Below are positions 1-64,000 of a stretch of 64,000 nucleotides of DNA, piece by piece. Made by a program: the position numbers and the translations under genes. The first letter of the stretch is position 1. Each line of letters begins with the position of its first letter. Below the pieces are notes generated by a model, which saw nothing but the letters and a program-made list of their open reading frames with translations, did not search any database and was not told where the DNA came from. This DNA comes from Flavobacteriales bacterium (GTDB taxonomy: Bacteria > Bacteroidota > Bacteroidia > Flavobacteriales_F > PHOS-HE28), in contig JAHBUL010000002.1 in the NCBI GenBank assembly GCA_019638085.1, positions 124,001 to 188,000 of the forward strand, written 5' to 3'.

Positions 1-1
1 G

Positions 2-322
2 AAGCGATTCGCTGAGGCCGCTGACAAAATGGACATGGAGGATAGCCCGATGATGGAACTCCAGGAGGATCAAGTGCGCTCTTTGTCCAAGCCGGAAGCA
101 CCCACCAGGGAGATGGCTGATGTGACCAACACCAGTACTGGGGAAATATCAGCACCCGCAAGTACTATGGCCACGGAAGTGGCTCGAAGCCAAAACCGCT
201 CCACCGGGAAGGTGGTGCCCAATGCAAGATCCGGAGCCGCTGTTGCGGATGATAGGGTAATTGCTTCCGTCCCCGCCTATTCGGAGGATGAGCTGCTGGG
301 CCTGCTGCGGGCGGCGTGGTAG
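2..322 (+). CDS. 3' part of an unrecognised protein gene
   Basis: The reading frame is open from the first complete codon of the window to a TAG stop, so this is most likely the C-terminal part of a gene that starts upstream. An internal ATG at 29 is possible but has no special support. The 106 visible residues are rich in Ser, Thr, Ala, Glu and Pro, have no membrane segment and look disordered; only the last dozen residues (SEDELLGLLRAAW) could form a helix. No family is recognised. It converges with the T9SS gene on the minus strand, with a shared hairpin between them. Confidence 0.4.
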   Translation, partial: KRFAEAADKMDMEDSPMMELQEDQVRSLSKPEAPTREMADVTNTSTGEISAPASTMATEVARSQNRSTGKVVPNARSGAAVADDRVIASVPAYSEDELLGLLRAAW

Positions 323-337
323 GCGGAGGCACAAAAA

Positions 338-366
338 TGAAAAGGCCCCCGGAAGGGAGCCTTTTC
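338..366. terminator. bidirectional intrinsic terminator
   Basis: The arms AAAAGGC (340-346) and GCCTTTT (359-365) enclose a C-rich/G-rich inner stem. There are A and T runs on the outer sides, so the hairpin can terminate both converging genes (2-322 on plus, 386-1369 on minus). Confidence 0.7.
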
Positions 367-385
367 AATGTGCGGTAACCAGTGC

Positions 386-1369
386 TTAGTGCTGCACCAC
401 CAGCTTCTTGGTCAACGGGTTTCCGTTCGCGAAGAGCGTAACGTAGTAGGTGCCGTTGGCGAAGCTGCTCACATCGAGGGTGGTCTGGTGCTGACCAACT
501 GCGGTACGACCGAGCTGCTGGTCGATCACCTTGGCGCCCTTGCCGTCCAGCACGGTGAGGCGTGCATCGGCAGATTGGAGCATTTCGTAGGCGACCACCA
601 CGCTGTTGGAGGCCGGGTTGCTGCCCAGGAAGCTCATGCGCATGTTGTTCACGGCACCCAGGTCGTTGATGCCGGCGACACCATCACCGATAACGGCGTA
701 GATGGCCATGTCGAAGGTGAGGGGCCATGCCTCGCTCAGCGTCATCCAGGAACCGTCACTCCACTGTTCCCAAGTGTTGTCCACTACTGAGCCGGGGCCT
801 TCGCTCGTGGAATGAACCAGACCAATGTATACGCCATCGCCCAGGCCGGAGACATCGATCCCAGCACCGAAATTGCCGGATACTGCCACTGGAGGATCGA
901 ACGCGACAATGGTCAGGCCTGCGGTATCGCACTCGCTAATGGCCAGGTCCACGTTGCCGAGAACAGAGTTCGGGGCATTGGTGACATCGCCGGTGGTGGC
1001 AGTACCAGGGCCATCCAACGTGTATACGCGAGCATGCAAGATCGCATTGGGCGATCCGTTGTCATTCTTCGCACCGAAAGCCATGATCATCTCCTCCACG
1101 AAAACATCACCCGTGCTGGAAAAGACCTGCACCTTCGCTAAGTCCCCATAGCCATTGGAGCCGGTCACGTAGCCTCCAAGGGTCACGCCGGAGAGCTGGT
1201 AGGATGCACCAGGGTCAGAAATTCCAGGAGGTACCAGTGTGTCCGTCGGTGCGCGATCTGCGCTTACGTGCGGAAGATGCACGTTCATGTGCTCAACGGT
1301 GCCTACGTCGCGTTGCGCAGTAGCACCCAGTGAAACGGCCATCGCGGCCAGCAGTGTAATGTGTTTCAT
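386..1369 (-). CDS. secreted protein with T9SS type A sorting domain
   Basis: This 327-residue protein has a signal peptide (MKHITLLAAMAVSLGATAQ), a central beta-rich region without a recognised enzymatic motif, and a C-terminal domain of about 80 residues ending in GTYYVTLFANGNPLTKKLVV. That ending is a typical Por-secretion type A sorting signal, so export through the T9SS to the surface or medium is expected. The function of the middle region (about residues 35-235), which contains several GDGVYIG/GNFGAG-like turns, is not recognised. The gene stands alone, ends at the shared terminator, and is divergent from the sugar transporter at 1461. Confidence 0.85.
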   Translation of the reverse strand: MKHITLLAAMAVSLGATAQRDVGTVEHMNVHLPHVSADRAPTDTLVPPGISDPGASYQLSGVTLGGYVTGSNGYGDLAKVQVFSSTGDVFVEEMIMAFGAKNDNGSPNAILHARVYTLDGPGTATTGDVTNAPNSVLGNVDLAISECDTAGLTIVAFDPPVAVSGNFGAGIDVSGLGDGVYIGLVHSTSEGPGSVVDNTWEQWSDGSWMTLSEAWPLTFDMAIYAVIGDGVAGINDLGAVNNMRMSFLGSNPASNSVVVAYEMLQSADARLTVLDGKGAKVIDQQLGRTAVGQHQTTLDVSSFANGTYYVTLFANGNPLTKKLVVQH

Positions 1370-1460
1370 GTGTGTTGGTTTTTATGAGGCTAAAGTAGTA
1401 AGCAGCTTCGAAACTGCACTTATGCCGATTAATCTTGTGCCCGATCGATCGTAATTTCAA

Positions 1461-2894
1461 ATGGCCGAGGTAACCTCTTCCCCTACCAACGCATCAACAC
1501 GCATTGCGTGGCCGATGGCTGTGCTGACCACGCTCTTCTTTATGTGGGGGTTCATGACGGTGATGAACGATGTGTTGATTCCGCACCTGAAGGCCGTTTT
1601 CACCCTTAGCTGGTTGCAGAGCATGCTGGTGCAGTTCTGTTTTTTCGGCGCTTATTTCCTTGGTTCCTTGGCCTATTACTTGATCTCACGCGGTGGTGAC
1701 GACCCGATCCAGCGTATCGGTTACAAAAGAGGATTGATCGCCGGCTTGATCCTGAGCGCGCTGGGAAGTGCCTTGTTCGTTCCGGCCACCTATCTGCGCG
1801 CCTATGGCTTTTACCTGTTGGCCCTTTTCGTGCTGGGCCTGGGTTTCACGCTGTTGCAGATCGCTGCGAATCCATTTGTCGCCATCATCGGTCCTTCGGA
1901 GACCGCCAGCAGCCGCCTGAACCTTGCGCAGGCCTTCAACTCATTGGGCACCACACTGGCGCCACTGATCGGTGGCACCCTGATCTTTGACCTGTTCAAG
2001 GGGGATGATGCCGTGCGTTGGCCGTATGCCTTCTTCGCCTTGTTGCTCATCCTTCAAGCTGTCTGGGTATGGTTCACCGCCTTGCCCGAGCCACCGCGCA
2101 CGGAGGTACATGAACGCCGGAACGCCTTGCGCCATCGCCAGTTGCGGAACGGCATGATCGCCATCTTCTGCTACGTGGGTGCCGAAGTGGCCATCGGAAG
2201 CCTTATCATCGGCTTCCTTGAACTGGACGGGATCATGGGGCTCTCCCACAACGAGGCGAAGAACTACCTGAGCCTGTATTGGGGTGGCGCCATGTGCGGG
2301 CGATTCCTTGGCGCCGTGGCCCTGAGCGATCGGTTCAATGGCCTGAGGCGCGTGGCGCTCTTGGCCGTGATCGGCATGGCGATGTTCCTGTTGCTCTGGA
2401 TCGTGAACGAAGTGGGCGGCGGGCTGGACATCCAGCATCTATGGCCACTGGCGATACTGATCGCCGCGAACATGGCCGCCTTCCTCCTTGCTGGCCGTCG
2501 ACCGGGCCGGTCTACAGGGCTCTTTGCCACCATCGCCGCATCCTTGGTGCTGGCCACGGTGTTCAGTAGCGGCGCGATCGCCATGTGGATGATCCTGGCC
2601 ATCGGTCTGTTCAATTCCATCCTGTGGAGCAACATCTTCACCCTCTCCATCGCCGGGCTGAAAGGCGACACCGGCCAAGGCAGTTCGTTGCTGGTGATGA
2701 TGATCCTGGGCGGCGCATTGATCCCGCTGGCACAGGGCGCTTTGATCGATGTGCTGCTGGAGCACGGCACCCCGGAGCGCGCGATGCAGTTAAGCTTCTT
2801 CCTGCCGCTGCTCTGCTATGCGTACTTGGCTTGGTTCGGGTTCGAGGGAAGCAAGCCTTTGATCAGAGAATTAGAAAATCAGATGATCAGATGA
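1461..2894 (+). CDS. sugar MFS transporter, FucP/GluP type
   Basis: A 477-residue inner-membrane protein with about 12 hydrophobic segments. The opening TLFFMWGFMTVMNDVLIPHL and the block LQIAANPFVAIIG followed by SRLNLAQAFNSLGTT are hallmarks of the FucP/glucose-galactose transporter family, which imports hexoses by proton symport. It lies upstream of a ROK kinase and a GH92 glycosidase in the same direction, so mannose or glucose is a reasonable substrate; this is inference. The last residues (RELENQMIR) are encoded by a short-unit repeat tract (2862-2899), so the natural C-terminus may have been altered. Confidence 0.88.
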   Translation: MAEVTSSPTNASTRIAWPMAVLTTLFFMWGFMTVMNDVLIPHLKAVFTLSWLQSMLVQFCFFGAYFLGSLAYYLISRGGDDPIQRIGYKRGLIAGLILSALGSALFVPATYLRAYGFYLLALFVLGLGFTLLQIAANPFVAIIGPSETASSRLNLAQAFNSLGTTLAPLIGGTLIFDLFKGDDAVRWPYAFFALLLILQAVWVWFTALPEPPRTEVHERRNALRHRQLRNGMIAIFCYVGAEVAIGSLIIGFLELDGIMGLSHNEAKNYLSLYWGGAMCGRFLGAVALSDRFNGLRRVALLAVIGMAMFLLLWIVNEVGGGLDIQHLWPLAILIAANMAAFLLAGRRPGRSTGLFATIAASLVLATVFSSGAIAMWMILAIGLFNSILWSNIFTLSIAGLKGDTGQGSSLLVMMILGGALIPLAQGALIDVLLEHGTPERAMQLSFFLPLLCYAYLAWFGFEGSKPLIRELENQMIR

Positions 2895-2899
2895 TGAAA
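2862..2899. repeat. short-unit ATCAGATGAT micro-repeat tract
   Basis: The unit ATCAGATG and relatives (AGAAAATC, AGATGATC, AGATGATG) repeats several times across the 3' end of the transporter gene and just past its stop. It resembles the other micro-repeat tracts in this window at 3219, 7114 and 62184 in design, though not in sequence. Confidence 0.5.
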
Positions 2900-3076
2900 T
2901 GCCTTTCGCCGAGCTGCTTCCAACAGTTTATCGGAGATCCTGGTTCAATTTGAAGAAATCGAGTTCCCAGCCGGAGGAGCACCTTTGTTTCATTCGGGGT
3001 TCTGCAAAACCATGACACCCGCCAACACATTATCTGCGCAAATCGGCGTAATCGGCGGTTTTTATCTTCTCAGAAT

Positions 3077-3982
3077 ATGCTCATAGGAATAGACATCGGC
3101 GGTACCAGCACCAAGATCGGCCTCGTCGATAGTGGAAAGGTGGTCGCCAGCAAGCGCATCCCTACCAGTGGCCATGCGGATGAATTCGCCTTCGCGGATG
3201 CCCTGGCGGAAGCCGCCCGACAACTGACAACTGACAACGGACAACTGGCGACAGCGATCGGTATCGGTGCACCCAATGCCAACCAGCTCACCGGCATCAT
3301 TGAAATGGCGCCCAACCTGCCGTGGAAGAATGATATCCCGCTGGCGCAAATGGTGCAGGAGCGCACCGGCATCCGCAGCGTGCTGGGCAACGATGCCAAT
3401 GCAGCCGCACTGGGCGAGTGGCGCTATGGCGCAGGCCAAGGTTTGAACGATCTGCTCTTGGTGACGCTCGGTACCGGCGTGGGCAGCGGCTTTATCGTGA
3501 ACGGACAGCTGGTGCTCGGTAACGCTGGCAATGCAGGCGAACTGGGGCACATGACCATTGTGATCGATGGCCGGGATTGCACCTGTGGCCGTAAGGGTTG
3601 CTTGGAGGCGTACATGAGCATCCGTGGACTTCGGCGAACCTACCTGGAGTTGGACGGTGATCCGGAGGTGTTGAAGGAGGAAGGAGTACACTGCATCGCC
3701 AAGGCTGCGGAGGCTGGGGATGCAGCGGCCTTGCAGACCTTCCGTCACGCGGCCCGTTGGCTGGGCGTGGGTTTGGCCAATGCGGTGGCCGTTACCGGTC
3801 CGGCGCGCGTGGTGCTCTTCGGAGGCATTGCCCGCAGTGGTGATCTGCTGATGATGCCGTTGCAAGAGCGCTTCCAAGAGTTCCTGTTGAACATCTACCA
3901 TGGCCGTGTGGACCTGGTGACCTCGGCGTTGCCGGAAGATGATGCTGCGATACTGGGAGCGGCGGCGCTGACGACGATGTGA
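3077..3982 (+). CDS. ROK family sugar kinase
   Basis: A 301-residue cytoplasmic kinase. The N-terminus carries the phosphate-binding motif DIGGTSTKIG (residues 6-15). The catalytic Asp is in GNDANAA (D106). The ROK zinc site is H158 with C168, C170 and C175 in CTCGRKGC. Family members phosphorylate glucose, mannose, fructose or N-acetylated hexoses with ATP; the exact sugar cannot be read from sequence. The position after a FucP-type transporter and before a GH92 mannosidase favours a hexokinase or mannokinase role. Residues about 49-59 are encoded by a short direct-repeat tract (see 3219-3252), which looks like an in-frame expansion. Confidence 0.9.
   Translation: MLIGIDIGGTSTKIGLVDSGKVVASKRIPTSGHADEFAFADALAEAARQLTTDNGQLATAIGIGAPNANQLTGIIEMAPNLPWKNDIPLAQMVQERTGIRSVLGNDANAAALGEWRYGAGQGLNDLLLVTLGTGVGSGFIVNGQLVLGNAGNAGELGHMTIVIDGRDCTCGRKGCLEAYMSIRGLRRTYLELDGDPEVLKEEGVHCIAKAAEAGDAAALQTFRHAARWLGVGLANAVAVTGPARVVLFGGIARSGDLLMMPLQERFQEFLLNIYHGRVDLVTSALPEDDAAILGAAALTTM
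3219..3252. repeat. GACAACT micro-repeat inside the ROK gene
   Basis: The unit GACAACT/GACAACG occurs about four times in tandem and is translated in frame (RQLTTDNGQLATA). A related sequence, reverse-complemented, occurs in the intergenic region at 62184-62212. Confidence 0.6.
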
Positions 3983-4130
3983 GGTAAGAAAGCGGACCGC
4001 AACTGCGCTACGACGCCACGGTAACGCCACGTAATACAAAAGCCTTCATTCAGGCGTTGCGTATTCCCCCGATACGTATCGGGAGCGCCGTAACGTCGTG
4101 GCGGTGAAAACCAACCCGTATTTTCGTCCG

Positions 4131-7037
4131 ATGACCCACCGCTGGCTCCTATCCTTTCTCCTGCTTCCCGCTCTTGTTCACGCCCAGGACACCACCACGT
4201 GGGCGAAGAACTATGCCACCGAACTGGTGAATCCGTTCGTGGGTACCGGCGGCCATGGGCACACCTTCCCCGGGCCTTGTGTGCCTTTCGGCATGGTGCA
4301 GCTGAGCCCGGATACCCGCACAGATCCCGTGGAATGGGACGGCTGCGGAGGCTATCATTACAGCGACAGCCTGATCTACGGCTTCAGCCATACGCACCTT
4401 AGCGGCACCGGTGTTTCCGATCTCTGTGATGTGCTTCTGATGCCTCTGAGCGGAGGGCTTACCACCAAGCCTGCGGAGTACCGTTCCCGCTTTTCGCACC
4501 AGCGCGAGGAAGCGCATGCCGGCTACTACAAGGTGCATCTGGATGACCCGAACGTGGATGTGGAACTGACGACCACCAAACGTGTGGGCATGCACCGCTA
4601 TGCATTCAAGCTGGAAGCCGCGCGTTCCATGGTGTTGGACCTTCGGCATCGGGACCGGCTGCTGGCCGCATCGATCAGGCAAAGTGGGCCGAGCGAGATC
4701 AGCGGGGAGCGCCGCAGCAGCTCCTGGGCACGGGACCAGCGCTTGTTCTATTGCATCCGCTTCAACGTGCCGGTCGGGTTGGAAGCTTCGCTCTCCGATA
4801 GCTCCGTTGCCGTGATCACGCTGCCCGCGAGGGGAGGGCCGGTGGTGGTGAAGGTCGGGATCAGCGCGGTGAGCGTGGAAGGTGCGCGGAAGAACCTGGA
4901 GGCCGAAGTGCCCGGCTGGGATTTCGATGCCGTGCGAAAACAAGCCGAAGAAGCTTGGGACAAGGAACTCGGGCGGATCGAAGTGCAAGGGGGTGAACTG
5001 GAACAGCAACGCATCTTCTACACGGCGCTCTACCACAGCCTGCTCGTCCCCTACCTCTTCAACGATGTGGACGGCAAGTACCGTGGGAACGATGGCAAGG
5101 TCCATACCGCAAAGCATGATGTCTACACCGTCTTCAGCCTCTGGGACACTTTCCGGGCGGAGCATCCGCTGTTCACCATCCTGGAACCGGAGCGCACGGT
5201 GGACTTCATCAAGACCTTCCTCGACATCTACAGCCGGACCGGACGCTTGCCCGTGTGGGAGCTGTGGGGCAACGAGACCGATTGCATGATCGGCTACCAC
5301 AGCGTGAGCGTGATCGCCGACGCCTACCTGAAGGGCATTCGCGGCTTCGATGCCGACCAGGCGCTGGAGGCGATGGTGGCCAGTGCCATGCGCGATGAAC
5401 CGGGCCTGAACGCGTTGCGGACGAAGGGCTACATCAGCAGCGAGGACCAGAGCGAAAGCGTGAGCCGCACCTTGGAATATGCGTACGACGATTGGTGCAT
5501 CGCCAAGATGGCCAAGGCGATGGGCAAGGACAGCTTGGCTTCCGTCTTCTTCGCTCGTGCCAGCAATTGGCGGAATCTCTTCGACCCGGAGACCGGCTTC
5601 TTCCGTGCCCGCTACAACAGCGGTTTCAAGTCTCCCTTCGATCCATATGAGGTGAACTTCGACTTCACTGAAGCGAATGCGTGGCAGTACAGCACCTTCG
5701 TCCCACAGGATGTGGAGGGCTTGGACCGGGCATTGAAAGCCAGCGGCCATGGCGGTCTGGAACAGCGATTGGACGATCTCTTCGATGCACACCCCAGCAC
5801 CACCGGCCGCACCCAGAGCGACATCACCGGATTGATCGGCCAGTACGCACACGGCAACGAACCCAGCCACGCCATGGCATGGACGTACGGCCGCGTGGGT
5901 CGGCAGGACAAGGCCAAGCGCATGGTGGACCGCATCCTCACGGAATTCTACCACGACACGCCGGACGGCTTGATCGGCAACGAGGACTGCGGCCAGATGA
6001 GCGCTTGGTACGTATTGAGTGCTTTGGGCATGTATCAAGTGGCTCCCGGCGAACCGGTGTTCGAACTGCAGGCACCGCTGTTCCATGCCTACCGGATCCA
6101 CCTGTCCAACGGCAAGGAGGTGAACGTGCGTTGCACCGGTGACCTGGTCGGTGAACGCTTCATCCGCTCCACGACGCTCAATGGAACAAGCGGCCGACTG
6201 GCCTCCATCCCCTACTCCACCCTCATGAACGGCATGGACCTGCGGCTCGATCTCACCGCCATGTGGCGCCCGCTGGAAGGAATGCCCTTCACCACCGTGG
6301 CCCGCGATCCGATCACGAGCTATCCGCCCACCGCGCCGATCATCACGGCCGGTTCCAAGGTCTTCAAGGGATCCATGGAGGTCACCGTAAGCAGCCTGGA
6401 CAGCCGCTGGCCGATCCATTGCACCGTGAACGGCGAACAGCCCACTGCTGGCAGTCCACTGTACTCAAGTCCCTATCGGCTGGATACCACGGCCACGGTA
6501 CGTTGCATTGCTGTGGATCAAGGTGTTCAGAGCCCCGTTAGTTCGGCACAATTCACGCTGATCGATCCGAACCGGAGCATTACCGTGGAGAGCAAATGGA
6601 GCTCGCAGTACGCCGCTGCCGGAGAAGAAGCCTTGATCGATGGCATTCGTGGAGCGGAGGATTGGCGTACCGGCGGTTGGCAGGGCTATCTCGGCAATGA
6701 TGTGCTCGCAACCGTGGACCTCGGCAGCGTGAAGCAGCTCAAACGCCTCGGTCTGAGCGTGCTCCAGGACCAACGCTCGTGGATCTGGTATCCCGAAAGC
6801 GTACAATTCGCGTGGAGCACGAACGGCCGCAATTGGAGTAGCGCCACGGTGGAGAACACCATTCCCCGCACGGAGGAAGGTACTTTGACGATGGACATGA
6901 TGACGGAGGTGTTGAACAAGCACGCGCGCTACATCAAAGTGATCGCGAAGAACCCGGGTCCCTGCCCGGAGTGGCATCCCGGTAGCGGAGATCCATCCTT
7001 CATCTTCACGGATGAGCTTTTGATCGAGTGCGAGTAG
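4131..7037 (+). CDS. GH92 family alpha-mannosidase, exported
   Basis: A 968-residue protein. The start at 4131 gives a clean signal peptide (MTHRWLLSFLLLPALVHAQ); an in-frame ATG at 4098 would add 11 residues. A GH92 N-terminal beta-sandwich (about 25-260) is followed by the (alpha/alpha)6 catalytic domain (about 265-720) with SLWDTFRAEHPL, ELWGNETDCMIGYHS, HGNEPSHAMAW and GNEDCGQMSAWY. The C-terminus adds a chitobiase-like domain (about 735-810) and an F5/8 type C (discoidin) carbohydrate-binding domain (about 820-965). Family members are calcium-dependent exo-mannosidases acting on N-glycans and similar mannosides. Most relatives have a second His in the NEPSHH motif; here it is Ala. No T9SS domain is seen, so a periplasmic location is likely. 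Confidence 0.93.
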   Translation: MTHRWLLSFLLLPALVHAQDTTTWAKNYATELVNPFVGTGGHGHTFPGPCVPFGMVQLSPDTRTDPVEWDGCGGYHYSDSLIYGFSHTHLSGTGVSDLCDVLLMPLSGGLTTKPAEYRSRFSHQREEAHAGYYKVHLDDPNVDVELTTTKRVGMHRYAFKLEAARSMVLDLRHRDRLLAASIRQSGPSEISGERRSSSWARDQRLFYCIRFNVPVGLEASLSDSSVAVITLPARGGPVVVKVGISAVSVEGARKNLEAEVPGWDFDAVRKQAEEAWDKELGRIEVQGGELEQQRIFYTALYHSLLVPYLFNDVDGKYRGNDGKVHTAKHDVYTVFSLWDTFRAEHPLFTILEPERTVDFIKTFLDIYSRTGRLPVWELWGNETDCMIGYHSVSVIADAYLKGIRGFDADQALEAMVASAMRDEPGLNALRTKGYISSEDQSESVSRTLEYAYDDWCIAKMAKAMGKDSLASVFFARASNWRNLFDPETGFFRARYNSGFKSPFDPYEVNFDFTEANAWQYSTFVPQDVEGLDRALKASGHGGLEQRLDDLFDAHPSTTGRTQSDITGLIGQYAHGNEPSHAMAWTYGRVGRQDKAKRMVDRILTEFYHDTPDGLIGNEDCGQMSAWYVLSALGMYQVAPGEPVFELQAPLFHAYRIHLSNGKEVNVRCTGDLVGERFIRSTTLNGTSGRLASIPYSTLMNGMDLRLDLTAMWRPLEGMPFTTVARDPITSYPPTAPIITAGSKVFKGSMEVTVSSLDSRWPIHCTVNGEQPTAGSPLYSSPYRLDTTATVRCIAVDQGVQSPVSSAQFTLIDPNRSITVESKWSSQYAAAGEEALIDGIRGAEDWRTGGWQGYLGNDVLATVDLGSVKQLKRLGLSVLQDQRSWIWYPESVQFAWSTNGRNWSSATVENTIPRTEEGTLTMDMMTEVLNKHARYIKVIAKNPGPCPEWHPGSGDPSFIFTDELLIECE

Positions 7038-7113
7038 CGCTATGCTTCACCACCCTTCGACGCCGCTCAGGGCAGGAAGAGGCACAGAGGGCACAAAGCA
7101 AGGACCTATCCCC

Positions 7114-7158
7114 GACTCAGGACTCCAGGCTGCGGACTCAAGACTCACGACTCACGAC
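7114..7158. repeat. GACTCA micro-repeat tract
   Basis: The unit GACTCA/GACTCC/GACTCACGA repeats about six times in the 134-base gap between the convergent GH92 and rhomboid genes. The rest of that gap holds nothing recognisable. Confidence 0.55.
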
Positions 7159-7171
7159 ACGATACGAACGA

Positions 7172-7921
7172 TCACTCCCACGGATACGTGCTGCTCGTGC
7201 GCGAAGGGTCGTAAAGCGGGTCCGGCTTCTGCTCCGGAGGATCTGGAGGGGGGGTAAGCAATTTATCGGGATCACTGACGAACGGGATCTTTTCGTCGTC
7301 CTCATCAGGCCCGTACACGCGCGGTGGAGGCACGTGCGCTGTGGGCACTTTCCGGTAGAACCAAGCCAGCACCACCCCTACCACACCACCGAAGAGATGG
7401 CTCTCCCAGCTCACCCCTTCCTGGATCGGAAGTGCGCCCCACCACATGCTGCCATACAGGAAAACGACGATCAACGAGACCGCCATCAACGCGATCCGTC
7501 GTCGGATCAGTCCGCTGAAAAAGACAAAACCAACCAAGGCATACACGATACCGCTGGCTCCGATGTGATGGCTCTCGCGACCGAATACCCAGACCCAAAG
7601 TCCGGTGGCCAACCAACTCACCAGCACCACCCGGCCGCTTGCCTTGGGGTAGAAATACACCGTGAACCAGCCCAATATCAGCAAGGGCACGCTATTGCTC
7701 ATCAGGTGATCCACGCTGCCGTGGAGCATCGGGGCGAACAGGATGCCGCGCAGACCCGTGAGCGAACGCGGGAAGACCCCGAACCGCGCCAGATCCAGTT
7801 GATACACGCGGTCGAAGCCGAGTATCACCCACAGGATGGCCACCGCAATTGCGGGCAGTAGCAAGGCCGTGAAGATCCGTCGGCGATCGTGATCAACGGA
7901 TGGCGGAAAGGGTGGATTCAT
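7172..7921 (-). CDS. rhomboid family intramembrane serine protease
   Basis: A 249-residue membrane protein with about six hydrophobic segments. The catalytic Ser is in HIGASGIVYAL (S123) and the His in SWESHLFGG (H175). An HGSVDHLMSNS loop (about residues 67-77) matches the rhomboid L1/TM2 region. Rhomboids cut transmembrane substrates within the bilayer; the substrate here is unknown. The start at 7921 (MNPPFPPSVDHD) was chosen because the upstream in-frame extension runs into the region before the divergent lipoprotein gene. The cytoplasmic tail after residue 190 is hydrophilic and rich in Pro and Asp. Confidence 0.9.
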   Translation of the reverse strand: MNPPFPPSVDHDRRRIFTALLLPAIAVAILWVILGFDRVYQLDLARFGVFPRSLTGLRGILFAPMLHGSVDHLMSNSVPLLILGWFTVYFYPKASGRVVLVSWLATGLWVWVFGRESHHIGASGIVYALVGFVFFSGLIRRRIALMAVSLIVVFLYGSMWWGALPIQEGVSWESHLFGGVVGVVLAWFYRKVPTAHVPPPRVYGPDEDDEKIPFVSDPDKLLTPPPDPPEQKPDPLYDPSRTSSTYPWE

Positions 7922-8003
7922 GTTCGGCTCGGGTACACGAACTTCGGGCCGAATTTCGCATCGGCCAGCTTGGCAGGCGAAGATGAACAAACCCACCCGA
8001 ACC

Positions 8004-8498
8004 ATGCGTCCATATCACCCTGTACGTCTCCATTTCCCAGCCGTTATTTCACTTGTGGCGACACTTATTCTTGTCTTTGCATGCACCAGTCGTAAGCCTG
8101 AAGCAGTGACCGAAGCCGAGCCTGCGCCCGTGGAAACGGTGCACATTGTGAAAGGTGATCCACCTGCCACCAGTGAATTGGCCCTGCTGATGCGCGAAAT
8201 GACAGTATTCACCGATTCCACCGGAAAACGCTTGGCCTCCGGAAAGGACCTGCTGCCATACCCGGAGCAATTCAAGACCTTGAAAACAGCAGAGGCCACG
8301 CCCGGCATGGTGGAGCACCGCACCTTCGATCCCTTTGCCCACGCATGGCTGAACAAATTGGATGCGCTCTATACCGCATCCGCATCCGAGAAGACCGGCG
8401 TCTTCAATGCCATGGTACAAACCTGCGCTGCCTGCCACGGCCAAATGTGTCCCGGGCCGCTGGTAAGGATCAAAAAGCTCACCATTCCGGAGGATTGA
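8004..8498 (+). CDS. lipoprotein with a CxxCH haem-type motif
   Basis: A 164-residue protein (an upstream ATG at 7983 would give 171). The N-terminus is a lipoprotein signal with lipobox LVFACTS. The middle is hydrophilic. Near the C-terminus lies CAACHGQ, a CxxCH c-type haem attachment motif, followed by CPGPLVRIKKL. It could be a small membrane-anchored cytochrome c-like protein, but a distal Met ligand is not obvious, so haem binding is inference. It is divergent from the rhomboid gene and ends 42 bases before the serine hydrolase, so it may be co-transcribed with it. Confidence 0.7.
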   Translation: MRPYHPVRLHFPAVISLVATLILVFACTSRKPEAVTEAEPAPVETVHIVKGDPPATSELALLMREMTVFTDSTGKRLASGKDLLPYPEQFKTLKTAEATPGMVEHRTFDPFAHAWLNKLDALYTASASEKTGVFNAMVQTCAACHGQMCPGPLVRIKKLTIPED

Positions 8499-8540
8499 GC
8501 ACGATCTGAACCAAACCTGTTCAAGCGCGTCCTAGTGACC

Positions 8541-9851
8541 ATGCGTGCCACAACCCTCCTGCCCGGACTTGCACTCTTGGTGCTTCCCACGTTCAGCATA
8601 GCCCAAACACCCTACTTCCCCGCGCCGGTTGCAGGTAGCACATGGGAGACCATCGATCCGGCCACATTGGGCTGGTGCCCGGACCGCATCGATTCGCTGT
8701 ACGCCTATCTCGATGCCAACAATACCAAGGGTTTCATGGTGTTGAAGGACGGCCGCATTGTGCTGGAGCGCTACTTCGGCACCTTTGTGCAGGACAGCAT
8801 CTGGTACCGGGCCAGTGCCGGAAAGACATTGACCAGCACCGTGGTCGGGATCGCGCAGGAGGAAGGCTACCTGGACATCAACGCCCCCACCGATACCTAC
8901 CTCGGCCCGGGTTGGACCTCGGAGACACCGGCACAGGAAGCCCTGATCACCGTGCGCCACCAGCTTACGATGACCAGCGGTTTGGACGATGGTGTAACGG
9001 ATGTGGATTGCACGGCCCCCACTTGCCTGACCTATATCGCGGATGCCGGTGATCGCTGGGCCTATCACAACGCTCCGTACACGTTGCTGCAGGAAGTGGT
9101 AGAGCATGCCACGGGCCAGAACTTCACGCCCTATTTCAACGCCCGCTTACGCAACCCCATCGGCATGGACGGGATCTGGGTCCCGGTCGGGGATAAAAGC
9201 GTCTACTTCAGCACGCTCCGCAGCATGGCGCGTTTCGGGCTGCTCGCCTCCAACCGCATGGTGTGGGATGCCGACACCATCCTCCATGATACCGCCTATT
9301 TCGACGCAGCCACCACGCCTTCACAATCGCTGAACCCCGGCTACGGCTACCTCTGGTGGCTGAACGGACAATCCAGCTACATGCTTCCGACCACTCAGAT
9401 CGTTTTCCCGGGTCCGCTGATGCCGGAGGCACCAGCCGATATGTATAGCGGACTGGGGAAGAACGATCAGTTGCTCAACGTGGTGCCCAGCCGCGGTCTG
9501 GTGCTGGTGCGGATGGGCGACTCCGCAGGGACCTCGCTACCCGTGGCCACCGTGTTCAATAATGTGATCTGGCAATACATGGATGCGTTGGATTGCAACA
9601 CAGCAATAGCTGAGGACCGCCGGGGAGGTGAACTCAGGCTGGTGCCCAACCCCTGTACCGATAAAACGCGCATCCTATTGCCTCCCGGTGTTCATTCCGC
9701 CGATGTGGAGCTGTACGATGTGGGTGGTCGGCAGGTCCATTCCGCACGCAATGTGAACGAGGTGGATGTCCGAAAACTCGCATCCGGCGTGTATTCCATG
9801 AAGGTAACGATAGGCACGGACCAGTACGTTTCGCGCTTGGTGAAAGAATAG
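8541..9851 (+). CDS. beta-lactamase-fold serine hydrolase with T9SS sorting domain
   Basis: A 436-residue protein with a signal peptide ending near AQTPYF. The beta-lactamase/class C fold (about 40-345) shows the active-site tetrad S92-A-G-K95 and the second motif Y175-H-N177. A C-terminal type A sorting domain follows (about 360-436, LVPNPCTDKTRI to YVSRLVKE). Family members are esterases, D-aminopeptidases or carboxypeptidases; the substrate is not predictable. The ATG at 8541 is preferred to an in-frame GTG at 8535 because it starts the signal peptide. Its 3' end overlaps the promoter of the downstream tRNA. Confidence 0.87.
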   Translation: MRATTLLPGLALLVLPTFSIAQTPYFPAPVAGSTWETIDPATLGWCPDRIDSLYAYLDANNTKGFMVLKDGRIVLERYFGTFVQDSIWYRASAGKTLTSTVVGIAQEEGYLDINAPTDTYLGPGWTSETPAQEALITVRHQLTMTSGLDDGVTDVDCTAPTCLTYIADAGDRWAYHNAPYTLLQEVVEHATGQNFTPYFNARLRNPIGMDGIWVPVGDKSVYFSTLRSMARFGLLASNRMVWDADTILHDTAYFDAATTPSQSLNPGYGYLWWLNGQSSYMLPTTQIVFPGPLMPEAPADMYSGLGKNDQLLNVVPSRGLVLVRMGDSAGTSLPVATVFNNVIWQYMDALDCNTAIAEDRRGGELRLVPNPCTDKTRILLPPGVHSADVELYDVGGRQVHSARNVNEVDVRKLASGVYSMKVTIGTDQYVSRLVKE

Positions 9852-9853
9852 GC

Positions 9854-9883
9854 TTTGCCCATTGCCTTACACTTCTATATTTG
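9854..9883 (+). promoter_or_regulatory. Bacteroidota-type promoter of tRNA-Leu
   Basis: TTTG at 9854-9857 and TATATTTG at 9876-9883 are separated by 18 bases. They match the Bacteroidota primary sigma consensus TTTG-N(17-23)-TAnnTTTG in every fixed position. The tRNA begins 9 bases after the second element. Confidence 0.8.
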
Positions 9884-9892
9884 CGCCCCCTT

Positions 9893-9976
9893 GCCCAGGT
9901 GGTGAAATTGGTAGACACGCACGCTTGAGGGGCGTGTGGCCGAAAGGCTGTGCTGGTTCGAGTCCAGTCCTGGGCA
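9893..9976 (+). tRNA. tRNA-Leu (anticodon GAG)
   Basis: The acceptor arms GCCCAGG and CCTGGGC pair fully, with discriminator A. The anticodon stem CACGC/GCGTG encloses the loop TTGAGGG, giving anticodon GAG (codons CUC and CUU). The D-arm (TGGTAGACAC), a long variable arm (TGGCCGAAAGGCTG) and the TTCGAGTCC T-loop all fit a class II leucine tRNA. The CCA end is not encoded. Confidence 0.96.
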
Positions 9977-9987
9977 CTTGATGATGA

Positions 9988-10016
9988 AGCCCTGTCGCGA
10001 AGCGGCAGGGCTTTTT
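9988..10016 (+). terminator. intrinsic terminator after tRNA-Leu
   Basis: An 11-base stem (AGCCCTGTCGC / GCGGCAGGGCT, one wobble pair) with a GAA loop is followed by a run of five T. It starts 12 bases after the tRNA. Confidence 0.9.
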
Positions 10017-10054
10017 CGTGCGCAGCCGAGCCAAGCGCAGCTTGAACGAGGAAG

Positions 10055-10241
10055 CGCACGAAAAAGCCCGGATGCCGCGCAGCGGCCTAGGGCTTGATCC
10101 ACTTCACGGCCAAACCCTGGTCCGGCCGTCAGCGGCCAATCCAGTCCTGGGACCCAAGCACGCTTGGCAAAGGGCCGCACGAAAAAGCCCGGATGCCGCG
10201 CAGCGGCCTAGGGCTTGATCCACTTCACGGCCAAACCCTGG
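10055..10241. repeat. 121-base-period tandem duplication with inverted terminator module
   Basis: Two identical 66-base copies lie at 10055-10120 and 10176-10241. Each copy, read on the minus strand, is another terminator-like hairpin (AAGCCC ... GGGCTTTTTCGTGCG). Each therefore carries a 15-base exact inverted match to the tRNA terminator at 10008-10022. Between the copies, 10140-10151 repeats 12 bases of the tRNA 3' end (TCCAGTCCTGGG), and 10154-10167 is a perfect CCAAGC/GCTTGG palindrome. Confidence 0.85.
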
Positions 10242-10533
10242 CCGGTCTCCGATCAAGCCCTGGGCACGTGAGGTGGATACCGTACGTATGGATCCACCGA
10301 ATACGCAGATATCACCGATGGATGAGTACGTAGGTGAAAACTGCCGATGACATGGATGGCATCAATGGATGATCATGATCCACGATGCTCGTGCTCGCGT
10401 TTTTCAAGTGCCTGCATGCTGCTGGGATATGCATCGGGCCACTCCCTGCACCTGAGGCCCTCAAAGGGTGCCGGACGTGCTACCTGTCGTGAAAAATTGG
10501 CCATCATCCCCCCACGGTGCTTTCCTTTACGCC
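10242..10533. other. non-coding stretch before the ion channel gene
   Basis: No gene is supported here. The stretch holds an inverted repeat GGTGGAT/ATCCACC (10271-10297), several GATGGAT-like words, and at about 10390 a weak match to the GCTCGCGTTTTT hairpin repeat seen at 42337 and 54202. Confidence 0.5.
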
Positions 10534-11355
10534 ATGCCTGAGAAGGATCCCGCTCATTCCCCACTGCGCACCCGCGTATTCCACATCATATTCGGAACGG
10601 ATACCCCCAGCGGGAAGCGTTTTGACGTGATCTTGCTGTGGGCCATCGTGACCAGCGTAGTGCTCGTGTTGCTGGAGAGCGTGCCCTCCATCCGTGCGCG
10701 CTACGGCTCTTTCCTGTATATCGCGGAATTGGCTTTCACCATCTTCTTCACCTTGGAATATGCCGCCCGGATCTGGAGCACCCGCTGGCCCAAGCGATAC
10801 ATCTTCAGCTTCTTCGGTATCGTGGACCTGCTTGCCATTCTTCCTACGTACATCGGGCTGGTCTTCGTGGGTGCGCACTCCTTGATGGTGATCCGCGCCC
10901 TGCGGTTGCTGCGGATCTTCCGTGTACTCAAACTGGCCCGCTTCGTCACGGAGGCCAATGTGATGGTGCGGGCCTTCCATGCCAGCCGGCGCAAGATCAC
11001 CGTCTTCGTCCTCACCATCCTCACCATCACCGTGATCTTCGGCACCTTGATGTACATGGTGGAATCGCCGGAGGCCGGCTTCACCAGCATCCCGCGGAGC
11101 ATCTATTGGGCCATCGTTACGCTGACCACGGTGGGCTTTGGCGACATCACCCCGCAAACCGCCTTGGGCCAGGCCATCGCATCCATCGTGATGATCCTCG
11201 GTTACGGTACCATCGCAGTACCCACCGCCATCATGAGCGCGGAGATGATGCGGACATCCAGTGAGACCGGCATGGAATGCCAGAACTGCCACGCCACCGA
11301 CCACCTCACCGATGCCCGGTATTGCAGAAAGTGCGGGACGGAGCTGCAGCGGTGA
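10534..11355 (+). CDS. voltage-gated-type potassium channel with zinc-ribbon tail
   Basis: A 273-residue membrane protein with six transmembrane segments. S4 (about 118-137) has basic residues every third position (VIRALRLLRIFRVLKLAR), as in voltage sensors. The pore helix and selectivity filter read TLTTVGFGD (filter at 199-204), which is K+ selective in the known family. After S6 comes a C-terminal zinc ribbon with C249/C252 and C264/C267. The ATG at 10534 was chosen because upstream residues lack membrane character and the family starts just before S1. Single-channel architecture is clear; gating in the cell is not known. Confidence 0.9.
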   Translation: MPEKDPAHSPLRTRVFHIIFGTDTPSGKRFDVILLWAIVTSVVLVLLESVPSIRARYGSFLYIAELAFTIFFTLEYAARIWSTRWPKRYIFSFFGIVDLLAILPTYIGLVFVGAHSLMVIRALRLLRIFRVLKLARFVTEANVMVRAFHASRRKITVFVLTILTITVIFGTLMYMVESPEAGFTSIPRSIYWAIVTLTTVGFGDITPQTALGQAIASIVMILGYGTIAVPTAIMSAEMMRTSSETGMECQNCHATDHLTDARYCRKCGTELQR

Positions 11356-11492
11356 ACGAGAGGGCTAGGGGCGCCGATTATCGACAAGGTCATACTTCCT
11401 CGGGTTGTCGGCACTGCTGGTCAAATCGATAACAAGCGACCTTCAATTGGGGAATTTGTATCGCTTCTACCTTGGTTCAAATACCACACGGA

Positions 11493-11870
11493 TCATACGC
11501 CACGATCCTTGCGCAATTGCTCCTTCACCTCCTCCCATGTGTAGTTGCGGCCCTCTCCTCGCAAGTAGGCGGCATGGTCAGCGTCCAACTCAGCCCATTC
11601 CTCCTTGCTCAGCAGCGGCCCAGGTCCGAACTCTTCCTTCATCTTTCGCAGGACCTCTTCCAACAAGGCCCGCACCTCCTTGGCCGAGTACATACGGTCC
11701 TCCAGTTTCAGGTAAGACTCCTCCCCCTCCTTTACCACGCTCATCTTTTCATTCGGGACCCCATACCCCCTTGGACTGTCCAGCAAGCGCTTCAAGGCTT
11801 TCAGGCGGGCCTCGTCATCGATCAACGCGATGCGCTCCAGCAGTTCGAGCTTCAGGGTCTTGAGGTCCAT
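11493..11870 (-). CDS. small antitoxin-like (addiction-module component) protein, orphan
   Basis: A 125-residue soluble, charged, mostly helical protein. The C-terminal segment YTWEEVKEQLRKDRG resembles the SWEEVK-type tail of a family annotated as putative addiction-module component; the N-terminal half (LKLELLERIALIDDEA) also fits this group. Such antitoxins normally sit next to a RelE/ParE-type toxin gene, but neither side holds a candidate: the 137 bases downstream and 196 bases upstream contain no convincing frame. It could be a solitary antitoxin or an unrelated regulator. Confidence 0.65.
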   Translation of the reverse strand: MDLKTLKLELLERIALIDDEARLKALKRLLDSPRGYGVPNEKMSVVKEGEESYLKLEDRMYSAKEVRALLEEVLRKMKEEFGPGPLLSKEEWAELDADHAAYLRGEGRNYTWEEVKEQLRKDRGV

Positions 11871-12066
11871 GGTGGTTGGTTTCGTCTTTCAAAACTACGA
11901 CTTGGAACGCTCGCTTTTTTACGGGCCAGTGTGCCGTAGCTATGTGCATACCGTTCGATCGCATATGGCGGTTCCCGAAAACGCTAAACTGAACTGAGCG
12001 TTGGCCCTGAACATGGGTACATCAACTGCCCTATATTCGTTCCTGCCATTCACCTTGATCCGAGAG

Positions 12067-13305
12067 ATGCGCTACTTCCTCTTCACGGTTCTGTTGGTCT
12101 GCACCACTGCATATGGACAGGCGCAGACCTCGGTGCTCTTTATCGGGAACAGCTACACCTCGGTGAACGATCTGCCGGACATGGTGCAACAGCTTGCGCT
12201 TTCCCTTGGTGAGGATGTGACCGTTGCAAGCTCGGCACCCGGGGGGTACACGCTGTTCGAACATGCCTCCTATGCCCCTACGACCGCCGCGATCGGGTCC
12301 CAACCGTGGGATTTCGTGGTGATGCAGGAACAGAGCCAATTGGGTGCGCTCCCTGTCGATGTCACCAATACGGAGCTCGGCGCCCTCCAATTGCTCGCGG
12401 ATATCGAACAGAACGATGAATGCACCTATCCGGTCTTCTTCATGACCTGGGGCAGGGAGAACGGCGATGCGGAACTTTGCCCTGACTTCCCTTTCATGTG
12501 CACTTACGATGGCATGCAACAGGGTTTGCGCAACAACTATGTGGCGCTCGCGAACTGGAACGATGCGTACACCGCACCTGTCGGCGCTGCATGGAAACAG
12601 GTGCGGGACACGCACCCCCTTATCAACCTCTATGCCCCGGATGGTAGCCACCCTTCGGTGGCAGGCACCTACCTCGCCGCCTGTGTGTTCTATTGCACAT
12701 TCTTCCAGGAGAGCTGCGTTGATGCTACCTTCAGTGCTTCCCTCCCTCCGGATACCGCAGCGATCCTGCGAAGCATCGCCAGTGCCACGGTATTGGACGA
12801 GCCCGAGACCTGGAACCTGGATGTGCCCAATGGCACCAGTGCCCTCCTCCAAGGCTTCAGCAGCGGGCCGGATCACATCACCCTGATCCACTACGGACAG
12901 GGCACGCACCTGTGGACCTGTAGCAACGGGCAATCCTTCACCACAGCGACGGCCACGTTCACCTTCAACACGTCGGGCACCTACTTCGTCACACATATCT
13001 ACTCCGACCTGTGCGGCAACACCGATACGGCGAACCTTACCTTCAATATCGTTGTCAGTGTTGGTCTGGAAGAACAGGAAGCAGGAACGCGCTACCAAGT
13101 GTTGGCGGGCCCTCCGGGGATGGTGGAGGTACATGGCGTGCATGGCGGAGGCACGCTCACCCTGTTCGATGCACAGGGGCGAATGCTCGGCAAGGAGCAG
13201 ATAGGCAGCACTATGGCCCAGATCCACTGCCCCTCCGGATTACTCCTGTGGACCCTCCGCGATGGGGACGGAACGTTGGCAAAGGGGAAGGTGCTGGTAC
13301 ACTGA
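12067..13305 (+). CDS. SGNH/GDSL-type hydrolase, secreted (T9SS)
   Basis: A 412-residue protein. The ATG at 12067 starts a signal peptide (MRYFLFTVLLVCTTAYGQ). Block I is FIGNSYT with nucleophile S29. The block V Asp/His pair is in PDGSHPS (D192, H195). An NSYTS/DLPDMV opening of this kind is typical of a secreted Bacteroidota SGNH subgroup. A PKD-like segment (about 265-345) and a short C-terminal sorting-like domain ending GTLAKGKVLVH follow, so T9SS export is probable. Substrates in the fold are esters of sugars or lipids; not predictable here. Confidence 0.82.
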   Translation: MRYFLFTVLLVCTTAYGQAQTSVLFIGNSYTSVNDLPDMVQQLALSLGEDVTVASSAPGGYTLFEHASYAPTTAAIGSQPWDFVVMQEQSQLGALPVDVTNTELGALQLLADIEQNDECTYPVFFMTWGRENGDAELCPDFPFMCTYDGMQQGLRNNYVALANWNDAYTAPVGAAWKQVRDTHPLINLYAPDGSHPSVAGTYLAACVFYCTFFQESCVDATFSASLPPDTAAILRSIASATVLDEPETWNLDVPNGTSALLQGFSSGPDHITLIHYGQGTHLWTCSNGQSFTTATATFTFNTSGTYFVTHIYSDLCGNTDTANLTFNIVVSVGLEEQEAGTRYQVLAGPPGMVEVHGVHGGGTLTLFDAQGRMLGKEQIGSTMAQIHCPSGLLLWTLRDGDGTLAKGKVLVH

Positions 13306-13490
13306 TCGTGGAAGAACGAATAACGAGTGCGGACGTGCAGGCCAGGGGCAAACCCGGGCTGAACTCCAAGCCGACCCGGCCATAGGGGGCCTCAAGGAAC
13401 GAGCCGGGGCACTCCCGGATCATCCCCATCAAACCCATGTTGCGCTCGTTGCGTCCGTTGCGGTAAATCATTCCTCCCGACCTTCGCAGC

Positions 13491-15557
13491 ATGCAACTCC
13501 ACAACTACATCGCCGGCCAATGGGTAGCCGGTACGGGCAAGCAAGCCGAACTCACCGATGCCTCCACCGGCGAACTGATCGCCACCACCAGCAGCGGCGG
13601 ACTCGACTTCGACGCCATGCTGAAGTACGGACGCGAAATAGGCGGCCCTCCCCTGCGCAAAATGACCTTCCCGGAGCGCGGGCGCATGCTGAAGGCCCTC
13701 GCGCTCTACCTCATGGACCGCAAAGAGGAATTCTACCAAGTGAGCTACAAGACCGGCGCCACCAAAGCCGATAGCTGGGTGGATATCGAGGGCGGCATCG
13801 GCAACGTGTTCGCCAATGCCAGCTTGCGGAAACAGCTCGGCAACATGCCTTTCTATGTGGACGGCCCGCCGGTGCTCACCAGCCGTGGCGGCACTTTCAT
13901 GGGCCACCACATCATGGTACCCAAGGAAGGCGTGGCCGTACACATCAACGCCTTCAACTTCCCCATCTGGGGCATGTTGGAAAAGTGCGCCGTGAACTGG
14001 ATGGCCGGCATGCCCGCCGTGGTGAAGCCCGCCACCGTTACCAGCTACCTCACCGAATCGATGGTGAAGGCCATCATCGAGAGCAAGATCCTTCCGGAAG
14101 GCGCCTTACAATTGATCGTGGGCAGCGCCGGTGATCTGCTGGACCATGTGGACAGCCAGGACGTGGTGACCTTCACCGGCAGCGCCACCACGGGTCGCAT
14201 GCTGAAGGTGCATCCGCGCATCATCGCCGAGAGCGTGCCTTTCAACATGGAGGCCGACAGCCTCAACAGCATTGTGCTGGGGCCGGATGCCGTGCCGGGT
14301 ACGCCGGAGTTCGATCTCTTCGTGAAGGAAGTGGGCCGCGAGATGACGCTGAAGTGCGGCCAACGTTGCACCGGTGTGCGTCGCATCCTGGTGCCGGAGA
14401 AGCTGGTGGAGGATGTGCAGATCGCCATCGGCAAGCGCCTTGGTGGCACCGTGATCGGCGACCCACGTGCGGAAGGCGTCCGCATGGGCGCTCTGGCAGG
14501 TCCCACGCAACGCAAGGAAGTGCGCGAGCAACTCGCCAAGCTGATGAAAGGAAGCGAGCTGGTCTACGGCGATCCGCAGCAAGTGAGCGTCACCGGTGCG
14601 GATGCGGAGAAGGGCGCCTTCATCAGTCCCATCCTGCTGCTGAACAAAGACCCGTGGAAGAACCGTGTGAGCCATGAGGTGGAAGCCTTCGGCCCCGTGA
14701 GCACGCTGATGCCCTACACCGACCTGGACGATGCCATTGCCATCAGCAAGCTGGGCAAGGGTTCCTTGGTGGCCACCATCGCCACCTACGACAACAAGCA
14801 CGCGCAGCAGTTCGTCTGGGGCGCTGCGAACCACCACGGCCGCATGCTGGTGCTGGACCGCGACATGGCGAAGGAGAACACCGGCCACGGCAGTCCGCTG
14901 GCCACGCTGGTACACGGCGGTCCCGGCCGCGCCGGTGGCGGCGAAGAGATGGGCGGCAAGCGCGGCGTGCTGCACTACTTGCAGCGCACCGCCATCCAAG
15001 GAACGCCCACGGCGATCACTGCGCTTACCCAGCAATACCAGCAGGGTGCCAAGCAGAACATCACCGCCAAGCACAGCTTCCGCATGCACTTCGAAGAGCT
15101 GAACGTAGGCGATACCGTGATCACCGAGAAGCACACGGTGACACTGGACGATATCGACAAGTTCGCGGACCTCAGCGGCGACAAGTTCTACGCCCACATG
15201 GACGAGAACGCGCTGGACGGCACCATCTTCACCGGTCGAGTGGCCCACGGCTACTTCATCCTAAGCCGCGCCGCCGGTCTCTTCGTGGACCCGCCCAAAG
15301 GCCCCGTGCTGCTGAACTACGGCATCGAGGAAGCGCGCTTCACCAAGCCGGTCTATCCCGGTGCCACCATCCAGGTGAAGTTCACCGTGAAGGAGAAGGT
15401 GGACCAGGAGAAAAAGGAGCTGAAGGAGGACTCACCCAAGGGAACCGATATCGCTTCGGGGATCGTGAAGTTCCTGGTGGATGTGGTGGATGAGACCGGT
15501 GAGACGGTGGCTATTGCGACGATCTTGACGATGGTTCGGAAGTTGGATCAGGGATGA
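13491..15557 (+). CDS. paaZ: bifunctional PaaZ: ring-opening hydratase / semialdehyde dehydrogenase
   Basis: A 688-residue cytoplasmic enzyme. The N-terminal aldehyde dehydrogenase domain (about 1-520) has the catalytic Glu in MEADSLNS (E254) and Cys in GQRCTGVRR (C293). The C-terminal MaoC-like hydratase (about 530-688) shows DKFADLSGDKFYAH and GRVAHGYFILS. Length and domain order match PaaZ, which opens oxepin-CoA and oxidises the semialdehyde in aerobic phenylacetate degradation. No other paa gene is nearby, which is unusual because paa genes usually cluster. Its stop overlaps the start of the next gene by four bases (ATGA). Confidence 0.92.
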   Translation: MQLHNYIAGQWVAGTGKQAELTDASTGELIATTSSGGLDFDAMLKYGREIGGPPLRKMTFPERGRMLKALALYLMDRKEEFYQVSYKTGATKADSWVDIEGGIGNVFANASLRKQLGNMPFYVDGPPVLTSRGGTFMGHHIMVPKEGVAVHINAFNFPIWGMLEKCAVNWMAGMPAVVKPATVTSYLTESMVKAIIESKILPEGALQLIVGSAGDLLDHVDSQDVVTFTGSATTGRMLKVHPRIIAESVPFNMEADSLNSIVLGPDAVPGTPEFDLFVKEVGREMTLKCGQRCTGVRRILVPEKLVEDVQIAIGKRLGGTVIGDPRAEGVRMGALAGPTQRKEVREQLAKLMKGSELVYGDPQQVSVTGADAEKGAFISPILLLNKDPWKNRVSHEVEAFGPVSTLMPYTDLDDAIAISKLGKGSLVATIATYDNKHAQQFVWGAANHHGRMLVLDRDMAKENTGHGSPLATLVHGGPGRAGGGEEMGGKRGVLHYLQRTAIQGTPTAITALTQQYQQGAKQNITAKHSFRMHFEELNVGDTVITEKHTVTLDDIDKFADLSGDKFYAHMDENALDGTIFTGRVAHGYFILSRAAGLFVDPPKGPVLLNYGIEEARFTKPVYPGATIQVKFTVKEKVDQEKKELKEDSPKGTDIASGIVKFLVDVVDETGETVAIATILTMVRKLDQG

Positions 15558-16087
15558 ACATGAAGAAGCGGAAAGCCACCGGCCTTGCTTTTGAGATCGA
15601 CAAGCTCACGCGCTCTATCGAGAATGTTGTGACGGGTGATGTCTTCCAAACCGTGGTGTTGCCAATGACCAAGGATGATTTGAAGTCCGTAGCGAAGAAG
15701 AACGGGTGGTTGTTCAATTGGAAGTTGGAGTTCAAAGCCAAGGAGCGAAAGGTTTTCAAGCTCACCACCATTGAGAACCCGAACGTGATCCAAGGTTTGG
15801 CCTGTCTGGAGATGAAGGCCGACCACGTGGCCATGCAATTGGTGGAAAGCGCCCCACATAACCTCGGTAAAAACAAGGTTTACGAAGGTGTTCTGGGCAA
15901 CTTAGTGGCCTACATCTGCAAGATCTCCTTCGAGTATGGCTTTGAAGGCACCGTGCTCTTTCTGGCCAAGACCAAGCTCATCCCGCATTACGAAGCAAAG
16001 CTGAAGGCCGTACATATTGGCGGCCATTTAATGGTCATTTATCCACCGGATGCTCGTTATCTTGTGGACCAGTACTTCTCCGAATGA
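15554..16087 (+). CDS. GNAT-like protein of unknown role
   Basis: A 177-residue soluble protein. The central and C-terminal part reads like a compact GNAT acetyltransferase fold: a strand with GLACLEMKADHVAMQL, a segment APHNLGKNKVYEGVLGNLV in the position of the acetyl-CoA loop, then helix and strand to PPDARYLVDQYF. The classical Q/R-x-x-G-x-G/A loop is not clear, so activity is uncertain. It overlaps paaZ (ATGA) and the next gene (ATGA), so the three could be translationally coupled. The pairing with a very small basic partner resembles a toxin-antitoxin or enzyme-adaptor layout; this is inference. Confidence 0.7.
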   Translation: MNMKKRKATGLAFEIDKLTRSIENVVTGDVFQTVVLPMTKDDLKSVAKKNGWLFNWKLEFKAKERKVFKLTTIENPNVIQGLACLEMKADHVAMQLVESAPHNLGKNKVYEGVLGNLVAYICKISFEYGFEGTVLFLAKTKLIPHYEAKLKAVHIGGHLMVIYPPDARYLVDQYFSE

Positions 16088-16491
16088 AAACTCAAAACAT
16101 CAGTCTCGACGACATCGGCTTCATCGGCATCGGTCGCCCCATGACAGAAGAGGAGACACGCTTGGCCTCTGCGCATATTCAGGAGGATTTGGCCAAGCAT
16201 CCTGCCCCGAAGCGCAAGGGTTCCAAGCGTGGTGCGACGGATAGGGCCATGCACAGTGCGGTGAAAGCAACTACGAACAAGCCGAAAGGTGCGGATGCTA
16301 AACTCCGATCGCTTGATGACATCGGTTTCATTGGTGGCGGTCCACCGATGACCGAGAAAGACCATCGTGCCATCGCCGCATTCATCAAAGCACGGAAGGC
16401 CAAACATGCTGCATCAGTAAAGCCCCGAGCCAAGCGGGTTCAAATGCCTACTAAGGCGAAGGGCAAGACAAAGGCCAAGCTGGGGGCGTGA
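16084..16491 (+). CDS. small basic protein with duplicated DIGFIG motif
   Basis: A 135-residue protein made of two copies of a 33-residue unit, at residues 7-39 and 76-108. Each copy begins SLDDIGFIG, continues with PMTE and ends in KH. They are separated by a Lys/Arg-rich linker and followed by a Lys-rich tail (about 110-135). A single DIGFIG..PMTEEE unit is, from memory, seen in short Bacteroidota proteins of unknown function; a tandem pair is unusual. The start codon overlaps the stop of the GNAT-like gene by four bases. No membrane segment or signal peptide is present. Confidence 0.72.
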   Translation: MKTQNISLDDIGFIGIGRPMTEEETRLASAHIQEDLAKHPAPKRKGSKRGATDRAMHSAVKATTNKPKGADAKLRSLDDIGFIGGGPPMTEKDHRAIAAFIKARKAKHAASVKPRAKRVQMPTKAKGKTKAKLGA

Positions 16492-16588
16492 GCAGTTAGA
16501 CCTGAGATATCCTGGTCCGCCTGAGCCGAAGATCGAAACTGTCAAATTCATCAAGGCGGGAAAAATGGATCAGAACTGAAGGATCGCC

Positions 16589-16735
16589 ATGAGCTGGGAT
16601 GTCGTCGTATTCAACCTGAAGCGCAAGATCGCGAACGTGGATGAGATCGATGAGAGCGTACTTGTCGATATCGGAACATACGCTGAATTTGAAACGCTTC
16701 TGAGACAACTTATGCAGGCACGGAGCGAGGAATGA
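16589..16735 (+). pseudogene. N-terminal remnant of a small protein gene (48 codons)
   Basis: An ATG opens a 48-residue frame beginning MSWDVVVFNLKRKI and continuing through DEIDESVLVDIGTY. It looks like the start of a larger soluble protein family of about 100-160 residues, as I recall it, and stops early with TGA. Coding character is good for the first 38 residues and then fades (LLRQLMQARSEE). It lies directly behind the GNAT/DIGFIG pair, so a decayed accessory cassette is possible. It could instead be a genuine short protein. Confidence 0.45.
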
Positions 16736-16764
16736 AGACATCCGCGCCCCACCGACCTGAGCGC

Positions 16765-17757
16765 TCACTCCGCCTTGATGATCTTCCGCACGAGCTGACT
16801 GCCGTCCTCAACCATCACCTTCAAGGAATACACCCCATTGTCCACATCGCCCAGATCGATCAGGACCTCTTTGTCCATCCAAGCGCCATATTGTTGAGCG
16901 AAGCACATCCTTCCGCGCATGTCCGTGATCTCGATGCTCCGTATGGCATTCCCTGAAGGATCGCCAACATGGAGGATCCCGCCTACCGGATTAGGATAAA
17001 GCCGGAGAGGACTGGCTGAAATATCATCGACGCCGACATCGCCCTCAGGTGCTAACGCGTACACCGTTCCGGATGGTGGAGTGCCGGAAACATGGATGCC
17101 GGGTTGCCAGATGCAATGGTCCCTGAAGGCGTATGATGGAAGAACGCAGGGGCCTGTCAGGCTTAGCGCATTGTTGCAGTTGTCGAATTCGAAAATGAAC
17201 TGTGTACCGTCCGTACCGCCATTACAATCCGGCTGGCCATAAGCACCCGCATCAGCAGAAAAATCACCGAAATGGACCTCTATGTGATCGTCAACCTCGA
17301 ACAGCCAGATCTGAAAGTTGACATAGTCGCTTGAGTCGCTGGAGGCGCACCATTCCCTGAAGCCTGCATTCTGCCATTGCACCTTCAGAATGCGTTGTCC
17401 GGGGTCACCCAGGACCTCATAGCTGATGGGTGAAGAAGAGTTGACCTGGTCTCTGTCCTCCAGCAGATAGCCCGATTCCGGATGACCGAACACACGCAAC
17501 TGCTTGTTCCCGATCCCCGGAAAGGAAAGGCCACCTCCTGCCATCACGTTCAGCGCTGTGATGGTCTCTCCATGGATCAAGAAATCGAAGTTGAAATAGA
17601 CCTGGAAGGAACTGCTGTTGTTCCAAGGAGAACCATTGTTCAATGGGATCGGGCTCACGAGGCCCTGATATGGAACGTTGGTCGTGCTGAAAACATATTG
17701 GCCGAATGAATACAGGACGGTCGAACTGGTCAGAAGAAGCGCGAAAATCCGTTTCAT
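16765..17757 (-). CDS. secreted protein with T9SS type A sorting domain
   Basis: A 330-residue protein. The start at 17757 gives a signal peptide (MKRIFALLLTSSTVLYSFGQ); the frame stays open upstream for 58 codons but without protein-like composition. The body (about 25-240) is beta-rich with a conserved-looking stretch SYEVLGDPGQRILKVQWQN and an NFQIWLFEVDDHIEVHFGD segment, a pattern seen in lectin-like surface proteins of this phylum. The C-terminal 75 residues (LRLYPNPVGGILHVGD to GSQLVRKIIKAE) are a type A sorting domain. Function is unknown. It is divergent from the alpha/beta hydrolase at 17952. Confidence 0.85.
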   Translation of the reverse strand: MKRIFALLLTSSTVLYSFGQYVFSTTNVPYQGLVSPIPLNNGSPWNNSSSFQVYFNFDFLIHGETITALNVMAGGGLSFPGIGNKQLRVFGHPESGYLLEDRDQVNSSSPISYEVLGDPGQRILKVQWQNAGFREWCASSDSSDYVNFQIWLFEVDDHIEVHFGDFSADAGAYGQPDCNGGTDGTQFIFEFDNCNNALSLTGPCVLPSYAFRDHCIWQPGIHVSGTPPSGTVYALAPEGDVGVDDISASPLRLYPNPVGGILHVGDPSGNAIRSIEITDMRGRMCFAQQYGAWMDKEVLIDLGDVDNGVYSLKVMVEDGSQLVRKIIKAE

Positions 17758-17951
17758 CAGCTTGCTGGTCGGGATATGAAAATAGGTCCCATTAGATGGT
17801 TCCATTGTTGGTCTTGCGTATTGAAGCAGGGAGTCAGCATGATCACCCCCGCCATGATCTACGCATGCAATGTAGCACGTTTGAGCAGGCCTCTTTTTAC
17901 GCGAGCGTTCCCCTAGGCGAACTGGTTGCATGATGGCCGTAACATTGCCCT

Positions 17952-18710
17952 ATGCCCGTTAAACAACACCACCTCCTCCTCATCCACGGCTTTCCGCTCG
18001 ACCATACTCTCTGGCAGCCCAACATGGAAGCCTTGGAACACGTGGCGCAAGTGATGGCCCCGGACCTACTTGCCTTTGAAAGCGCCGAAGCAGTGCCCGA
18101 GGTCTTGACAATGGAGCACCTTGCCGACCAGCTGAAAGCGCAACTCGACGCCAACGGCATTCAGCGCACTGTGCTCTGTGGCCTCTCCATGGGCGGCTAT
18201 GTGGCCCTTGCCTTTCTGGAGCGCTGGCCCGAGCGCGTATCGGGCATCATCCTGTGCAACACGCGCAGCATAGCGGATACGGAAGAAGCCAAAGAAGGCC
18301 GCGAGGCCACAGCTCTCGATGTCCTTGCCAAAGGCAGTGAGGTCATCGCACGCGCCATGGTGCCCAAGCTGCTCTCGGAGAAAACGCGTTCCACGGTTCC
18401 CGAATTGGCGAAGACCGTGGAGGCCATGATCGCCCGCCAACGGCCGGAAGCGATCGCCGCTGCATCACGCGGCATGGCCCTTCGCCCGGATCGCACGCAT
18501 GTCCTGCGCGAAAGCGATACGCCCACGCTCATCATCACCGGCGAGAACGATGCCCTGATGCCACTGGCCACCAGCGAGGCCATGGCCACGGCAGCACCGC
18601 GATCCACGTTGGTGGTGCTTCCGGAGGCCGGCCATTTGAGCAATATGGAGGCCCCCGATGGCTTCAACTCGGCCGTGGTCGATCTCCTTCGGACGTTGTC
18701 CGGGGCTTGA
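17952..18710 (+). CDS. alpha/beta-fold hydrolase
   Basis: A 252-residue cytoplasmic enzyme with the full catalytic set: oxyanion motif HGFPLDH (12-18), nucleophile S79 in GLSMGG, Asp D200 in GENDALMP and His H228 in EAGHLSNMEAP. The closest groups by pattern are the esterase / 3-oxoadipate enol-lactonase-like hydrolases, but lactone chemistry cannot be claimed. It is monocistronic and ends in a region holding a small hairpin repeat (18732-18752). Confidence 0.88.
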   Translation: MPVKQHHLLLIHGFPLDHTLWQPNMEALEHVAQVMAPDLLAFESAEAVPEVLTMEHLADQLKAQLDANGIQRTVLCGLSMGGYVALAFLERWPERVSGIILCNTRSIADTEEAKEGREATALDVLAKGSEVIARAMVPKLLSEKTRSTVPELAKTVEAMIARQRPEAIAAASRGMALRPDRTHVLRESDTPTLIITGENDALMPLATSEAMATAAPRSTLVVLPEAGHLSNMEAPDGFNSAVVDLLRTLSGA

Positions 18711-18731
18711 GAACACCGCGTTGGCGGCATG

Positions 18732-18752
18732 CGGCAGCCGTACGGGCCGCAG
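18732..18752. repeat. CGGCAGCC-TACGGGCCGC repeat, copy 1
   Basis: This 21-base sequence recurs at 20122-20142 with 19 of 21 positions the same. It contains GCGGC/GCCGC arms around CCGTACGG. The two copies bracket the MFS gene in the same orientation. Confidence 0.55.
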
Positions 18753-18832
18753 GAACCAGGAATGCCGAAGGCGCTGTGGAAGTTCTTTGGAAGCCGCCGA
18801 TCGCAGTAGCGGACAGCTTCACCACTTCACCC

Positions 18833-20059
18833 TCATGGGGCCTTCACCTGCTCCCGGTCCACCATGCGCTCCAGCGCGAAAAGCATGCCCAGCCCCAGCA
18901 CCAACATCGCCGCGAAGAACCACCACGTGGCCGTGAAGCCGAACCATGCGATGAGGTTGAGGCCCAAGGTGTGGCCGATGATGTGCGCCACGCTCCACGA
19001 GATGGTGAAGAGCGCCATGTACGCGCCGGGTGGGCCTTGGTCCGAACGGTCGTAGGCGAAGCGGTTCATGAAGGGGAAGTTGAGCATCTCCCCCACGGTC
19101 ATCAGCACAATGCCCACCCAGAGGAAGAGGATGGTTGGGGATACGTTCAGCACCACGAAGCTCAAGGCAAATAGCACCACGCTGAACCGGATGATCCGCA
19201 TGCGCTGGTACGCGCGGTCCTCGCAGAATTTGATCAGGGGCATCTCGGTGAGGAAGATCAAGAGCCCATTGGCGCCTAGCAGCAGGCCGATGTGGAATTC
19301 ATCGAGGTGGTGTACTTCGTTGTAGAAGAGCGGCACGGTGCTGAAGTACTGCAGGAAAGGGATGGTGATCAGCACGATGCAGAGCAGAAAGAAAAGGTAC
19401 GGACCATCGCGATACGGCGAGCGCGTGGCCACGGACCTCGTGGCCATGTCGTTCAGGCGGGCCGCTTTCCGGGGCAGCGCCAACAGCATCAGCGCCATGG
19501 CGCCGAGGCACGTGAGGCCATCCACCCAGAACAGGCCGCCGTAGCTCCAGGTCGCGATGATGAGCCCCCCGATGGCCGGCCCGAGGCTGAAGCCCAGGTT
19601 CACGGCCAAGCGGACCAAGGTGACGGCGCGCGTGCGGTTCTCCGGCCGGGCATAGGCGCGGATGGCCACGAACATCGCGGGGCGGAACCCATCGGACAAC
19701 AACATCAGCACGAAGACGCCGACGCAGAACGGCCGGAAACCCTGCACGTACTGGAGCAGGATGAAGGCCGCGCCGGAGGTGATCAGGGCAGCGGCCATCA
19801 CATCATAGAAGCCGAAGCGGTCGGAAAACTTGCCGCCGAGCCATGAGCCCACCACGGAGCCTGCGCCGAAGCAGCTCATGATCCAACCCACCTGCTGGAG
19901 GCTGAGCTCCATACGGTTGGTGAGGTAGAGCGAAAGGAAGGGCACCACCATGGTCCCCGCGCGGTTCACGAAAGTGATGAGCGCAAGTACCCACACCTCG
20001 CGGCTGAGACCGTCGAATGAACCCACGTAGTACTTGTAGGCGCGGGCGAGCGGTGCCAT
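18833..20059 (-). CDS. MFS transporter (MdtH-like exporter group)
   Basis: A 408-residue inner-membrane protein with 12 hydrophobic segments. The motif A region reads GSWLGGKFSDRFGF (about residues 75-88), between TM2 and TM3. RLAVNLGFSLGPAIGG in TM5 resembles antiporter motif C. This pattern is common in small-molecule exporters of the drug-resistance type; the substrate is unknown. It is on the same strand as the hydrolase at 20172-21347, with a 112-base gap that carries the second copy of the 21-base repeat. Confidence 0.88.
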   Translation of the reverse strand: MAPLARAYKYYVGSFDGLSREVWVLALITFVNRAGTMVVPFLSLYLTNRMELSLQQVGWIMSCFGAGSVVGSWLGGKFSDRFGFYDVMAAALITSGAAFILLQYVQGFRPFCVGVFVLMLLSDGFRPAMFVAIRAYARPENRTRAVTLVRLAVNLGFSLGPAIGGLIIATWSYGGLFWVDGLTCLGAMALMLLALPRKAARLNDMATRSVATRSPYRDGPYLFFLLCIVLITIPFLQYFSTVPLFYNEVHHLDEFHIGLLLGANGLLIFLTEMPLIKFCEDRAYQRMRIIRFSVVLFALSFVVLNVSPTILFLWVGIVLMTVGEMLNFPFMNRFAYDRSDQGPPGAYMALFTISWSVAHIIGHTLGLNLIAWFGFTATWWFFAAMLVLGLGMLFALERMVDREQVKAP

Positions 20060-20121
20060 GGCGTAAACGTAATCGTCCGCATGCGTTCCCGCGCAAGGGT
20101 GGCCCGTCGCTCGCTGGTTTT

Positions 20122-20142
20122 CGGCAGCCCTACGGGCCGCTG
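20122..20142. repeat. CGGCAGCC-TACGGGCCGC repeat, copy 2
   Basis: This is the second copy of the repeat at 18732. It lies in the short gap between the MFS gene and the upstream hydrolase gene and may act as a transcriptional hairpin. Confidence 0.55.
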
Positions 20143-20171
20143 CTCAGGTGGCTTCCGGCCCCTTGGCCCCA

Positions 20172-21347
20172 TTACGGCTTCCTCTCCCCCGTGGTCCGGT
20201 TCAGGAAGAATGCTTCCCGGAAGTGTTCCCGCGGGAATTCGCCACCGCTGCGCACGGCATGGAAGAACGCATCGATGAGGGACAGGTGCTCCCCGTAACG
20301 CGCCAGTTGCTGCGCCATGGCCGCCGTATCCGGTTGGGGAAAGCGATCGCGGTGGTAGTAGCGCAGGAAGTAAGCGCTGGTGTAGCTCTCATGATCGAAG
20401 GGCTGTATGGATGCCGCGTGCAGGCCTGATGTACTGCGACCGGCAAGGAAGGCGAATGGTGCATCGCGTTGCGTGTTGGCCAGTAACAATACGGGGATGG
20501 GCAGGACTTCGCCACGCGTTACCAAGGCATCGTACAACCAGGCCCACTTGTCCTTGATCTCGTTGGTGTCGGTCTTGGTCTCCAAGGTGGTCTCCATGCT
20601 TACGAAGGCCCTTACCGGCCCCGGGGAGTGCAGGGTGTACCAGCCCATTTGCGCGCCCCAGCTGTGGCCGATGAAGAAGACGCTATCGCTGGTGGTGAGG
20701 CTGTGGGCATAGCGCAGCACTGCACGCAGTGCGCCCGGGTCGTTGGTGAAGCCTTCCATACCATACGGTGCGTCGGCATGGGGCCAATGGAAATTCGCGG
20801 ACACGAGATCATAGCCCCGTGAGGCGAAGTACTCCGCCATCGCCACGTTCTCATCGCTGGACCCTTGACTGCCGTGGTGGTAGATGATCACTGGCGCATC
20901 CGAGCGCCGCGCGGGTGCTGCGCGCTGGCTCAACGTCGCCGTGCGCATCACCTGCTCCAGCACCTCGGCAAGGCTGGACTTGCCGTAGTCGATCGGCTCA
21001 TGGTCCGGGTACGACCCGCTCAGGTCGGTGGCGATAAAGCTGCGCTCCATCTCCGCATGCAGGGCGGCGTACACGGAGGCCAGCCCATCGGGCAGCTGGC
21101 GTTCGCGCAGGGCGCCATAGCTAAGCGGCGCGCTCCTGTTCTTGGCGTCCATGGGGAACCAGTGCTGCACGAAAAGCGGCGCAGGCCCGGTATATCCGAA
21201 GCCCGAGTACTCCACCCCGGCAGCATGGAGCAGGGTATCCGTATAGCCCACCCCCATGGGGCCCAACGGCGCTTCGCGTTCAAACGCAGGCTGCGCCATG
21301 GCCACTGGCCCCAGCAGGATCAGCAAGCTTGCAAGCGAAGGGTGCAT
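20172..21347 (-). CDS. exported alpha/beta hydrolase (dienelactone hydrolase / PAF-acetylhydrolase-like)
   Basis: A 391-residue protein with a signal peptide (MHPSLASLLILLGPVAMAQ). The fold shows IIYHHGSQGSS (oxyanion loop, about 154-164) and the nucleophile elbow GHSWG (S229). A long N-terminal portion (about 25-140) precedes the fold, as in dienelactone-hydrolase/PAF-acetylhydrolase relatives. The C-terminal part (ASIQPFDHESYTSAYF) may hold the catalytic His. No T9SS domain is seen, so a periplasmic location is likely. Substrate unknown. Confidence 0.82.
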   Translation of the reverse strand: MHPSLASLLILLGPVAMAQPAFEREAPLGPMGVGYTDTLLHAAGVEYSGFGYTGPAPLFVQHWFPMDAKNRSAPLSYGALRERQLPDGLASVYAALHAEMERSFIATDLSGSYPDHEPIDYGKSSLAEVLEQVMRTATLSQRAAPARRSDAPVIIYHHGSQGSSDENVAMAEYFASRGYDLVSANFHWPHADAPYGMEGFTNDPGALRAVLRYAHSLTTSDSVFFIGHSWGAQMGWYTLHSPGPVRAFVSMETTLETKTDTNEIKDKWAWLYDALVTRGEVLPIPVLLLANTQRDAPFAFLAGRSTSGLHAASIQPFDHESYTSAYFLRYYHRDRFPQPDTAAMAQQLARYGEHLSLIDAFFHAVRSGGEFPREHFREAFFLNRTTGERKP

Positions 21348-21544
21348 GGCGGCGGTTGTGATGGGTGCAAGTTGGGGAACAGGAGTGATCTCCGGCCCTG
21401 ATATACCCTAAACACTTACAGGCCGCTCGGCCCATCAGGACGTTCGATGCGTTCCGGCCCGGAAGGCCTCGATGCCCATGTTGGCGGTCGTATAGATTTG
21501 TTGCCATGTTGACTGCAACACCGATCTAACTGGTTCCAAGGTTA

Positions 21545-21979
21545 TTGCTCTTTACTTTCTTGAGTGCGCTGACCGTTCTTTCGGCACCTGTGCTTTTGGC
21601 GTTTCACGCCTTCCTCGATCCCGAACTTATGATGAGTTCGTATATCATCGTAGTGGGTATTTGGGCCGTTCTGCTCACCGTCTTTCTCGCGATCCTGTTC
21701 CGGGACCTTCGGCTGACATTATTCCTCGTAGCGGTCAGCCTTTTCAGCATTGCACTGGCGATCATTGCGTCGAACCACAACCCTTTAGCTTCAAGCCACA
21801 AGCTGGCCATCAATCGTCTACAGGCCAAACCAACCAGAAGGCCGAACGTGCCGCGAGTGCCGGGCGGCCATCATAGTCTGGGCCAATGGCCAAGCGCCGT
21901 GGCCGAACGGCCGATGTACAAGCCGCTAGCAGCGTGGAAAGCAGCGTGTTTGGGCTGCCGCTGTCCGCACAACAGCTAG
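21545..21979 (+). CDS. putative small membrane protein, perhaps degraded
   Basis: From a TTG at 21545 (first ATG at 21629) the frame gives three good hydrophobic helices within about 75 residues (APVLLAFHAFLD, IIVVGIWAVLLTVFLAILF, LTLFLVAVSLFSIALAIIA). After residue 80 the composition changes to Arg, Pro, Gly and Cys-rich sequence that does not look like protein. A frameshift or loss of the original 3' end near 21785 would explain this. The frame touches the convergent thioesterase stop. The family is not recognised. Confidence 0.35.
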   Translation: MLFTFLSALTVLSAPVLLAFHAFLDPELMMSSYIIVVGIWAVLLTVFLAILFRDLRLTLFLVAVSLFSIALAIIASNHNPLASSHKLAINRLQAKPTRRPNVPRVPGGHHSLGQWPSAVAERPMYKPLAAWKAACLGCRCPHNS

Positions 21980-22419
21980 ATCCATGCGAAGTCCGCTGAA
22001 CGGGGAAAGCCGTTCATGGCATCCATCACCTGTTGCGGAGGAGCGAAGAGCTTGCGTGTGTGGCTGTTGAACCAGGCACCATCCACTTCAAGTGTCGCAC
22101 AGTGCTCACCATTGCGCGTGAATGCGTGCCGGAAACCGAACTTGCGGTGGTCCTCGCTCAAGCCACGGAGGGTAACGCTGACCTCAAGCACATCCTCCAG
22201 TTTCACTTCCTTGAAGAAGCGGCATTCCTCGCGAAAGAGCACCGGCCCATACCCGTGCTTTCGCATGTCGCTCATGGAGGCACCCATGGTGCCGAGCATG
22301 GTGATGCGCTGTTGCGAGTCCAGATCGTAGTACACGGAGTGCCGCAAATGGAAATTCGCGTCGATGTCGGCCCAACGAAGGGCGAGCTTGAGAGTGAAAG
22401 AGCCGGGAGGGTATGACAT
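21976..22419 (-). CDS. acyl-CoA thioesterase-like hot-dog protein
   Basis: A 147-residue soluble protein with the 4HBT-type hot-dog pattern. RWADIDANFHLRHSVYYDL (about 14-32) holds the Asp-x-x-x-H-x-R core in the place of the usual D-x-x-G-H-V-N, and the long helix, the VLEVSVTLRGLS strand and GEHCATLEVDGAWFN follow. Members hydrolyse acyl-CoA thioesters or act in related pathways. The usual Gly/Asn of the active-site loop are replaced, so specificity is open. It is monocistronic, with the caspase operon upstream on the same strand about 100 bases away. Confidence 0.82.
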   Translation of the reverse strand: MSYPPGSFTLKLALRWADIDANFHLRHSVYYDLDSQQRITMLGTMGASMSDMRKHGYGPVLFREECRFFKEVKLEDVLEVSVTLRGLSEDHRKFGFRHAFTRNGEHCATLEVDGAWFNSHTRKLFAPPQQVMDAMNGFPRSADFAWI

Positions 22420-22523
22420 GGAACAAAACTAGCACGTGTTCCTGCGAAAGGCGTGGTGGCCTGAGGGGTGTACGGCCCAAGGCCCCGCGTGGCATAAACG
22501 TTCCGCAGGAAGCCACGCAGCGC

Positions 22524-23897
22524 TCAAGGCCTGGGAACAACAGCCCGGGAAGCTTGGCCCGTGCCGGGCGGTTCGGATCCCGATCCGACCGGCCGTGCTT
22601 TGCGCACCGCTTTCACCAAGCCCATGAGGGTGATGAAATAGATCAACACGGGGATCAGGTTCATTTGCTGGCCCGTGACGCGGCGTATGATCCAAGCGAT
22701 GAAGACCAGTATGAACAAGGGGATCACGGTCTTGATCGCATCCCATACGTAGTTGAGCACCATGGCCGCGAAACCCTTCGGCTGCGCCTGCTTTTTGGGT
22801 TGCCACGCGCGGGCGATCACCAGCCAAGTACAGAACACCAGCGCAGCGAAGAGCCCGAGCAAGGTGAGGCCGTTGAGCACATGGGCCCCGTTCCCGATCT
22901 CGTGGTAGAGGTCGATCAGCATGGCGCTGCCCCTGCTTTCCCCCAGAAAGGTGCGGTGCTGGTCCGTGCTGCCTTCGTGCGCCATTGCCGGGAATTCGCC
23001 AATGAACACCACCGCCTTGCGAGCTCCATCGTGCGCACGCAGTTGCCGCAGTAGGCGGGGCCAGCCCATGTCCAGTGCATGGCCGATCGGCATGGCCAGT
23101 GCATCCGGCGCGAGCTCCTGTTCCGGGTCGGGCACCGTGGGCAGGTAGGCCCAAGTGGGCATGAAGCCACCGTACACCAGCCGGCAGCCGCCCGGACCGC
23201 ACTCCTTCCACAGCCCGAGTGTGAAGCGCTCGGCCTTGCGCTGGTGCAGACGGAGGTACAGGGCGTAGGGCAGGGAATGCCCTTCGTCCCGGGCAGCGTT
23301 GTGCCAGGCGATCAGGCCATCCTGCTCGTTCTCGGTCACATCGGCCATCACGTCGCTGCCGAAGCGCAACAGCGGCGTGTTCTCTTCCACGGCGCGGGCC
23401 AAGAGCACTTTTTGGTGCATGGCCAGGTCCAGCACGGCTTCGCGCAGGGCACTGTCGTTCGGGCTGGAATCGGTGAACGCGATGTCCACCACCACCTGAG
23501 CGAAGTCCTCCTGGTGCGCGGCGAAGCGCTGGAGCAGGCGGGTCAGCTTGGCCCGGTCGGTCACCACACGGACGGTGCTGTCCTCCGCGTTCCCGTCCGG
23601 GTCCGGCACCACTTGTTTGTTACCGCTGTTGTCGATAAGGACGAAGGGTTGCCGTGCTTCCTTCGGGCTGTCGAACAGTGCAAGCTTGGTCTGCACATCG
23701 GCATTCTCACCGAAGTAGCCCGGCTGGCCGTTCAGTAAAAGCAGCAGTACCAGGCAGGCGAAGCCATGGCCACCGAGCAGCGCGGCATAGCGCCAACCAC
23801 GGGGCCGGTGCGGCGTTCGCCAGATCACCGCTGTAGGCACCAATGCCAGCAGCAGGGCCGCAGCGAAGATCACGAAGGCGTTGATGATCGCGACCAT
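22524..23897 (-). CDS. CHASE2-like membrane protein, third gene of the caspase operon
   Basis: A 457-residue membrane protein. Two N-terminal hydrophobic helices (about 1-22 and 38-58) lead into a large extracytoplasmic region (about 60-360). This region contains FVLIDNSGNK near its start, VVVDIAFTD in the middle and KAVVFIGEF and MLIDLYHEIGNG near its end, an order that resembles the CHASE2 sensor fold. Three C-terminal membrane segments follow (about 365-440). There is no kinase, cyclase or other output domain, unlike typical CHASE2 proteins. It starts 3 bases after the stop of the preceding gene. CHASE2 assignment is by pattern only. Confidence 0.6.
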   Translation of the reverse strand: MVAIINAFVIFAAALLLALVPTAVIWRTPHRPRGWRYAALLGGHGFACLVLLLLLNGQPGYFGENADVQTKLALFDSPKEARQPFVLIDNSGNKQVVPDPDGNAEDSTVRVVTDRAKLTRLLQRFAAHQEDFAQVVVDIAFTDSSPNDSALREAVLDLAMHQKVLLARAVEENTPLLRFGSDVMADVTENEQDGLIAWHNAARDEGHSLPYALYLRLHQRKAERFTLGLWKECGPGGCRLVYGGFMPTWAYLPTVPDPEQELAPDALAMPIGHALDMGWPRLLRQLRAHDGARKAVVFIGEFPAMAHEGSTDQHRTFLGESRGSAMLIDLYHEIGNGAHVLNGLTLLGLFAALVFCTWLVIARAWQPKKQAQPKGFAAMVLNYVWDAIKTVIPLFILVFIAWIIRRVTGQQMNLIPVLIYFITLMGLVKAVRKARPVGSGSEPPGTGQASRAVVPRP

Positions 23898-23900
23898 CGC

Positions 23901-24698
23901 CTATTCGGTATCGGGCCGGCACAAAGGAACCGGTAGCTGCTCGAGCGGAACAGTACCGTACTCGGCCTGGCAATATTGCTGGAGCAACCGGTGCCGTTGC
24001 ACGGTATCCATACCCTGCTCCTGCAGGGCGCGGAGACAAACCTGCTCCAATAGCTCCACCTTTTCCGCTTCTGAGATCACGCGCAGGGTGCAGGTGGCGA
24101 GGTCCTGTTTGCGCGTGTCAGCATGTCGCAGGCGGACCGGTATGTAGGGAGCCCGCAGATCGCCGAAGAGGTCCGCACTGAAGTGCAACGTATCGCCTTG
24201 CGACGGGACCGGACTTTTGTACACCACGCCATTCCGGGGATCGGTCCACAGCAGGAAATAACCGCTGGGCGCAAGGTCCGCATCCAGCAAGCGCACCCGC
24301 ATGCAAAGGGTGTCCCAAAGCCCGATGGTGTCGCGCAGGAACGCGCGCAGTTCGGCCTTGCTCTCCACGGTGCTGAAGGCTACGCCTTTACTGGAAAGTG
24401 AGACCAGGCCGGCTGCGTGTGGGCGGGCACTGGGTATGTGGTACACAAAGTCCTCCTCCTTGCCGGAGGGGCCGCGTTGGGTGAAGTGTACATAGCGCCC
24501 GCCCTTGTCACCGGGAAAGGTGCGCCGCAGGAGCTGCACGTACTCCGACAAGGATGCGGTGGCACCGTAGCGTGCGTTGAACTCGGCCTTTATTACCCCA
24601 CTGCTGGCCGGGCAGGAGGTGAGCAGGAAATGGTTTTCCTGCGCATGGGATGTGCACCAGATCAAGAGACCGGAAAGAAGTACGCCTGCACGCATCAT
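23901..24698 (-). CDS. exported protein of unknown function, second gene of the caspase operon
   Basis: A 265-residue protein with a signal peptide (MMRAGVLLSGLLIWCTSHAQ). The first 90 residues of the mature part hold SEYVQLLRRTFPGDKGGRYVH and a FVYHIPSARPH segment; the middle (about 115-190) is beta-rich; the C-terminal third is helical and Gln/Leu-rich with several Cys. No family is recognised. Its ATG overlaps the TGA stop of the caspase gene (ATGA), which suggests translational coupling, and the CHASE2-like gene follows almost at once. A role in regulating or anchoring the caspase is a guess from position alone. Confidence 0.7.
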   Translation of the reverse strand: MMRAGVLLSGLLIWCTSHAQENHFLLTSCPASSGVIKAEFNARYGATASLSEYVQLLRRTFPGDKGGRYVHFTQRGPSGKEEDFVYHIPSARPHAAGLVSLSSKGVAFSTVESKAELRAFLRDTIGLWDTLCMRVRLLDADLAPSGYFLLWTDPRNGVVYKSPVPSQGDTLHFSADLFGDLRAPYIPVRLRHADTRKQDLATCTLRVISEAEKVELLEQVCLRALQEQGMDTVQRHRLLQQYCQAEYGTVPLEQLPVPLCRPDTE

Positions 24699-27052
24699 TT
24701 GGCACGGACCATCTGCACACGTACCACGGTCCTGTCCTTAAAGATCACTTGGCCTTCCAGTACGCGGCCTTTATCGCGCAGCACCAATTTGCTGGGCAGG
24801 AAGTCCGGGGTGTTCGGGTCGTCGTTCAATGAGATCACCTCACCCTTGATCACCCCGGAACATAGGATGTTCGCTTCACCGACGATGCCGGACAGTTTGA
24901 TGCTTCCCCGGTACATGTCGTGAAAGTTGATCGTCTGATCGCCGGTACTGTTGGTGAAGATGGCATTGTTCAGCACATGATCGCCATCGAGGGACGAACC
25001 GCTCAAGTTCAAGTTGACCCGCTCTCCTGTTCCGAAGGCCACAACGCCTTGGGCGGTGGTCCAGTCATCGCTCAACACCATCTGTCCGCTGGCTTGGTGG
25101 TCCTTTCGCCCATCGGTGAACAGAACCACATCCCCTTGGATCCGGCCTCGTGCATCGATGATCTTATCGCCTACATGGCCGCTCACGGCTATGTCCTCCC
25201 GATTAGCCCAGTATGTGCAGAGTTCTGTATTCCGGTCCGCGGTAACGAAACGACGACCGATGAGCTTCTCCCGCTTGGCGATTCCCATCCGCTGTAAGGT
25301 GTAGCGCTCCTTTCCACCGCCCTTCAGTTCCAAGGTCACGTTAAGGCTGCTGCTGTCCGGGGAGAAAAGGGCAAAACCTTGCGTCACGCGCTCGGTAGTG
25401 GCCTCATCGGTGAAACCGATCTGGATGCCTTGGATGGTCCCCGGTCCGGAAAGTACCTGTCCGCCCAAGATTCCCGTAAGCACAACACGACCGCGGTTCT
25501 GGCCATAGAACGTGATCTTGTCCCCGGTGGCGGTATCGGCATACACTTGCTCGTTCAGCAGGCGTGGGGTCTTCGGTTCCGAATAGGTGATCTTCGGCAA
25601 CGGCGGCAATTTGTAGCTCTCGTAGTTGTGGTCGCCGGATGAGGTGGTGACCTCAGGCTTCCCCTCCACGTTGGGCGGCGGAGTGGTCCATTCCACTGCC
25701 TCTACGGCCTGAGGTTGGGCGGTGCTGATGTCGTAGTCCGAGGTCACGCTCAGCGGGAAATCATCGCAGCGCGTGCAGTCGCGTTTCGGGCGTTGCGGCT
25801 GGTCCTTGGTCTGCAAGGCGCGGGCGTTCACCTCATCGCCCAAGTAGCGGTCCAATTCATACACCGTCACCCTGCCGTTCTTGTTCCCGGACCGGGCCTT
25901 GTCCGCTTCCCCCTGCAAGCCCTTTATCAGAAAGTACGTGAAGATGCCATGGCCCCCGCCCAAGGTCTCATCCTCGAAACTGCGCTCGGTATCCGACGAG
26001 GAGGTGAAGATCACCAGCGCATCATCCGTCTCGGCCATTTCCTGGAAGAGGTGTTCGCGGCGTTCGCCCATGGACTTGCCGCCGCTGGCCATCATGCCGC
26101 TGTAGCAGGCATCCAGGAAGAGCACCTTCTTGCGCACCTTGCCATTGCTCAGTCGCGAGCGCACTTCGCTGCGGCTGAGCGCGGTGCTCACGATGGCATT
26201 CTGGTTATCCGTGCGCGTATCGTTAGTGAAGAAGTAGTACTCCTCCCCGTTGTCCACCGTTTGGCCGTGCCCGCTGAAGTAGAGAAAGAACACATCGGTG
26301 CTGTTGGCACTGTTCATCATGTCGCGCATGGCACCGAGGATCGCTTCGCGCGTAGCGTTCTCATCCACCAGCAAGCGCACGTTGTCCGGATCGGCGGCAA
26401 GGCCATCGGGGCTGGTGATGAAATCGTAGAACGCAGCGGCATCCTTCGCCGGGTACCGCAGGTTCTTGTCCGCACCGTACTTGTGCTTGCCCACGGCGAT
26501 GATCAGCGCGCGGATCTCCAAGGGTGCCGGAGCGGCGGAGGGTGAAGCATCATCATCCGTGTAGGGTTCAGGCACGGTGGCCGCAGCTTGCTTCAGCGGC
26601 GCTGGAACGACTTCAGTCTCGGACTCGGCCTCCTCCGTGAGGTTTTCCGTTACGATCTCCGCAGTTGGCTTCGGATCGTCCGGAACTTGCGCTTCCACAT
26701 CATCACGTACAACGACGAACCTGTGCTTAACAGATCGGTGCGCCTTGTTCATCGCGCCGATCACTACGAAGTTCTTCCCCGGCTCAAGCTTCAGCGAGTA
26801 CACGAAGATGCCGCCGTCCTTCACGATTACCTCAGCCCCGTTCACAAGTAGACCGATCACGTCGCTTTCACTGAGCACACGGCCACCCAGCTTGATGCTC
26901 GTTTCGGTGGTATGTACAATGGAATCCGGTCCCAGAACGGGCTGCACGAACTCGATCACAGGTGCCATTTGTGCGAACACGACCATAACTGAGCATGAAC
27001 ACGCAATGGCAAGGAGTGCACTGCGGATAGGGAGGAAATTGCCGATGGACAT
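24695..27052 (-). CDS. exported caspase family (peptidase C14) protein with C-terminal beta repeats
   Basis: A 785-residue protein. The start at 27052 gives a signal peptide (MSIGNFLPIRSALLAIACSC, cleaving near FAQ). Next come an Ig-like domain (about 32-118), an acidic linker (120-178) and a caspase fold (about 180-420) with both dyad residues: H262 in YFSGHGQ and C316 in LFLDACYSG. After a Cys-bearing linker (CTRCDDF) lies a beta-rich region (about 520-770) with repeated GDKITFYG/GDKIIDARG/GDQTINFHD-type strands. Caspase-fold proteases cut after Arg, Lys or Asp; the target is unknown. Export is unusual compared with cytoplasmic bacterial caspases. It is the first gene of a three-gene operon. 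Confidence 0.88.
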   Translation of the reverse strand: MSIGNFLPIRSALLAIACSCSVMVVFAQMAPVIEFVQPVLGPDSIVHTTETSIKLGGRVLSESDVIGLLVNGAEVIVKDGGIFVYSLKLEPGKNFVVIGAMNKAHRSVKHRFVVVRDDVEAQVPDDPKPTAEIVTENLTEEAESETEVVPAPLKQAAATVPEPYTDDDASPSAAPAPLEIRALIIAVGKHKYGADKNLRYPAKDAAAFYDFITSPDGLAADPDNVRLLVDENATREAILGAMRDMMNSANSTDVFFLYFSGHGQTVDNGEEYYFFTNDTRTDNQNAIVSTALSRSEVRSRLSNGKVRKKVLFLDACYSGMMASGGKSMGERREHLFQEMAETDDALVIFTSSSDTERSFEDETLGGGHGIFTYFLIKGLQGEADKARSGNKNGRVTVYELDRYLGDEVNARALQTKDQPQRPKRDCTRCDDFPLSVTSDYDISTAQPQAVEAVEWTTPPPNVEGKPEVTTSSGDHNYESYKLPPLPKITYSEPKTPRLLNEQVYADTATGDKITFYGQNRGRVVLTGILGGQVLSGPGTIQGIQIGFTDEATTERVTQGFALFSPDSSSLNVTLELKGGGKERYTLQRMGIAKREKLIGRRFVTADRNTELCTYWANREDIAVSGHVGDKIIDARGRIQGDVVLFTDGRKDHQASGQMVLSDDWTTAQGVVAFGTGERVNLNLSGSSLDGDHVLNNAIFTNSTGDQTINFHDMYRGSIKLSGIVGEANILCSGVIKGEVISLNDDPNTPDFLPSKLVLRDKGRVLEGQVIFKDRTVVRVQMVRAK

Positions 27053-27347
27053 GGTGAGAGTGCTTCGGAGGAGTGACCAAAGTACACTATGGAAAGCTGA
27101 TATCGGTGCTCCGGACAGGCATATACTTAGCCGCATTGATCGCTTAGGCCGTGCCTCTTGGCCGTTATTTCGAACGCGGGCATTGCTGTTCCATTAAAAT
27201 ATCTTGGATTATCGAGTTCCGTCCCGGCTCGTGGCCGATGTTGGGCTTAACTTATTGCGATCATGCACCGGGCCTGGCCGCAAATGGCGCTAGAGCTGCC
27301 GATGATCGGATCTATCAGGTCCTACGCATACAGCCGACCTCCTCACC
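27053..27347. other. intergenic region upstream of the caspase operon
   Basis: It lies between the divergent caspase gene and the peroxiredoxin remnant. It must hold the operon promoter; on the minus strand a TACTTTG near 27085 is close to a -7 element but has no clear -33 partner. Nothing else is recognised. Confidence 0.35.
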
Positions 27348-27617
27348 ATGCGCCATTCCCTGCTCCTGCTCCCCCTCCTGTTCGCGGCCTGCACGAACGA
27401 ACGCGCACCGGTACACACCGAAGCCTCAACGAACGACACGATGCGCTACATACAGCTGCAAGACACCCTCGATGCCCATATGACCGCCTTCGAGAAAAAA
27501 GCGGATGCGGGAACGAAGCGTGACTATGCGGAAGGGATAGAGGCCGTACGTGCCAGAGGCATCCTGGAAGTTGTTCGCCAAGTAGACGATACCGCGCCTG
27601 ACTTTACCCCCCATTGA
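27348..27617 (+). pseudogene. N-terminal stub of a peroxiredoxin-like lipoprotein
   Basis: An 89-residue frame starts with a lipoprotein signal (MRHSLLLLPLLFAACTNE). It continues with the helical pre-domain of peroxiredoxin-like proteins, leads into VRQVDDTAPDFTPH and stops. In intact relatives the APDFTL motif is followed by about 150 residues of thioredoxin fold with the peroxidatic Cys; all of that is missing. The following 95 bases show no continuation in another frame. The gene therefore looks truncated by deletion. Confidence 0.65.
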
Positions 27618-27712
27618 TCTTCCGCATCTGGGTGAAGGCGTCAATTCGATCTCACTTCACTTGGAAGGGTATCTGATCGGAACGCAGCGACTGGTCGTAG
27701 TGCGATATGGGA

Positions 27713-28474
27713 TCACGCCCCCAAGCGCTGCAGCAACTCTTCCTTCTTGTTGCGGGAGACCTTCACTTCCGTTCCGTTGTTCATGACCAAGGTGCCGCCA
27801 TCGCCGCGCAGGTATTTCTGCACATGGTCCAGGTTGGCCACAAAGCTGTGATGTACTCGCAGGAAGCGGTCGTCGGGCAGTTGGTCGGCCACTTCACGCA
27901 AGGTCTTGGAGACGAGGATGCGGCGATCGCCGGTAAGATGTACGCGGGTGTAGTTGCTCTCGCTCTGGCAGCAGATGATCTCCGCCGTGTCCACCATATC
28001 GAGCCCGTGCACGGTGCTGAAGGCGATACGCTGCTTTTCGGGTGCGGGTGCCCGCAGTTCAGAGATCAACGTGCGCAGGCGTTCTTCCAACAGGGGATCA
28101 GATGAGGTGCCTGCACCTCGCAGGCTTTCGATCCGCTCCAACGCGGTAAGCAATTCATCCTCCTGCACGGGCTTCAGCAGGTAGTCGATGGCGTGTACCT
28201 TGAATGCTTTCACGGCAAAACGGTCGTAGGCCGTGGTGAATACGATGTGCGTGCCCGTATGGCCCCATCGTTCCAAGAGTTGGAAGCCGTTCATGCCGGG
28301 CATTTCAATATCGAGAAAGAGCACATCACAGGGGTACTTGCGCAAGTGGGCGAGTCCTTTGGTGGGATCCTGGAACATGGCCTGTACTTGCACACGGAGG
28401 GGGTGACGGCCCAGCAGCAGTTGCATGGTGTTGGCGCAATGCCGTTCATCGTCAATGATCACTGCGTTCAGCAT
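27713..28474 (-). CDS. LytTR-family response regulator
   Basis: A 253-residue protein. The receiver domain (about 1-120) has the acidic pair near IIDDE, phospho-acceptor D55 in LFLDIEMPG and a conserved Lys in YLLKPV. The LytTR DNA-binding domain (about 150-250) shows QSESNYTRVHL, FLRVHHSFVANLDHV and GTEVKVSRNKKEELL. It begins immediately after the kinase stop codon (TGA then ATG, no gap), so it is the partner of the kinase. Targets are unknown. Confidence 0.93.
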   Translation of the reverse strand: MLNAVIIDDERHCANTMQLLLGRHPLRVQVQAMFQDPTKGLAHLRKYPCDVLFLDIEMPGMNGFQLLERWGHTGTHIVFTTAYDRFAVKAFKVHAIDYLLKPVQEDELLTALERIESLRGAGTSSDPLLEERLRTLISELRAPAPEKQRIAFSTVHGLDMVDTAEIICCQSESNYTRVHLTGDRRILVSKTLREVADQLPDDRFLRVHHSFVANLDHVQKYLRGDGGTLVMNNGTEVKVSRNKKEELLQRLGA

Positions 28475-31400
28475 TCAATTCAAGGGTATGGTCAATGTGA
28501 TCAGCGTGCCGCCTGCTGATCCGTCAGCCAGTACGAGGTCTTCCACCCGAACATCGCAGCGGATGCCCTGTTGCTTCTGGATCATGGCCAAGCGTTGCTC
28601 GGTTATGGACATGCCCATGCTGCGTTTTTTCAGCGCACTGCGGCTTTTGATCTCGGCGGCCCGCGTACGGCCGATGCCATCATCCTCCACTTCGATGCGC
28701 AATGCACGGCCGTCCCGCTGGATGCGCAGTGCCAGCTCCCCGCCATCGGACTTCTGCATCAGGCCATGCCAGATGGCATTCTCCAAATAGGGTTGGATGA
28801 GCATTGGTGGGATCATGGTGGCTTCCTGATCGATGGCCGGGTCCACGGAAATGTGGTGGCTGAACTTATCATCAAAGCGCGAGGCCTCCAACTCCATGTA
28901 CAAGCGCAAGGCCTGCAGTTCATCCGCCAGTGGTACGGTGCGCTGGTCGCTGTGGTCCAGGATCAAGCGGATCAAGCGCGCGAACTTGCTCAGGTAGCGG
29001 TCGGCTTCTTCCGTGCGGCTGTTCAGCACGTGGTGGCGGATGCTGTTGAGGCTGTTGAACAGGAAATGGGGATTCATCTGTGCCCGCAAGGCGGTGAGTT
29101 CCATGTCCGCCAGGCGCTTGTCGAACTCCGATTTCAGCTGCGCTTCCTTGCGCACCGCATTGATGCGCAGGCGGAAGAAGACATACACCAATAGCAGCAC
29201 TCCGATCAAAACGGCGCTTCGGAACCACCACGTCCTCCACCAGGGGGCGATCACGGTGAGCGGTACCACATCCGTGGCAAGTATGGTGTCATCCTCGCTC
29301 ACTGCACGGAACTCCAACAGGTGGTGACCATCGGGGACATTGGCGAAGCTGGCTACGCCGTTCGCGTCCGTCGCCAACCACTCGTTCGCTGTGGGGGTCA
29401 GTCGGTATTCGATCCGGTGAGGAAACTGGCCCAAGACATCCACCAAGGAGAAGGTGAGTTTCAGGAAGTTCTGATCGTAGCGGAAGCGCAGCGCATGGTC
29501 GGGTCTTACCGCTTGCAGGTCGACCTCTTCATCGAAAACACGGATGGACGCCAAGTAAAGGCGCGGTACACCTTCCGGCCCCCGTTCACGCTCGGGTTCC
29601 CAGAAGAGCATCCGGCCCGCCGCGCCCACCAGCACATCCTCCGAACTTCGGACCACAGGCCCGCCCAAGCTACCGCCTGGCAAGCCCACTGCCGTGCCAC
29701 ACACCTGCCATCCGCTCATGGTCCGTTGCGCAAGCCCACCGATGCCTGAGAGCCAGAGTGATCCATCCGTATCGAAGAACAGCTCGCCCACACGTTCAAA
29801 GGGCAAGCTATCCTGGGAGGTGAGCGTACGTGTCCGGAACGGATGTTCTAACGGGTCGTCCACCACCACCACGCCGCGTTTGGCATCGGTCATCCAGATG
29901 CGCCCCTGTGGGTCGATGGCCATGGAGCCCACACGCTCGAGCCGTGCAACGGAGTCGCTGCGCATCGCGAGGTCCAGGTTGATGAAATGCCCGCTTTCGG
30001 GATCGAGAATGGAGTAACCGCGATCGTGGCCGATCCACACGCGGCCTGCGCGGTCCTCCACGGCGGCAAGGAGGTTGCTGCCGTTGGCCAGTGCGTGCGG
30101 ATCGTCACGCTCGGGAAGATATTGAGCGGCTACGGAAAGGTCGGTACGCAGGCGGATCAGGCCATCGTGACGGCCGAGCAAATACAGCTCGCCGCTGGAG
30201 TGCCGGAACAAGTCCTGGAAGATGCTGTTCCAGCTGCTGTCGTTGAAGCCGCTCTCCGCGTAGGTCATACGCTGCGTACGCAGGTCGATGCGGTACAGCT
30301 TGTAGGCGCCGATAGCGAGCACTTCGTTCGGCCCGCTTCGCACCATGCCGTCCACGGAGAAATGCTCGCGTGAAGGATCGTCCCATACACTTTCCGGCGG
30401 TGCAATGCGCACGAGGCTTGCGTTCGATGGCTGGAATCGATAGATGCCGTCAAGGCCGTAGCCCGAGAGGAGCACGCTACCATCGTCCAAGGGCAAAAGG
30501 CACTGGATCACGTGCATGCCCACGTAGGGCTTTGCCTGCGACACGAACCGCAGTGAGCGGAACCGTTGGCGCGTATTGCTGAAGAGGCGCACATCCTGTC
30601 GCGTGATCACCAACAGGTCGCCTTGTACCGTGGTGCGCAGTCTGTTCACGCCCTGCCCATCGAGGCCAGCAAGCTCCGGCGCCTCGCCCGGCACCAGCAT
30701 GTTGATCGTCCCGGATGTGGTGTCCAGCAGGGCCAAGCCCGTGGTATTATTGCCCACCCAGATGTTACCATCGGTATCCACGGTGAGCGCGTTGAAGGTG
30801 TTGGTGAACTGACGAATGGCACCGTCCTGCAGGATGGCGTAGCGGCGGAAGTGCTTGCCCGTGCTATCCATGTGGACGATGCCGGCACCCCAGGTGGTGG
30901 CCAGCAAACTGCCGTCCGGGGCCTGCGTCAGCTCGCGGAAGCTGTTGGTGCGCAGGTGCAGCTTGTTCACGGTGTTCTCCTCGGGCATGATGAAGTGGTG
31001 CATGGACCACTCAGGACCTTTCAGCCGGAGGATACCATTGGTGGTGGCACACCAATAGACATCGTCGTTGTAGCGGTCCTGGACCATGCAATAGCTATTC
31101 GTGCGCGCCCGGCTCTCGTAGGTGTTCCCATATTCAGGGAAGGCGATGCGGTCGAAGTTTCCCTGTTCCGCATTGAAGCGGCAAATAGCTGCATTGCGCA
31201 CACCGAAGAAGAGGGTCCCGGCCCGGTCCTCCATCGCCCACGACACATGGGGTGCGGAGATGCTCCGTGGGTCTTCCGGCCGGTGCTGATAGCGCATACA
31301 CGTGAGGCTGGAACGGTCCACCCGCGCCAAACCTCCGCTACCGGTGCCCACCCACAGTGTACCATCGCTGGCCAACAGCAGAAAGGTGAGATCGTCCGCA

Positions 31401-31660
31401 GGCATCGAGGTGCTGTCCGCAGGATCGTGCTGCAACACGCGCATGTGGGATCCATCGTAGCGGTGTAGTCCGTTGGAAGTGGCGATCCACAGAAAACCAT
31501 CGTCGTCCATCACCGCATCCCGCACATTGGTGGAAAGCAGCCCTTCCGCAGCGCCGATCACGCGCGGATTACCGAAAGAGCGCGTGCCTGCCACCTGTGC
31601 CCCGGCAGGCACGAGCAGCGCTATGCAAAAAGCAGTGGTAAGAAGGCGAATGCATCCCAT
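28475..31660 (-). CDS. LytS-type sensor histidine kinase with two-component-regulator propeller
   Basis: A 1061-residue membrane sensor. The start at 31660 gives a signal peptide (MGCIRLLTTAFCIALLVPAG). Repeated blades such as DGFLWIATSNGLHRYDG, DGTLWVGTGSGGLAR and RIWMTDAKRGVVV form a large extracytoplasmic propeller (about 30-690). A Y_Y_Y-type domain (about 715-785), one membrane helix (WWFRSAVLIGVLLLVYVFF) and a His_kinase domain with NPHFLFNSLNSI (phospho-His near 865) follow, then an ATPase domain with ENAIWHG and DDGIGR. This architecture senses periplasmic ligands, often glycans. It pairs with the LytTR regulator. Confidence 0.93.
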   Translation of the reverse strand: MGCIRLLTTAFCIALLVPAGAQVAGTRSFGNPRVIGAAEGLLSTNVRDAVMDDDGFLWIATSNGLHRYDGSHMRVLQHDPADSTSMPADDLTFLLLASDGTLWVGTGSGGLARVDRSSLTCMRYQHRPEDPRSISAPHVSWAMEDRAGTLFFGVRNAAICRFNAEQGNFDRIAFPEYGNTYESRARTNSYCMVQDRYNDDVYWCATTNGILRLKGPEWSMHHFIMPEENTVNKLHLRTNSFRELTQAPDGSLLATTWGAGIVHMDSTGKHFRRYAILQDGAIRQFTNTFNALTVDTDGNIWVGNNTTGLALLDTTSGTINMLVPGEAPELAGLDGQGVNRLRTTVQGDLLVITRQDVRLFSNTRQRFRSLRFVSQAKPYVGMHVIQCLLPLDDGSVLLSGYGLDGIYRFQPSNASLVRIAPPESVWDDPSREHFSVDGMVRSGPNEVLAIGAYKLYRIDLRTQRMTYAESGFNDSSWNSIFQDLFRHSSGELYLLGRHDGLIRLRTDLSVAAQYLPERDDPHALANGSNLLAAVEDRAGRVWIGHDRGYSILDPESGHFINLDLAMRSDSVARLERVGSMAIDPQGRIWMTDAKRGVVVVDDPLEHPFRTRTLTSQDSLPFERVGELFFDTDGSLWLSGIGGLAQRTMSGWQVCGTAVGLPGGSLGGPVVRSSEDVLVGAAGRMLFWEPERERGPEGVPRLYLASIRVFDEEVDLQAVRPDHALRFRYDQNFLKLTFSLVDVLGQFPHRIEYRLTPTANEWLATDANGVASFANVPDGHHLLEFRAVSEDDTILATDVVPLTVIAPWWRTWWFRSAVLIGVLLLVYVFFRLRINAVRKEAQLKSEFDKRLADMELTALRAQMNPHFLFNSLNSIRHHVLNSRTEEADRYLSKFARLIRLILDHSDQRTVPLADELQALRLYMELEASRFDDKFSHHISVDPAIDQEATMIPPMLIQPYLENAIWHGLMQKSDGGELALRIQRDGRALRIEVEDDGIGRTRAAEIKSRSALKKRSMGMSITEQRLAMIQKQQGIRCDVRVEDLVLADGSAGGTLITLTIPLN

Positions 31661-31958
31661 GAGTGCGTTGGAGGAGGGCTTCTTGTGGAATCGTCTGCAA
31701 GTAAACACCCACACGACCGTGTACGAAGATGATGGATCCTGATGGACAGGTAGCCGGATGGAAGGTCCCATTGAGCCGTTGCCGGGATCGGCTGAGCCAT
31801 TCCCGGAGATCGATTATCCCATCGCGCAAATAGGCTGAAAGTCATTTCTTCGTGAGTTGGGCATGGCATTTCCTACAGCTACCTTCAAGCGCTGTACTTG
31901 ACGGGGCGCAGTTCGAAAGCCCTGTCCTGAACAAACCGACCAACCGATCCTCCTCCCC
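31661..31958. other. intergenic region between divergent genes
   Basis: It separates the divergent kinase gene and the T9SS gene at 31959. Promoters for both must lie here, but no convincing TTTG/TAnnTTTG pair was found. No other structure seen. Confidence 0.35.
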
Positions 31959-33062
31959 ATGAAAACTCCCTTAACCCTTTCGCTACTCTTTGCTGCTGCG
32001 GGTCTCTTCGCACAGCCCACCATCCAGCAATTCAGCTTTGTGCCGGGCACCACCATCGTAGTGGACAACGAGTTCCCCATCAGCTCCGCAGGAGCTTCCG
32101 GAGCCAAGGTCACTTGGGATTACAGCAGCCTCGCCTTCAGCAGCGAGGAGATCACCTATGTAGCGCAGGCTATCGCCACGATCGAAGGGGCCGACCAATT
32201 CCCCGGTGCCACTGGTGCCCTTGTGGTCGAAGCCGATGGTCTCGCTGATCATTTTTTCTTCGACTTCATGAACGGTATAGCCGAGCATGGAGAACTCCTT
32301 TCCGGTGGGGGAGATGATATGGCCATCATCTATTCCGACCCCATGGTGATGTGTGCTACGCCGCTAGCATTGGGCGCTAGCGGCTCGGACAGTTTCGCCT
32401 ACAATATTCCGATCACGGGCATGCCAGCCAGCTATACGGGTGGCATTTCATGGAACGTGGATGCTTACGGCACGTTGAAGCTGCCAAATGCCACTTACAC
32501 CGATGTGATACGGGTACACAGTATGGCGTACGATACCATTGTCACCCATGTGGGTGGTAGTCAGGTCATCACCAATGGCCTGGAGGAAACCTGGTCGTGG
32601 TTCAAGAGCGGTTATCCAATGGCGTTGCTCACCTATTCGATCCTTAGTGATGAGTTCGGCACGGAGACGGGTGCCACTGAAGCCATCATCTCCATCACCG
32701 TACCCACTGAACTGGATGAAGGGCGTCTGCTTGCGCCGTTCGCACATCCCAACCCCACGAGCGGCACCTGCATGGTCAGCTTTCCCAGCGCGGAGGCTCC
32801 CAGTGTAAATCTGCTGAATGCCACAGGTCAGGTGATCCTGGAGCAGGGTCTGAAAGGAGTTGCTCCCACGCTCCAGGTGGACTTTACGGACCATGCAGTG
32901 GGCGCCTATGTCCTCGATGACCCTCGGGATCGTATGACTTATTATTTTTCCACCTGCCCATGCACTACCAAACCTTCGCTCCCCCGCAAGACCTCCGCGA
33001 CCTGGTCCGCTTCTGGTGGACCTTGGAAAGCTCGGCCAGCGGGATGGTGCCGCATCGCTTGA
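31959..33062 (+). pseudogene. T9SS cargo gene with disrupted C-terminal sorting domain
   Basis: The frame encodes a signal peptide (MKTPLTLSLLFAAAGLFAQ), a beta-rich body (about 20-250) and most of a type A sorting domain (FAHPNPTSGTCMVSF to VGAYVL). At about 32915 the domain breaks off just before its last strand. The frame then continues for some 48 residues of non-homologous sequence (DDPRDRMTYYFSTCP onward), of which the last 34 are read out of frame through the start of the AraC gene. A deletion joining this gene to the AraC gene is the simplest cause. The exported body may still be made, but sorting is probably impaired. The body's function is not recognised. Confidence 0.65.
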
Positions 33063-33748
33063 TGGCGGAGACCTGCCCGAACATCGTGGTGATCCGTAAC
33101 GGTTCGTTCACGGAGGCCGATGGTACCCTTGCCCCTGCGGTGCATCTGGCCGGAGCGCTGACGCGGGCCACCGATAACACCGCGCAAGGTCCGTTCAGCC
33201 TTTTCGGGACCTACCTGTGGCCGTGGGCCGTGCAAGCCTTGTTCCAGCGGGAAGCCAACGCCGTGCAGGACCGGTTCATCGCATGGGGCGAACTTTTGCC
33301 GGGAGCGGCCCGGCAGGAACAATGGCCGACAATGCATGCCGAAGCGTGGTTTAACGACGTGGCAGATGTACTGCGGAGGTTGCGGACGGATGGAGCGCGT
33401 GATGCTGAATTGGAAGAAGCCGTGCGTTCCTTGGCGAAGGATGGTGCGGCCGTAACGGTGGAGGAACTCGCGATGAACTGCGGATTGGCCCGTCGCCAGT
33501 TCGAGCGGCGCTTCAAGGCCTGCACGGGCTTCTCCCCTGCCTTGTTCCAGCGGATCCTGCGGTTCCAGCGCACGTACCGGCTGCTGGAGAACGGCGTTGC
33601 CCGGAACCTTACCGATGTGGCCTTGGAAGCAGGCTATTTCGATCAATCGCATTTCATCCGCGATTTCAAGCGCTTCGGGGGCATGGACCCGAAACAGTAT
33701 TTCCGGCATGCGCCGGAGAAGGTGGACAACTTCGTGCGGTTGCCATGA
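32960..33748 (+). CDS. AraC-family transcriptional regulator
   Basis: A 262-residue protein. The N-terminal domain (about 1-140; LRDLVRFWWTLES opening) is of the type found in Bacteroidota AraC proteins without a known ligand. The C-terminal double helix-turn-helix (about 155-250) has VEELAMNCGLARRQFERRF and the second motif LTDVALEAGYFDQSHFIRDF followed by GMDPKQYF. It overlaps the tail of the damaged T9SS gene and lies 46 bases upstream of a VOC protein gene in the same direction, a frequent pairing. Confidence 0.9.
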   Translation: MHYQTFAPPQDLRDLVRFWWTLESSASGMVPHRLMAETCPNIVVIRNGSFTEADGTLAPAVHLAGALTRATDNTAQGPFSLFGTYLWPWAVQALFQREANAVQDRFIAWGELLPGAARQEQWPTMHAEAWFNDVADVLRRLRTDGARDAELEEAVRSLAKDGAAVTVEELAMNCGLARRQFERRFKACTGFSPALFQRILRFQRTYRLLENGVARNLTDVALEAGYFDQSHFIRDFKRFGGMDPKQYFRHAPEKVDNFVRLP

Positions 33749-33794
33749 CGCGATCATCCAATTCCACACTGTTCCGAGCGTGTTGTTTTGCACC

Positions 33795-34181
33795 ATGAAA
33801 AAGCCGAACCTCCCCGCAGGCCACCAACAGATGGTGCCCTATTTCCTGGTGAACGATGCCGATGCGTTCATCACCTTCCTCAAGAATGTGCTCGGTGCGA
33901 AGGACCGTGAGATGCACCGCGACGGGACGGGCCACGTGCGCCACGCGGAGCTTACGATCGGCAATGCCGTGCTTATGATCGGCCAAAGCCGCGACCAGTG
34001 GAAGGCGCAAAGCTCCATGAACTACCTGTACGTGACCGATATCGATGCCACGCATCGCGCGTGTCTGGCGGCTGGCTGCACTGAACGCTATCCGCCCAGC
34101 GACCATGAATATGGCGTGCGCGGCTCCGGGATCCAGGACAACTGGGGCAATACGTGGTGGCTGGCGCAGCCGAACGAGTGA
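33795..34181 (+). CDS. VOC superfamily (glyoxalase/PhnB-like) protein
   Basis: A 128-residue protein. It opens with the PhnB-like sequence VPYFLVNDADAFITFLKNVL, continues with HAELTIGNAVLMIG, and ends YGVRGSGIQDNWGNTWWLAQ, giving two beta-alpha-beta-beta-beta modules. The metal ligands normally found (His/Glu) are only partly apparent (HAEL, then Glu of DHEYG). Members include dioxygenases, lyases and antibiotic-binding proteins; a specific role is not predictable. The start at 33795 was chosen because upstream sequence is inside the AraC gene in another frame. It is probably co-transcribed with the AraC regulator. Confidence 0.85.
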   Translation: MKKPNLPAGHQQMVPYFLVNDADAFITFLKNVLGAKDREMHRDGTGHVRHAELTIGNAVLMIGQSRDQWKAQSSMNYLYVTDIDATHRACLAAGCTERYPPSDHEYGVRGSGIQDNWGNTWWLAQPNE

Positions 34182-34202
34182 GTGCATGCCGGGGCAAGCT
34201 GA

Positions 34203-34439
34203 ATGGATCTGAACGGGCCGAAGTCCGGACAGACCATGCTGTCCAGTCCGGTACAGGACCGCATCATGGACTTCGAGGAGATCCCCGCCGCGTATCGCTA
34301 TGCGGAAACCGGAAAGAAGATCGGCAGCGTGGTGATCCGGGTGCCGCGAAGGCACGTTGTGAAAGCAGATCACGAAGACCAACTGGATCGGCTCAGATCC
34401 CCTGAAAAGCCTTCGGCGTGCCCTCCTCGACGCACTTGA
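34203..34439 (+). pseudogene. C-terminal remnant of a zinc-type alcohol dehydrogenase/quinone oxidoreductase
   Basis: Within a 78-residue frame, the segment DFEEIPAAYRYAETGKKIGS followed by VVIRV is the typical last part of medium-chain dehydrogenases (F-E-x-I-x-x-A-x-x-x-x-E-x-G-x-x-x-G-K-x-V). The preceding 300 residues of such an enzyme are absent, and the tail after VVIRVP is unrelated. This is therefore a leftover gene fragment. Confidence 0.6.
34393..34420. repeat. imperfect direct repeat left of the propeller pseudogene
   Basis: CTCAGATCC followed by TGAAAA, CCT and GCGTG recurs at 35623-35651 with about 24 of 29 bases alike. The two copies flank the propeller pseudogene. Confidence 0.4.
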
Positions 34440-34542
34440 ACAAAGGCATGAGGTATGAATGGAAATGGGTGCGATCCACATATAGCTTTGGTCCCATCTC
34501 ATATCATCCATGGTCCAGCCCGATTCCATTCCATTGAGGCAT

Positions 34543-35587
34543 ATGATGCTCTTGTGCTCGTGGATGTTCCTGCTCTCTTGCACAGGCCAGGGCGGGAATA
34601 CCATTCCGCAAGCCCCCGTGCAACCCAGTACCGATAAACTGCTGGAGGGTACCCTCCGTGGACCCGCTCAGGAACAGATCAGCGAATACATCCGCCGCAT
34701 GTTCCAGGACCGGGAAGGGAATATCTGGTTCGGCACCAACGGAGATGGCGTGTGCCGCTATGATGGGCGTTCGCTTGTTTATTACCTGGCCGGAACCACC
34801 GTGCGTGGGGATCGTACAGGATGCGAAAGGAGACCTGTGGTTCGCGACATCAAGCGGTGTTGCGCGTTACGATGGCACCAATTTCACCCGGTACACCAAG
34901 GCGGATGGATCGGCCGGCGACGACATGTGGAGTGTGGTGCTGGACCGGAATGGAACTATCTGGTTCGGCACGGTGGATGGTGTATCCCGTTTCGATGGAG
35001 CGCAGTTTACGTCTTTCGCGCTTCCAGTACCTGACCTCACAGGCCGGAAGGATGTGTTCCCTGCACCGAAATTGGTGAACTGCATCGTACAGGACAAGGC
35101 CGGGAATATCTGGTTCGGCACCAATGGTGGCGGGGCCTATCGCTACGATGGCCGAAAGCTTACCAACTATTCGGAAAAGGAAGGGCTCTGCAACAACTTC
35201 GTTCAGTCCATCATCGAGGACCGTGCTGGCAAGATGTGGTTCGGGACCCGCTTTGGAGGTCTTTGCATGTACGACGGGAGCGGCTTTACATCGATCGCGA
35301 AGAAGTAGGGGTTGGCCAGTGATTTTGTTTGGTCATTGTATCCGGACCGGGCCGGCACCCTCTGGATCTGCTCGGCAGGCGGAGGGCTGTGTTCCCTGCG
35401 TGGAGAAGAAGTCACCTGCTACAACGAAAAGGATGGGCTGGGCAACCAGTATGTGCAAAGCATCCTGGAAGATGGCGCCGGGCATCTTTGGATCGGCACG
35501 TCCGGTGGCGTGTACCGCTTCGATGGAAAGCGCTTCACGAACTGGACGAAAATGGATGCGCAGGTGGGGATGAACTTGGTGAAGTGA
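34543..35587 (+). pseudogene. two-component-regulator-type propeller lipoprotein, frameshifted and interrupted
   Basis: A lipoprotein signal (MMLLCSWMFLLSCTGQ) is followed by propeller blades (NIWFGTNGDGVCRYDG, DLWFATSSGVARYDG, TIWFGTVDGVSRFDG, KMWFGTRFGGLCMYDG, HLWIGTSGGVYRFDG). The reading frame shifts at the GGGG run 34807-34810. Reading GGG instead restores TVRGIVQDAKGD, so one extra G is the lesion. Farther on, an in-frame TAG at 35306-35308 interrupts K-K-*-G-L-A-S-D-F where Glu would be expected. Two independent lesions suggest a pseudogene; assembly error is the alternative. Intact, it would be a surface lipoprotein without kinase domain. Confidence 0.75.
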
Positions 35588-35601
35588 AGGGCGCTCTTCA
35601 C
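35584..35601. terminator. GTGAAG/CTTCAC hairpin after the propeller pseudogene
   Basis: A perfect six-base stem with a GGCGCT loop overlaps the stop codon of the pseudogene. No T run follows, so terminator activity is uncertain. Confidence 0.35.
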
Positions 35602-35622
35602 CATGCAGAGCACCGGCCTCCC

Positions 35623-35651
35623 CTCAGATCCAGTGAAAAACCTACAGCGTG
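35623..35651. repeat. imperfect direct repeat right of the propeller pseudogene
   Basis: This is the partner of the repeat at 34393-34420, in the same orientation about 1.23 kb away. Confidence 0.4.
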
Positions 35652-35697
35652 AGCCCTATGCCGCAGTCCCGCTGGGAATAAGATCCATCTTTGCGTC

Positions 35698-37746
35698 ATG
35701 CGCTCCTTACTCCCCTTTCTCCTCGCCCTGTTCAGCTTGAATGCCACGGCCCAGCAATGGAACTGGGCCACCAGCGGAGGTGGCACCAGCAATGAGGACC
35801 AGTGCTACGCCATAGCCACCGACAGCCAAGGCAACGTGTACTATGCCGGCACCACGCGGGGCAGCAACGGCGTGTTCGCATGCGGCGCGGTGGACGTGGG
35901 CGCCACCACCGGTGCCGTAGTAGTGAAGTACAGCGCGCAGGGCACATGCCTGTGGATGCGCACCATCACCGTGCCCAGCTTCGATGCGCGGGCCTATGCC
36001 ATCGCCATCGATGCGCAGGACCGCATCTACGTCACCGGCAGCTACCGGGGCACGGCCACCTTCAGTGACAGCCTCTCGTTGGCCAGCTTCGGCAGCAACA
36101 GCGACATCTTCCTGGCGCGCTACGACACCGCAGGCAATTGCCTGTGGGCCCGGCGTGCAGGCGGCAACTACTGGCCCGATGAAGCGCGCGGCATCGCACT
36201 TTCCGATGATGGCGGCATCTTCATAGCAGGAAAAAGCGGTGGCGACCCCATCCGCGTACACGACCAGCAACTGGCCAATCCCGGCGAGCACAACCAGGTC
36301 TTCCTGGCCCGCTTCGATAGCACGGGTGCGGTGCAATGGGCACGCATCTCCACCGGGAACGGCGATACCAAGAGCTGCCGGGGCATCAGCATCAGCGGCG
36401 ATAAGCTCTACGTGACCGGCCAAGCCAACTTCGCCACGGCGAGCTACGGCAACCTCAGCCTCACCAACAACGCCAGCACCGGCAACCTCTATGTGCTGGC
36501 CTGCGACCTCGATGGCAACGGACTGTGGTCCCGCGCCTATTCCGGCCTTTCCAACGTGGAAGGCATGGGCATTGCGGCCGACAGCTTAGGCAACCTCTTC
36601 GTGGTGGGCCGCCTCTGGGGTAGCCTGCACCTGCCCGATGACACCTTGGCCTCGGTGAGCAGCGATGACGACATCCTGCTGCTGGGCTTGGACCAGGAAG
36701 GCAACTACCGCTGGGGACACAGTGCGGGTTCCGCAGCGCGCGACCTCGCTTGGGGCGTTACCACCGATGGCATGGGCAACGCCTACGTCGCCATGCATTT
36801 CCAGCAGACCATCCACCTGCTGGGGCAGAGCATTACGGCCCTGGGGAGTGAGGATGCCTTGATCCTTAAGCTACGCGCCGAAGGCACGCCGGTGTGGTAC
36901 AGCCGCCCCAGTGGCTACCAACGCGATATCGCCTTGTGCATCCATCGCCAGCTTCAAGCACCACACCGTTTGTATTTCGGCGGCTACTTCTGGGGTACCA
37001 TCACCTACGGCAACTCCACCATCAGCGACGTACTGAACGGCGACGGCATGCTGGTGAGCGGCATGGACACCACCTTCGCCGTGAACGTACACAGCATACC
37101 GGCGTGTCCCGGTGCATGCAATGGCAGCCGCACCGTATTCATCAATGGCGACGGGCCTTTCAATGTGCTCTGGAGCGATGGCGCCACCGCCACCACCCTG
37201 CTCGACCAATGCGCCGGCGAGCTCTCGGTGGTGGTGAGCGATGCCCATGGCCAGAGCATCATTGTGGATGCAGCGCTGGCCACCAGCACTGACCCCGCAC
37301 TTAGCGTGCTGCAGCTCAACGATTCCCTATGGGTGGAAGGAGGTACGGGCTGGCAGTGGTTCCTCAACGGCGCAGTGCTGGCGGGTGCGGACAGTGCCTG
37401 GCACCTTGCCCTCAGCTCCGGCATGTACCATGTGGCCTATGTGGACGCGCAGGGTTGCGCATGGCTCTCGGACACGCTTTCCGTGGTGCTGGGCACCGGG
37501 GTGGAAGATGTTACTGTGGCGGCTCCTGTGCTGTACCCGAACCCCGGCAGCGACCGGATCTGGCTGCGCAATGGTTTACCGATCGCCTCGGCCCGCGCGT
37601 GGAGCATGGCCGGGCAGCGTCTCGACCCCGTGGTAGAGGGCAACCGGATGCTCCACATCGCACAGTGGACTCCCGGCCTCTGGATGGTGGAACTCACTTT
37701 CACCGACGGGAGCACCGGACGCTACCGGGTGCTGAAGGTGGACTGA
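35698..37746 (+). CDS. SBBP-type beta-propeller protein with T9SS type A sorting domain
   Basis: A 682-residue secreted protein with signal peptide MRSLLPFLLALFSLNATAQ. The body (about 20-450) is built of seven or more SBBP-like blades (DSQGNVYYAGTTRG, DAQDRIYVTGSYRG, DSLGNLFVVGRLWG, DGMGNAYVAMHFQ). A SprB-like segment (about 460-525, CPGACNGSRTVF) follows, and the type A sorting domain (about 600-682) begins with VLYPNPGSDRIWL. Such proteins are surface or extracellular; ligand unknown. It is the only gene of its transcription unit unless read into the FUSC gene 58 bases downstream. Confidence 0.87.
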   Translation: MRSLLPFLLALFSLNATAQQWNWATSGGGTSNEDQCYAIATDSQGNVYYAGTTRGSNGVFACGAVDVGATTGAVVVKYSAQGTCLWMRTITVPSFDARAYAIAIDAQDRIYVTGSYRGTATFSDSLSLASFGSNSDIFLARYDTAGNCLWARRAGGNYWPDEARGIALSDDGGIFIAGKSGGDPIRVHDQQLANPGEHNQVFLARFDSTGAVQWARISTGNGDTKSCRGISISGDKLYVTGQANFATASYGNLSLTNNASTGNLYVLACDLDGNGLWSRAYSGLSNVEGMGIAADSLGNLFVVGRLWGSLHLPDDTLASVSSDDDILLLGLDQEGNYRWGHSAGSAARDLAWGVTTDGMGNAYVAMHFQQTIHLLGQSITALGSEDALILKLRAEGTPVWYSRPSGYQRDIALCIHRQLQAPHRLYFGGYFWGTITYGNSTISDVLNGDGMLVSGMDTTFAVNVHSIPACPGACNGSRTVFINGDGPFNVLWSDGATATTLLDQCAGELSVVVSDAHGQSIIVDAALATSTDPALSVLQLNDSLWVEGGTGWQWFLNGAVLAGADSAWHLALSSGMYHVAYVDAQGCAWLSDTLSVVLGTGVEDVTVAAPVLYPNPGSDRIWLRNGLPIASARAWSMAGQRLDPVVEGNRMLHIAQWTPGLWMVELTFTDGSTGRYRVLKVD

Positions 37747-37804
37747 TACGGAGCGTGACCGAAGGAAAGATCCCCATCCTCGCGAACCTGCAAGCCGTTG
37801 ACAA

Positions 37805-40090
37805 ATGCTCTGCATGCGGCCAAATGCGTTGGAACCTATCTTGTCTATAAACCGCTCCACTTTGCGCACTGGAAGCCGTCGCATTCACGAGACCGTACAG
37901 GAACTCCTGCAGTTCCTGAAGAGCACCAGTTTCACAAGGGCGCTCGTGGTCGGTCTGGCGGTGACCATACCCATTGTGGCAGGCCTATTGCTCGGGGTTC
38001 TCGATATCGGACTGGCACTTGGCTTCGGTGCCTTCTGGAGTTCGCCCAGCGATATCAGTGGTAGCTTCAAGCACAAGAAGTACGGCATCCTCATCTCGGC
38101 CGCATTGGCCATGGTGGTCGCCTTTATCGGCGGCCATCTGCATTACGAAACATGGCTATCCCTCCCTATCCTCGGGGTTCTGAGCTTCAGCATTGCCTAT
38201 CTCTCCGTGTACGGGTTCCGCGCTACGCTGATCAGCTTTTCCGGTCTTCTGGCGTTGATCCTGAGCTTTGCCTTGGACCCCGGTGACCTGGAGATCCATC
38301 AATATGCCCTGCTGATCGGTGTGGGAGGGCTTTGGTACCTGCTCTTGGCCAAGATCTGGTACCGGGTGAACGCCAAGGCGGAGATCGAGGAGTTCCTATC
38401 CCAGACCTATGCACTTACCGCGGACCTTCTGGAAACACGGGGGAAATTGGTAGGCCAGCAAGTGGACCGTGAGAAATTGCAGTCCAAGCTGTTGAACCTG
38501 CAGAGCGCACTTACGGAGAACCATGAGACCCTGCGCGAACTATTGATCCTTTCCAGAAAACCTTCCGGCTGGACGAATTACCAGAACAAACGCTTGTTGA
38601 TCTTCGTGCAGTTGATCGACATGCTGGAAACAGCCATCGCCAATTCCGGTGATCATGACCGAATGGATGCGCTCCTTCGTAGCCACCCCAGGTATATCAA
38701 GGCATTCCAAGGTCTCTTTTTCGAAATGTCCCGCCATTTGCGGAGGATCTCCGAGGCGGCCAGTGGGAAAAGGATGCTTCCCAATAACGACGAACTGCAA
38801 CAATACCTTGAAATTGACCAGGTGAAAAGATCCCTGCGTGCCGAAGACCTGGCCCACGATGAGTATTTCCTGCTGCGGAACTTGATCGAGTATCAGGAAA
38901 AGCAGTTCGACAAACTGAAGAAGATAAAGCTGTTGCTCGGCGAAGCCGATACGCTGAAGGTGGAACCGATCGACCACAAGTACGCCCAACGCTTCATCAC
39001 CACACAGAACCTGGACCCCCGGCTGCTGGTACGGAATTTCGGTCTGCGCTCCTCCATCTTCCGGCATTCCATGCGGCTGTCGGTAACGGTGATGGTGGGC
39101 TATGCGCTCGGTCTGCTCTTTCCGTTCCAGAACCCGTACTGGATCCTGCTGACCATTATCGTGATCATGCGGCCGAGCTACGGCCTCACAAAGCGCCGGG
39201 CCAAGGACCGTATGCTGGGCACGCTTATCGGCGGGTCCATCGCTACGGCCGCGGTGTTCCTGATCGGCGACCCGAATGTCTACGCGGCCTTGAGCATTGC
39301 CTCCTTGGTGATCTCCGTTTCCATGCTCCAGAAGAACTTCAGGGCAGCTTCGATCTTCATCACGCTGGCCGTGGTATTCCTATATGCCATCATTGAACCG
39401 GACATCCTCACCGGGATCAAGTTCCGGATCATCGATACGCTCGTAGGCGCTGCGCTCGCCTATGCCGCCATGCGCTGGCTCTTGCCTACCTGGGAGTTCG
39501 TGGAGATCAACGGAAGTGTCGGGAAAAGCGTGAAGGCGAACCAATACTTCTTCCGGAAGATCACCGAGTTCTATACGAAAAAGGGAGACCTGCCCACCGC
39601 ATACAACATCGCGCGCAAGGAGGCATTCTTGGCAACCTCCAACCTGAACTTGGCCTTCCAGCGTATGGCGCAGGAGCCCAAGTCGAAACAGCGGAATATC
39701 GATATCGTGTACGAGCTGGTCATCCTGAACCATGCGTTCCTGGCCTCGCTGGCATCACTGAGCATTTACATACAGCACTACACCACCACGGAGGCATCCG
39801 AACAGTTCAGGTCCACCACGGATAAGATCGACCAGAACCTGGATCGAGCGATCCACTGCTTGAAGCAGAACAACTTCGACCTTACGAACAGGCCCTCCCC
39901 CAACGAGTCTCCGTTTGAGCAACAGCAACTTGTCTTCAAGCATTTGGAGCTCAGTGATCTGGCATCCAAGGACCAGGGCACGATCCGTGATCTGCAAGAG
40001 GCTCATTTGGTTTGGGAACAGATGCAATGGCTCTACTCCATCAGTGGCAAAATGCTGAAGCTGGCTGCATCCGTGAAGGGCGGTCGATAG
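37805..40090 (+). CDS. FUSC family inner-membrane protein (YccS-like)
   Basis: A 761-residue protein. A first bundle of about six membrane helices (residues 40-190) is followed by a long cytoplasmic helical region (about 190-420). A second bundle (about 425-560) contains the FUSC_2 signature FPFQNPYWILLTIIVIMRPS and GLTKRRAKDRMLGTLIGGSI. The C-terminal 200 residues are cytoplasmic and helical. FUSC proteins are thought to be efflux or envelope-stress transporters, for example for aromatic acids; the substrate here is unknown. Starts at 37805 or 37814 are both possible. Confidence 0.88.
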   Translation: MLCMRPNALEPILSINRSTLRTGSRRIHETVQELLQFLKSTSFTRALVVGLAVTIPIVAGLLLGVLDIGLALGFGAFWSSPSDISGSFKHKKYGILISAALAMVVAFIGGHLHYETWLSLPILGVLSFSIAYLSVYGFRATLISFSGLLALILSFALDPGDLEIHQYALLIGVGGLWYLLLAKIWYRVNAKAEIEEFLSQTYALTADLLETRGKLVGQQVDREKLQSKLLNLQSALTENHETLRELLILSRKPSGWTNYQNKRLLIFVQLIDMLETAIANSGDHDRMDALLRSHPRYIKAFQGLFFEMSRHLRRISEAASGKRMLPNNDELQQYLEIDQVKRSLRAEDLAHDEYFLLRNLIEYQEKQFDKLKKIKLLLGEADTLKVEPIDHKYAQRFITTQNLDPRLLVRNFGLRSSIFRHSMRLSVTVMVGYALGLLFPFQNPYWILLTIIVIMRPSYGLTKRRAKDRMLGTLIGGSIATAAVFLIGDPNVYAALSIASLVISVSMLQKNFRAASIFITLAVVFLYAIIEPDILTGIKFRIIDTLVGAALAYAAMRWLLPTWEFVEINGSVGKSVKANQYFFRKITEFYTKKGDLPTAYNIARKEAFLATSNLNLAFQRMAQEPKSKQRNIDIVYELVILNHAFLASLASLSIYIQHYTTTEASEQFRSTTDKIDQNLDRAIHCLKQNNFDLTNRPSPNESPFEQQQLVFKHLELSDLASKDQGTIRDLQEAHLVWEQMQWLYSISGKMLKLAASVKGGR

Positions 40091-40134
40091 CAACCGCCAA
40101 GGTGCCCGTGGCCAGAATCCGTACACTTATTCCC

Positions 40135-40986
40135 ATGGACGAAAGCAGGACCGGTAAAGCATTCGGCGGCGTGATGGGCACGGCTTTCAAGAGCGTGCGT
40201 GTTCGCATGCTCTGGGCTATGCTGTGCGTGCTGCTTTATGGAGCACTACCTGCACAGACGGTGGTGATCGACACGTTGCGCGCGGTGCAGCCGTGGGGCC
40301 AACAGGTGGAATACACCTTTCCGAGCGTGCGCCTTCCACAGGATCCGGCGGTGAGCGACAGCATCAACCGTCAACTTTCCATCGCTTTTCTTGGCGTGGA
40401 TCCACTCACCTCAGAGAAGGACCCATTGAGCGAGCTGTGGGGCGAACCGGGGTCGAGTGGCGTACCACGGATCAACAGCTTGCACTGGACCTGTGAACGC
40501 TATGCTCCCGGCGCCCTCACGATCCACCTCGTAGGTGAAGCGTGTGGCGCGTACTGCGAAGGCTTTGATATGCACTATACCTATGATCTATACACCGGTG
40601 CGGCCTTGGACCTTGACGGAATGTTCAGCAAAACCGGGCTTGTGGTGGCCCAGGGTTTAATCACGCGGCGCTGGCAACAAAGGCTTGCACTGCGCATCGA
40701 TCAACTGAAAGCGGAACGTGCAGCGCTCGGCGTAGGCCAGGAGACAGTGACCTATCAGGACGAAGCGATCGGGATGTTCGAAGAATGCATGGGTATGAAC
40801 GGGCAACGCAGCGCTCCGATCGCTGACTTCTTCCCCACTCCGGATGGGCTGCGCTTCATCACCGCACGGTGCAGCCACCACGTGGACCAGGAAAAGGACG
40901 ACCTCTTCCCCCTGGCGATCGACCTGTCGCGGGAAGAGGTATCCCCGTTGCTGCGGCTAGCAGCTCAGGTGGCGCTGGGTTGGTGA
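40135..40986 (+). CDS. exported protein of unknown function
   Basis: A 283-residue protein. The ATG at 40135 leaves a basic N-region followed by a hydrophobic signal core (MLWAMLCVLLYGALPAQ); ATGs at 40174 and 40207 are also plausible. The mature part has GACGAYCEGFDMHYTYDLYTG-like sequence (Cys-rich at about 177-183) and TGAALDLDGMF, resembling the 'TG-x-L-x-L-x-D-L-F' strand of the DUF3298/RsiV group; the match is weak. Four more Cys occur in MFEECMGMN and TARCSHHVD. The function is not known. It follows the FUSC gene with no overlap if this start is used. Confidence 0.6.
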   Translation: MDESRTGKAFGGVMGTAFKSVRVRMLWAMLCVLLYGALPAQTVVIDTLRAVQPWGQQVEYTFPSVRLPQDPAVSDSINRQLSIAFLGVDPLTSEKDPLSELWGEPGSSGVPRINSLHWTCERYAPGALTIHLVGEACGAYCEGFDMHYTYDLYTGAALDLDGMFSKTGLVVAQGLITRRWQQRLALRIDQLKAERAALGVGQETVTYQDEAIGMFEECMGMNGQRSAPIADFFPTPDGLRFITARCSHHVDQEKDDLFPLAIDLSREEVSPLLRLAAQVALGW

Positions 40987-41092
40987 GGCGACATTATGCG
41001 CTCCGTTTTCATGCGTCGTATCGCGAATCGGCACGGCCTTTCAATATTGGGATATCACTGGTGTCCGGGATAATTTGACGATGCTGGCGTTT

Positions 41093-41120
41093 GTGCCCCC
41101 GGCTCGGGGGCCGGGGTCAC
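41093..41120. repeat. long GC-rich hairpin
   Basis: The arms pair over nine of ten positions around CTCGGGGG. It could terminate transcription of the upstream gene, but there is no T run. Confidence 0.5.
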
Positions 41121-41158
41121 AAAGAGGGATCCGAACAGATCGCCCCAGAAAAGCTGTC

Positions 41159-41179
41159 ATGCCGGGCCTGATCCGGCAT
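41159..41179. repeat. ATGCCGG...CCGGCAT palindromic element
   Basis: A seven-base perfect stem surrounds GCCTGAT. The form is that of the widespread 'TGCCGGGCNTGAYCCGGCA' type dispersed repeat. Only one copy is visible in this window. Confidence 0.5.
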
Positions 41180-41414
41180 CCCACTCGAACGCGATCTTGT
41201 GTTTTCAAAAAGGCAAGGTCCCATTTCGTTGAACTTCAATTTCTGATCCGGCAGCACCTTGGTCTTTCCCCGGACAACAGTGATTGAGATATATGAGCCA
41301 TGGCCACCCAACTCGTTGGCTGAGATCAATCCCCATGAGGAAGGGTCAAGATTTGGACCTCCTCACATCATGCCAAGTACTATCGGTATCTTCGTCATAC
41401 CTAACCCCTTCACC

Positions 41415-42224
41415 ATGCTTACAATTCGTACTCCCTTTGTACTGGCCCTTGGCCTCTCACTGATCGGTGCCGCACAACCCGCATTCGGCCAAGCCTGTAC
41501 CTCCACGGATGTGCTGGCCACTCCGTATGATTCGAACAATGGGCTGGACGGCATCATGTTCGACCTCACCGCGCTCAGCGATATCACCATCAACTGCTTC
41601 GAGGTGAACATGGCACTCGGGAACTATGATGCCGTGATCCTTCACAAAACAGGCACGCATGTGGGCTTTGAACAGAGCGCAGGAGCATGGACAGAGCTCG
41701 GCACGGCTCCGGCCATACCAAGCAACGGTGAGGGCGTTCCTACTGCGATACCGATCGATGTGAACGTGGGCATGGTAGCCGGCACCACGCACGCGTTCTA
41801 CATCAGTACCACGGACGGTTCGAGCACCAAGTACACCGATGGTAATCTCCTGGGTGCGGTCTTCGCTTCGGATGCCAACCTGCAAGTGAAGCAGGGAACG
41901 GGGATCAACTACCCGTTCGCATTCAACCTCTCGCCACGGAAATTCAATGGCACGATCCACTATTCGGCAGGAGCCGTGGGCATCGCCGACCAGCTCGCCA
42001 CTCCCTTGCTCTCCCCATGGCCAAATCCGGCCACGAAAACGCTCCACATTGCCGGAAGCATTGGATGGACCGTTACAGTTACCAACGCATTGGGGCAAGT
42101 ACTATCCCGCAGCCCTTGGAGTGCCGAGTTGGATGTATCAAACCTCGCTTCCGGGCTCTATTTGCTGAACCTTTCGGATAAGGATGGCAATCGCTTGGGA
42201 AGCGTACAGTTCGTGAAGGAATAG
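41415..42224 (+). CDS. secreted protein with T9SS type A sorting domain
   Basis: A 269-residue protein. The ATG at 41415 starts a signal peptide (MLTIRTPFVLALGLSLIGAA). The body (about 28-185) opens CTSTDVLATPYDSNNGLDG and has the look of a beta-sandwich: MFDLTALSDITINCFEVN, YDAVILHKTGTHVGFE, TTHAFYISTTDG. The remainder (about 195-269; LLSPWPNPATKTLHIAG to VQFVKE) is a type A sorting domain. The same beta-sandwich pattern is common in uncharacterised Bacteroidota surface proteins. The enzymatic role, if any, is unknown. Confidence 0.85.
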   Translation: MLTIRTPFVLALGLSLIGAAQPAFGQACTSTDVLATPYDSNNGLDGIMFDLTALSDITINCFEVNMALGNYDAVILHKTGTHVGFEQSAGAWTELGTAPAIPSNGEGVPTAIPIDVNVGMVAGTTHAFYISTTDGSSTKYTDGNLLGAVFASDANLQVKQGTGINYPFAFNLSPRKFNGTIHYSAGAVGIADQLATPLLSPWPNPATKTLHIAGSIGWTVTVTNALGQVLSRSPWSAELDVSNLASGLYLLNLSDKDGNRLGSVQFVKE

Positions 42225-42299
42225 GATTTCCTAAGCCCGCTATTTACCGACCAGATCGGGTTCGGCCGGCTACCCGACCGTTGGGTTCCACCTACCTGA

Positions 42300-42480
42300 A
42301 AGTACCGTTCCTGCTCGGTTAAGCACCATATCCCCTGCGCTCGCGTTTTCCGCGAGTGCGGGGCAGCTGATCCGCCTCCGGCGGTTTCCAGCATCATGGA
42401 CTCTCCCACTGCTCTGCCTATTCCACCCCTGTTCCATTTGATCCCCATGCGATGAAAAGTACCGTTCCTGTTCGGTAACA
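42300..42480. repeat. two copies of AAGTACCGTTCCTGYTCGGT, 159 bases apart
   Basis: Copies at 42300-42321 and 42459-42480 match at about 20 of 22 positions. Each has ACCG/CGGT arms. A weaker relative (CCCGTTCCCGTTCGGT) lies at 56255. The spacing and number do not fit a CRISPR. Confidence 0.6.
42336..42400. repeat. REP-like double hairpin, copy A
   Basis: The hairpin GCGCTCGCG-TTTTC-CGCGAGTGC is followed by CCGCCTCCGGCGG and TTTCCAG. The same order of elements occurs at 54202-54262. Confidence 0.7.
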
Positions 42481-42549
42481 CACCGCAGCCCGTTACCTGC
42501 ATACGGGACGCTTCCATCCGCTCCACCTTCGATGCAAATCCGATGCATC

Positions 42550-45500
42550 ATGGAAGACACATACGCTCTTGAGGGCGATCACACACGATCCAGCTTGCCA
42601 TGGAACCAGTTGGTTTTTCTGATGGCAATGATCCTTCCGGCCTGCACGGTTTTCGCGCAAGCCCAGACCATGGATCCTCCCAAACAACGCTGGAGCACCT
42701 ATGTGGGTGGGATTGGAGAGGACCAAGTTCTGAGCGTGGCCGTGGACGATTCGCGGTACCTGTACGTCGCGGGCCGCACCACGGACAGCCTGCTGCTGGG
42801 GAATGACACCACCGGTAATTCCGGTTTCACCCATCAGCGGTACTACGGTGGTGGCGGGTCGGATGCATTCCTGGCCAAGTACGCCTCGCACGGAGCCCTG
42901 CTGTGGTGTACCTATTTCGGTGGAACTGGTGACGACGAGGCCGTGCAAGTAGTGGTCAAGGGAACGGATGAGGTGTACCTCGTTGGAAATACTACTTCGG
43001 TGGACAGCATTACCACGGATACCTTGTCCTACCAAGGCGCGCCGGGTGGCGGCACCGATATGTTCGTTGCTCGCTTCAGCCAAGATGGCGTGCTCCTCGG
43101 TGCGACGTATTTCGGAGGGCCTGCAGAAGAGCGGGCCACCGGGGCGGCGTTGGATGCTTGGGGAAGATTGGTCGTATGTGGCCATGCCGATGCGGCAGGC
43201 GCGTTCAACAGCGATGTTCCACCCCATCAACCGTGGACGGCCGGCAGCGATGGTCTGGTGCTGCTTTTTGATGGAACCGAGGAATTGCTGGCAGGCAGCT
43301 ACCTGGGTGGTGAAGGCGATGACCGCCTGGTGCAGGTGGCCCAAGGCGATAGCACCGGAATTGTCCTCATTGGCAATACCAATAGCACTACGGGCATTGC
43401 AACAGCAGGTGCCATGACCGCTGATGCGCAAGGGGGAATGGATGCCATCCTGATAAAGTTGGACTCCAGCCTGGTGGTGCAGCACGGCACCTACTTCGGG
43501 GGAGCGGGTGATGACACCGGCCGCAGCGTGGCCGCGCGGAACGGTCTGGTGATCATCGGAGGCTCTACCATGTCGACGGATCTTTACACCACACCCCTCT
43601 CTCACCAACCCGACAACGCCGATGGGGAAGATGGATTCCTCGCTGCCTTGGCACCCGACCTGACCGTTCAATGGTGCACCTTTATTGGTGATACCGGGCA
43701 GGACGCACTCGCGTCCGTATTCATCGATGACCAGGATGCCTTCTACGTGGCAGGCACCACCACTTCCAACGCGAACCTCTCCACTTCCACTGATACCACT
43801 GGGGCCGTTCTTGCTGGCTCCAAGGATGCGTTCCTCATGCGGTTCAGCAACACGGGGTCATTGGATTGGTCGCGCTACGTGGGGGCCATGGCCGATGAGG
43901 AAGCGCATGCCATGACGGTGAAGCAACATACGGGCATCTACCTCGGAGGTCGTACCTCCTCCATCACCGGATTCACGGATAACCCGCACCAATCGGATTT
44001 TGGTGGTGGCACTTGGGACGGTTTCGCTTTGCGCTTGGATCAGAAGATCTCCTCCCCTCCCGGAGGGATCAGTACGTGCTCGGGCGGTGGTGGTGGAGGC
44101 GGCGGTGGCACGGGAGGAAGTGGTGGTCCAGGAGGGGTGAATCCACCGCAGAACAACTATCACGTCTGCTTGGGCGATTCCATCATGTTCGTGGCCTACA
44201 GCGGTTCGTTGGGCTTCGACTCCGATTGGATGTGGTACGCGGACTCCTGCGGTGTGAACACACAGTTCATCACCAAGGGCGATACGATCGTACTCTATCC
44301 GGATCACTCCTTCACCCTTTTCGTGCGGGCGGAAGGATCGGACCATGCGACAGCGTGCAGCTATGCGAACATCATCGTACACGAAATGCCGGAGCCGGTG
44401 GCCTTCGCCAGCGATACCGTATGTGCCGGTGCTCCGATCCAAGTGCATGGCAGCGGTGCAGAGACCTTTGCCTGGTTGGTGGCCGACTCGGTGATGGCAA
44501 CTGGATCACAAGCCCAGATCACCGCACCCATGACTGCCGGGGTGTTCCACATCGTAGCGGCAGGAACCAATGGACCTGCTTGCACGGTGAACGTGGACCT
44601 CTTCGCGGAAGTGCTCCCAGCGCCGGATGTGGACTGGCAGGTCACACACATCAGCTGTGCGGGTGACCCTGGCATGATCGAACTGTCCATGCCCGACACG
44701 TCGATCACTGATCCGGACCAGCTCACATTCCTCTGGCAGCCCGATACCTTGCAAGGCAGTTGGATCACGGGCCTGCAAGCTGGGGAATACACAGTGGTCG
44801 TTACAGACACGCTGCTGGGATGCAGCCGCACCGATAGCATCGTGGTACTGAAGCCGCTCACGCTGGATGTGGATTGGGAGGTCACCCCCATTACCTGTGC
44901 GGGCGCTTCCGGAAGCATCCAACTGTTACTACCCGACACAGCCGGAATGGATTCCCTTCTCACGATCGCCTGGAGCATGAATGACCTGCACGGCCCGTTC
45001 GTCAGCGGCCTGGCCGGTGGGAACTATTCAGTGCTGGTGACCGATACAATGGGCTGTGCCCGGGCGGATACATTGCGATTGCCCGTGCCGCCATTCTCCA
45101 TGGCCACGTGGCAGATCACCGGCACCACCTGTGCCGATGGCGATGATGGCAGCATCGCCTTGGTGCATCCGGACCTGGCCCTTTCCGACACCGCCTTCCT
45201 CTCCATCACATGGGCATTCCCCGAGCTTGAAGGCCCCGTGGTAACCGGTCTGGAGGCTGGCGGTTACGTCGTTACCGTCACCGACACCTTGGGCTGCAGC
45301 CGCACGGATAGCTTGGTGGTGCCGATGCCTCCCGCTTTGATGGACAGCGTGGCTACCACCTATGCCCTCTGTGGCCTGCCCACGGGCACCGCCCAAGTAC
45401 ATACGGGCAGCACCTCGCCGGGTCTGGCGTTCAACTTCGGAAACGGGCCGGACACCAACGGCCTACTGGAGCACTTGCCACCCGGGGACTACACGGTGAC

Positions 45501-46104
45501 GGCCACGGACAGTGTGGGATGTCAACAGGAATTCGTCTTCACGATCCAATCCTTCGGCAATATCACCGTGAACATCGGTGCCGATACCTTGCTTGCGGAG
45601 AACGGTAGCACCCTGTTGGAGTGTTTCCAGTCGCCGCCGGATGATCTGGCCACCTTCCATTGGAGCCCGGAAATGGGATTGGACAACCCTGCATCCGCCA
45701 GTACCAATTGCACCGTATCGGACACCACGGTCTATGTGATGCAAGCCGTTTCCCAAGCCGGATGTTCCGCTTTCGATACCGTGGTGGTGGTGCCACGCTT
45801 CCCCGAACCGCCCACCATCGTCCCCCCCTGTGGCGATTTTTTCCTGCCGGATCACTTCTCACCGAACGGTGACAGGCAGAATGACATGCTCTGTGTAATG
45901 GGCGGCTGCCTCACCGAATTGGAATGGAACATCCACGACCGCTGGGGCGGCCCTGTGTTCAGTACTACTGCGCCGGATGCATGCTGGGACGGAACACATC
46001 GGGGAGCGGTGCTGCCCGCTGGCACTTACGTGTACACGCTCCGAGTGAAGCGAAGCAACGGTGAAGAGCTGCAACGCACCGGAACTATCACCTTGATGCG
46101 ATGA
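42550..46104 (+). CDS. large SBBP/SprB-type surface protein with type B (gliding-motility-associated) C-terminal domain
   Basis: A 1184-residue protein. The signal-anchor region (about 15-40) ends near VFAQAQ. An N-terminal SBBP propeller (about 45-500) shows repeated TYFGG and YVGG signatures. A glycine-rich hinge (44088-44132, mostly Gly with Thr and Ser) leads to Ig-like and three SprB-like modules (about 690-940; ITCAGASGSIQL, YSVLVTDTMGCARAD). The last 90 residues (FFLPDHFSPNGDRQNDML to GTITLMR) are a type B sorting domain. It overlaps the PorP/SprF gene by four bases, a pairing seen for type B cargo. An in-frame ATG at 42532 is an alternative start. Probably adhesin-like. Confidence 0.88.
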   Translation: MEDTYALEGDHTRSSLPWNQLVFLMAMILPACTVFAQAQTMDPPKQRWSTYVGGIGEDQVLSVAVDDSRYLYVAGRTTDSLLLGNDTTGNSGFTHQRYYGGGGSDAFLAKYASHGALLWCTYFGGTGDDEAVQVVVKGTDEVYLVGNTTSVDSITTDTLSYQGAPGGGTDMFVARFSQDGVLLGATYFGGPAEERATGAALDAWGRLVVCGHADAAGAFNSDVPPHQPWTAGSDGLVLLFDGTEELLAGSYLGGEGDDRLVQVAQGDSTGIVLIGNTNSTTGIATAGAMTADAQGGMDAILIKLDSSLVVQHGTYFGGAGDDTGRSVAARNGLVIIGGSTMSTDLYTTPLSHQPDNADGEDGFLAALAPDLTVQWCTFIGDTGQDALASVFIDDQDAFYVAGTTTSNANLSTSTDTTGAVLAGSKDAFLMRFSNTGSLDWSRYVGAMADEEAHAMTVKQHTGIYLGGRTSSITGFTDNPHQSDFGGGTWDGFALRLDQKISSPPGGISTCSGGGGGGGGGTGGSGGPGGVNPPQNNYHVCLGDSIMFVAYSGSLGFDSDWMWYADSCGVNTQFITKGDTIVLYPDHSFTLFVRAEGSDHATACSYANIIVHEMPEPVAFASDTVCAGAPIQVHGSGAETFAWLVADSVMATGSQAQITAPMTAGVFHIVAAGTNGPACTVNVDLFAEVLPAPDVDWQVTHISCAGDPGMIELSMPDTSITDPDQLTFLWQPDTLQGSWITGLQAGEYTVVVTDTLLGCSRTDSIVVLKPLTLDVDWEVTPITCAGASGSIQLLLPDTAGMDSLLTIAWSMNDLHGPFVSGLAGGNYSVLVTDTMGCARADTLRLPVPPFSMATWQITGTTCADGDDGSIALVHPDLALSDTAFLSITWAFPELEGPVVTGLEAGGYVVTVTDTLGCSRTDSLVVPMPPALMDSVATTYALCGLPTGTAQVHTGSTSPGLAFNFGNGPDTNGLLEHLPPGDYTVTATDSVGCQQEFVFTIQSFGNITVNIGADTLLAENGSTLLECFQSPPDDLATFHWSPEMGLDNPASASTNCTVSDTTVYVMQAVSQAGCSAFDTVVVVPRFPEPPTIVPPCGDFFLPDHFSPNGDRQNDMLCVMGGCLTELEWNIHDRWGGPVFSTTAPDACWDGTHRGAVLPAGTYVYTLRVKRSNGEELQRTGTITLMR

Positions 46105-47117
46105 ACCGCGTAGCCCTCCTGCTGTTGGCCTGCGTAACTGGATCCCTAGTGCACGCGCAGGATGCCGCCCCCTTCTTCGCTGGGCGCACACCCTTGTTGC
46201 TGGACCCCTCGCGCACCGGCTTCGAATCCGGAGGGCGCATCAGCTTCCTCCACCAGGACCAATGGCTGCAGGTTCCGGGCGCATGGCGCAACGAGCAGCT
46301 GGCCGGGGAATGGTGCCTGCGTAATGACAAGAAGGAAGTGAACTCCTGGTTCGGCATGGGCTTGCGCGTGGGGAGTGAGCAGTTGGGTGCCAACGGTGGG
46401 CGTCTTTCGAACGTGGGAGTCCTCACGGCCGTCCACCTGAGGGCGGGGCCGAAGTCCTACCTCTCTTCCGGGTTGGAGCTGCGCTGGGCCAATGGCCGCT
46501 TGGGCGATGGAAGCGGCGCATGGGGCAGTCAGTACGACGGCATGCGCTACGATGCTGCCATGGCTTCCGGGGAAACATGGAGCACCAGCAACCAGACCTG
46601 GGCCGAAGCACGCGCCGGGATCTCCTTCACCGTAAAGGCCGAAGAGGAAAGTCCAAGGCGGCGCGAGCGCGACCTGCTGGTGGTCGGGGTGTCCGCTGAT
46701 CATTTGGGTCATCTGGTGCTGAAGGAAAGCGGCACTTCCACCGCCGTTGCACCCATGCGTTTTACCGTTTACGGCTTGGGTGAACTGCCGCTGGGGCGCT
46801 GGGAAAATGGTTTCGTCGCTGCGGACCTGATCGGCCATGTGCAGGGCCCCTTCCAAACCGGCCGCCTGAACCTCTACGTGGGAAGGCACCTGTACAACCG
46901 CGTGCGTTCCCCCGGCGGGCCCATGCTCTTGGGCTTCAAAGCGGGTGTGGGCTACCAATGGCAAGGTGCCATTCTGGCCAACGCAGCAGTGGATCTGGGC
47001 AGCCTCACCATCGGAATGGCCTACGGATGGTCCCTCTTCAACGGCGATAAGATGGCCAGCGGAAGACAGACCTTTGAACTGATGATGCAGCTGCGCATGG
47101 CGAAGCGTATGCAGTGA
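46101..47117 (+). CDS. PorP/SprF family type IX secretion membrane protein
   Basis: A 338-residue outer-membrane protein with signal peptide MNRVALLLLACVTGSLVHAQ. PorP/SprF character is seen in the early RISFLHQDQWLQVPGAWRN, in alternating beta strands with aromatic belts, and in the C-terminal strands TIGMAYGWSLF and FELMMQLR. Members are thought to hold or present particular type B T9SS cargo. The gene overlaps the 1184-residue type B gene by ATGA, so it is likely its dedicated partner. Confidence 0.9.
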   Translation: MNRVALLLLACVTGSLVHAQDAAPFFAGRTPLLLDPSRTGFESGGRISFLHQDQWLQVPGAWRNEQLAGEWCLRNDKKEVNSWFGMGLRVGSEQLGANGGRLSNVGVLTAVHLRAGPKSYLSSGLELRWANGRLGDGSGAWGSQYDGMRYDAAMASGETWSTSNQTWAEARAGISFTVKAEEESPRRRERDLLVVGVSADHLGHLVLKESGTSTAVAPMRFTVYGLGELPLGRWENGFVAADLIGHVQGPFQTGRLNLYVGRHLYNRVRSPGGPMLLGFKAGVGYQWQGAILANAAVDLGSLTIGMAYGWSLFNGDKMASGRQTFELMMQLRMAKRMQ

Positions 47118-47140
47118 TACCTACCGATCTCTCATGAGCT

Positions 47141-48133
47141 TCAAAGCCCCCCTGCGTCCTGTGCGAACTGGGCCAATGTGGTGGGTGCAAGGGTGATGCT
47201 CATGTTCATCCCCTGCGACACCACCGCGGGTGTGAACGACGAATAGTATTGCTCGTCCACCTGCCCCAAGGCCACCACGGTGATGTCCATGCCAACCGGC
47301 AATTCGTAGCCACCACCGGTGGAGAATACACTCCCACTTCCGGAGCTAAGGTTCGTCAGCGAATTCAGGGTCGGAAACACCAGCCAGACCATGGTGTTGG
47401 AAGCAGTGAACGTTGGGGGGCAGGTTACCTGAACGGCGGTAAGCGGCTCGCCGCTGCCGTAGAAATAGTCACAGTTGATCCAGTTTAGTGAGTCCGACGG
47501 GAAAGAATAGGAGAAGCCGCCCAGCGGGATGGAATCGATGGTAGCACTGTCAATGGGCGTGATCGTGTTGTTGGGCCATAGGTCCCACATCATGGTACCA
47601 TCGCTTTGTATGCGACCACTGAACAGAGCCATATCCGCATCCGGCAAACCGGGTATTGGAACGGACATGTATGACATGCCTGGTGCGAGGTGCAAGGGCT
47701 CACCGTCCTGCTCAGCGGTCAGGCGGAATTGGCCACCACTGACCAAGAGTCTGGGTTGCCCATTGTCGTTGCCCACGGTCTGTTTGTTCAGCAACAGCAT
47801 GTCCCCCACGTTGAAGGCCTCCACCAAGGTGATATTGATGGGCCCGGTGGCCGTGCTCCCATCCGCCTTGCGGAAGGCGTGTGCAGCAAACCCCGCATAG
47901 AACCCCTGTGTCCCGTTTACATACCCCGGACCGTTATCGGTGGTAATAGTGTACTGCTGTGTGGCAGCGGCGAGGTTGTCAGCGAAGACATGATCTAAGG
48001 GATGCACCGCGGTAGAGGGAAACACCGGATTATCCGGCACCTCTGGAATGCGTGCCGGCATCTCCTTTTTACATCCGGACATCATCAACAAGATGAAGGC
48101 GAACAGCATCGTAGTGGGTATGGTGCTTTTCAT
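47141..48133 (-). CDS. lipoprotein of unknown function
   Basis: A 330-residue protein with a lipoprotein signal (FILLMMSGCKKE). The mature protein has beta-rich segments throughout (YVNGTQGFYAGFAAHAF, GPINITLVEAFNVGDMLLLN, LTAEQDGEPLHLAPGMSY, SGSGSVFSTGGGYELPVG). These recall uncharacterised surface lipoproteins of Bacteroidota with a carboxypeptidase-regulatory-like middle part, but no exact family is recognised. It converges with the PorP/SprF gene with a 23-base gap. Confidence 0.7.
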   Translation of the reverse strand: MKSTIPTTMLFAFILLMMSGCKKEMPARIPEVPDNPVFPSTAVHPLDHVFADNLAAATQQYTITTDNGPGYVNGTQGFYAGFAAHAFRKADGSTATGPINITLVEAFNVGDMLLLNKQTVGNDNGQPRLLVSGGQFRLTAEQDGEPLHLAPGMSYMSVPIPGLPDADMALFSGRIQSDGTMMWDLWPNNTITPIDSATIDSIPLGGFSYSFPSDSLNWINCDYFYGSGEPLTAVQVTCPPTFTASNTMVWLVFPTLNSLTNLSSGSGSVFSTGGGYELPVGMDITVVALGQVDEQYYSSFTPAVVSQGMNMSITLAPTTLAQFAQDAGGL

Positions 48134-48375
48134 GGTAGCTTGGGTTTGTCATCACCTGTGACATGCATAAAAGTACACGTACTGAGAACCCTTGGGGTTG
48201 GGTGGACCGAAAAAAAATGGACCTCGCGTAGGGTTGAGCTTCAGCAGCCGTAGCCATGCGAAGTCTGCTTCATCACCTATGCTCTTCCCTCGCTCCTGCA
48301 AGACTTCCTCGAGCGCGGAAAACCGCTTCACCTTAGCTTCGTTGCCTGAAGTGCGAGCCTTCGCAAAAGGCACAG

Positions 48376-50283
48376 ATGGTGAACCCGGACAAGGCCGCAC
48401 AAGTCGCAACTACCATGGAAGACAAAAACATGCTGAGTTATCTCAAGGAGGTGTTGGTGAATATGCCCAGCGACTGGCTGAACCTGACAACCCATCGGCT
48501 GGATATCTATGATGAAGAGCTGGCCAAGACCCAATTCCTGGATCAGTTCGAGATCTTGTTCAAGGCCAATGATGCCGGTCCAACTGCACTGGCCGCCTTG
48601 CCCACGGCCTACGATTACATTCGATTGGGACACCCCTTGTCCTCCGTGCTGGAATGGGCCATTGCCAAGTTGAACGGCCTGCCAGCGAAGAGCGTGGTCA
48701 GCTTCTCGTCCGGAACAATGCCTGTTCTGGCCATCCTGCGGAAGAACCTGTTGGACAAGAAGAACACCCGGATCTGTTACACCGGTGAACTGCCAACGTA
48801 CTTCAACGCTGAGCTACTGCGAACGGTGTATGGCTATGCCTTTGAGCTGATGCACGTGGCGAAGTCGGAAGAGATCCCTGCCTTTGCAGGTAGCACCATC
48901 TTTCTTTCACAACAAGAAGGCTTCACCAAGGTCGACCTCGCCCCGAACATTGATTTTTTCATCCGTGTCCATGCCCAGTTCGGAAGTGTGCTCTTGGTGA
49001 ATGGCAAGCAGAATGAGGCCTACATCTCCGAGATCCAGCACGTGCGGAGAAGGGAATCCATTGCCATGACCCCGGCCAACTGCCACGCGGCCTTGAAGTC
49101 ACTGATCGATGGTTCGTCCGGCGAGGCTCGGAGAAGCGATCGCGCAGCGAACAAGGCGCTTGTGCTGAATTCAATAAGCGAGGTCACCGGCACGCGTACA
49201 AAAGCGCTGATCGCTTCCAGTGGGCTTTCCATGCAGTATGCAATCATGATGGGACTCATTCACGATGCCCTTGTAACCCACAAGGGGAAGAACATCCGGT
49301 TCATTGTTCCGCCGAACTGCTACGGCGGAACGAACGACCAGGCCAGGCGTGTTGCCGCTTGCATTGCCAATGTGGAGGTGGTTGACCTGCCCGTGGACGG
49401 CGATAACGAGATGGTCCAAAGCCTCGATGTCGTGCTGGCCAAGATCGCCAGTGAGGACGCCATCCCATACATCATCGCAGAGATCCCTACGAACCCGCGT
49501 GTTGAAGTCCCTGACCTCGATGACCTGAAGGAAGTGCTGAGCAAGGAACGGAGAACCGCGGCCGGCTCCATTGCTATCGAGCCGGTCTTTATCCTGGATC
49601 AAACGTTTTGCCCGAATGTCCATTTCCTGGGCGAGGGTGAGATACTCTCCACGGTGAGGACCATCGCCTACGTGAGCGGCTCGAAGTTCCCCAGTGGCGG
49701 GCTCTGCACGGCGGGCTACTGTGTCGGAAACGCCCTGACGGATGCCTTGATCGAGAAGGTCGAAACCCACTTGCGACTTTGCGACAACGAGGCCACCGAT
49801 CTTCAAGTGGAGATCTTGGCGAAGCAGCTACCGTCCATGAAGCAGCGGATCCAGGATGCCTACAGGAACACCCGGGAATTCGTGCGCTTCATCCACGAGA
49901 CCTTGCCGGATGCACGGATCAACTTTGTTTCGGAAGAGCTGGCAAAAGAAGGCTTCACCCCTTCCGTGTTCTCATTGGACCTTCCCACGAAAGGAAGTAC
50001 GGATGAAGAGCGGGAAGCGTACAAGAGAGCGCTGAACCTCAAGCTCATCGATCGGATGATCACGGAGATCCCCAAGGAGAGCAAGTTCTGCGTGAGCTAC
50101 GGGCAGCTGAAGGGATGCTATTGGACCATTCCCGCGACATCCACGCAAGGAACCACCAAAGAGGGTGACAAGGATTACATCGTCCGTGTGGCCGTTTCCC
50201 CGGATCTGGATCTGGAGCTGCATAAGAAGGTCTTCGCGGATTTCGTGGAGCAGGATGTGCTGGAGAAAAGCGAACTGAGGTAG
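48376..50283 (+). CDS. PLP-dependent Cys/Met-metabolism-fold enzyme with a long N-terminal extension
   Basis: A 635-residue cytoplasmic protein (in-frame ATG at 48415 possible). The C-terminal 370 residues resemble cystathionine gamma-synthase/lyase-type enzymes. They show ALIASSGLSMQYAIMMGL, the tyrosine loop PPNCYGGTNDQ, the aspartate stretch FILDQTFCPN and the Schiff-base lysine in VSGSKFPSGG. The first 250 residues also contain LGHPLSSVLE and VSFSSGTMPVLAIL, a second copy of the family's opening motifs with no lysine. The family is normally about 380-400 residues. The substrate is unknown; neighbours give no pathway clue. Confidence 0.78.
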   Translation: MVNPDKAAQVATTMEDKNMLSYLKEVLVNMPSDWLNLTTHRLDIYDEELAKTQFLDQFEILFKANDAGPTALAALPTAYDYIRLGHPLSSVLEWAIAKLNGLPAKSVVSFSSGTMPVLAILRKNLLDKKNTRICYTGELPTYFNAELLRTVYGYAFELMHVAKSEEIPAFAGSTIFLSQQEGFTKVDLAPNIDFFIRVHAQFGSVLLVNGKQNEAYISEIQHVRRRESIAMTPANCHAALKSLIDGSSGEARRSDRAANKALVLNSISEVTGTRTKALIASSGLSMQYAIMMGLIHDALVTHKGKNIRFIVPPNCYGGTNDQARRVAACIANVEVVDLPVDGDNEMVQSLDVVLAKIASEDAIPYIIAEIPTNPRVEVPDLDDLKEVLSKERRTAAGSIAIEPVFILDQTFCPNVHFLGEGEILSTVRTIAYVSGSKFPSGGLCTAGYCVGNALTDALIEKVETHLRLCDNEATDLQVEILAKQLPSMKQRIQDAYRNTREFVRFIHETLPDARINFVSEELAKEGFTPSVFSLDLPTKGSTDEEREAYKRALNLKLIDRMITEIPKESKFCVSYGQLKGCYWTIPATSTQGTTKEGDKDYIVRVAVSPDLDLELHKKVFADFVEQDVLEKSELR

Positions 50284-50502
50284 CGGAGCGGGGTCAGGAA
50301 GCTGGGCTGGTCAACCATTGTTCCTGGAACGGGTGATCGATTACCCTTGGCTGAAGCCGTGCGTCACCCGGAAGTTCGTGAACTGGACTCGATATCTTCC
50401 GGGTTTTCAGATGTGTGCGTCCGACCCACGTCGTTTCCGAAGCCTGTACTTCCTGAAGGGTCCAACGCGCCAGATCCTACCTTGCGGTCATTCCAGCGCA
50501 TC

Positions 50503-52131
50503 ATGAAGAAAGGTATCGACGTCCTGCGGGATGGAACCCTGAACCGTTCCGTGGAGTTCACACGGGCAGAACGCGAAGTGTTGGGGCTGCAAGGCCTCTT
50601 GCCGTATGTGGTCGCCACGCAGCAACAGCAGGTGGAGCGTGTGATGGCCGGGTTGCGGCGGAAGGAAAGCGATATCGAGCGGTACATCCTCCTGAACTCC
50701 TTGCAGGACCGGAGCGAACAGCTGTTCTACGCCGTCGTTGTCCAACACATCGAAGAGATCATGCCCTTGATCTACACGCCCACCGTGGGGCAGGCCTGCC
50801 GTGAATTCTCGCACATCTTCCGCCAGACAAAAGGCTTCTACATCACCCCGGACGACAAGGGCCGCATCAGCGATATCCTTGGCAATTGGCCGGAAAAGGA
50901 CATCCGCATCATCGTGGTCACAGATGGGCAGCGCATCCTCGGCTTGGGCGACCTGGGCGCGAACGGCATGGGCATCCCCATCGGCAAGCTGGCGTTGTAC
51001 ACGGCCACGGCGGGCATCCGACCGCATCAATGCCTGCCCGTGATGCTGGACGTGGGCACCAACAACCAGGAAATATTGGATGACGTGCTCTACTTGGGCT
51101 ATCCGAAGAAACGGTTGGAAGGCGATGCCTACTTCGAATTAGTGGACGAATTCGTGCAGTCCGTGCAGCAGAAGTACCCCAAGGCACTGATCCAGTTCGA
51201 GGATTTCTCCACGCCGAACGCCTACCACTTTCTGGAAAAATACCGCGACAACGTGCTCTGTTTCAACGACGATATCCAAGGCACGGCTGCCGTCGCATTA
51301 GCGGGCGTGTATGCCTCCACGCGCATTACGGGCATGGCATTCAAGGACCTGCACGTGATGTTCCTCGGGGCCGGTTCCGCCGCCACGGGCATCGCCGACC
51401 TCATGGTATCCGCGTTCCAAGAGGAAGGCTTGAGCGAGGATGAAGCCTACCACCGCCTGTGGTTCCTGGACAGCAAGGGGCTGATCGTGGAAGGCCGCGA
51501 TCAACTGAAGCCGCACAACCTGCGTTACGCGCACAAACATGCGCCGATGCAATTCATGGAAGCGCTGGACAGCCTCAAGCCCAACGTGCTCATCGGTGCC
51601 ACCGGCTCGCCGGGCACCTTCAACAAAGCGGTGATCGAAAAGATGAGCGCCATGAACGATCGCCCGGTGATCTTCGCGCTGAGCAACCCCACCTCCCGCG
51701 CCGAATGCACCGCCGAGGAAGCGTACACCTGGAGCGATGGCCGGGCAGTCTTCACCAGCGGAAGTCCCTTCGACAAGGTCACGTACAAAGGCAAGGAATT
51801 CCGACCGGGCCAAGGCAACAACGCTTACGTATTCCCGGGCATCGGATTGGGCGCCATCATCGCCAACACGCGCATCATCAGCGATGCCATGTTCCTCATC
51901 GCCACGCGTACGTTAGCGGAAATGGTGCAGGAAAAGGATATCGCCCGCGGCTCCCTCTACCCACGCCTAACGGAGATCCGCAACCTCTCCCATGCCGTTG
52001 CCGTGGCCGTGGCCGAAGAGGCTTTTCGGAGCGGTTTGGCACGGGTTGAACGGCCTGATGATCTGGAGAAGGCCGTGGCGGACTATATGTATGATCCGTG
52101 GGAGGGTTTGAGCGGAGGCATAGCTGTGTAG
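50503..52131 (+). CDS. NAD-dependent malic enzyme
   Basis: A 542-residue cytoplasmic enzyme that oxidatively decarboxylates malate to pyruvate. Motifs in order: LIYTPTVGQACREFSHIFR (about 88-106), VVTDGQRILGLGDLGANGMG (malate/metal site), FEDFSTPNAYHFLEKY, CFNDDIQGTAAVALAGV, the NAD-binding VMFLGAGSAATGIADLM, and IFALSNPTSRAECTAEEAY. The length fits the large NAD-type (MaeA-like) group. The ATG at 50503 was preferred over a TTG at 50347, because the intervening 52 residues look non-coding and the family starts near here. It stands as a single gene. Confidence 0.93.
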   Translation: MKKGIDVLRDGTLNRSVEFTRAEREVLGLQGLLPYVVATQQQQVERVMAGLRRKESDIERYILLNSLQDRSEQLFYAVVVQHIEEIMPLIYTPTVGQACREFSHIFRQTKGFYITPDDKGRISDILGNWPEKDIRIIVVTDGQRILGLGDLGANGMGIPIGKLALYTATAGIRPHQCLPVMLDVGTNNQEILDDVLYLGYPKKRLEGDAYFELVDEFVQSVQQKYPKALIQFEDFSTPNAYHFLEKYRDNVLCFNDDIQGTAAVALAGVYASTRITGMAFKDLHVMFLGAGSAATGIADLMVSAFQEEGLSEDEAYHRLWFLDSKGLIVEGRDQLKPHNLRYAHKHAPMQFMEALDSLKPNVLIGATGSPGTFNKAVIEKMSAMNDRPVIFALSNPTSRAECTAEEAYTWSDGRAVFTSGSPFDKVTYKGKEFRPGQGNNAYVFPGIGLGAIIANTRIISDAMFLIATRTLAEMVQEKDIARGSLYPRLTEIRNLSHAVAVAVAEEAFRSGLARVERPDDLEKAVADYMYDPWEGLSGGIAV

Positions 52132-52313
52132 AACCTGATCAGGTCCAAAGCAAGGTCAATGAAACACGAAAGGGTGGGCTCAGGGGATCTTCACGAATGC
52201 CGTGAGTAATGTATGTGAATAGAGGGCTTCCGATCAACGATCTTCGCCCCCGCTGAAAGACCACCGTCCTGCAGCCCGGTGAGCACTGCCCAATACTTAA
52301 ACCCCAGCCCATT

Positions 52314-54134
52314 ATGATACTTCGTTCCGCGAGCCTATTCCTGCTCGCTTTCTGGAGCACACAGGCCTTCTCATGGTCCAGCCCTGCCCATACCACCCCT
52401 TCGAACGGCAGCAGCACATGGATCTCAACGACCGTGGATTGGGCCGCTGTGGCCGCCTCGGAGGCCTACCAGCTCCAGGTCGATACCAGTGTGAACTTCA
52501 ACTCCCCCCTACTGCTTTCCGTCACGCAGGCCTACATCAGCAGTTCCAACGGCAACAGCGACACCCGCCATGAGCTGAACGACCTGCGCTTCGGCACCTC
52601 CTACCGCTGGCGCGTGCGGGCCTATGTGAACGGTGACACCAGCGCCTGGAGCACGCCTTGGACCTTCACCACACGCGACTTCGTGAACCTGACAACACCT
52701 TCCGATGGCAGCTCCACGTGGACCGCGGTGACCATGGATTGGGCTCCGCACAGCGGTGTCAGCTTCTACGATGCACAGCTGGATACCACGGTGAACTTCA
52801 ACTCTCCGGTGCTTCGCGAAGTGAGCCATGTGTACGGCAACAGCAGCGACGGCAACTATGATACCCGCTGGGACCAACAGGACCTGTACTTCGGCAAGAC
52901 CTACCACTGGCGAGTGCGCGCACGCAGCGCAGTCGATACCAGCAGTTGGGGCACCGTGCGCACCTTCGATACCCGCGACTTTGTCAACCTGACAACACCG
53001 GCCAATGGCAGCTCTACCTGGACCGCGCTGACCCTGGATTGGGCCCCACATACCGGAGTCAGTTTCTACGATGCGCAGTTGGATACCTCGGCGAGCTTCA
53101 ACTCACCGGTGCTTCGCGAAGTGAGCCATGTATATGGTAATAGCAGCGATGGCAATTACGACACCCGATGGGACCAGCAGGACCTCTACTTCGGCAAGAC
53201 CTACCACTGGCGGGTGCGCGTACGGAACATGGTCGATACCAGTGGCTGGGGCACCGGGCGCAGTTTCGATACCCGCGACTACGTTACGCTTTCATCACCA
53301 GCGAACATGGCGCTGAACCAGAACGTGGGCGGCATCACCCTGAACTGGGCGCCGCACAACGGCATCACCACTTACCAACTGCAGTGGGACACCACTTATC
53401 AGTTCAACTCAGCCCTCCTGCAAGCCGTGTCGAAACCCTATGGCAACAGCAGCGACGGCAATTCCGATACGCAGCACCCATCCGGTCCGCTGCTCGCAGA
53501 CCAGTGGTACTTCTGGCAGGTGCGCGCCGTGAACGCCGTTGACACCAGTGCATGGACAATGCGCCGGTTCAGCACAGGTTCCACGTTGCCCGGTGTGCCG
53601 GCAATTCCGCAGCAGCTGGCCCCAGCCAACGGGTCCACGGTGAGCAGCGCAACGCTAATGCTCGAATGGAGTGCTGCATCCGGTGCCCAGAGCTACGCCT
53701 ACCGCTTCTCCACCGAGACGGACCTCGCCAATACCACAGCCGTCAACAGCAGCGCCTTGCAAGCGGAAGTGGGACCGCTCACCGTAGGCAACACCTATTA
53801 CTGGAGCGTTCAGGGTATCAACGGTGTCGATACCTCGGCCTGGAGCCCGATCTGGAGTTTCACCTACGACCCTTCGACTGGACTTCGTGAAAGCACCGGG
53901 CCAGCGCTGCTCATCTTCCCGAATCCGGCAAGGAATACGGTGAACATCACACTGACACAGGGCAATGCCGAACGCTTGATGCTCTACGACGCCAGCGGAC
54001 GCATACTGCGTGACGAAGGCGTAACCGGCCAGAGCGTTGAGTTCGAAATGACCTCCTTGCCTCAGGGCAGCTACGTACTGCAGCTCCACAGCAGTGAGGG
54101 GATCATCACGCGATCCATTGTACGGGCTGATTGA
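52314..54134 (+). CDS. repeat-rich secreted protein with T9SS type A sorting domain (four 100-residue units)
   Basis: A 606-residue protein with signal peptide MILRSASLFLLAFWSTQAFS. Four fibronectin-III-like units of 100 residues each (about 20-122, 123-222, 223-322, 323-425) share DW-A (or DWAPH), NFNSP, GNSSDGN-DT and YHWRVRA. Units 2 and 3 are nearly identical, also at DNA level, with an exact 300-base period (52681 and 52981). A fifth, less similar Fn3-like module (about 435-530) and a type A sorting domain (about 540-606; LLIFPNPARNTVNI) follow. A paralogue with one unit fewer lies at 57104. Structural or adhesive role is likely. Confidence 0.88.
   Translation: MILRSASLFLLAFWSTQAFSWSSPAHTTPSNGSSTWISTTVDWAAVAASEAYQLQVDTSVNFNSPLLLSVTQAYISSSNGNSDTRHELNDLRFGTSYRWRVRAYVNGDTSAWSTPWTFTTRDFVNLTTPSDGSSTWTAVTMDWAPHSGVSFYDAQLDTTVNFNSPVLREVSHVYGNSSDGNYDTRWDQQDLYFGKTYHWRVRARSAVDTSSWGTVRTFDTRDFVNLTTPANGSSTWTALTLDWAPHTGVSFYDAQLDTSASFNSPVLREVSHVYGNSSDGNYDTRWDQQDLYFGKTYHWRVRVRNMVDTSGWGTGRSFDTRDYVTLSSPANMALNQNVGGITLNWAPHNGITTYQLQWDTTYQFNSALLQAVSKPYGNSSDGNSDTQHPSGPLLADQWYFWQVRAVNAVDTSAWTMRRFSTGSTLPGVPAIPQQLAPANGSTVSSATLMLEWSAASGAQSYAYRFSTETDLANTTAVNSSALQAEVGPLTVGNTYYWSVQGINGVDTSAWSPIWSFTYDPSTGLRESTGPALLIFPNPARNTVNITLTQGNAERLMLYDASGRILRDEGVTGQSVEFEMTSLPQGSYVLQLHSSEGIITRSIVRAD
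52681..53280 (+). repeat. 300-base tandem repeat units within the Fn3-like gene
   Basis: Two successive 300-base units encode residues about 123-322. Words such as CGGTGCTTCGCGAAGTGAG and ACCTACCACTGGCG occur at the same place in both. The similarity is high enough to suggest recent duplication. Confidence 0.75.
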
Positions 54135-54201
54135 GCGGACCTGGAACTCAACCCTGAGGGATGAGAACCGATCTGCACATGCAGAACCATTTCCCCATGC
54201 C

Positions 54202-54262
54202 CGCGCTCGCGTTTTTCGCGAGTGCGTCCGATCCATGCCGCCTCTGGCGGTTTCCAGATCAT
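54202..54262. repeat. REP-like double hairpin, copy B
   Basis: CGCGCTCGCG-TTTTT-CGCGAGTGCG is followed by CCGCCTCTGGCGG and TTTCCAG, in the same order and orientation as copy A at 42336. It lies downstream of the repeat protein gene and before pepD. Confidence 0.7.
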
Positions 54263-54337
54263 GTGAACAAGAGATGATCCCAAGAGTTCCACGTTTACAT
54301 TGCCGGACCGATACCTTCACTACACAAGCCAGCTACC

Positions 54338-55789
54338 ATGACCAACGAAGCCATCCGCGCCCTCGAACCCAAAGCACTCTGGAACCATTTCGCCGACCTC
54401 AACGCGGTGCCGCGTCCATCCAAGAAGGAGGAGCGTGTGATCCAGTTCATGAAGGAATTCGGGAAGAAGCTCGAGTTGCCCACGCACGTGGACCATGCGG
54501 GCAACGTGATCATCAAGAAGCCCGGTACGAAGGGCAAGGAGAAGATGACACCGGTGGCGCTGCAGAGCCACTTGGATATGGTACACCAGAAGAACAACGA
54601 CACACAGTTCAACTTCGATACGGACGGCATTCGCATGAAGGTGGACGGTGATTGGGTGAAGGCCGATGGCACTACACTGGGCGCTGACAACGGCATCGGT
54701 GTGGCCACCATCATGACATTGCTCGAATCCACGGACATCCCACATCCTCCGTTGGAAGCGCTCTTCACCATCGATGAGGAGACCGGAATGACGGGCGCAT
54801 TCGAGCTGAAGGGCGGATTGCTGGATGCCCACATCCTGCTGAACCTGGACACCGAAGAGGACAACGAACTCACCATCGGGTGCGCCGGTGGCGTGGATGT
54901 AACGGCCAAGGGCACCTATGCCACCGAGGCCGCTCCCCAAGGCATCAATGGGTATCGCCTCTCGGTGAAAGGCTTGACCGGCGGGCATTCCGGCACGGAG
55001 ATCCACATCGGGCGGGGCAACGCGAACAAGCTGATGAACCGGATCCTGCTGGAGAACGAGGGGCATGGCATCCGCGTCTCCACGATCGAGGGCGGCAGCT
55101 TGCGGAATGCGATCCCCCGCGAAAGCGTGGCCAGTATCGGCGTGCAGGCCGACAACGTGGAAGCCTTCACGAAGTCTTTCGAGAAGCTCCGCGACACCTT
55201 GAAGTCCGAGTACGGCACCACCGACCCGGAACTGAAGATCGAACTGGTGCCAGCTGACCTGATCGGAAACGTGATGGCCGCTGCTGACCAAGGCCGATTC
55301 CTTCGCGCGGTGCAAGCCTGCCCGGGCGGGATCTACCGGATGAGCCCCGATGTGGAGGGCCTGGTCCAGACGAGCAACAACGTGGCCCGGATCGAACTGA
55401 AGGATGGCAGCTACACGGTGATGTGCCTCACGCGTGGCTCGGTGGACACGGAGAAGATGGATGAGGCCAACAGCATCAGAGCGGTCTTTGAACTGATCGA
55501 TGCCAAGGTGGAGTTCACTGGGGCATACCCCGGCTGGATCCCCCGACCCGATGCCAAGATCGTGAAGTTGATGAGCGACATCTATCGCAAGCGCTTTGAT
55601 AGCGAACCACATGTACTGGCGTGCCACGCCGGCTTGGAGTGCGGCATCCTCGGTACCAACTACCCGGATATGGAGATGATCTCCTTCGGCCCCACCATCA
55701 GAGGCCCGCATTCACCGGACGAAAAGGTGCAGATCAGCTCGGTGCAAAAGTTCTGGGGGTATTTGCAGGAGGTGCTGGCGGAGCTTTGA
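54338..55789 (+). CDS. pepD: aminoacyl-histidine dipeptidase (PepD), M20 family
   Basis: A 483-residue cytoplasmic metallopeptidase that hydrolyses Xaa-His and other dipeptides. The metal-site regions are visible: LQSHLDMVHQ (about 71-80), TTLGADNGIG (about 108-117), DEETGMTGAFEL (about 147-158) and NLDTEEDNE. The dimerisation domain contains GLTGGHSGTEIHIGRGN. The C-terminus has CHAGLECGIL. Length matches PepD. It sits between the two repeat-protein paralogues and ends 17 bases before a small exported protein gene, so these two may be co-transcribed. Confidence 0.93.
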   Translation: MTNEAIRALEPKALWNHFADLNAVPRPSKKEERVIQFMKEFGKKLELPTHVDHAGNVIIKKPGTKGKEKMTPVALQSHLDMVHQKNNDTQFNFDTDGIRMKVDGDWVKADGTTLGADNGIGVATIMTLLESTDIPHPPLEALFTIDEETGMTGAFELKGGLLDAHILLNLDTEEDNELTIGCAGGVDVTAKGTYATEAAPQGINGYRLSVKGLTGGHSGTEIHIGRGNANKLMNRILLENEGHGIRVSTIEGGSLRNAIPRESVASIGVQADNVEAFTKSFEKLRDTLKSEYGTTDPELKIELVPADLIGNVMAAADQGRFLRAVQACPGGIYRMSPDVEGLVQTSNNVARIELKDGSYTVMCLTRGSVDTEKMDEANSIRAVFELIDAKVEFTGAYPGWIPRPDAKIVKLMSDIYRKRFDSEPHVLACHAGLECGILGTNYPDMEMISFGPTIRGPHSPDEKVQISSVQKFWGYLQEVLAEL

Positions 55790-55806
55790 ACAGAAGCCCG
55801 CAGCGC

Positions 55807-56253
55807 ATGATCAGAAAGTTCGTTCTTGCAGTATCAGTTTTCGCAATGGCCCAGGTGATGGCCCAGCAAGATGCTCCTCCTCTTGCCTTGCAAGGAACCT
55901 GGGAGGGAACGGTGAATGGGAACCGCTACGTGGAGCAGTGGACCTGCACCAATGACGCCTGCGATGGAAGCGCAAGCGCCTATCGCGGTGATACGGTACA
56001 CCAGACCGAGATCATGCGGATCATGGAGTTTGCGGGGCATTGGCACCTGCTGGTTTGGATGGGCAATGGACCTGCCGTCGCCTTCACCCGCACCTTCGCC
56101 AATGACACTACCTGGACTTTTGAGAACAGGGAGCACGACTTCCCTCAGCGCATCAGCTACACCGTAAGTGGTGATGCGCTTGACGCCTACATCGCTGGCC
56201 CGGGAGAGACGGAAGAAATGATTTTCGATTTCAACCTGAAACGGGTGGAATAA
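55807..56253 (+). CDS. small exported protein, DUF6265-like
   Basis: A 148-residue protein with signal peptide MIRKFVLAVSVFAMAQVMAQ. The mature part begins LQGTWEGTVNGNRYVEQW and continues with MRIMEFAGHWHLLVWMG, AFTRTFANDTTWTFENREHD and FPQRISYT. That is the layout of a small lipocalin-like beta-barrel family with the FENPEHDFPQRI-type motif (DUF6265 or related). Ligand and role are unknown. The start at 55807 was chosen for the signal peptide. It follows pepD by 17 bases. Confidence 0.78.
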   Translation: MIRKFVLAVSVFAMAQVMAQQDAPPLALQGTWEGTVNGNRYVEQWTCTNDACDGSASAYRGDTVHQTEIMRIMEFAGHWHLLVWMGNGPAVAFTRTFANDTTWTFENREHDFPQRISYTVSGDALDAYIAGPGETEEMIFDFNLKRVE

Positions 56254-56343
56254 AACCCGTTCCCGTTCGGTGATCGTCCATTTCCAGAGCGCAGGGTTGA
56301 ACGCATGGGCCTGCCATCGGCCGGTTTATACCTTTCCACCCGG

Positions 56344-56628
56344 ATGAAAGAACTCGATCTTGCTCGACGTTTGCACAGACTACGCCGCACGGTGATCATG
56401 CTGCAAACGGAATTGCGTTTGGAACACTTGGATGCCGAGCTGTTGGCGGAGATCGAACAGCAGATGGATCATGGCATCTCCACGGATCCCCGCTCGGCGC
56501 ACTTGAGCCTTCTGGTGGATGCGCTACGTGAAAGTATCCTGACCCCGCGCCCCGAATTATTCCGGGATGCGACCAGGGCCAGCGAGCAATTGAAGGAGGG
56601 GGTCGAGGTGATCTTGGACAACTTGTGA
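56344..56628 (+). CDS. small helical protein of unknown function
   Basis: A 94-residue soluble protein of helical, charged composition (LARRLHRLRRTVIMLQTELR, LDAELLAEIEQQMDHG, HLSLLVDALRES, ATRASEQLKEGVEVILDNL). An upstream ATG at 56305 would add 13 residues. The family is not recognised; a coiled-coil or bundle is likely. It stands in a group of small genes between pepD and the second repeat paralogue. Confidence 0.6.
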   Translation: MKELDLARRLHRLRRTVIMLQTELRLEHLDAELLAEIEQQMDHGISTDPRSAHLSLLVDALRESILTPRPELFRDATRASEQLKEGVEVILDNL

Positions 56629-56767
56629 GCGCTTGGGGCCAAGGGGTCCCGATCTATACACACAGGCAGGATCACCGCTGGAGGCTCACGGGCCACTTGG
56701 GACCGAAGTGATCGCTCAACTGAACAACGGCAAGCGTTCGGGAGTTATCCTCTCAAACAGCCCCCAA

Positions 56768-56983
56768 ATGAAGCGAGGACTTGCAATTATTCTCTTACTG
56801 ATCGGATGTGCAGTGATCATCTACGGCGTGAGTGAAAAAGATAAAGGCCAAGCGTCCATCGAGATCGGCAAGGCGGAGATCGATATCGGCAAGAAGGACA
56901 GTGCCTTCTCCCCTTACTTTATCGTAGGCGGCATTGCCGCGATCGCGGGTGTTGTGCTGCTGGCCGCAGGTGGAAAAAAGTAG
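56768..56983 (+). CDS. small two-helix membrane protein (DUF3185-like)
   Basis: A 71-residue protein. The first membrane helix (IILLLIGCAVIIYGVSE) is followed by a charged repeat IEIGKAEIDIGKKDSAFSP and a second helix (FIVGGIAAIAGVVLLAAG) with a GGKK end. This is the layout of small DUF3185-type proteins. The function is unknown. The upstream in-frame extension to 56633 does not look like protein. Confidence 0.65.
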   Translation: MKRGLAIILLLIGCAVIIYGVSEKDKGQASIEIGKAEIDIGKKDSAFSPYFIVGGIAAIAGVVLLAAGGKK

Positions 56984-57103
56984 GGCCAGCCCGATCTTAG
57001 AAGGTCAAGCAATAACATTGGTTGGCTTGCACACCGAGAAGTGCACCACATACTTTCACGGTCCAAAAGCACTCCTGTAGGCGTGCGCCTAAAATGATGG
57101 ACC

Positions 57104-58624
57104 ATGACTGTTCGGAACGCCGTTCTCCTGAGCTTCACCCTCCTGCTCAACCCGGCTTTTGCTTGGAACACACCCGTTCACACGGCACCCTCGAACGGGA
57201 GCGATACGTGGGTGGGTGCCAAGGTGGACTGGGTTCCGGTTAGTGGGTCGCAAGCCTACCAACTTCAGGTGGATACCAGTGCTAATTTCAATTCGCCGTT
57301 GTTTTTCTCGGCTACACAGGCATATATCAATAGTACCGACGGCAACGGCGACACGCAGCGCATGTTGAGCGATCTGCGTTTCGGTACCACTTACTTCTGG
57401 CGGGTCCGTGCGTATGTGACGGGTGACACCAGTGCGTGGAGCATTCCATGGACCTTCGTTACACGTGACCTGGTGACCCTCTCCTCCCCCGACAATGGCA
57501 GTGTTCGATGGACCGGCCTCACGTTGGACTGGGCAGTACACAGAGGTGTCACGTTTTACGATGCGCAGGCCGACACTTCGGCGAACTTCGATTCCCCCGC
57601 GTTAAGGGAGGTGAGCCATGCCTATGTGAACAGCACTGATGGTAATGGCGACACGGAGTGGCAATTGAAGGACCTGTACTTCGGCAAGACCTACCACTGG
57701 CGGGTCCGCGCACGGAATGATGTGGATACCTGTACTTGGAGCACGTCCTGGTCCTTTATAACCCGCGACCAGGCCAACCTCACTTCACCGGCAAACCTGG
57801 CGCTGAACCGGAGCGTGGCCGGGATCACCCTGAACTGGGCCCCACACGCTGGCGTAACCACTTATCAATTACAATGGGACACCACGTACCAGTTCAATTC
57901 GGGACTGTTGCAAACCGTTGTCAAACCATACGTGAACAGCACCGATGGTAATTCCGATACACAGCATGCCACCGGTGCCTTGCTTAACGACCAATGGTAT
58001 GTCTGGCGGGTGCGTGCGATCAACGCGGTGGACACCAGTGTTTGGACATCGCGCATTTTCAGCACCGGCTCCACATTACTCGAAGAGCCGTCGATACCTG
58101 AACTGATCTCCCCAGCGAATGGCAGCATCATTACGAGTTCCTTGACTGACCTGGAATGGACTGCTGCCAACCATGCGACAGCCTATGAATACCGCTTCGG
58201 CACAATGCAGGACCTGTCCAATGCAATGCCCATCCCCTCGTCCGGAACACAAGTGCAAGTGGGTCCGCTGATGCCGGGCACCACTTATTTCTGGAGCATA
58301 CGCGGCCTCAATGCCGTGATCGCCTCGGAATGGAGCGATACTTGGAGCTTTACGTATGATCAAGCAACGGATATCAGCGCAACTACTCCGGAAGACCTCC
58401 GGGTCTTTCCCAATCCCACAACGAATTTAATTACCGTCACTCTTTCCAATGGCTTTGCATCGCGCCTGCTCCTAAGCGATCCCACTGGACGGACCGTGCG
58501 TGATCAACAAGTATCGGGGCACAGCTTCTCCACGGATCTTTCCGAACTCCGGCCCGGAACCTACGTGCTGCAGGTCTTAACAACCCATGGATCGTTCACC
58601 CGGAAGCTGGTGCGCTCCTATTGA
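57104..58624 (+). CDS. repeat-rich secreted protein with T9SS type A sorting domain (three 100-residue units)
   Basis: A 506-residue paralogue of the 606-residue protein at 52314. The signal peptide is MTVRNAVLLSFTLLLNPAFA. Three units (about 20-122, 123-222, 223-325) carry the same YQLQVDTS, NFNSP, YFGKTYHWRVRARN and VDTS signatures. An Fn3-like module (about 335-430) and a sorting domain (about 440-506; LRVFPNPTTNLITV) follow. The length difference of exactly 100 residues equals one unit. It is convergent with the large type B gene. Likely an adhesin or matrix protein. Confidence 0.88.
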   Translation: MTVRNAVLLSFTLLLNPAFAWNTPVHTAPSNGSDTWVGAKVDWVPVSGSQAYQLQVDTSANFNSPLFFSATQAYINSTDGNGDTQRMLSDLRFGTTYFWRVRAYVTGDTSAWSIPWTFVTRDLVTLSSPDNGSVRWTGLTLDWAVHRGVTFYDAQADTSANFDSPALREVSHAYVNSTDGNGDTEWQLKDLYFGKTYHWRVRARNDVDTCTWSTSWSFITRDQANLTSPANLALNRSVAGITLNWAPHAGVTTYQLQWDTTYQFNSGLLQTVVKPYVNSTDGNSDTQHATGALLNDQWYVWRVRAINAVDTSVWTSRIFSTGSTLLEEPSIPELISPANGSIITSSLTDLEWTAANHATAYEYRFGTMQDLSNAMPIPSSGTQVQVGPLMPGTTYFWSIRGLNAVIASEWSDTWSFTYDQATDISATTPEDLRVFPNPTTNLITVTLSNGFASRLLLSDPTGRTVRDQQVSGHSFSTDLSELRPGTYVLQVLTTHGSFTRKLVRSY

Positions 58625-58655
58625 TCGGCGTTCGTTTAGAAAGATCCCCGGAGCC

Positions 58656-61600
58656 CTACCGCACAACCGTGACGTGCCCGTAGATGGTCTCGCGATCGGC
58701 CAAACTACCATCCACCAGCAGTGGGTCGTAAATGTAGCGCCAGGTGTATACGCCAATTGGCGCTGGCTTTCCACCGATGCTGCCATCCCAAGCACCATTG
58801 GGGTCCTTGGTCAGGAAGACCACTTCACCCCAACGATCGAACACGGCCAATTCCACACCTATCACTTGGTAATTCACCGGTGCGAAGAAATCGTTGGCCC
58901 CATCGCTGTTCGGGGTGAAGGTATTGGGCACGAATACGCGTGGTGGGCAGTATTCCTGGATGCGGATGGTATCCACCGTGGTACAGCGGGGCGGGTTTGT
59001 GGAGGCCACCACATAGTCCCCATGCTGCCTTATTTCGATATCGCGGGTCACCTCACCGGTGCTCCAGTCGAACAAGGTTCCCGTAAGACTACCCTGCAAC
59101 GTGACCACGGAACGGGGATCCTCAAAGCAAGCATCCATCATGAGCACGGGAGCATGTTCGGGATAGGGAATGAAGGACAAGGAAATGGTGTCCCTTTCCG
59201 TGCAATAGCCGTTCGAGACCCGCACCCAAACATCCGCATTCGCCGAAATGTCCACAAAGCGTTCGTTGCTGCCGGTGCTCCACTGATAGAAAGGTCCTGG
59301 CTCGCCTGCATCCAAGGTGAGCACATCCCCTTCACAGAGCACGGAATCCGGGCCGAGCTCGAGTGTGATGCTGGGCATGAAGATGGCTTGTATAGTGGTT
59401 GTGCGGCTACAGCCTTCCGGAGTGGTGACGGTGACGCCGTATGTACCGGGGGCATTGTTGAGCGTGATCATACGGGTGGTGGCACCCGTGGTCCAGAGGT
59501 AGGTCGACCCTGGATTCCCGGCGTCGAGTACGAGCTGTTGTTCCACACAGATGGTGGTATCCGCCAAAGTGGGCACGGGTAAGGGGTTGAACAGGATGTT
59601 CACCGAATCCACGGCCTGACAATGGCTGTTCTGCACCAGCACTTGAACGAGCGCACTGCTCGTGATCTCCTCCACCTGCCCAATACCGCCACTGCTCCAC
59701 GTGTATGTGGCGTCGGGTGCGGCACCTGCGTCCAACGTGGCCACTTCCTCATCGCAGAGTACTTGGTCCGGTCCGAGGTCCACGGAAACCTCCGGGATGA
59801 AGGTGACTATTCCATCATCGGTACGGACACAGCCCACAGGTGAGGTCACCGTTACATTATAGGTGTGGATCCCTGAAGGCTCATTCAAACTGATGGTCTG
59901 CGTGGTTTCACCTGTGCTCCAGAGGTAAGTGGCGCCGGGGTTGCCCGCATCGAGCACCAAGGTATTGGCCGCGCAAATGGTCGTATCCGGAATGTTCACT
60001 ACCGGAGGTGGGTCGAAAAGGAGTTCCACTGTATCACTGCCGGTACAATACCCATTGGTCATATAAAGCCAGACCAAGGCATCGTCAGCGAAGGTGGCCA
60101 CTTGGAATGGACTGCCGGTACTCCACAAGTAGGTGGCCCCCGGGAATGTACCGGGGTCGAGTTCGACCACCTCGCCGATGCATCGTCCTTGGTCCGGTCC
60201 CAGATCGATGGCCACCGATGGAGCAATGGTGACCGCAGCGGTCATGGTCCGGCTGCAACCACCTGCGGTGGTCACCGTAAGGGAGTAGTTGCCCGATACC
60301 GTGGGTACGGTGATGGATTGAGTGGTTTCTCCCGTGGACCAGAGGTAGGTGCAACCGGGGTTACCGGCATCGAAGACCAGCGGATCCTCGACACAGACCG
60401 TGGTATCCTGTATGGTCACCTGAGGTAAGGGGTCGAACACGAGCGAAACGGTATCACGGCCTACGCAACCGGCATTGCTGGTCACCTCCACCGAGTATTC
60501 CCCTGTAATTGTGGGCGACAACGTTTGTGTTTGCGCACCGGTGTTCCACAGGAAGGACATGCCGGCGTTACCTGCATTCAAGGGCCATGGATCGCCCTCG
60601 CACAAGGCTTGGTCCGGGCCGATGTCCACTGTTGGAATGGGGCTCACGGTGATCGGCGTGACCAAAGTATCCTCGCAGCCGTTTGCCCCGGTAACGATCA
60701 ATGTGATGTCGTAGTTACTCTCGAGTGCGTAGTCATGCACCGGATCTTGATCAGTGGAAGTGGAACCATCGCCGAAGTCCCAGAGCCGGCTGATCATCGG
60801 CGTGTCGGAGGTGGTGACATCATGCAGCTCAAGCGGTTCTCCAAAGCAGGGAACGTTGTACGTAATGTCCACCACCGGTGCAGGGATCAGGGTAATGGTC
60901 TGAACCAGGGTGTCAGGACAACCAGCATCACTGTCCACGATCAATTGCACTTCATGATCCCCCGGGGTGTCGTAGCTGTGAAAGGGATTCTGAAGATCGC
61001 TGGTCTCACCGTCGCCGAAGATCCAATGCCATGAGGTGATGGGCGGCCCGCTCGTAACAGATGAATTGTCCGTGAACTGCACCGCGTTCATGCAATCACC
61101 CACTTGGCCGTATCCTGAGGCCACGATGCTCGGTGTTAGCGTAGTGCTGATGGTGGCCGAACAGCCGGTAACGGCGGTGAGGGTGCAATCGAACTGGGCG
61201 CCCGTAACCGGCGCGTTCACTACGATCGATGAAGTGGTCTCCCCCGTGCTCCACAGGTAGGAAGCAAAACCTACAGGAGCGGTCAATGTCGTGGTTGTGG
61301 AACCGGGACAGAAGTCCGAGGAGATCGACAAAGGGCTGCAATAGCAGTCAATGTACGCGTAACCGTAGTGCCCTCCCAGGTCACAATCGCCGGTTGCGAA
61401 CTCAATGGTCACGGTTTGACCAGCGTATGAACTAAGGTCCATCCCTACGGTCGTCCAATCCTTGTAATTCACTGTGCTGAAGAATTGGTTCGTAATGGTG
61501 ACAAAACCGGGTATACCACTGGTGGAATACACGTTGTACACGCCACAGTCGATCGATGCACCGGTTTGGTCGAACATGCGGATCTCGAAGCGGGGCTGCT

Positions 61601-62003
61601 CATTGGGGTCGTGCGAGGGGTCTTCCAGTACCACGGCATAGCGGTAAACGAAAAGCGAATTGCTGGCATCCACGGTCATGGAATAGGAAAGCCGCTCCGA
61701 CTGAGCGCCGCTCTGGTCGTTCCCCAGCCGTGCTGAATAGAGTCCACCACCCGGTGCCACCACGGTGACTGCTCCATCGGTGTTCGGGTCGGTGCCAGGG
61801 CCGGACATGATGGTGTGACGACCGGCCACGATCATACTATTGTTGATGTTGATCGGGCAGCAAACCCCGGTGCCTCCGGTCCAGTTGGAGAAATTACCAT
61901 CATCGAAGCCGGTGTTCGGGCAACTGCTGGCTTGGGACCACGCCATATGGGCGCAGCTCAACGAAAAAATGAAACAAGCAGTCCTGAATGCTCCGGTCTT
62001 CAT
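58656..62003 (-). CDS. PKD/Ig-repeat surface protein with type B (gliding-motility-associated) C-terminal domain
   Basis: A 1115-residue secreted protein with signal peptide MKTGAFRTACFIFSLSCAHM. An N-terminal lectin-like part (about 28-210) precedes two PKD domains (about 290-460; SWHWIFGDGETSDLQNPFHS and SRLWDFGDGSTSTDQDPVHD). Then come seven alternating modules of about 70 residues: type 1 with LGPDQ-LC-G-LDAG, type 2 with DTTICVE-LVLDAGNPG-TYLWSTGETT. The final domain (VFVPNTFTPNSDGANDFFAP to YGHVTVVR) is a type B sorting signal. No PorP/SprF gene is adjacent. The role is probably surface adhesion. Confidence 0.88.
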   Translation of the reverse strand: MKTGAFRTACFIFSLSCAHMAWSQASSCPNTGFDDGNFSNWTGGTGVCCPININNSMIVAGRHTIMSGPGTDPNTDGAVTVVAPGGGLYSARLGNDQSGAQSERLSYSMTVDASNSLFVYRYAVVLEDPSHDPNEQPRFEIRMFDQTGASIDCGVYNVYSTSGIPGFVTITNQFFSTVNYKDWTTVGMDLSSYAGQTVTIEFATGDCDLGGHYGYAYIDCYCSPLSISSDFCPGSTTTTLTAPVGFASYLWSTGETTSSIVVNAPVTGAQFDCTLTAVTGCSATISTTLTPSIVASGYGQVGDCMNAVQFTDNSSVTSGPPITSWHWIFGDGETSDLQNPFHSYDTPGDHEVQLIVDSDAGCPDTLVQTITLIPAPVVDITYNVPCFGEPLELHDVTTSDTPMISRLWDFGDGSTSTDQDPVHDYALESNYDITLIVTGANGCEDTLVTPITVSPIPTVDIGPDQALCEGDPWPLNAGNAGMSFLWNTGAQTQTLSPTITGEYSVEVTSNAGCVGRDTVSLVFDPLPQVTIQDTTVCVEDPLVFDAGNPGCTYLWSTGETTQSITVPTVSGNYSLTVTTAGGCSRTMTAAVTIAPSVAIDLGPDQGRCIGEVVELDPGTFPGATYLWSTGSPFQVATFADDALVWLYMTNGYCTGSDTVELLFDPPPVVNIPDTTICAANTLVLDAGNPGATYLWSTGETTQTISLNEPSGIHTYNVTVTSPVGCVRTDDGIVTFIPEVSVDLGPDQVLCDEEVATLDAGAAPDATYTWSSGGIGQVEEITSSALVQVLVQNSHCQAVDSVNILFNPLPVPTLADTTICVEQQLVLDAGNPGSTYLWTTGATTRMITLNNAPGTYGVTVTTPEGCSRTTTIQAIFMPSITLELGPDSVLCEGDVLTLDAGEPGPFYQWSTGSNERFVDISANADVWVRVSNGYCTERDTISLSFIPYPEHAPVLMMDACFEDPRSVVTLQGSLTGTLFDWSTGEVTRDIEIRQHGDYVVASTNPPRCTTVDTIRIQEYCPPRVFVPNTFTPNSDGANDFFAPVNYQVIGVELAVFDRWGEVVFLTKDPNGAWDGSIGGKPAPIGVYTWRYIYDPLLVDGSLADRETIYGHVTVVR

Positions 62004-62314
62004 GCGGTGGGATCCCTACGAAATATTCGACAAAATATGCAAACTATCCACATAGACTGACCAACTCGGGTTGAGGTTGCCCTGCCCTCCCACTTTTCAG
62101 GATCGAACGATCGGGATGTGGATAACTGATCTCGTCCACCCTCATCCAACAGGGTAACTTCGGGGCCGCACATTCCATCGTAGTTGTCGGTTTTCAGTTG
62201 TTGGTTGTCAGGCTTCCCTGGAAGAACTTCAGTGCCGCATTGCTCCATCGGAGCACATGTCCCTGACGACTGACGACCAGGAACTGCCAACTGGTACAGG
62301 ATCCGAGACCTCAA
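62004..62314. other. intergenic region between divergent genes
   Basis: It separates the type B gene and dnaE. It contains a micro-repeat tract (62184-62212 and 62262-62280, TTGTCGGTTTTCAGTTG-like units) that is the reverse complement of the GACAACT type. No gene is supported and no full promoter was identified. Confidence 0.45.
62184..62212. repeat. TTGTC/CAGTTG micro-repeat tract
   Basis: The reverse complement reads CTGACAACC-AACAACTGAAAAC, the same type of short repeat as 3219-3252 inside the ROK gene. A smaller tract of the same kind (CTGACGACTGACGACC) follows at 62262. Confidence 0.5.
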
Positions 62315-64000
62315 ATGCAATTCTCCCACCTTCACGTCCACACCCAATTCTCCCTTCTCGACGGCGCTAGCAACATCAGCGCACTCTATAAGAAAGCCGC
62401 AGCCGACGGCCAACCTGCCGTTGCCATCACCGATCATGGCAACATGTTCGGTGCGTTCAAGTTCGTGGCCGAGGCCGGCAAGCACAAGAACCCCGATGGC
62501 ACGCCAAAGGTGAAGCCCATCGTGGGTTGTGAGTTCTATCTCGTGGAGGACCGCCACAAGAAAGCCTTCACCCGAGAGGACAAGGATCAGCGCTACCACC
62601 AACTGATGCTGGCCAAGAACGCCATCGGGTACAAGAACCTGAGCAAGCTCTGTTCCCTCGGGTACATCGAGGGCTACTACAGCAAATACCCCCGGATCGA
62701 CAAGGAACTGGTGCTGCAATATCATGAAGGATTGATCGCCACCACCTGCTGCCTGGCGGCCAGTGTGCCCCGTACCATCCTGCGCAAGGGCGAGGCTGAA
62801 GGCGAAAAGGAGTTCAAGTGGTGGCTCAATCTTTTCGGTGAGGACTACTACATCGAAATGCAACGCCATGGTATCGCCGATCAGGACAAGGTGAACGCGG
62901 TGTTGCTGAAGTGGGCGGGGAAGTACAATGTGCCCATCATCGCCAGCAACGACAGCCATTATGTGGACCAGCAGGACGCCAACGCACACGACATTCTCCT
63001 CTGCTTGAACACCGGTGAAAAGCAGAGCACGCCCAAGGCCACCGATGCTGACGCGGAGAACGGCACCACCAAGGGCAAACGATTCGGCTTCTCCAACGAT
63101 GAGTTCTTCTTCAAGACGAAGAACGAAATGCTGGATCGCTTCAAGGACATCCCGCAAGCACTGGACAACACCAACCAGATCGTGGATAAGGTGGAGGTGC
63201 TGAAGCTGAAGAAGGACATCCTGCTGCCGAACTTCGAGATACCCGCTGAATTTGCCGATCAGGACGAATACCTGCGATCCCTTACGTACGACGGAGCGGT
63301 GCGCAGATACCTGGGGGATCACACAAGCGCAGGGAGCGAGCCCGGTCTGAAGGGCGGCATTGATTCACTGGATCCGAAGATCAAGGAGCGCTTGGATTTC
63401 GAGCTCTTCACCATCAAGACGATGGGCTTTGCCGGCTATTTCCTGATCACGCAGGACTTCATCAACCACGGTCGCGACATCGGCGTGGTGATCGGGCCCG
63501 GCCGGGGTAGCGCGGCGGGTAGCGCGGTGGCCTATTGCATCGGCATCACCAACATCGACCCCATCAAGTACGACCTGCTGTTCGAGCGATTCCTTAATCC
63601 GGACCGCAAGAGCATGCCTGATATCGACACGGACTTCGACGACGAGGGCCGCCAGCGCGTGATCGACTACGTGGTGGAGAAGTATGGGAAGAACCAGGTG
63701 GCCCAGATCATCACCTACGGCAGCATCGCGGCCAAGAGCAGTATCCGCGACGTGGCGCGGGTGCTGGACCTGCCCCTGAACGAAGCGGACCGACTGGCCA
63801 AGCTGGTGCCGGAGCGACCCGGTATCAATTTGGGCCGCCTGCTGCGGGCGCCGCTGGATGGTGCTGGCAGCTTGAAGGACAAGGAGGGCCTCAGCAGCGA
63901 TGAAATGGCCAACGTGCGGCAGTTGCGCCAAGTGCTGGAAAGCGGCGAAGCCACGGCCGACGTGCTGAACGAAGCGGAAAAACTGGAAGGTTCCGTACGC
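62315..64000 (+). CDS. dnaE: DNA polymerase III alpha subunit, partial (N-terminal 562 codons)
   Basis: The frame runs off the window end. The PHP domain opens with FSHLHVHTQFSLLDGA and contains AITDHGNMFG and IVGCEFYLV. The polymerase palm shows VVIGPGRGSAAGSAVAY and FERFLNPDRKSMPDIDTDFD (catalytic Asp residues near 436-442). This is the replicative polymerase that extends the leading and lagging strands. The missing part should hold the thumb, fingers and beta-clamp-binding region. The start at 62315 matches the family N-terminus. Confidence 0.95.
   Translation, partial: MQFSHLHVHTQFSLLDGASNISALYKKAAADGQPAVAITDHGNMFGAFKFVAEAGKHKNPDGTPKVKPIVGCEFYLVEDRHKKAFTREDKDQRYHQLMLAKNAIGYKNLSKLCSLGYIEGYYSKYPRIDKELVLQYHEGLIATTCCLAASVPRTILRKGEAEGEKEFKWWLNLFGEDYYIEMQRHGIADQDKVNAVLLKWAGKYNVPIIASNDSHYVDQQDANAHDILLCLNTGEKQSTPKATDADAENGTTKGKRFGFSNDEFFFKTKNEMLDRFKDIPQALDNTNQIVDKVEVLKLKKDILLPNFEIPAEFADQDEYLRSLTYDGAVRRYLGDHTSAGSEPGLKGGIDSLDPKIKERLDFELFTIKTMGFAGYFLITQDFINHGRDIGVVIGPGRGSAAGSAVAYCIGITNIDPIKYDLLFERFLNPDRKSMPDIDTDFDDEGRQRVIDYVVEKYGKNQVAQIITYGSIAAKSSIRDVARVLDLPLNEADRLAKLVPERPGINLGRLLRAPLDGAGSLKDKEGLSSDEMANVRQLRQVLESGEATADVLNEAEKLEGSVR

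Follow-up and report, generated by a model that had tools for sequence, protein, structure and literature searches.

Introduction

Bacterial caspases are usually viewed as cytoplasmic enzymes of cell death or immunity, and the signals that CHASE2 domains sense have been described as unknown. In Trichodesmium, a caspase is fused to CHASE2 (PMC2853523, PMC3501461), and TRADD-N systems include EACC2-caspase-CHASE2 proteins (PMC8195603). CHASE2 receptors are also encoded beside exported or outer-membrane proteins. In the Burkholderia BiofilmReg system, a FecR/LysM protein forms an operon with a CHASE2 histidine kinase (PMC5192318). The mtxA gene of Magnetospirillum is followed by a gene for a CHASE2-adenylate cyclase (PMC4439547; PDB 4z29), and in Sinorhizobium the outer-membrane protein NsrA stands upstream of CHASE2 adenylate cyclases (PMC13001267).

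Here we describe a cassette of three genes, for a predicted exported caspase, a predicted exported protein (hereafter the middle protein), and a CHASE2-like membrane protein without an output domain, in a window of 64,000 nt (the whole stretch of DNA that was analyzed). Like the Trichodesmium fusion, the cassette couples a caspase to CHASE2, but the fusion is a single polypeptide that has no exported partner and whose caspase is predicted to lie on the cytoplasmic side. TRADD-N systems also bring caspase and CHASE2 together within one system; they differ in their EACC2 adaptor, which is fused, and the window caspase scored 104.7 bits against the model of the related EACC1-associated caspases (NF047832), below its 140-bit cut-off. 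The Burkholderia system shares an exported FecR-type protein encoded beside a CHASE2 membrane receptor, but this receptor has a PAS/kinase output and a response regulator, and there is no protease. MtxA is an exported protein of ~313 aa in which Ig/Fn3 precedes TPR, as in the FecR-like partners described below, and a CHASE2 gene follows its own; however, this CHASE2 protein bears a cyclase, no caspase is present, and the similarity of the middle protein to MtxA is not significant. The Sinorhizobium system provides an example of inner-membrane CHASE2 receptors that need an outer-membrane protein to perceive their signal, although its output is a cyclase and it includes no protease. In the last three systems, CHASE2 receptors have exported or outer-membrane proteins as partners (PMC4439547, PMC5192318, PMC13001267), a precedent in favor of the envelope-module model proposed below. 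Among open-licence papers, we found no description of an exported caspase combined with an output-less CHASE2 protein and an exported adaptor, in agreement with the initial annotation of this DNA, which knew of no named system with this layout.

Results and Discussion

Organization of the cassette

The cassette occupies 27052..22524 on the minus strand, and its genes, which all run in the same direction, encode the caspase (24695..27052, 785 aa), the middle protein (23901..24698, 265 aa, predicted from its sequence to be exported and a probable adaptor), and the CHASE2-like membrane protein (22524..23897, 457 aa, without an output domain). The caspase and middle genes overlap by 4 nt (ATGA) and a 3-nt gap separates the middle gene from the third; the coordinates thus confirm the arrangement given in the initial annotation. 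Because the homologues of the middle gene begin at the second ATG, the overlap may be TGATG instead of ATGA.

The caspase matched PF00656 (Peptidase_C14) in Pfam with an E value of 7.8e-18, which passes the cut-off, and it is the only C14 gene that PF00656 detects in its genome at E ≤ 1e-5. The catalytic domain spans residues ~181–410 (25823..26512, minus strand), and we located both residues of the dyad that had been proposed for it, H262 (codon at 26267-26269) and C316 (26105-26107), also on the minus strand. The signal peptide and the C-terminal beta-repeats claimed at the same time were likewise borne out: the N-terminus carries a signal-like segment, and the C-terminal beta-like repeat region (residues 497-785; 24698..25564, minus strand) contains three repeats of 92-104 aa that can be aligned by MAFFT (residues 497-589, 590-693, and 694-785). 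Residues 42-116 (26705..26929, minus strand) resemble an Ig-like Glucodextran_B domain (PF09136, E 9.4e-5, below the cut-off), and a Glucodextran_B-like domain scores above the cut-off ahead of the CHASE2-linked caspases in loci L053, L058, and L062. The structures in the PDB that are nearest to the cassette caspase are metacaspases.

Profile comparison places the third protein in the CHASE2 family as a divergent member

The earlier description of the third protein as CHASE2-like stands by way of a profile-profile chain to PF05226, and not through a direct Pfam match: no PF05226 match to it was obtained at E ≤ 10. When the sequences from the three congeners were used as queries, proteins were recovered from genomes G185, G233, and G092, and a widened profile recovered others from G595 and G700. 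The PF05226 cut-off is passed by the G700 protein (1.4e-8; L040, the same gene in L050) and the G185 protein (1.3e-6; L017, the same gene in L053), and the G595 (8.5e-5) and G233 (1.9e-4) proteins match below it. When alignments were compared by hhalign, the window group matched the G185/G595/G700 group (L053/L039/L050) with a probability of 97.8% and E 9.7e-13 over 364 columns, and the latter group matched output-less PF05226-positive proteins (96.4%, E 1.1e-9). The direct comparison of the window group with output-less CHASE2 proteins was weak (E 0.01), and the negative controls (caspase and FecR-like alignments) gave no match. By profile comparison, the third protein is a divergent CHASE2 protein, linked to the family through intermediates.

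Hydropathy predicts two N-terminal and three C-terminal transmembrane (TM) segments around an extracytoplasmic part of ~280 aa, and the positive loops on the cytoplasmic side place the short tail, by prediction, in the cytoplasm. This topology matches the CHASE2 layout (an ectodomain after an N-terminal TM segment, then three TM segments) with one extra N-terminal TM segment. Alignment of the extracytoplasmic CHASE2-like region (residues ~58–340; 22878..23726, minus strand) revealed the conserved motifs TDR..L, VVxDI, D..L, GxF, and DxHxT. An AlphaFold model of the protein (pLDDT 39, from three closely related input sequences) was too poor for a fold. The initial annotation was right that the protein has no output domain: it extends ~25 residues past the last TM segment, and we found no cytoplasmic kinase or cyclase domain. 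Such an absence is common to the short CHASE2 class.

The middle protein and its relationship to FecR-like partners

The middle protein matched no family in Pfam, NCBIfam, or PADLOC; its N-terminus is signal-like, which predicts that it is exported. Its homologues are found in L007, L006, L016, and L018, and the middle gene is followed by CHASE2 in all five loci. AlphaFold2 again had three closely related sequences as input, and the resulting model (pLDDT 51) was too poor for a fold. In this low-confidence model, an N-terminal alpha/beta part (pLDDT ~75), unlike the all-beta FecR domain, is accompanied by beta strands and two C-terminal helices. Foldseek returned nothing significant for the model; the top chain was MtxA (4z29, E 0.41), a placing that is suggestive only, and that because mtxA too precedes a CHASE2 gene. 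The profile of the middle protein also gave no significant match to the FecR-like CHASE2 partners (hhalign E 0.004, probability 8%, and E 0.018, probability 2.5%, covering the C-terminal part only). In position, the middle protein is the equivalent of a FecR-like partner, and probably in function as well; its similarity to these proteins is weak, and it may or may not belong to their family.

Outside the genus, we recognized homologues of the middle protein in G092 and G233 (L016, L018). The search profile already contained these two sequences, whose E values are therefore set by construction, and homology is instead argued from their position directly before CHASE2, their length, their export signal, and the alignment. 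Weaker matches with E > 1e-4 (e.g., G282, G322, and G111) were left out of the counts; beside the one that was inspected, in G282 (L041), neither a CHASE2 nor a caspase gene was recognized. In G092 and G233, the middle homologue lies directly before CHASE2, and the caspase is the next gene past CHASE2, on the opposite strand and convergent, so that the three-gene operon is kept within the genus only. The proposal of a conserved trio thus holds for the adjacency of middle, CHASE2, and caspase genes, which is found in three genera, but not for a co-directional operon outside the genus.

Caspases and FecR-like partners cluster with CHASE2 across Bacteroidota

We sampled 395 Bacteroidota genomes and found CHASE2 in 136 of them; CHASE2 genes without an output domain are common in the phylum. 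Linkage was assessed in 37 genomes with many CHASE2 matches that were weak or short, together with their caspases; the genomes were picked by CHASE2 and not by caspase, and G185, G595, and G700 were already known beforehand. Of the 41 caspases, 10 have a CHASE2 gene within 6 kb, compared with 0.19 expected at random placement (~50-fold), and such a caspase occurs in 8 of the 18 genomes that have both; the caspase counts are lower bounds, because PF00656 missed divergent members (G185, L016). The association of caspases with CHASE2 is well supported.

We then read the neighborhoods of 23 loci that encode a CHASE2 protein of ~390–500 aa without an output domain. A FecR-like gene or domain adjoins CHASE2 in 20 of them, and the three exceptions belong to one genus. 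These partners have a FecR-like N-terminal part followed by Fn3-like and TPR-like parts, and the N-terminal part gave a profile match (6.8e-6) to a genuine FecR protein (L051 8673-9350; PF04773, E 6.9e-11). A caspase was found in 6 of the 23 loci (up to 16 kb examined), and a papain-like protease takes its place in L067. As most pairs have no caspase nearby, the CHASE2/FecR-like pair must also work without one. Most of the linked caspases that we read have an N-terminal signal-like segment.

Several loci join the components closely. In L060, an output-less CHASE2 gene is directly followed by a single fusion gene, whose product combines a signal-like segment, a FecR-like domain (10-144), a caspase (161-401), and an outer-membrane beta-barrel (448-618). 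In G185 (L053, L090), a papain-like protease, nine caspases (all predicted to be exported), CHASE2, and a FecR-like partner are encoded on one strand, and the last caspase gene overlaps CHASE2 by 4 nt. In L058 and L062, CHASE2 and a FecR-like partner are followed by a papain-like protease with a trace of DUF4384, a small exported protein, and a caspase.

The CHASE2/partner pair could be an independent envelope sensor or scaffold, and the caspases loose neighbors that share its location or regulation in a cell-surface gene neighborhood. The scarcity of caspases near output-less pairs, exemplified by L039, where none lies beside the pair, and the variable position and strand of the caspases would fit this explanation, which we nevertheless consider rather improbable: co-localization is ~50-fold above expectation, the L060 fusion unites partner and caspase, and in G000, G024, and G233 the one caspase of each genome that PF00656 detects is a member of a CHASE2 cluster.

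A possible envelope protease module

We tentatively favor, at somewhat less than even confidence, a model in which the cassette encodes an envelope protease module, with the CHASE2/partner pair tethering and controlling the exported caspase. The CHASE2 protein, which lacks an output domain on the cytoplasmic side, would span the inner membrane and expose its receptor domain to the periplasm. The middle protein would be its exported partner, the two together making up the sensing unit. The caspase, exported and acting outside the cytoplasm, would be tethered at the membrane by the partner, which would control its activity or its access to substrates, and the C-terminal repeat region of the caspase would select envelope or surface substrates. 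That the receptor has no output domain would make sense if the protease itself served as the output of the module. The gene set, the export signals, the topology, the recurrence, and the existence elsewhere of a fusion between an adaptor-type protein and a caspase are supported; we infer the physical contact, the direction of control, the stimulus, and the substrate of the module.

In the initial annotation, the membrane protein was proposed to sense a stimulus, and the middle protein to couple it to the protease. The coupling, and with it the tether, gains weight from the L060 fusion and the recurrent CHASE2/FecR-like pair, and the idea that sensing by the membrane protein switches the protease on may be kept as a conjecture. 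Several findings count against the model: most output-less pairs are without a nearby caspase, the caspase is not co-transcribed with the pair in L016 and L018, the link between the middle protein and the FecR-like proteins is weak, and the N-terminal part of the middle protein is modeled as alpha/beta.

Information could also flow in the reverse direction, with the exported caspase upstream. It would cleave either the ectodomain of CHASE2 or the middle protein, and CHASE2, once processed, would use its TM bundle to signal to a cytoplasmic partner encoded elsewhere, as in regulated proteolysis. Some caspases do adjoin CHASE2 proteins that bear an output, which is a cyclase in L051 and L082 and a SpoIIE phosphatase in L081; a small exported protein is encoded at these loci as well (with DUF4384 in L082), and the simplest view of this layout is that the exported protease acts on a receptor whose signal goes to the cytoplasm. 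For the cassette itself, we judge this order of events unlikely, since its CHASE2 protein ends ~25 residues past the last TM segment and the cassette includes no gene for a cytoplasmic partner, and in the L060 fusion a caspase stands in the partner's place, rather than the partner being its substrate.

The recurrent partnership across Bacteroidota suggests an undescribed cell-envelope protease pathway. In a broader version of the tethered-protease model, which is possible but doubtful, output-less CHASE2 proteins and FecR/MtxA-like adaptors would control exported caspases and papain-like proteases throughout the phylum, a protease rather than a kinase or cyclase would be the output of the receptor, and the adaptors would sometimes reach the outer membrane via barrel or OmpA proteins. 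If this were true, exported caspases would gain a regulator and output-less CHASE2 proteins an output, both roles testable in cultivable Bacteroidota, and periplasmic proteolysis would be controlled in a way unlike that of DegS/RseP-type cascades.

Distribution and probable recent exchange within the genus

All three genes of the cassette are present in 3 of 45 congeneric genomes. A scan of genome contigs matched only the two known congeners (Flavobacteriales MAGs), and a search of plasmids gave no match. In G004, the copy of the cassette shares an 11-kb contig with a type I restriction-modification gene.

In prokaryotes, caspases are found in systems of immunity and cell death (PMC8195603, PMC7159879), and this precedent, together with the restriction-modification gene of G004, would suit a self-destruction or anti-phage module with the caspase as the killer. 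We regard such a function as very improbable, because the caspase is predicted from its sequence to be exported, PADLOC matches the cassette with its generic caspase model alone (the middle and third proteins have no match), there is no nucleotide-binding or phage-sensing partner, and no defence genes were recognized beside the cassette in the window. The defence-system reading was set aside when PADLOC components were not matched.

Comparison of the window with G024 revealed an uneven pattern of divergence. Residues 520-790 of the caspase are strongly diverged (dS ~0.97), as is the start of the middle gene (~30 codons), and a nearby aldehyde dehydrogenase gene has a dS of 0.45. The rest of the middle gene has a dS of 0.03 with no amino-acid change, and CHASE2 has a dS of 0.045. 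The near-identity spans about 24597 to 22523, and this extent suggests that the middle and CHASE2 genes were recently exchanged together.

The region at 22523-24597 of the window, which covers the output-less CHASE2 gene and the middle gene after codon ~30, is ~99% identical in DNA to the cassette copy of genome G024. Within the caspase C-terminal region the identity is just 70-85%, and the flanks downstream of the two cassettes are unrelated. This ~2.1-kb middle gene/CHASE2 unit looks like the subject of a recent exchange.

As read from the sequence alone, positions 27713-31771, upstream of the window caspase and on the same (minus) strand, encode a response regulator of the LytTR type together with a long sensor containing histidine-kinase-like and propeller-like sequence; this pair is a possible regulator of the cassette. 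The cassette copy of genome G004 shares one 11-kb contig (G004:C112) with a gene read by eye as HsdM-like type I restriction-modification (L020:1469-3766, minus strand).

By eye, an exported protein at window 16765-17931 (minus strand) has a C-terminus similar to the sorting signals of type IX secretion; an ending of this kind is absent from the window caspase.

In genome G185 (C96:~326900-351400; L053 and L090), a papain-like/DUF4384 protease, a tandem of nine exported caspases, and a CHASE2 gene with its FecR-like partner follow in that order on a single strand. In locus L060, a fusion gene (4758-6704, plus strand) lies immediately after an output-less CHASE2 gene and encodes a signal-like segment, a FecR-like domain, a caspase, and an outer-membrane beta-barrel. 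Elsewhere, a CHASE2-SpoIIE phosphatase (L081:8066-10054, plus strand) adjoins two caspases and a papain-like protease, and an OmpA-domain protein (L071:8057-10243, minus strand; PF00691, 2.5e-17) is flanked by a CHASE2 gene and a WD40-caspase gene.
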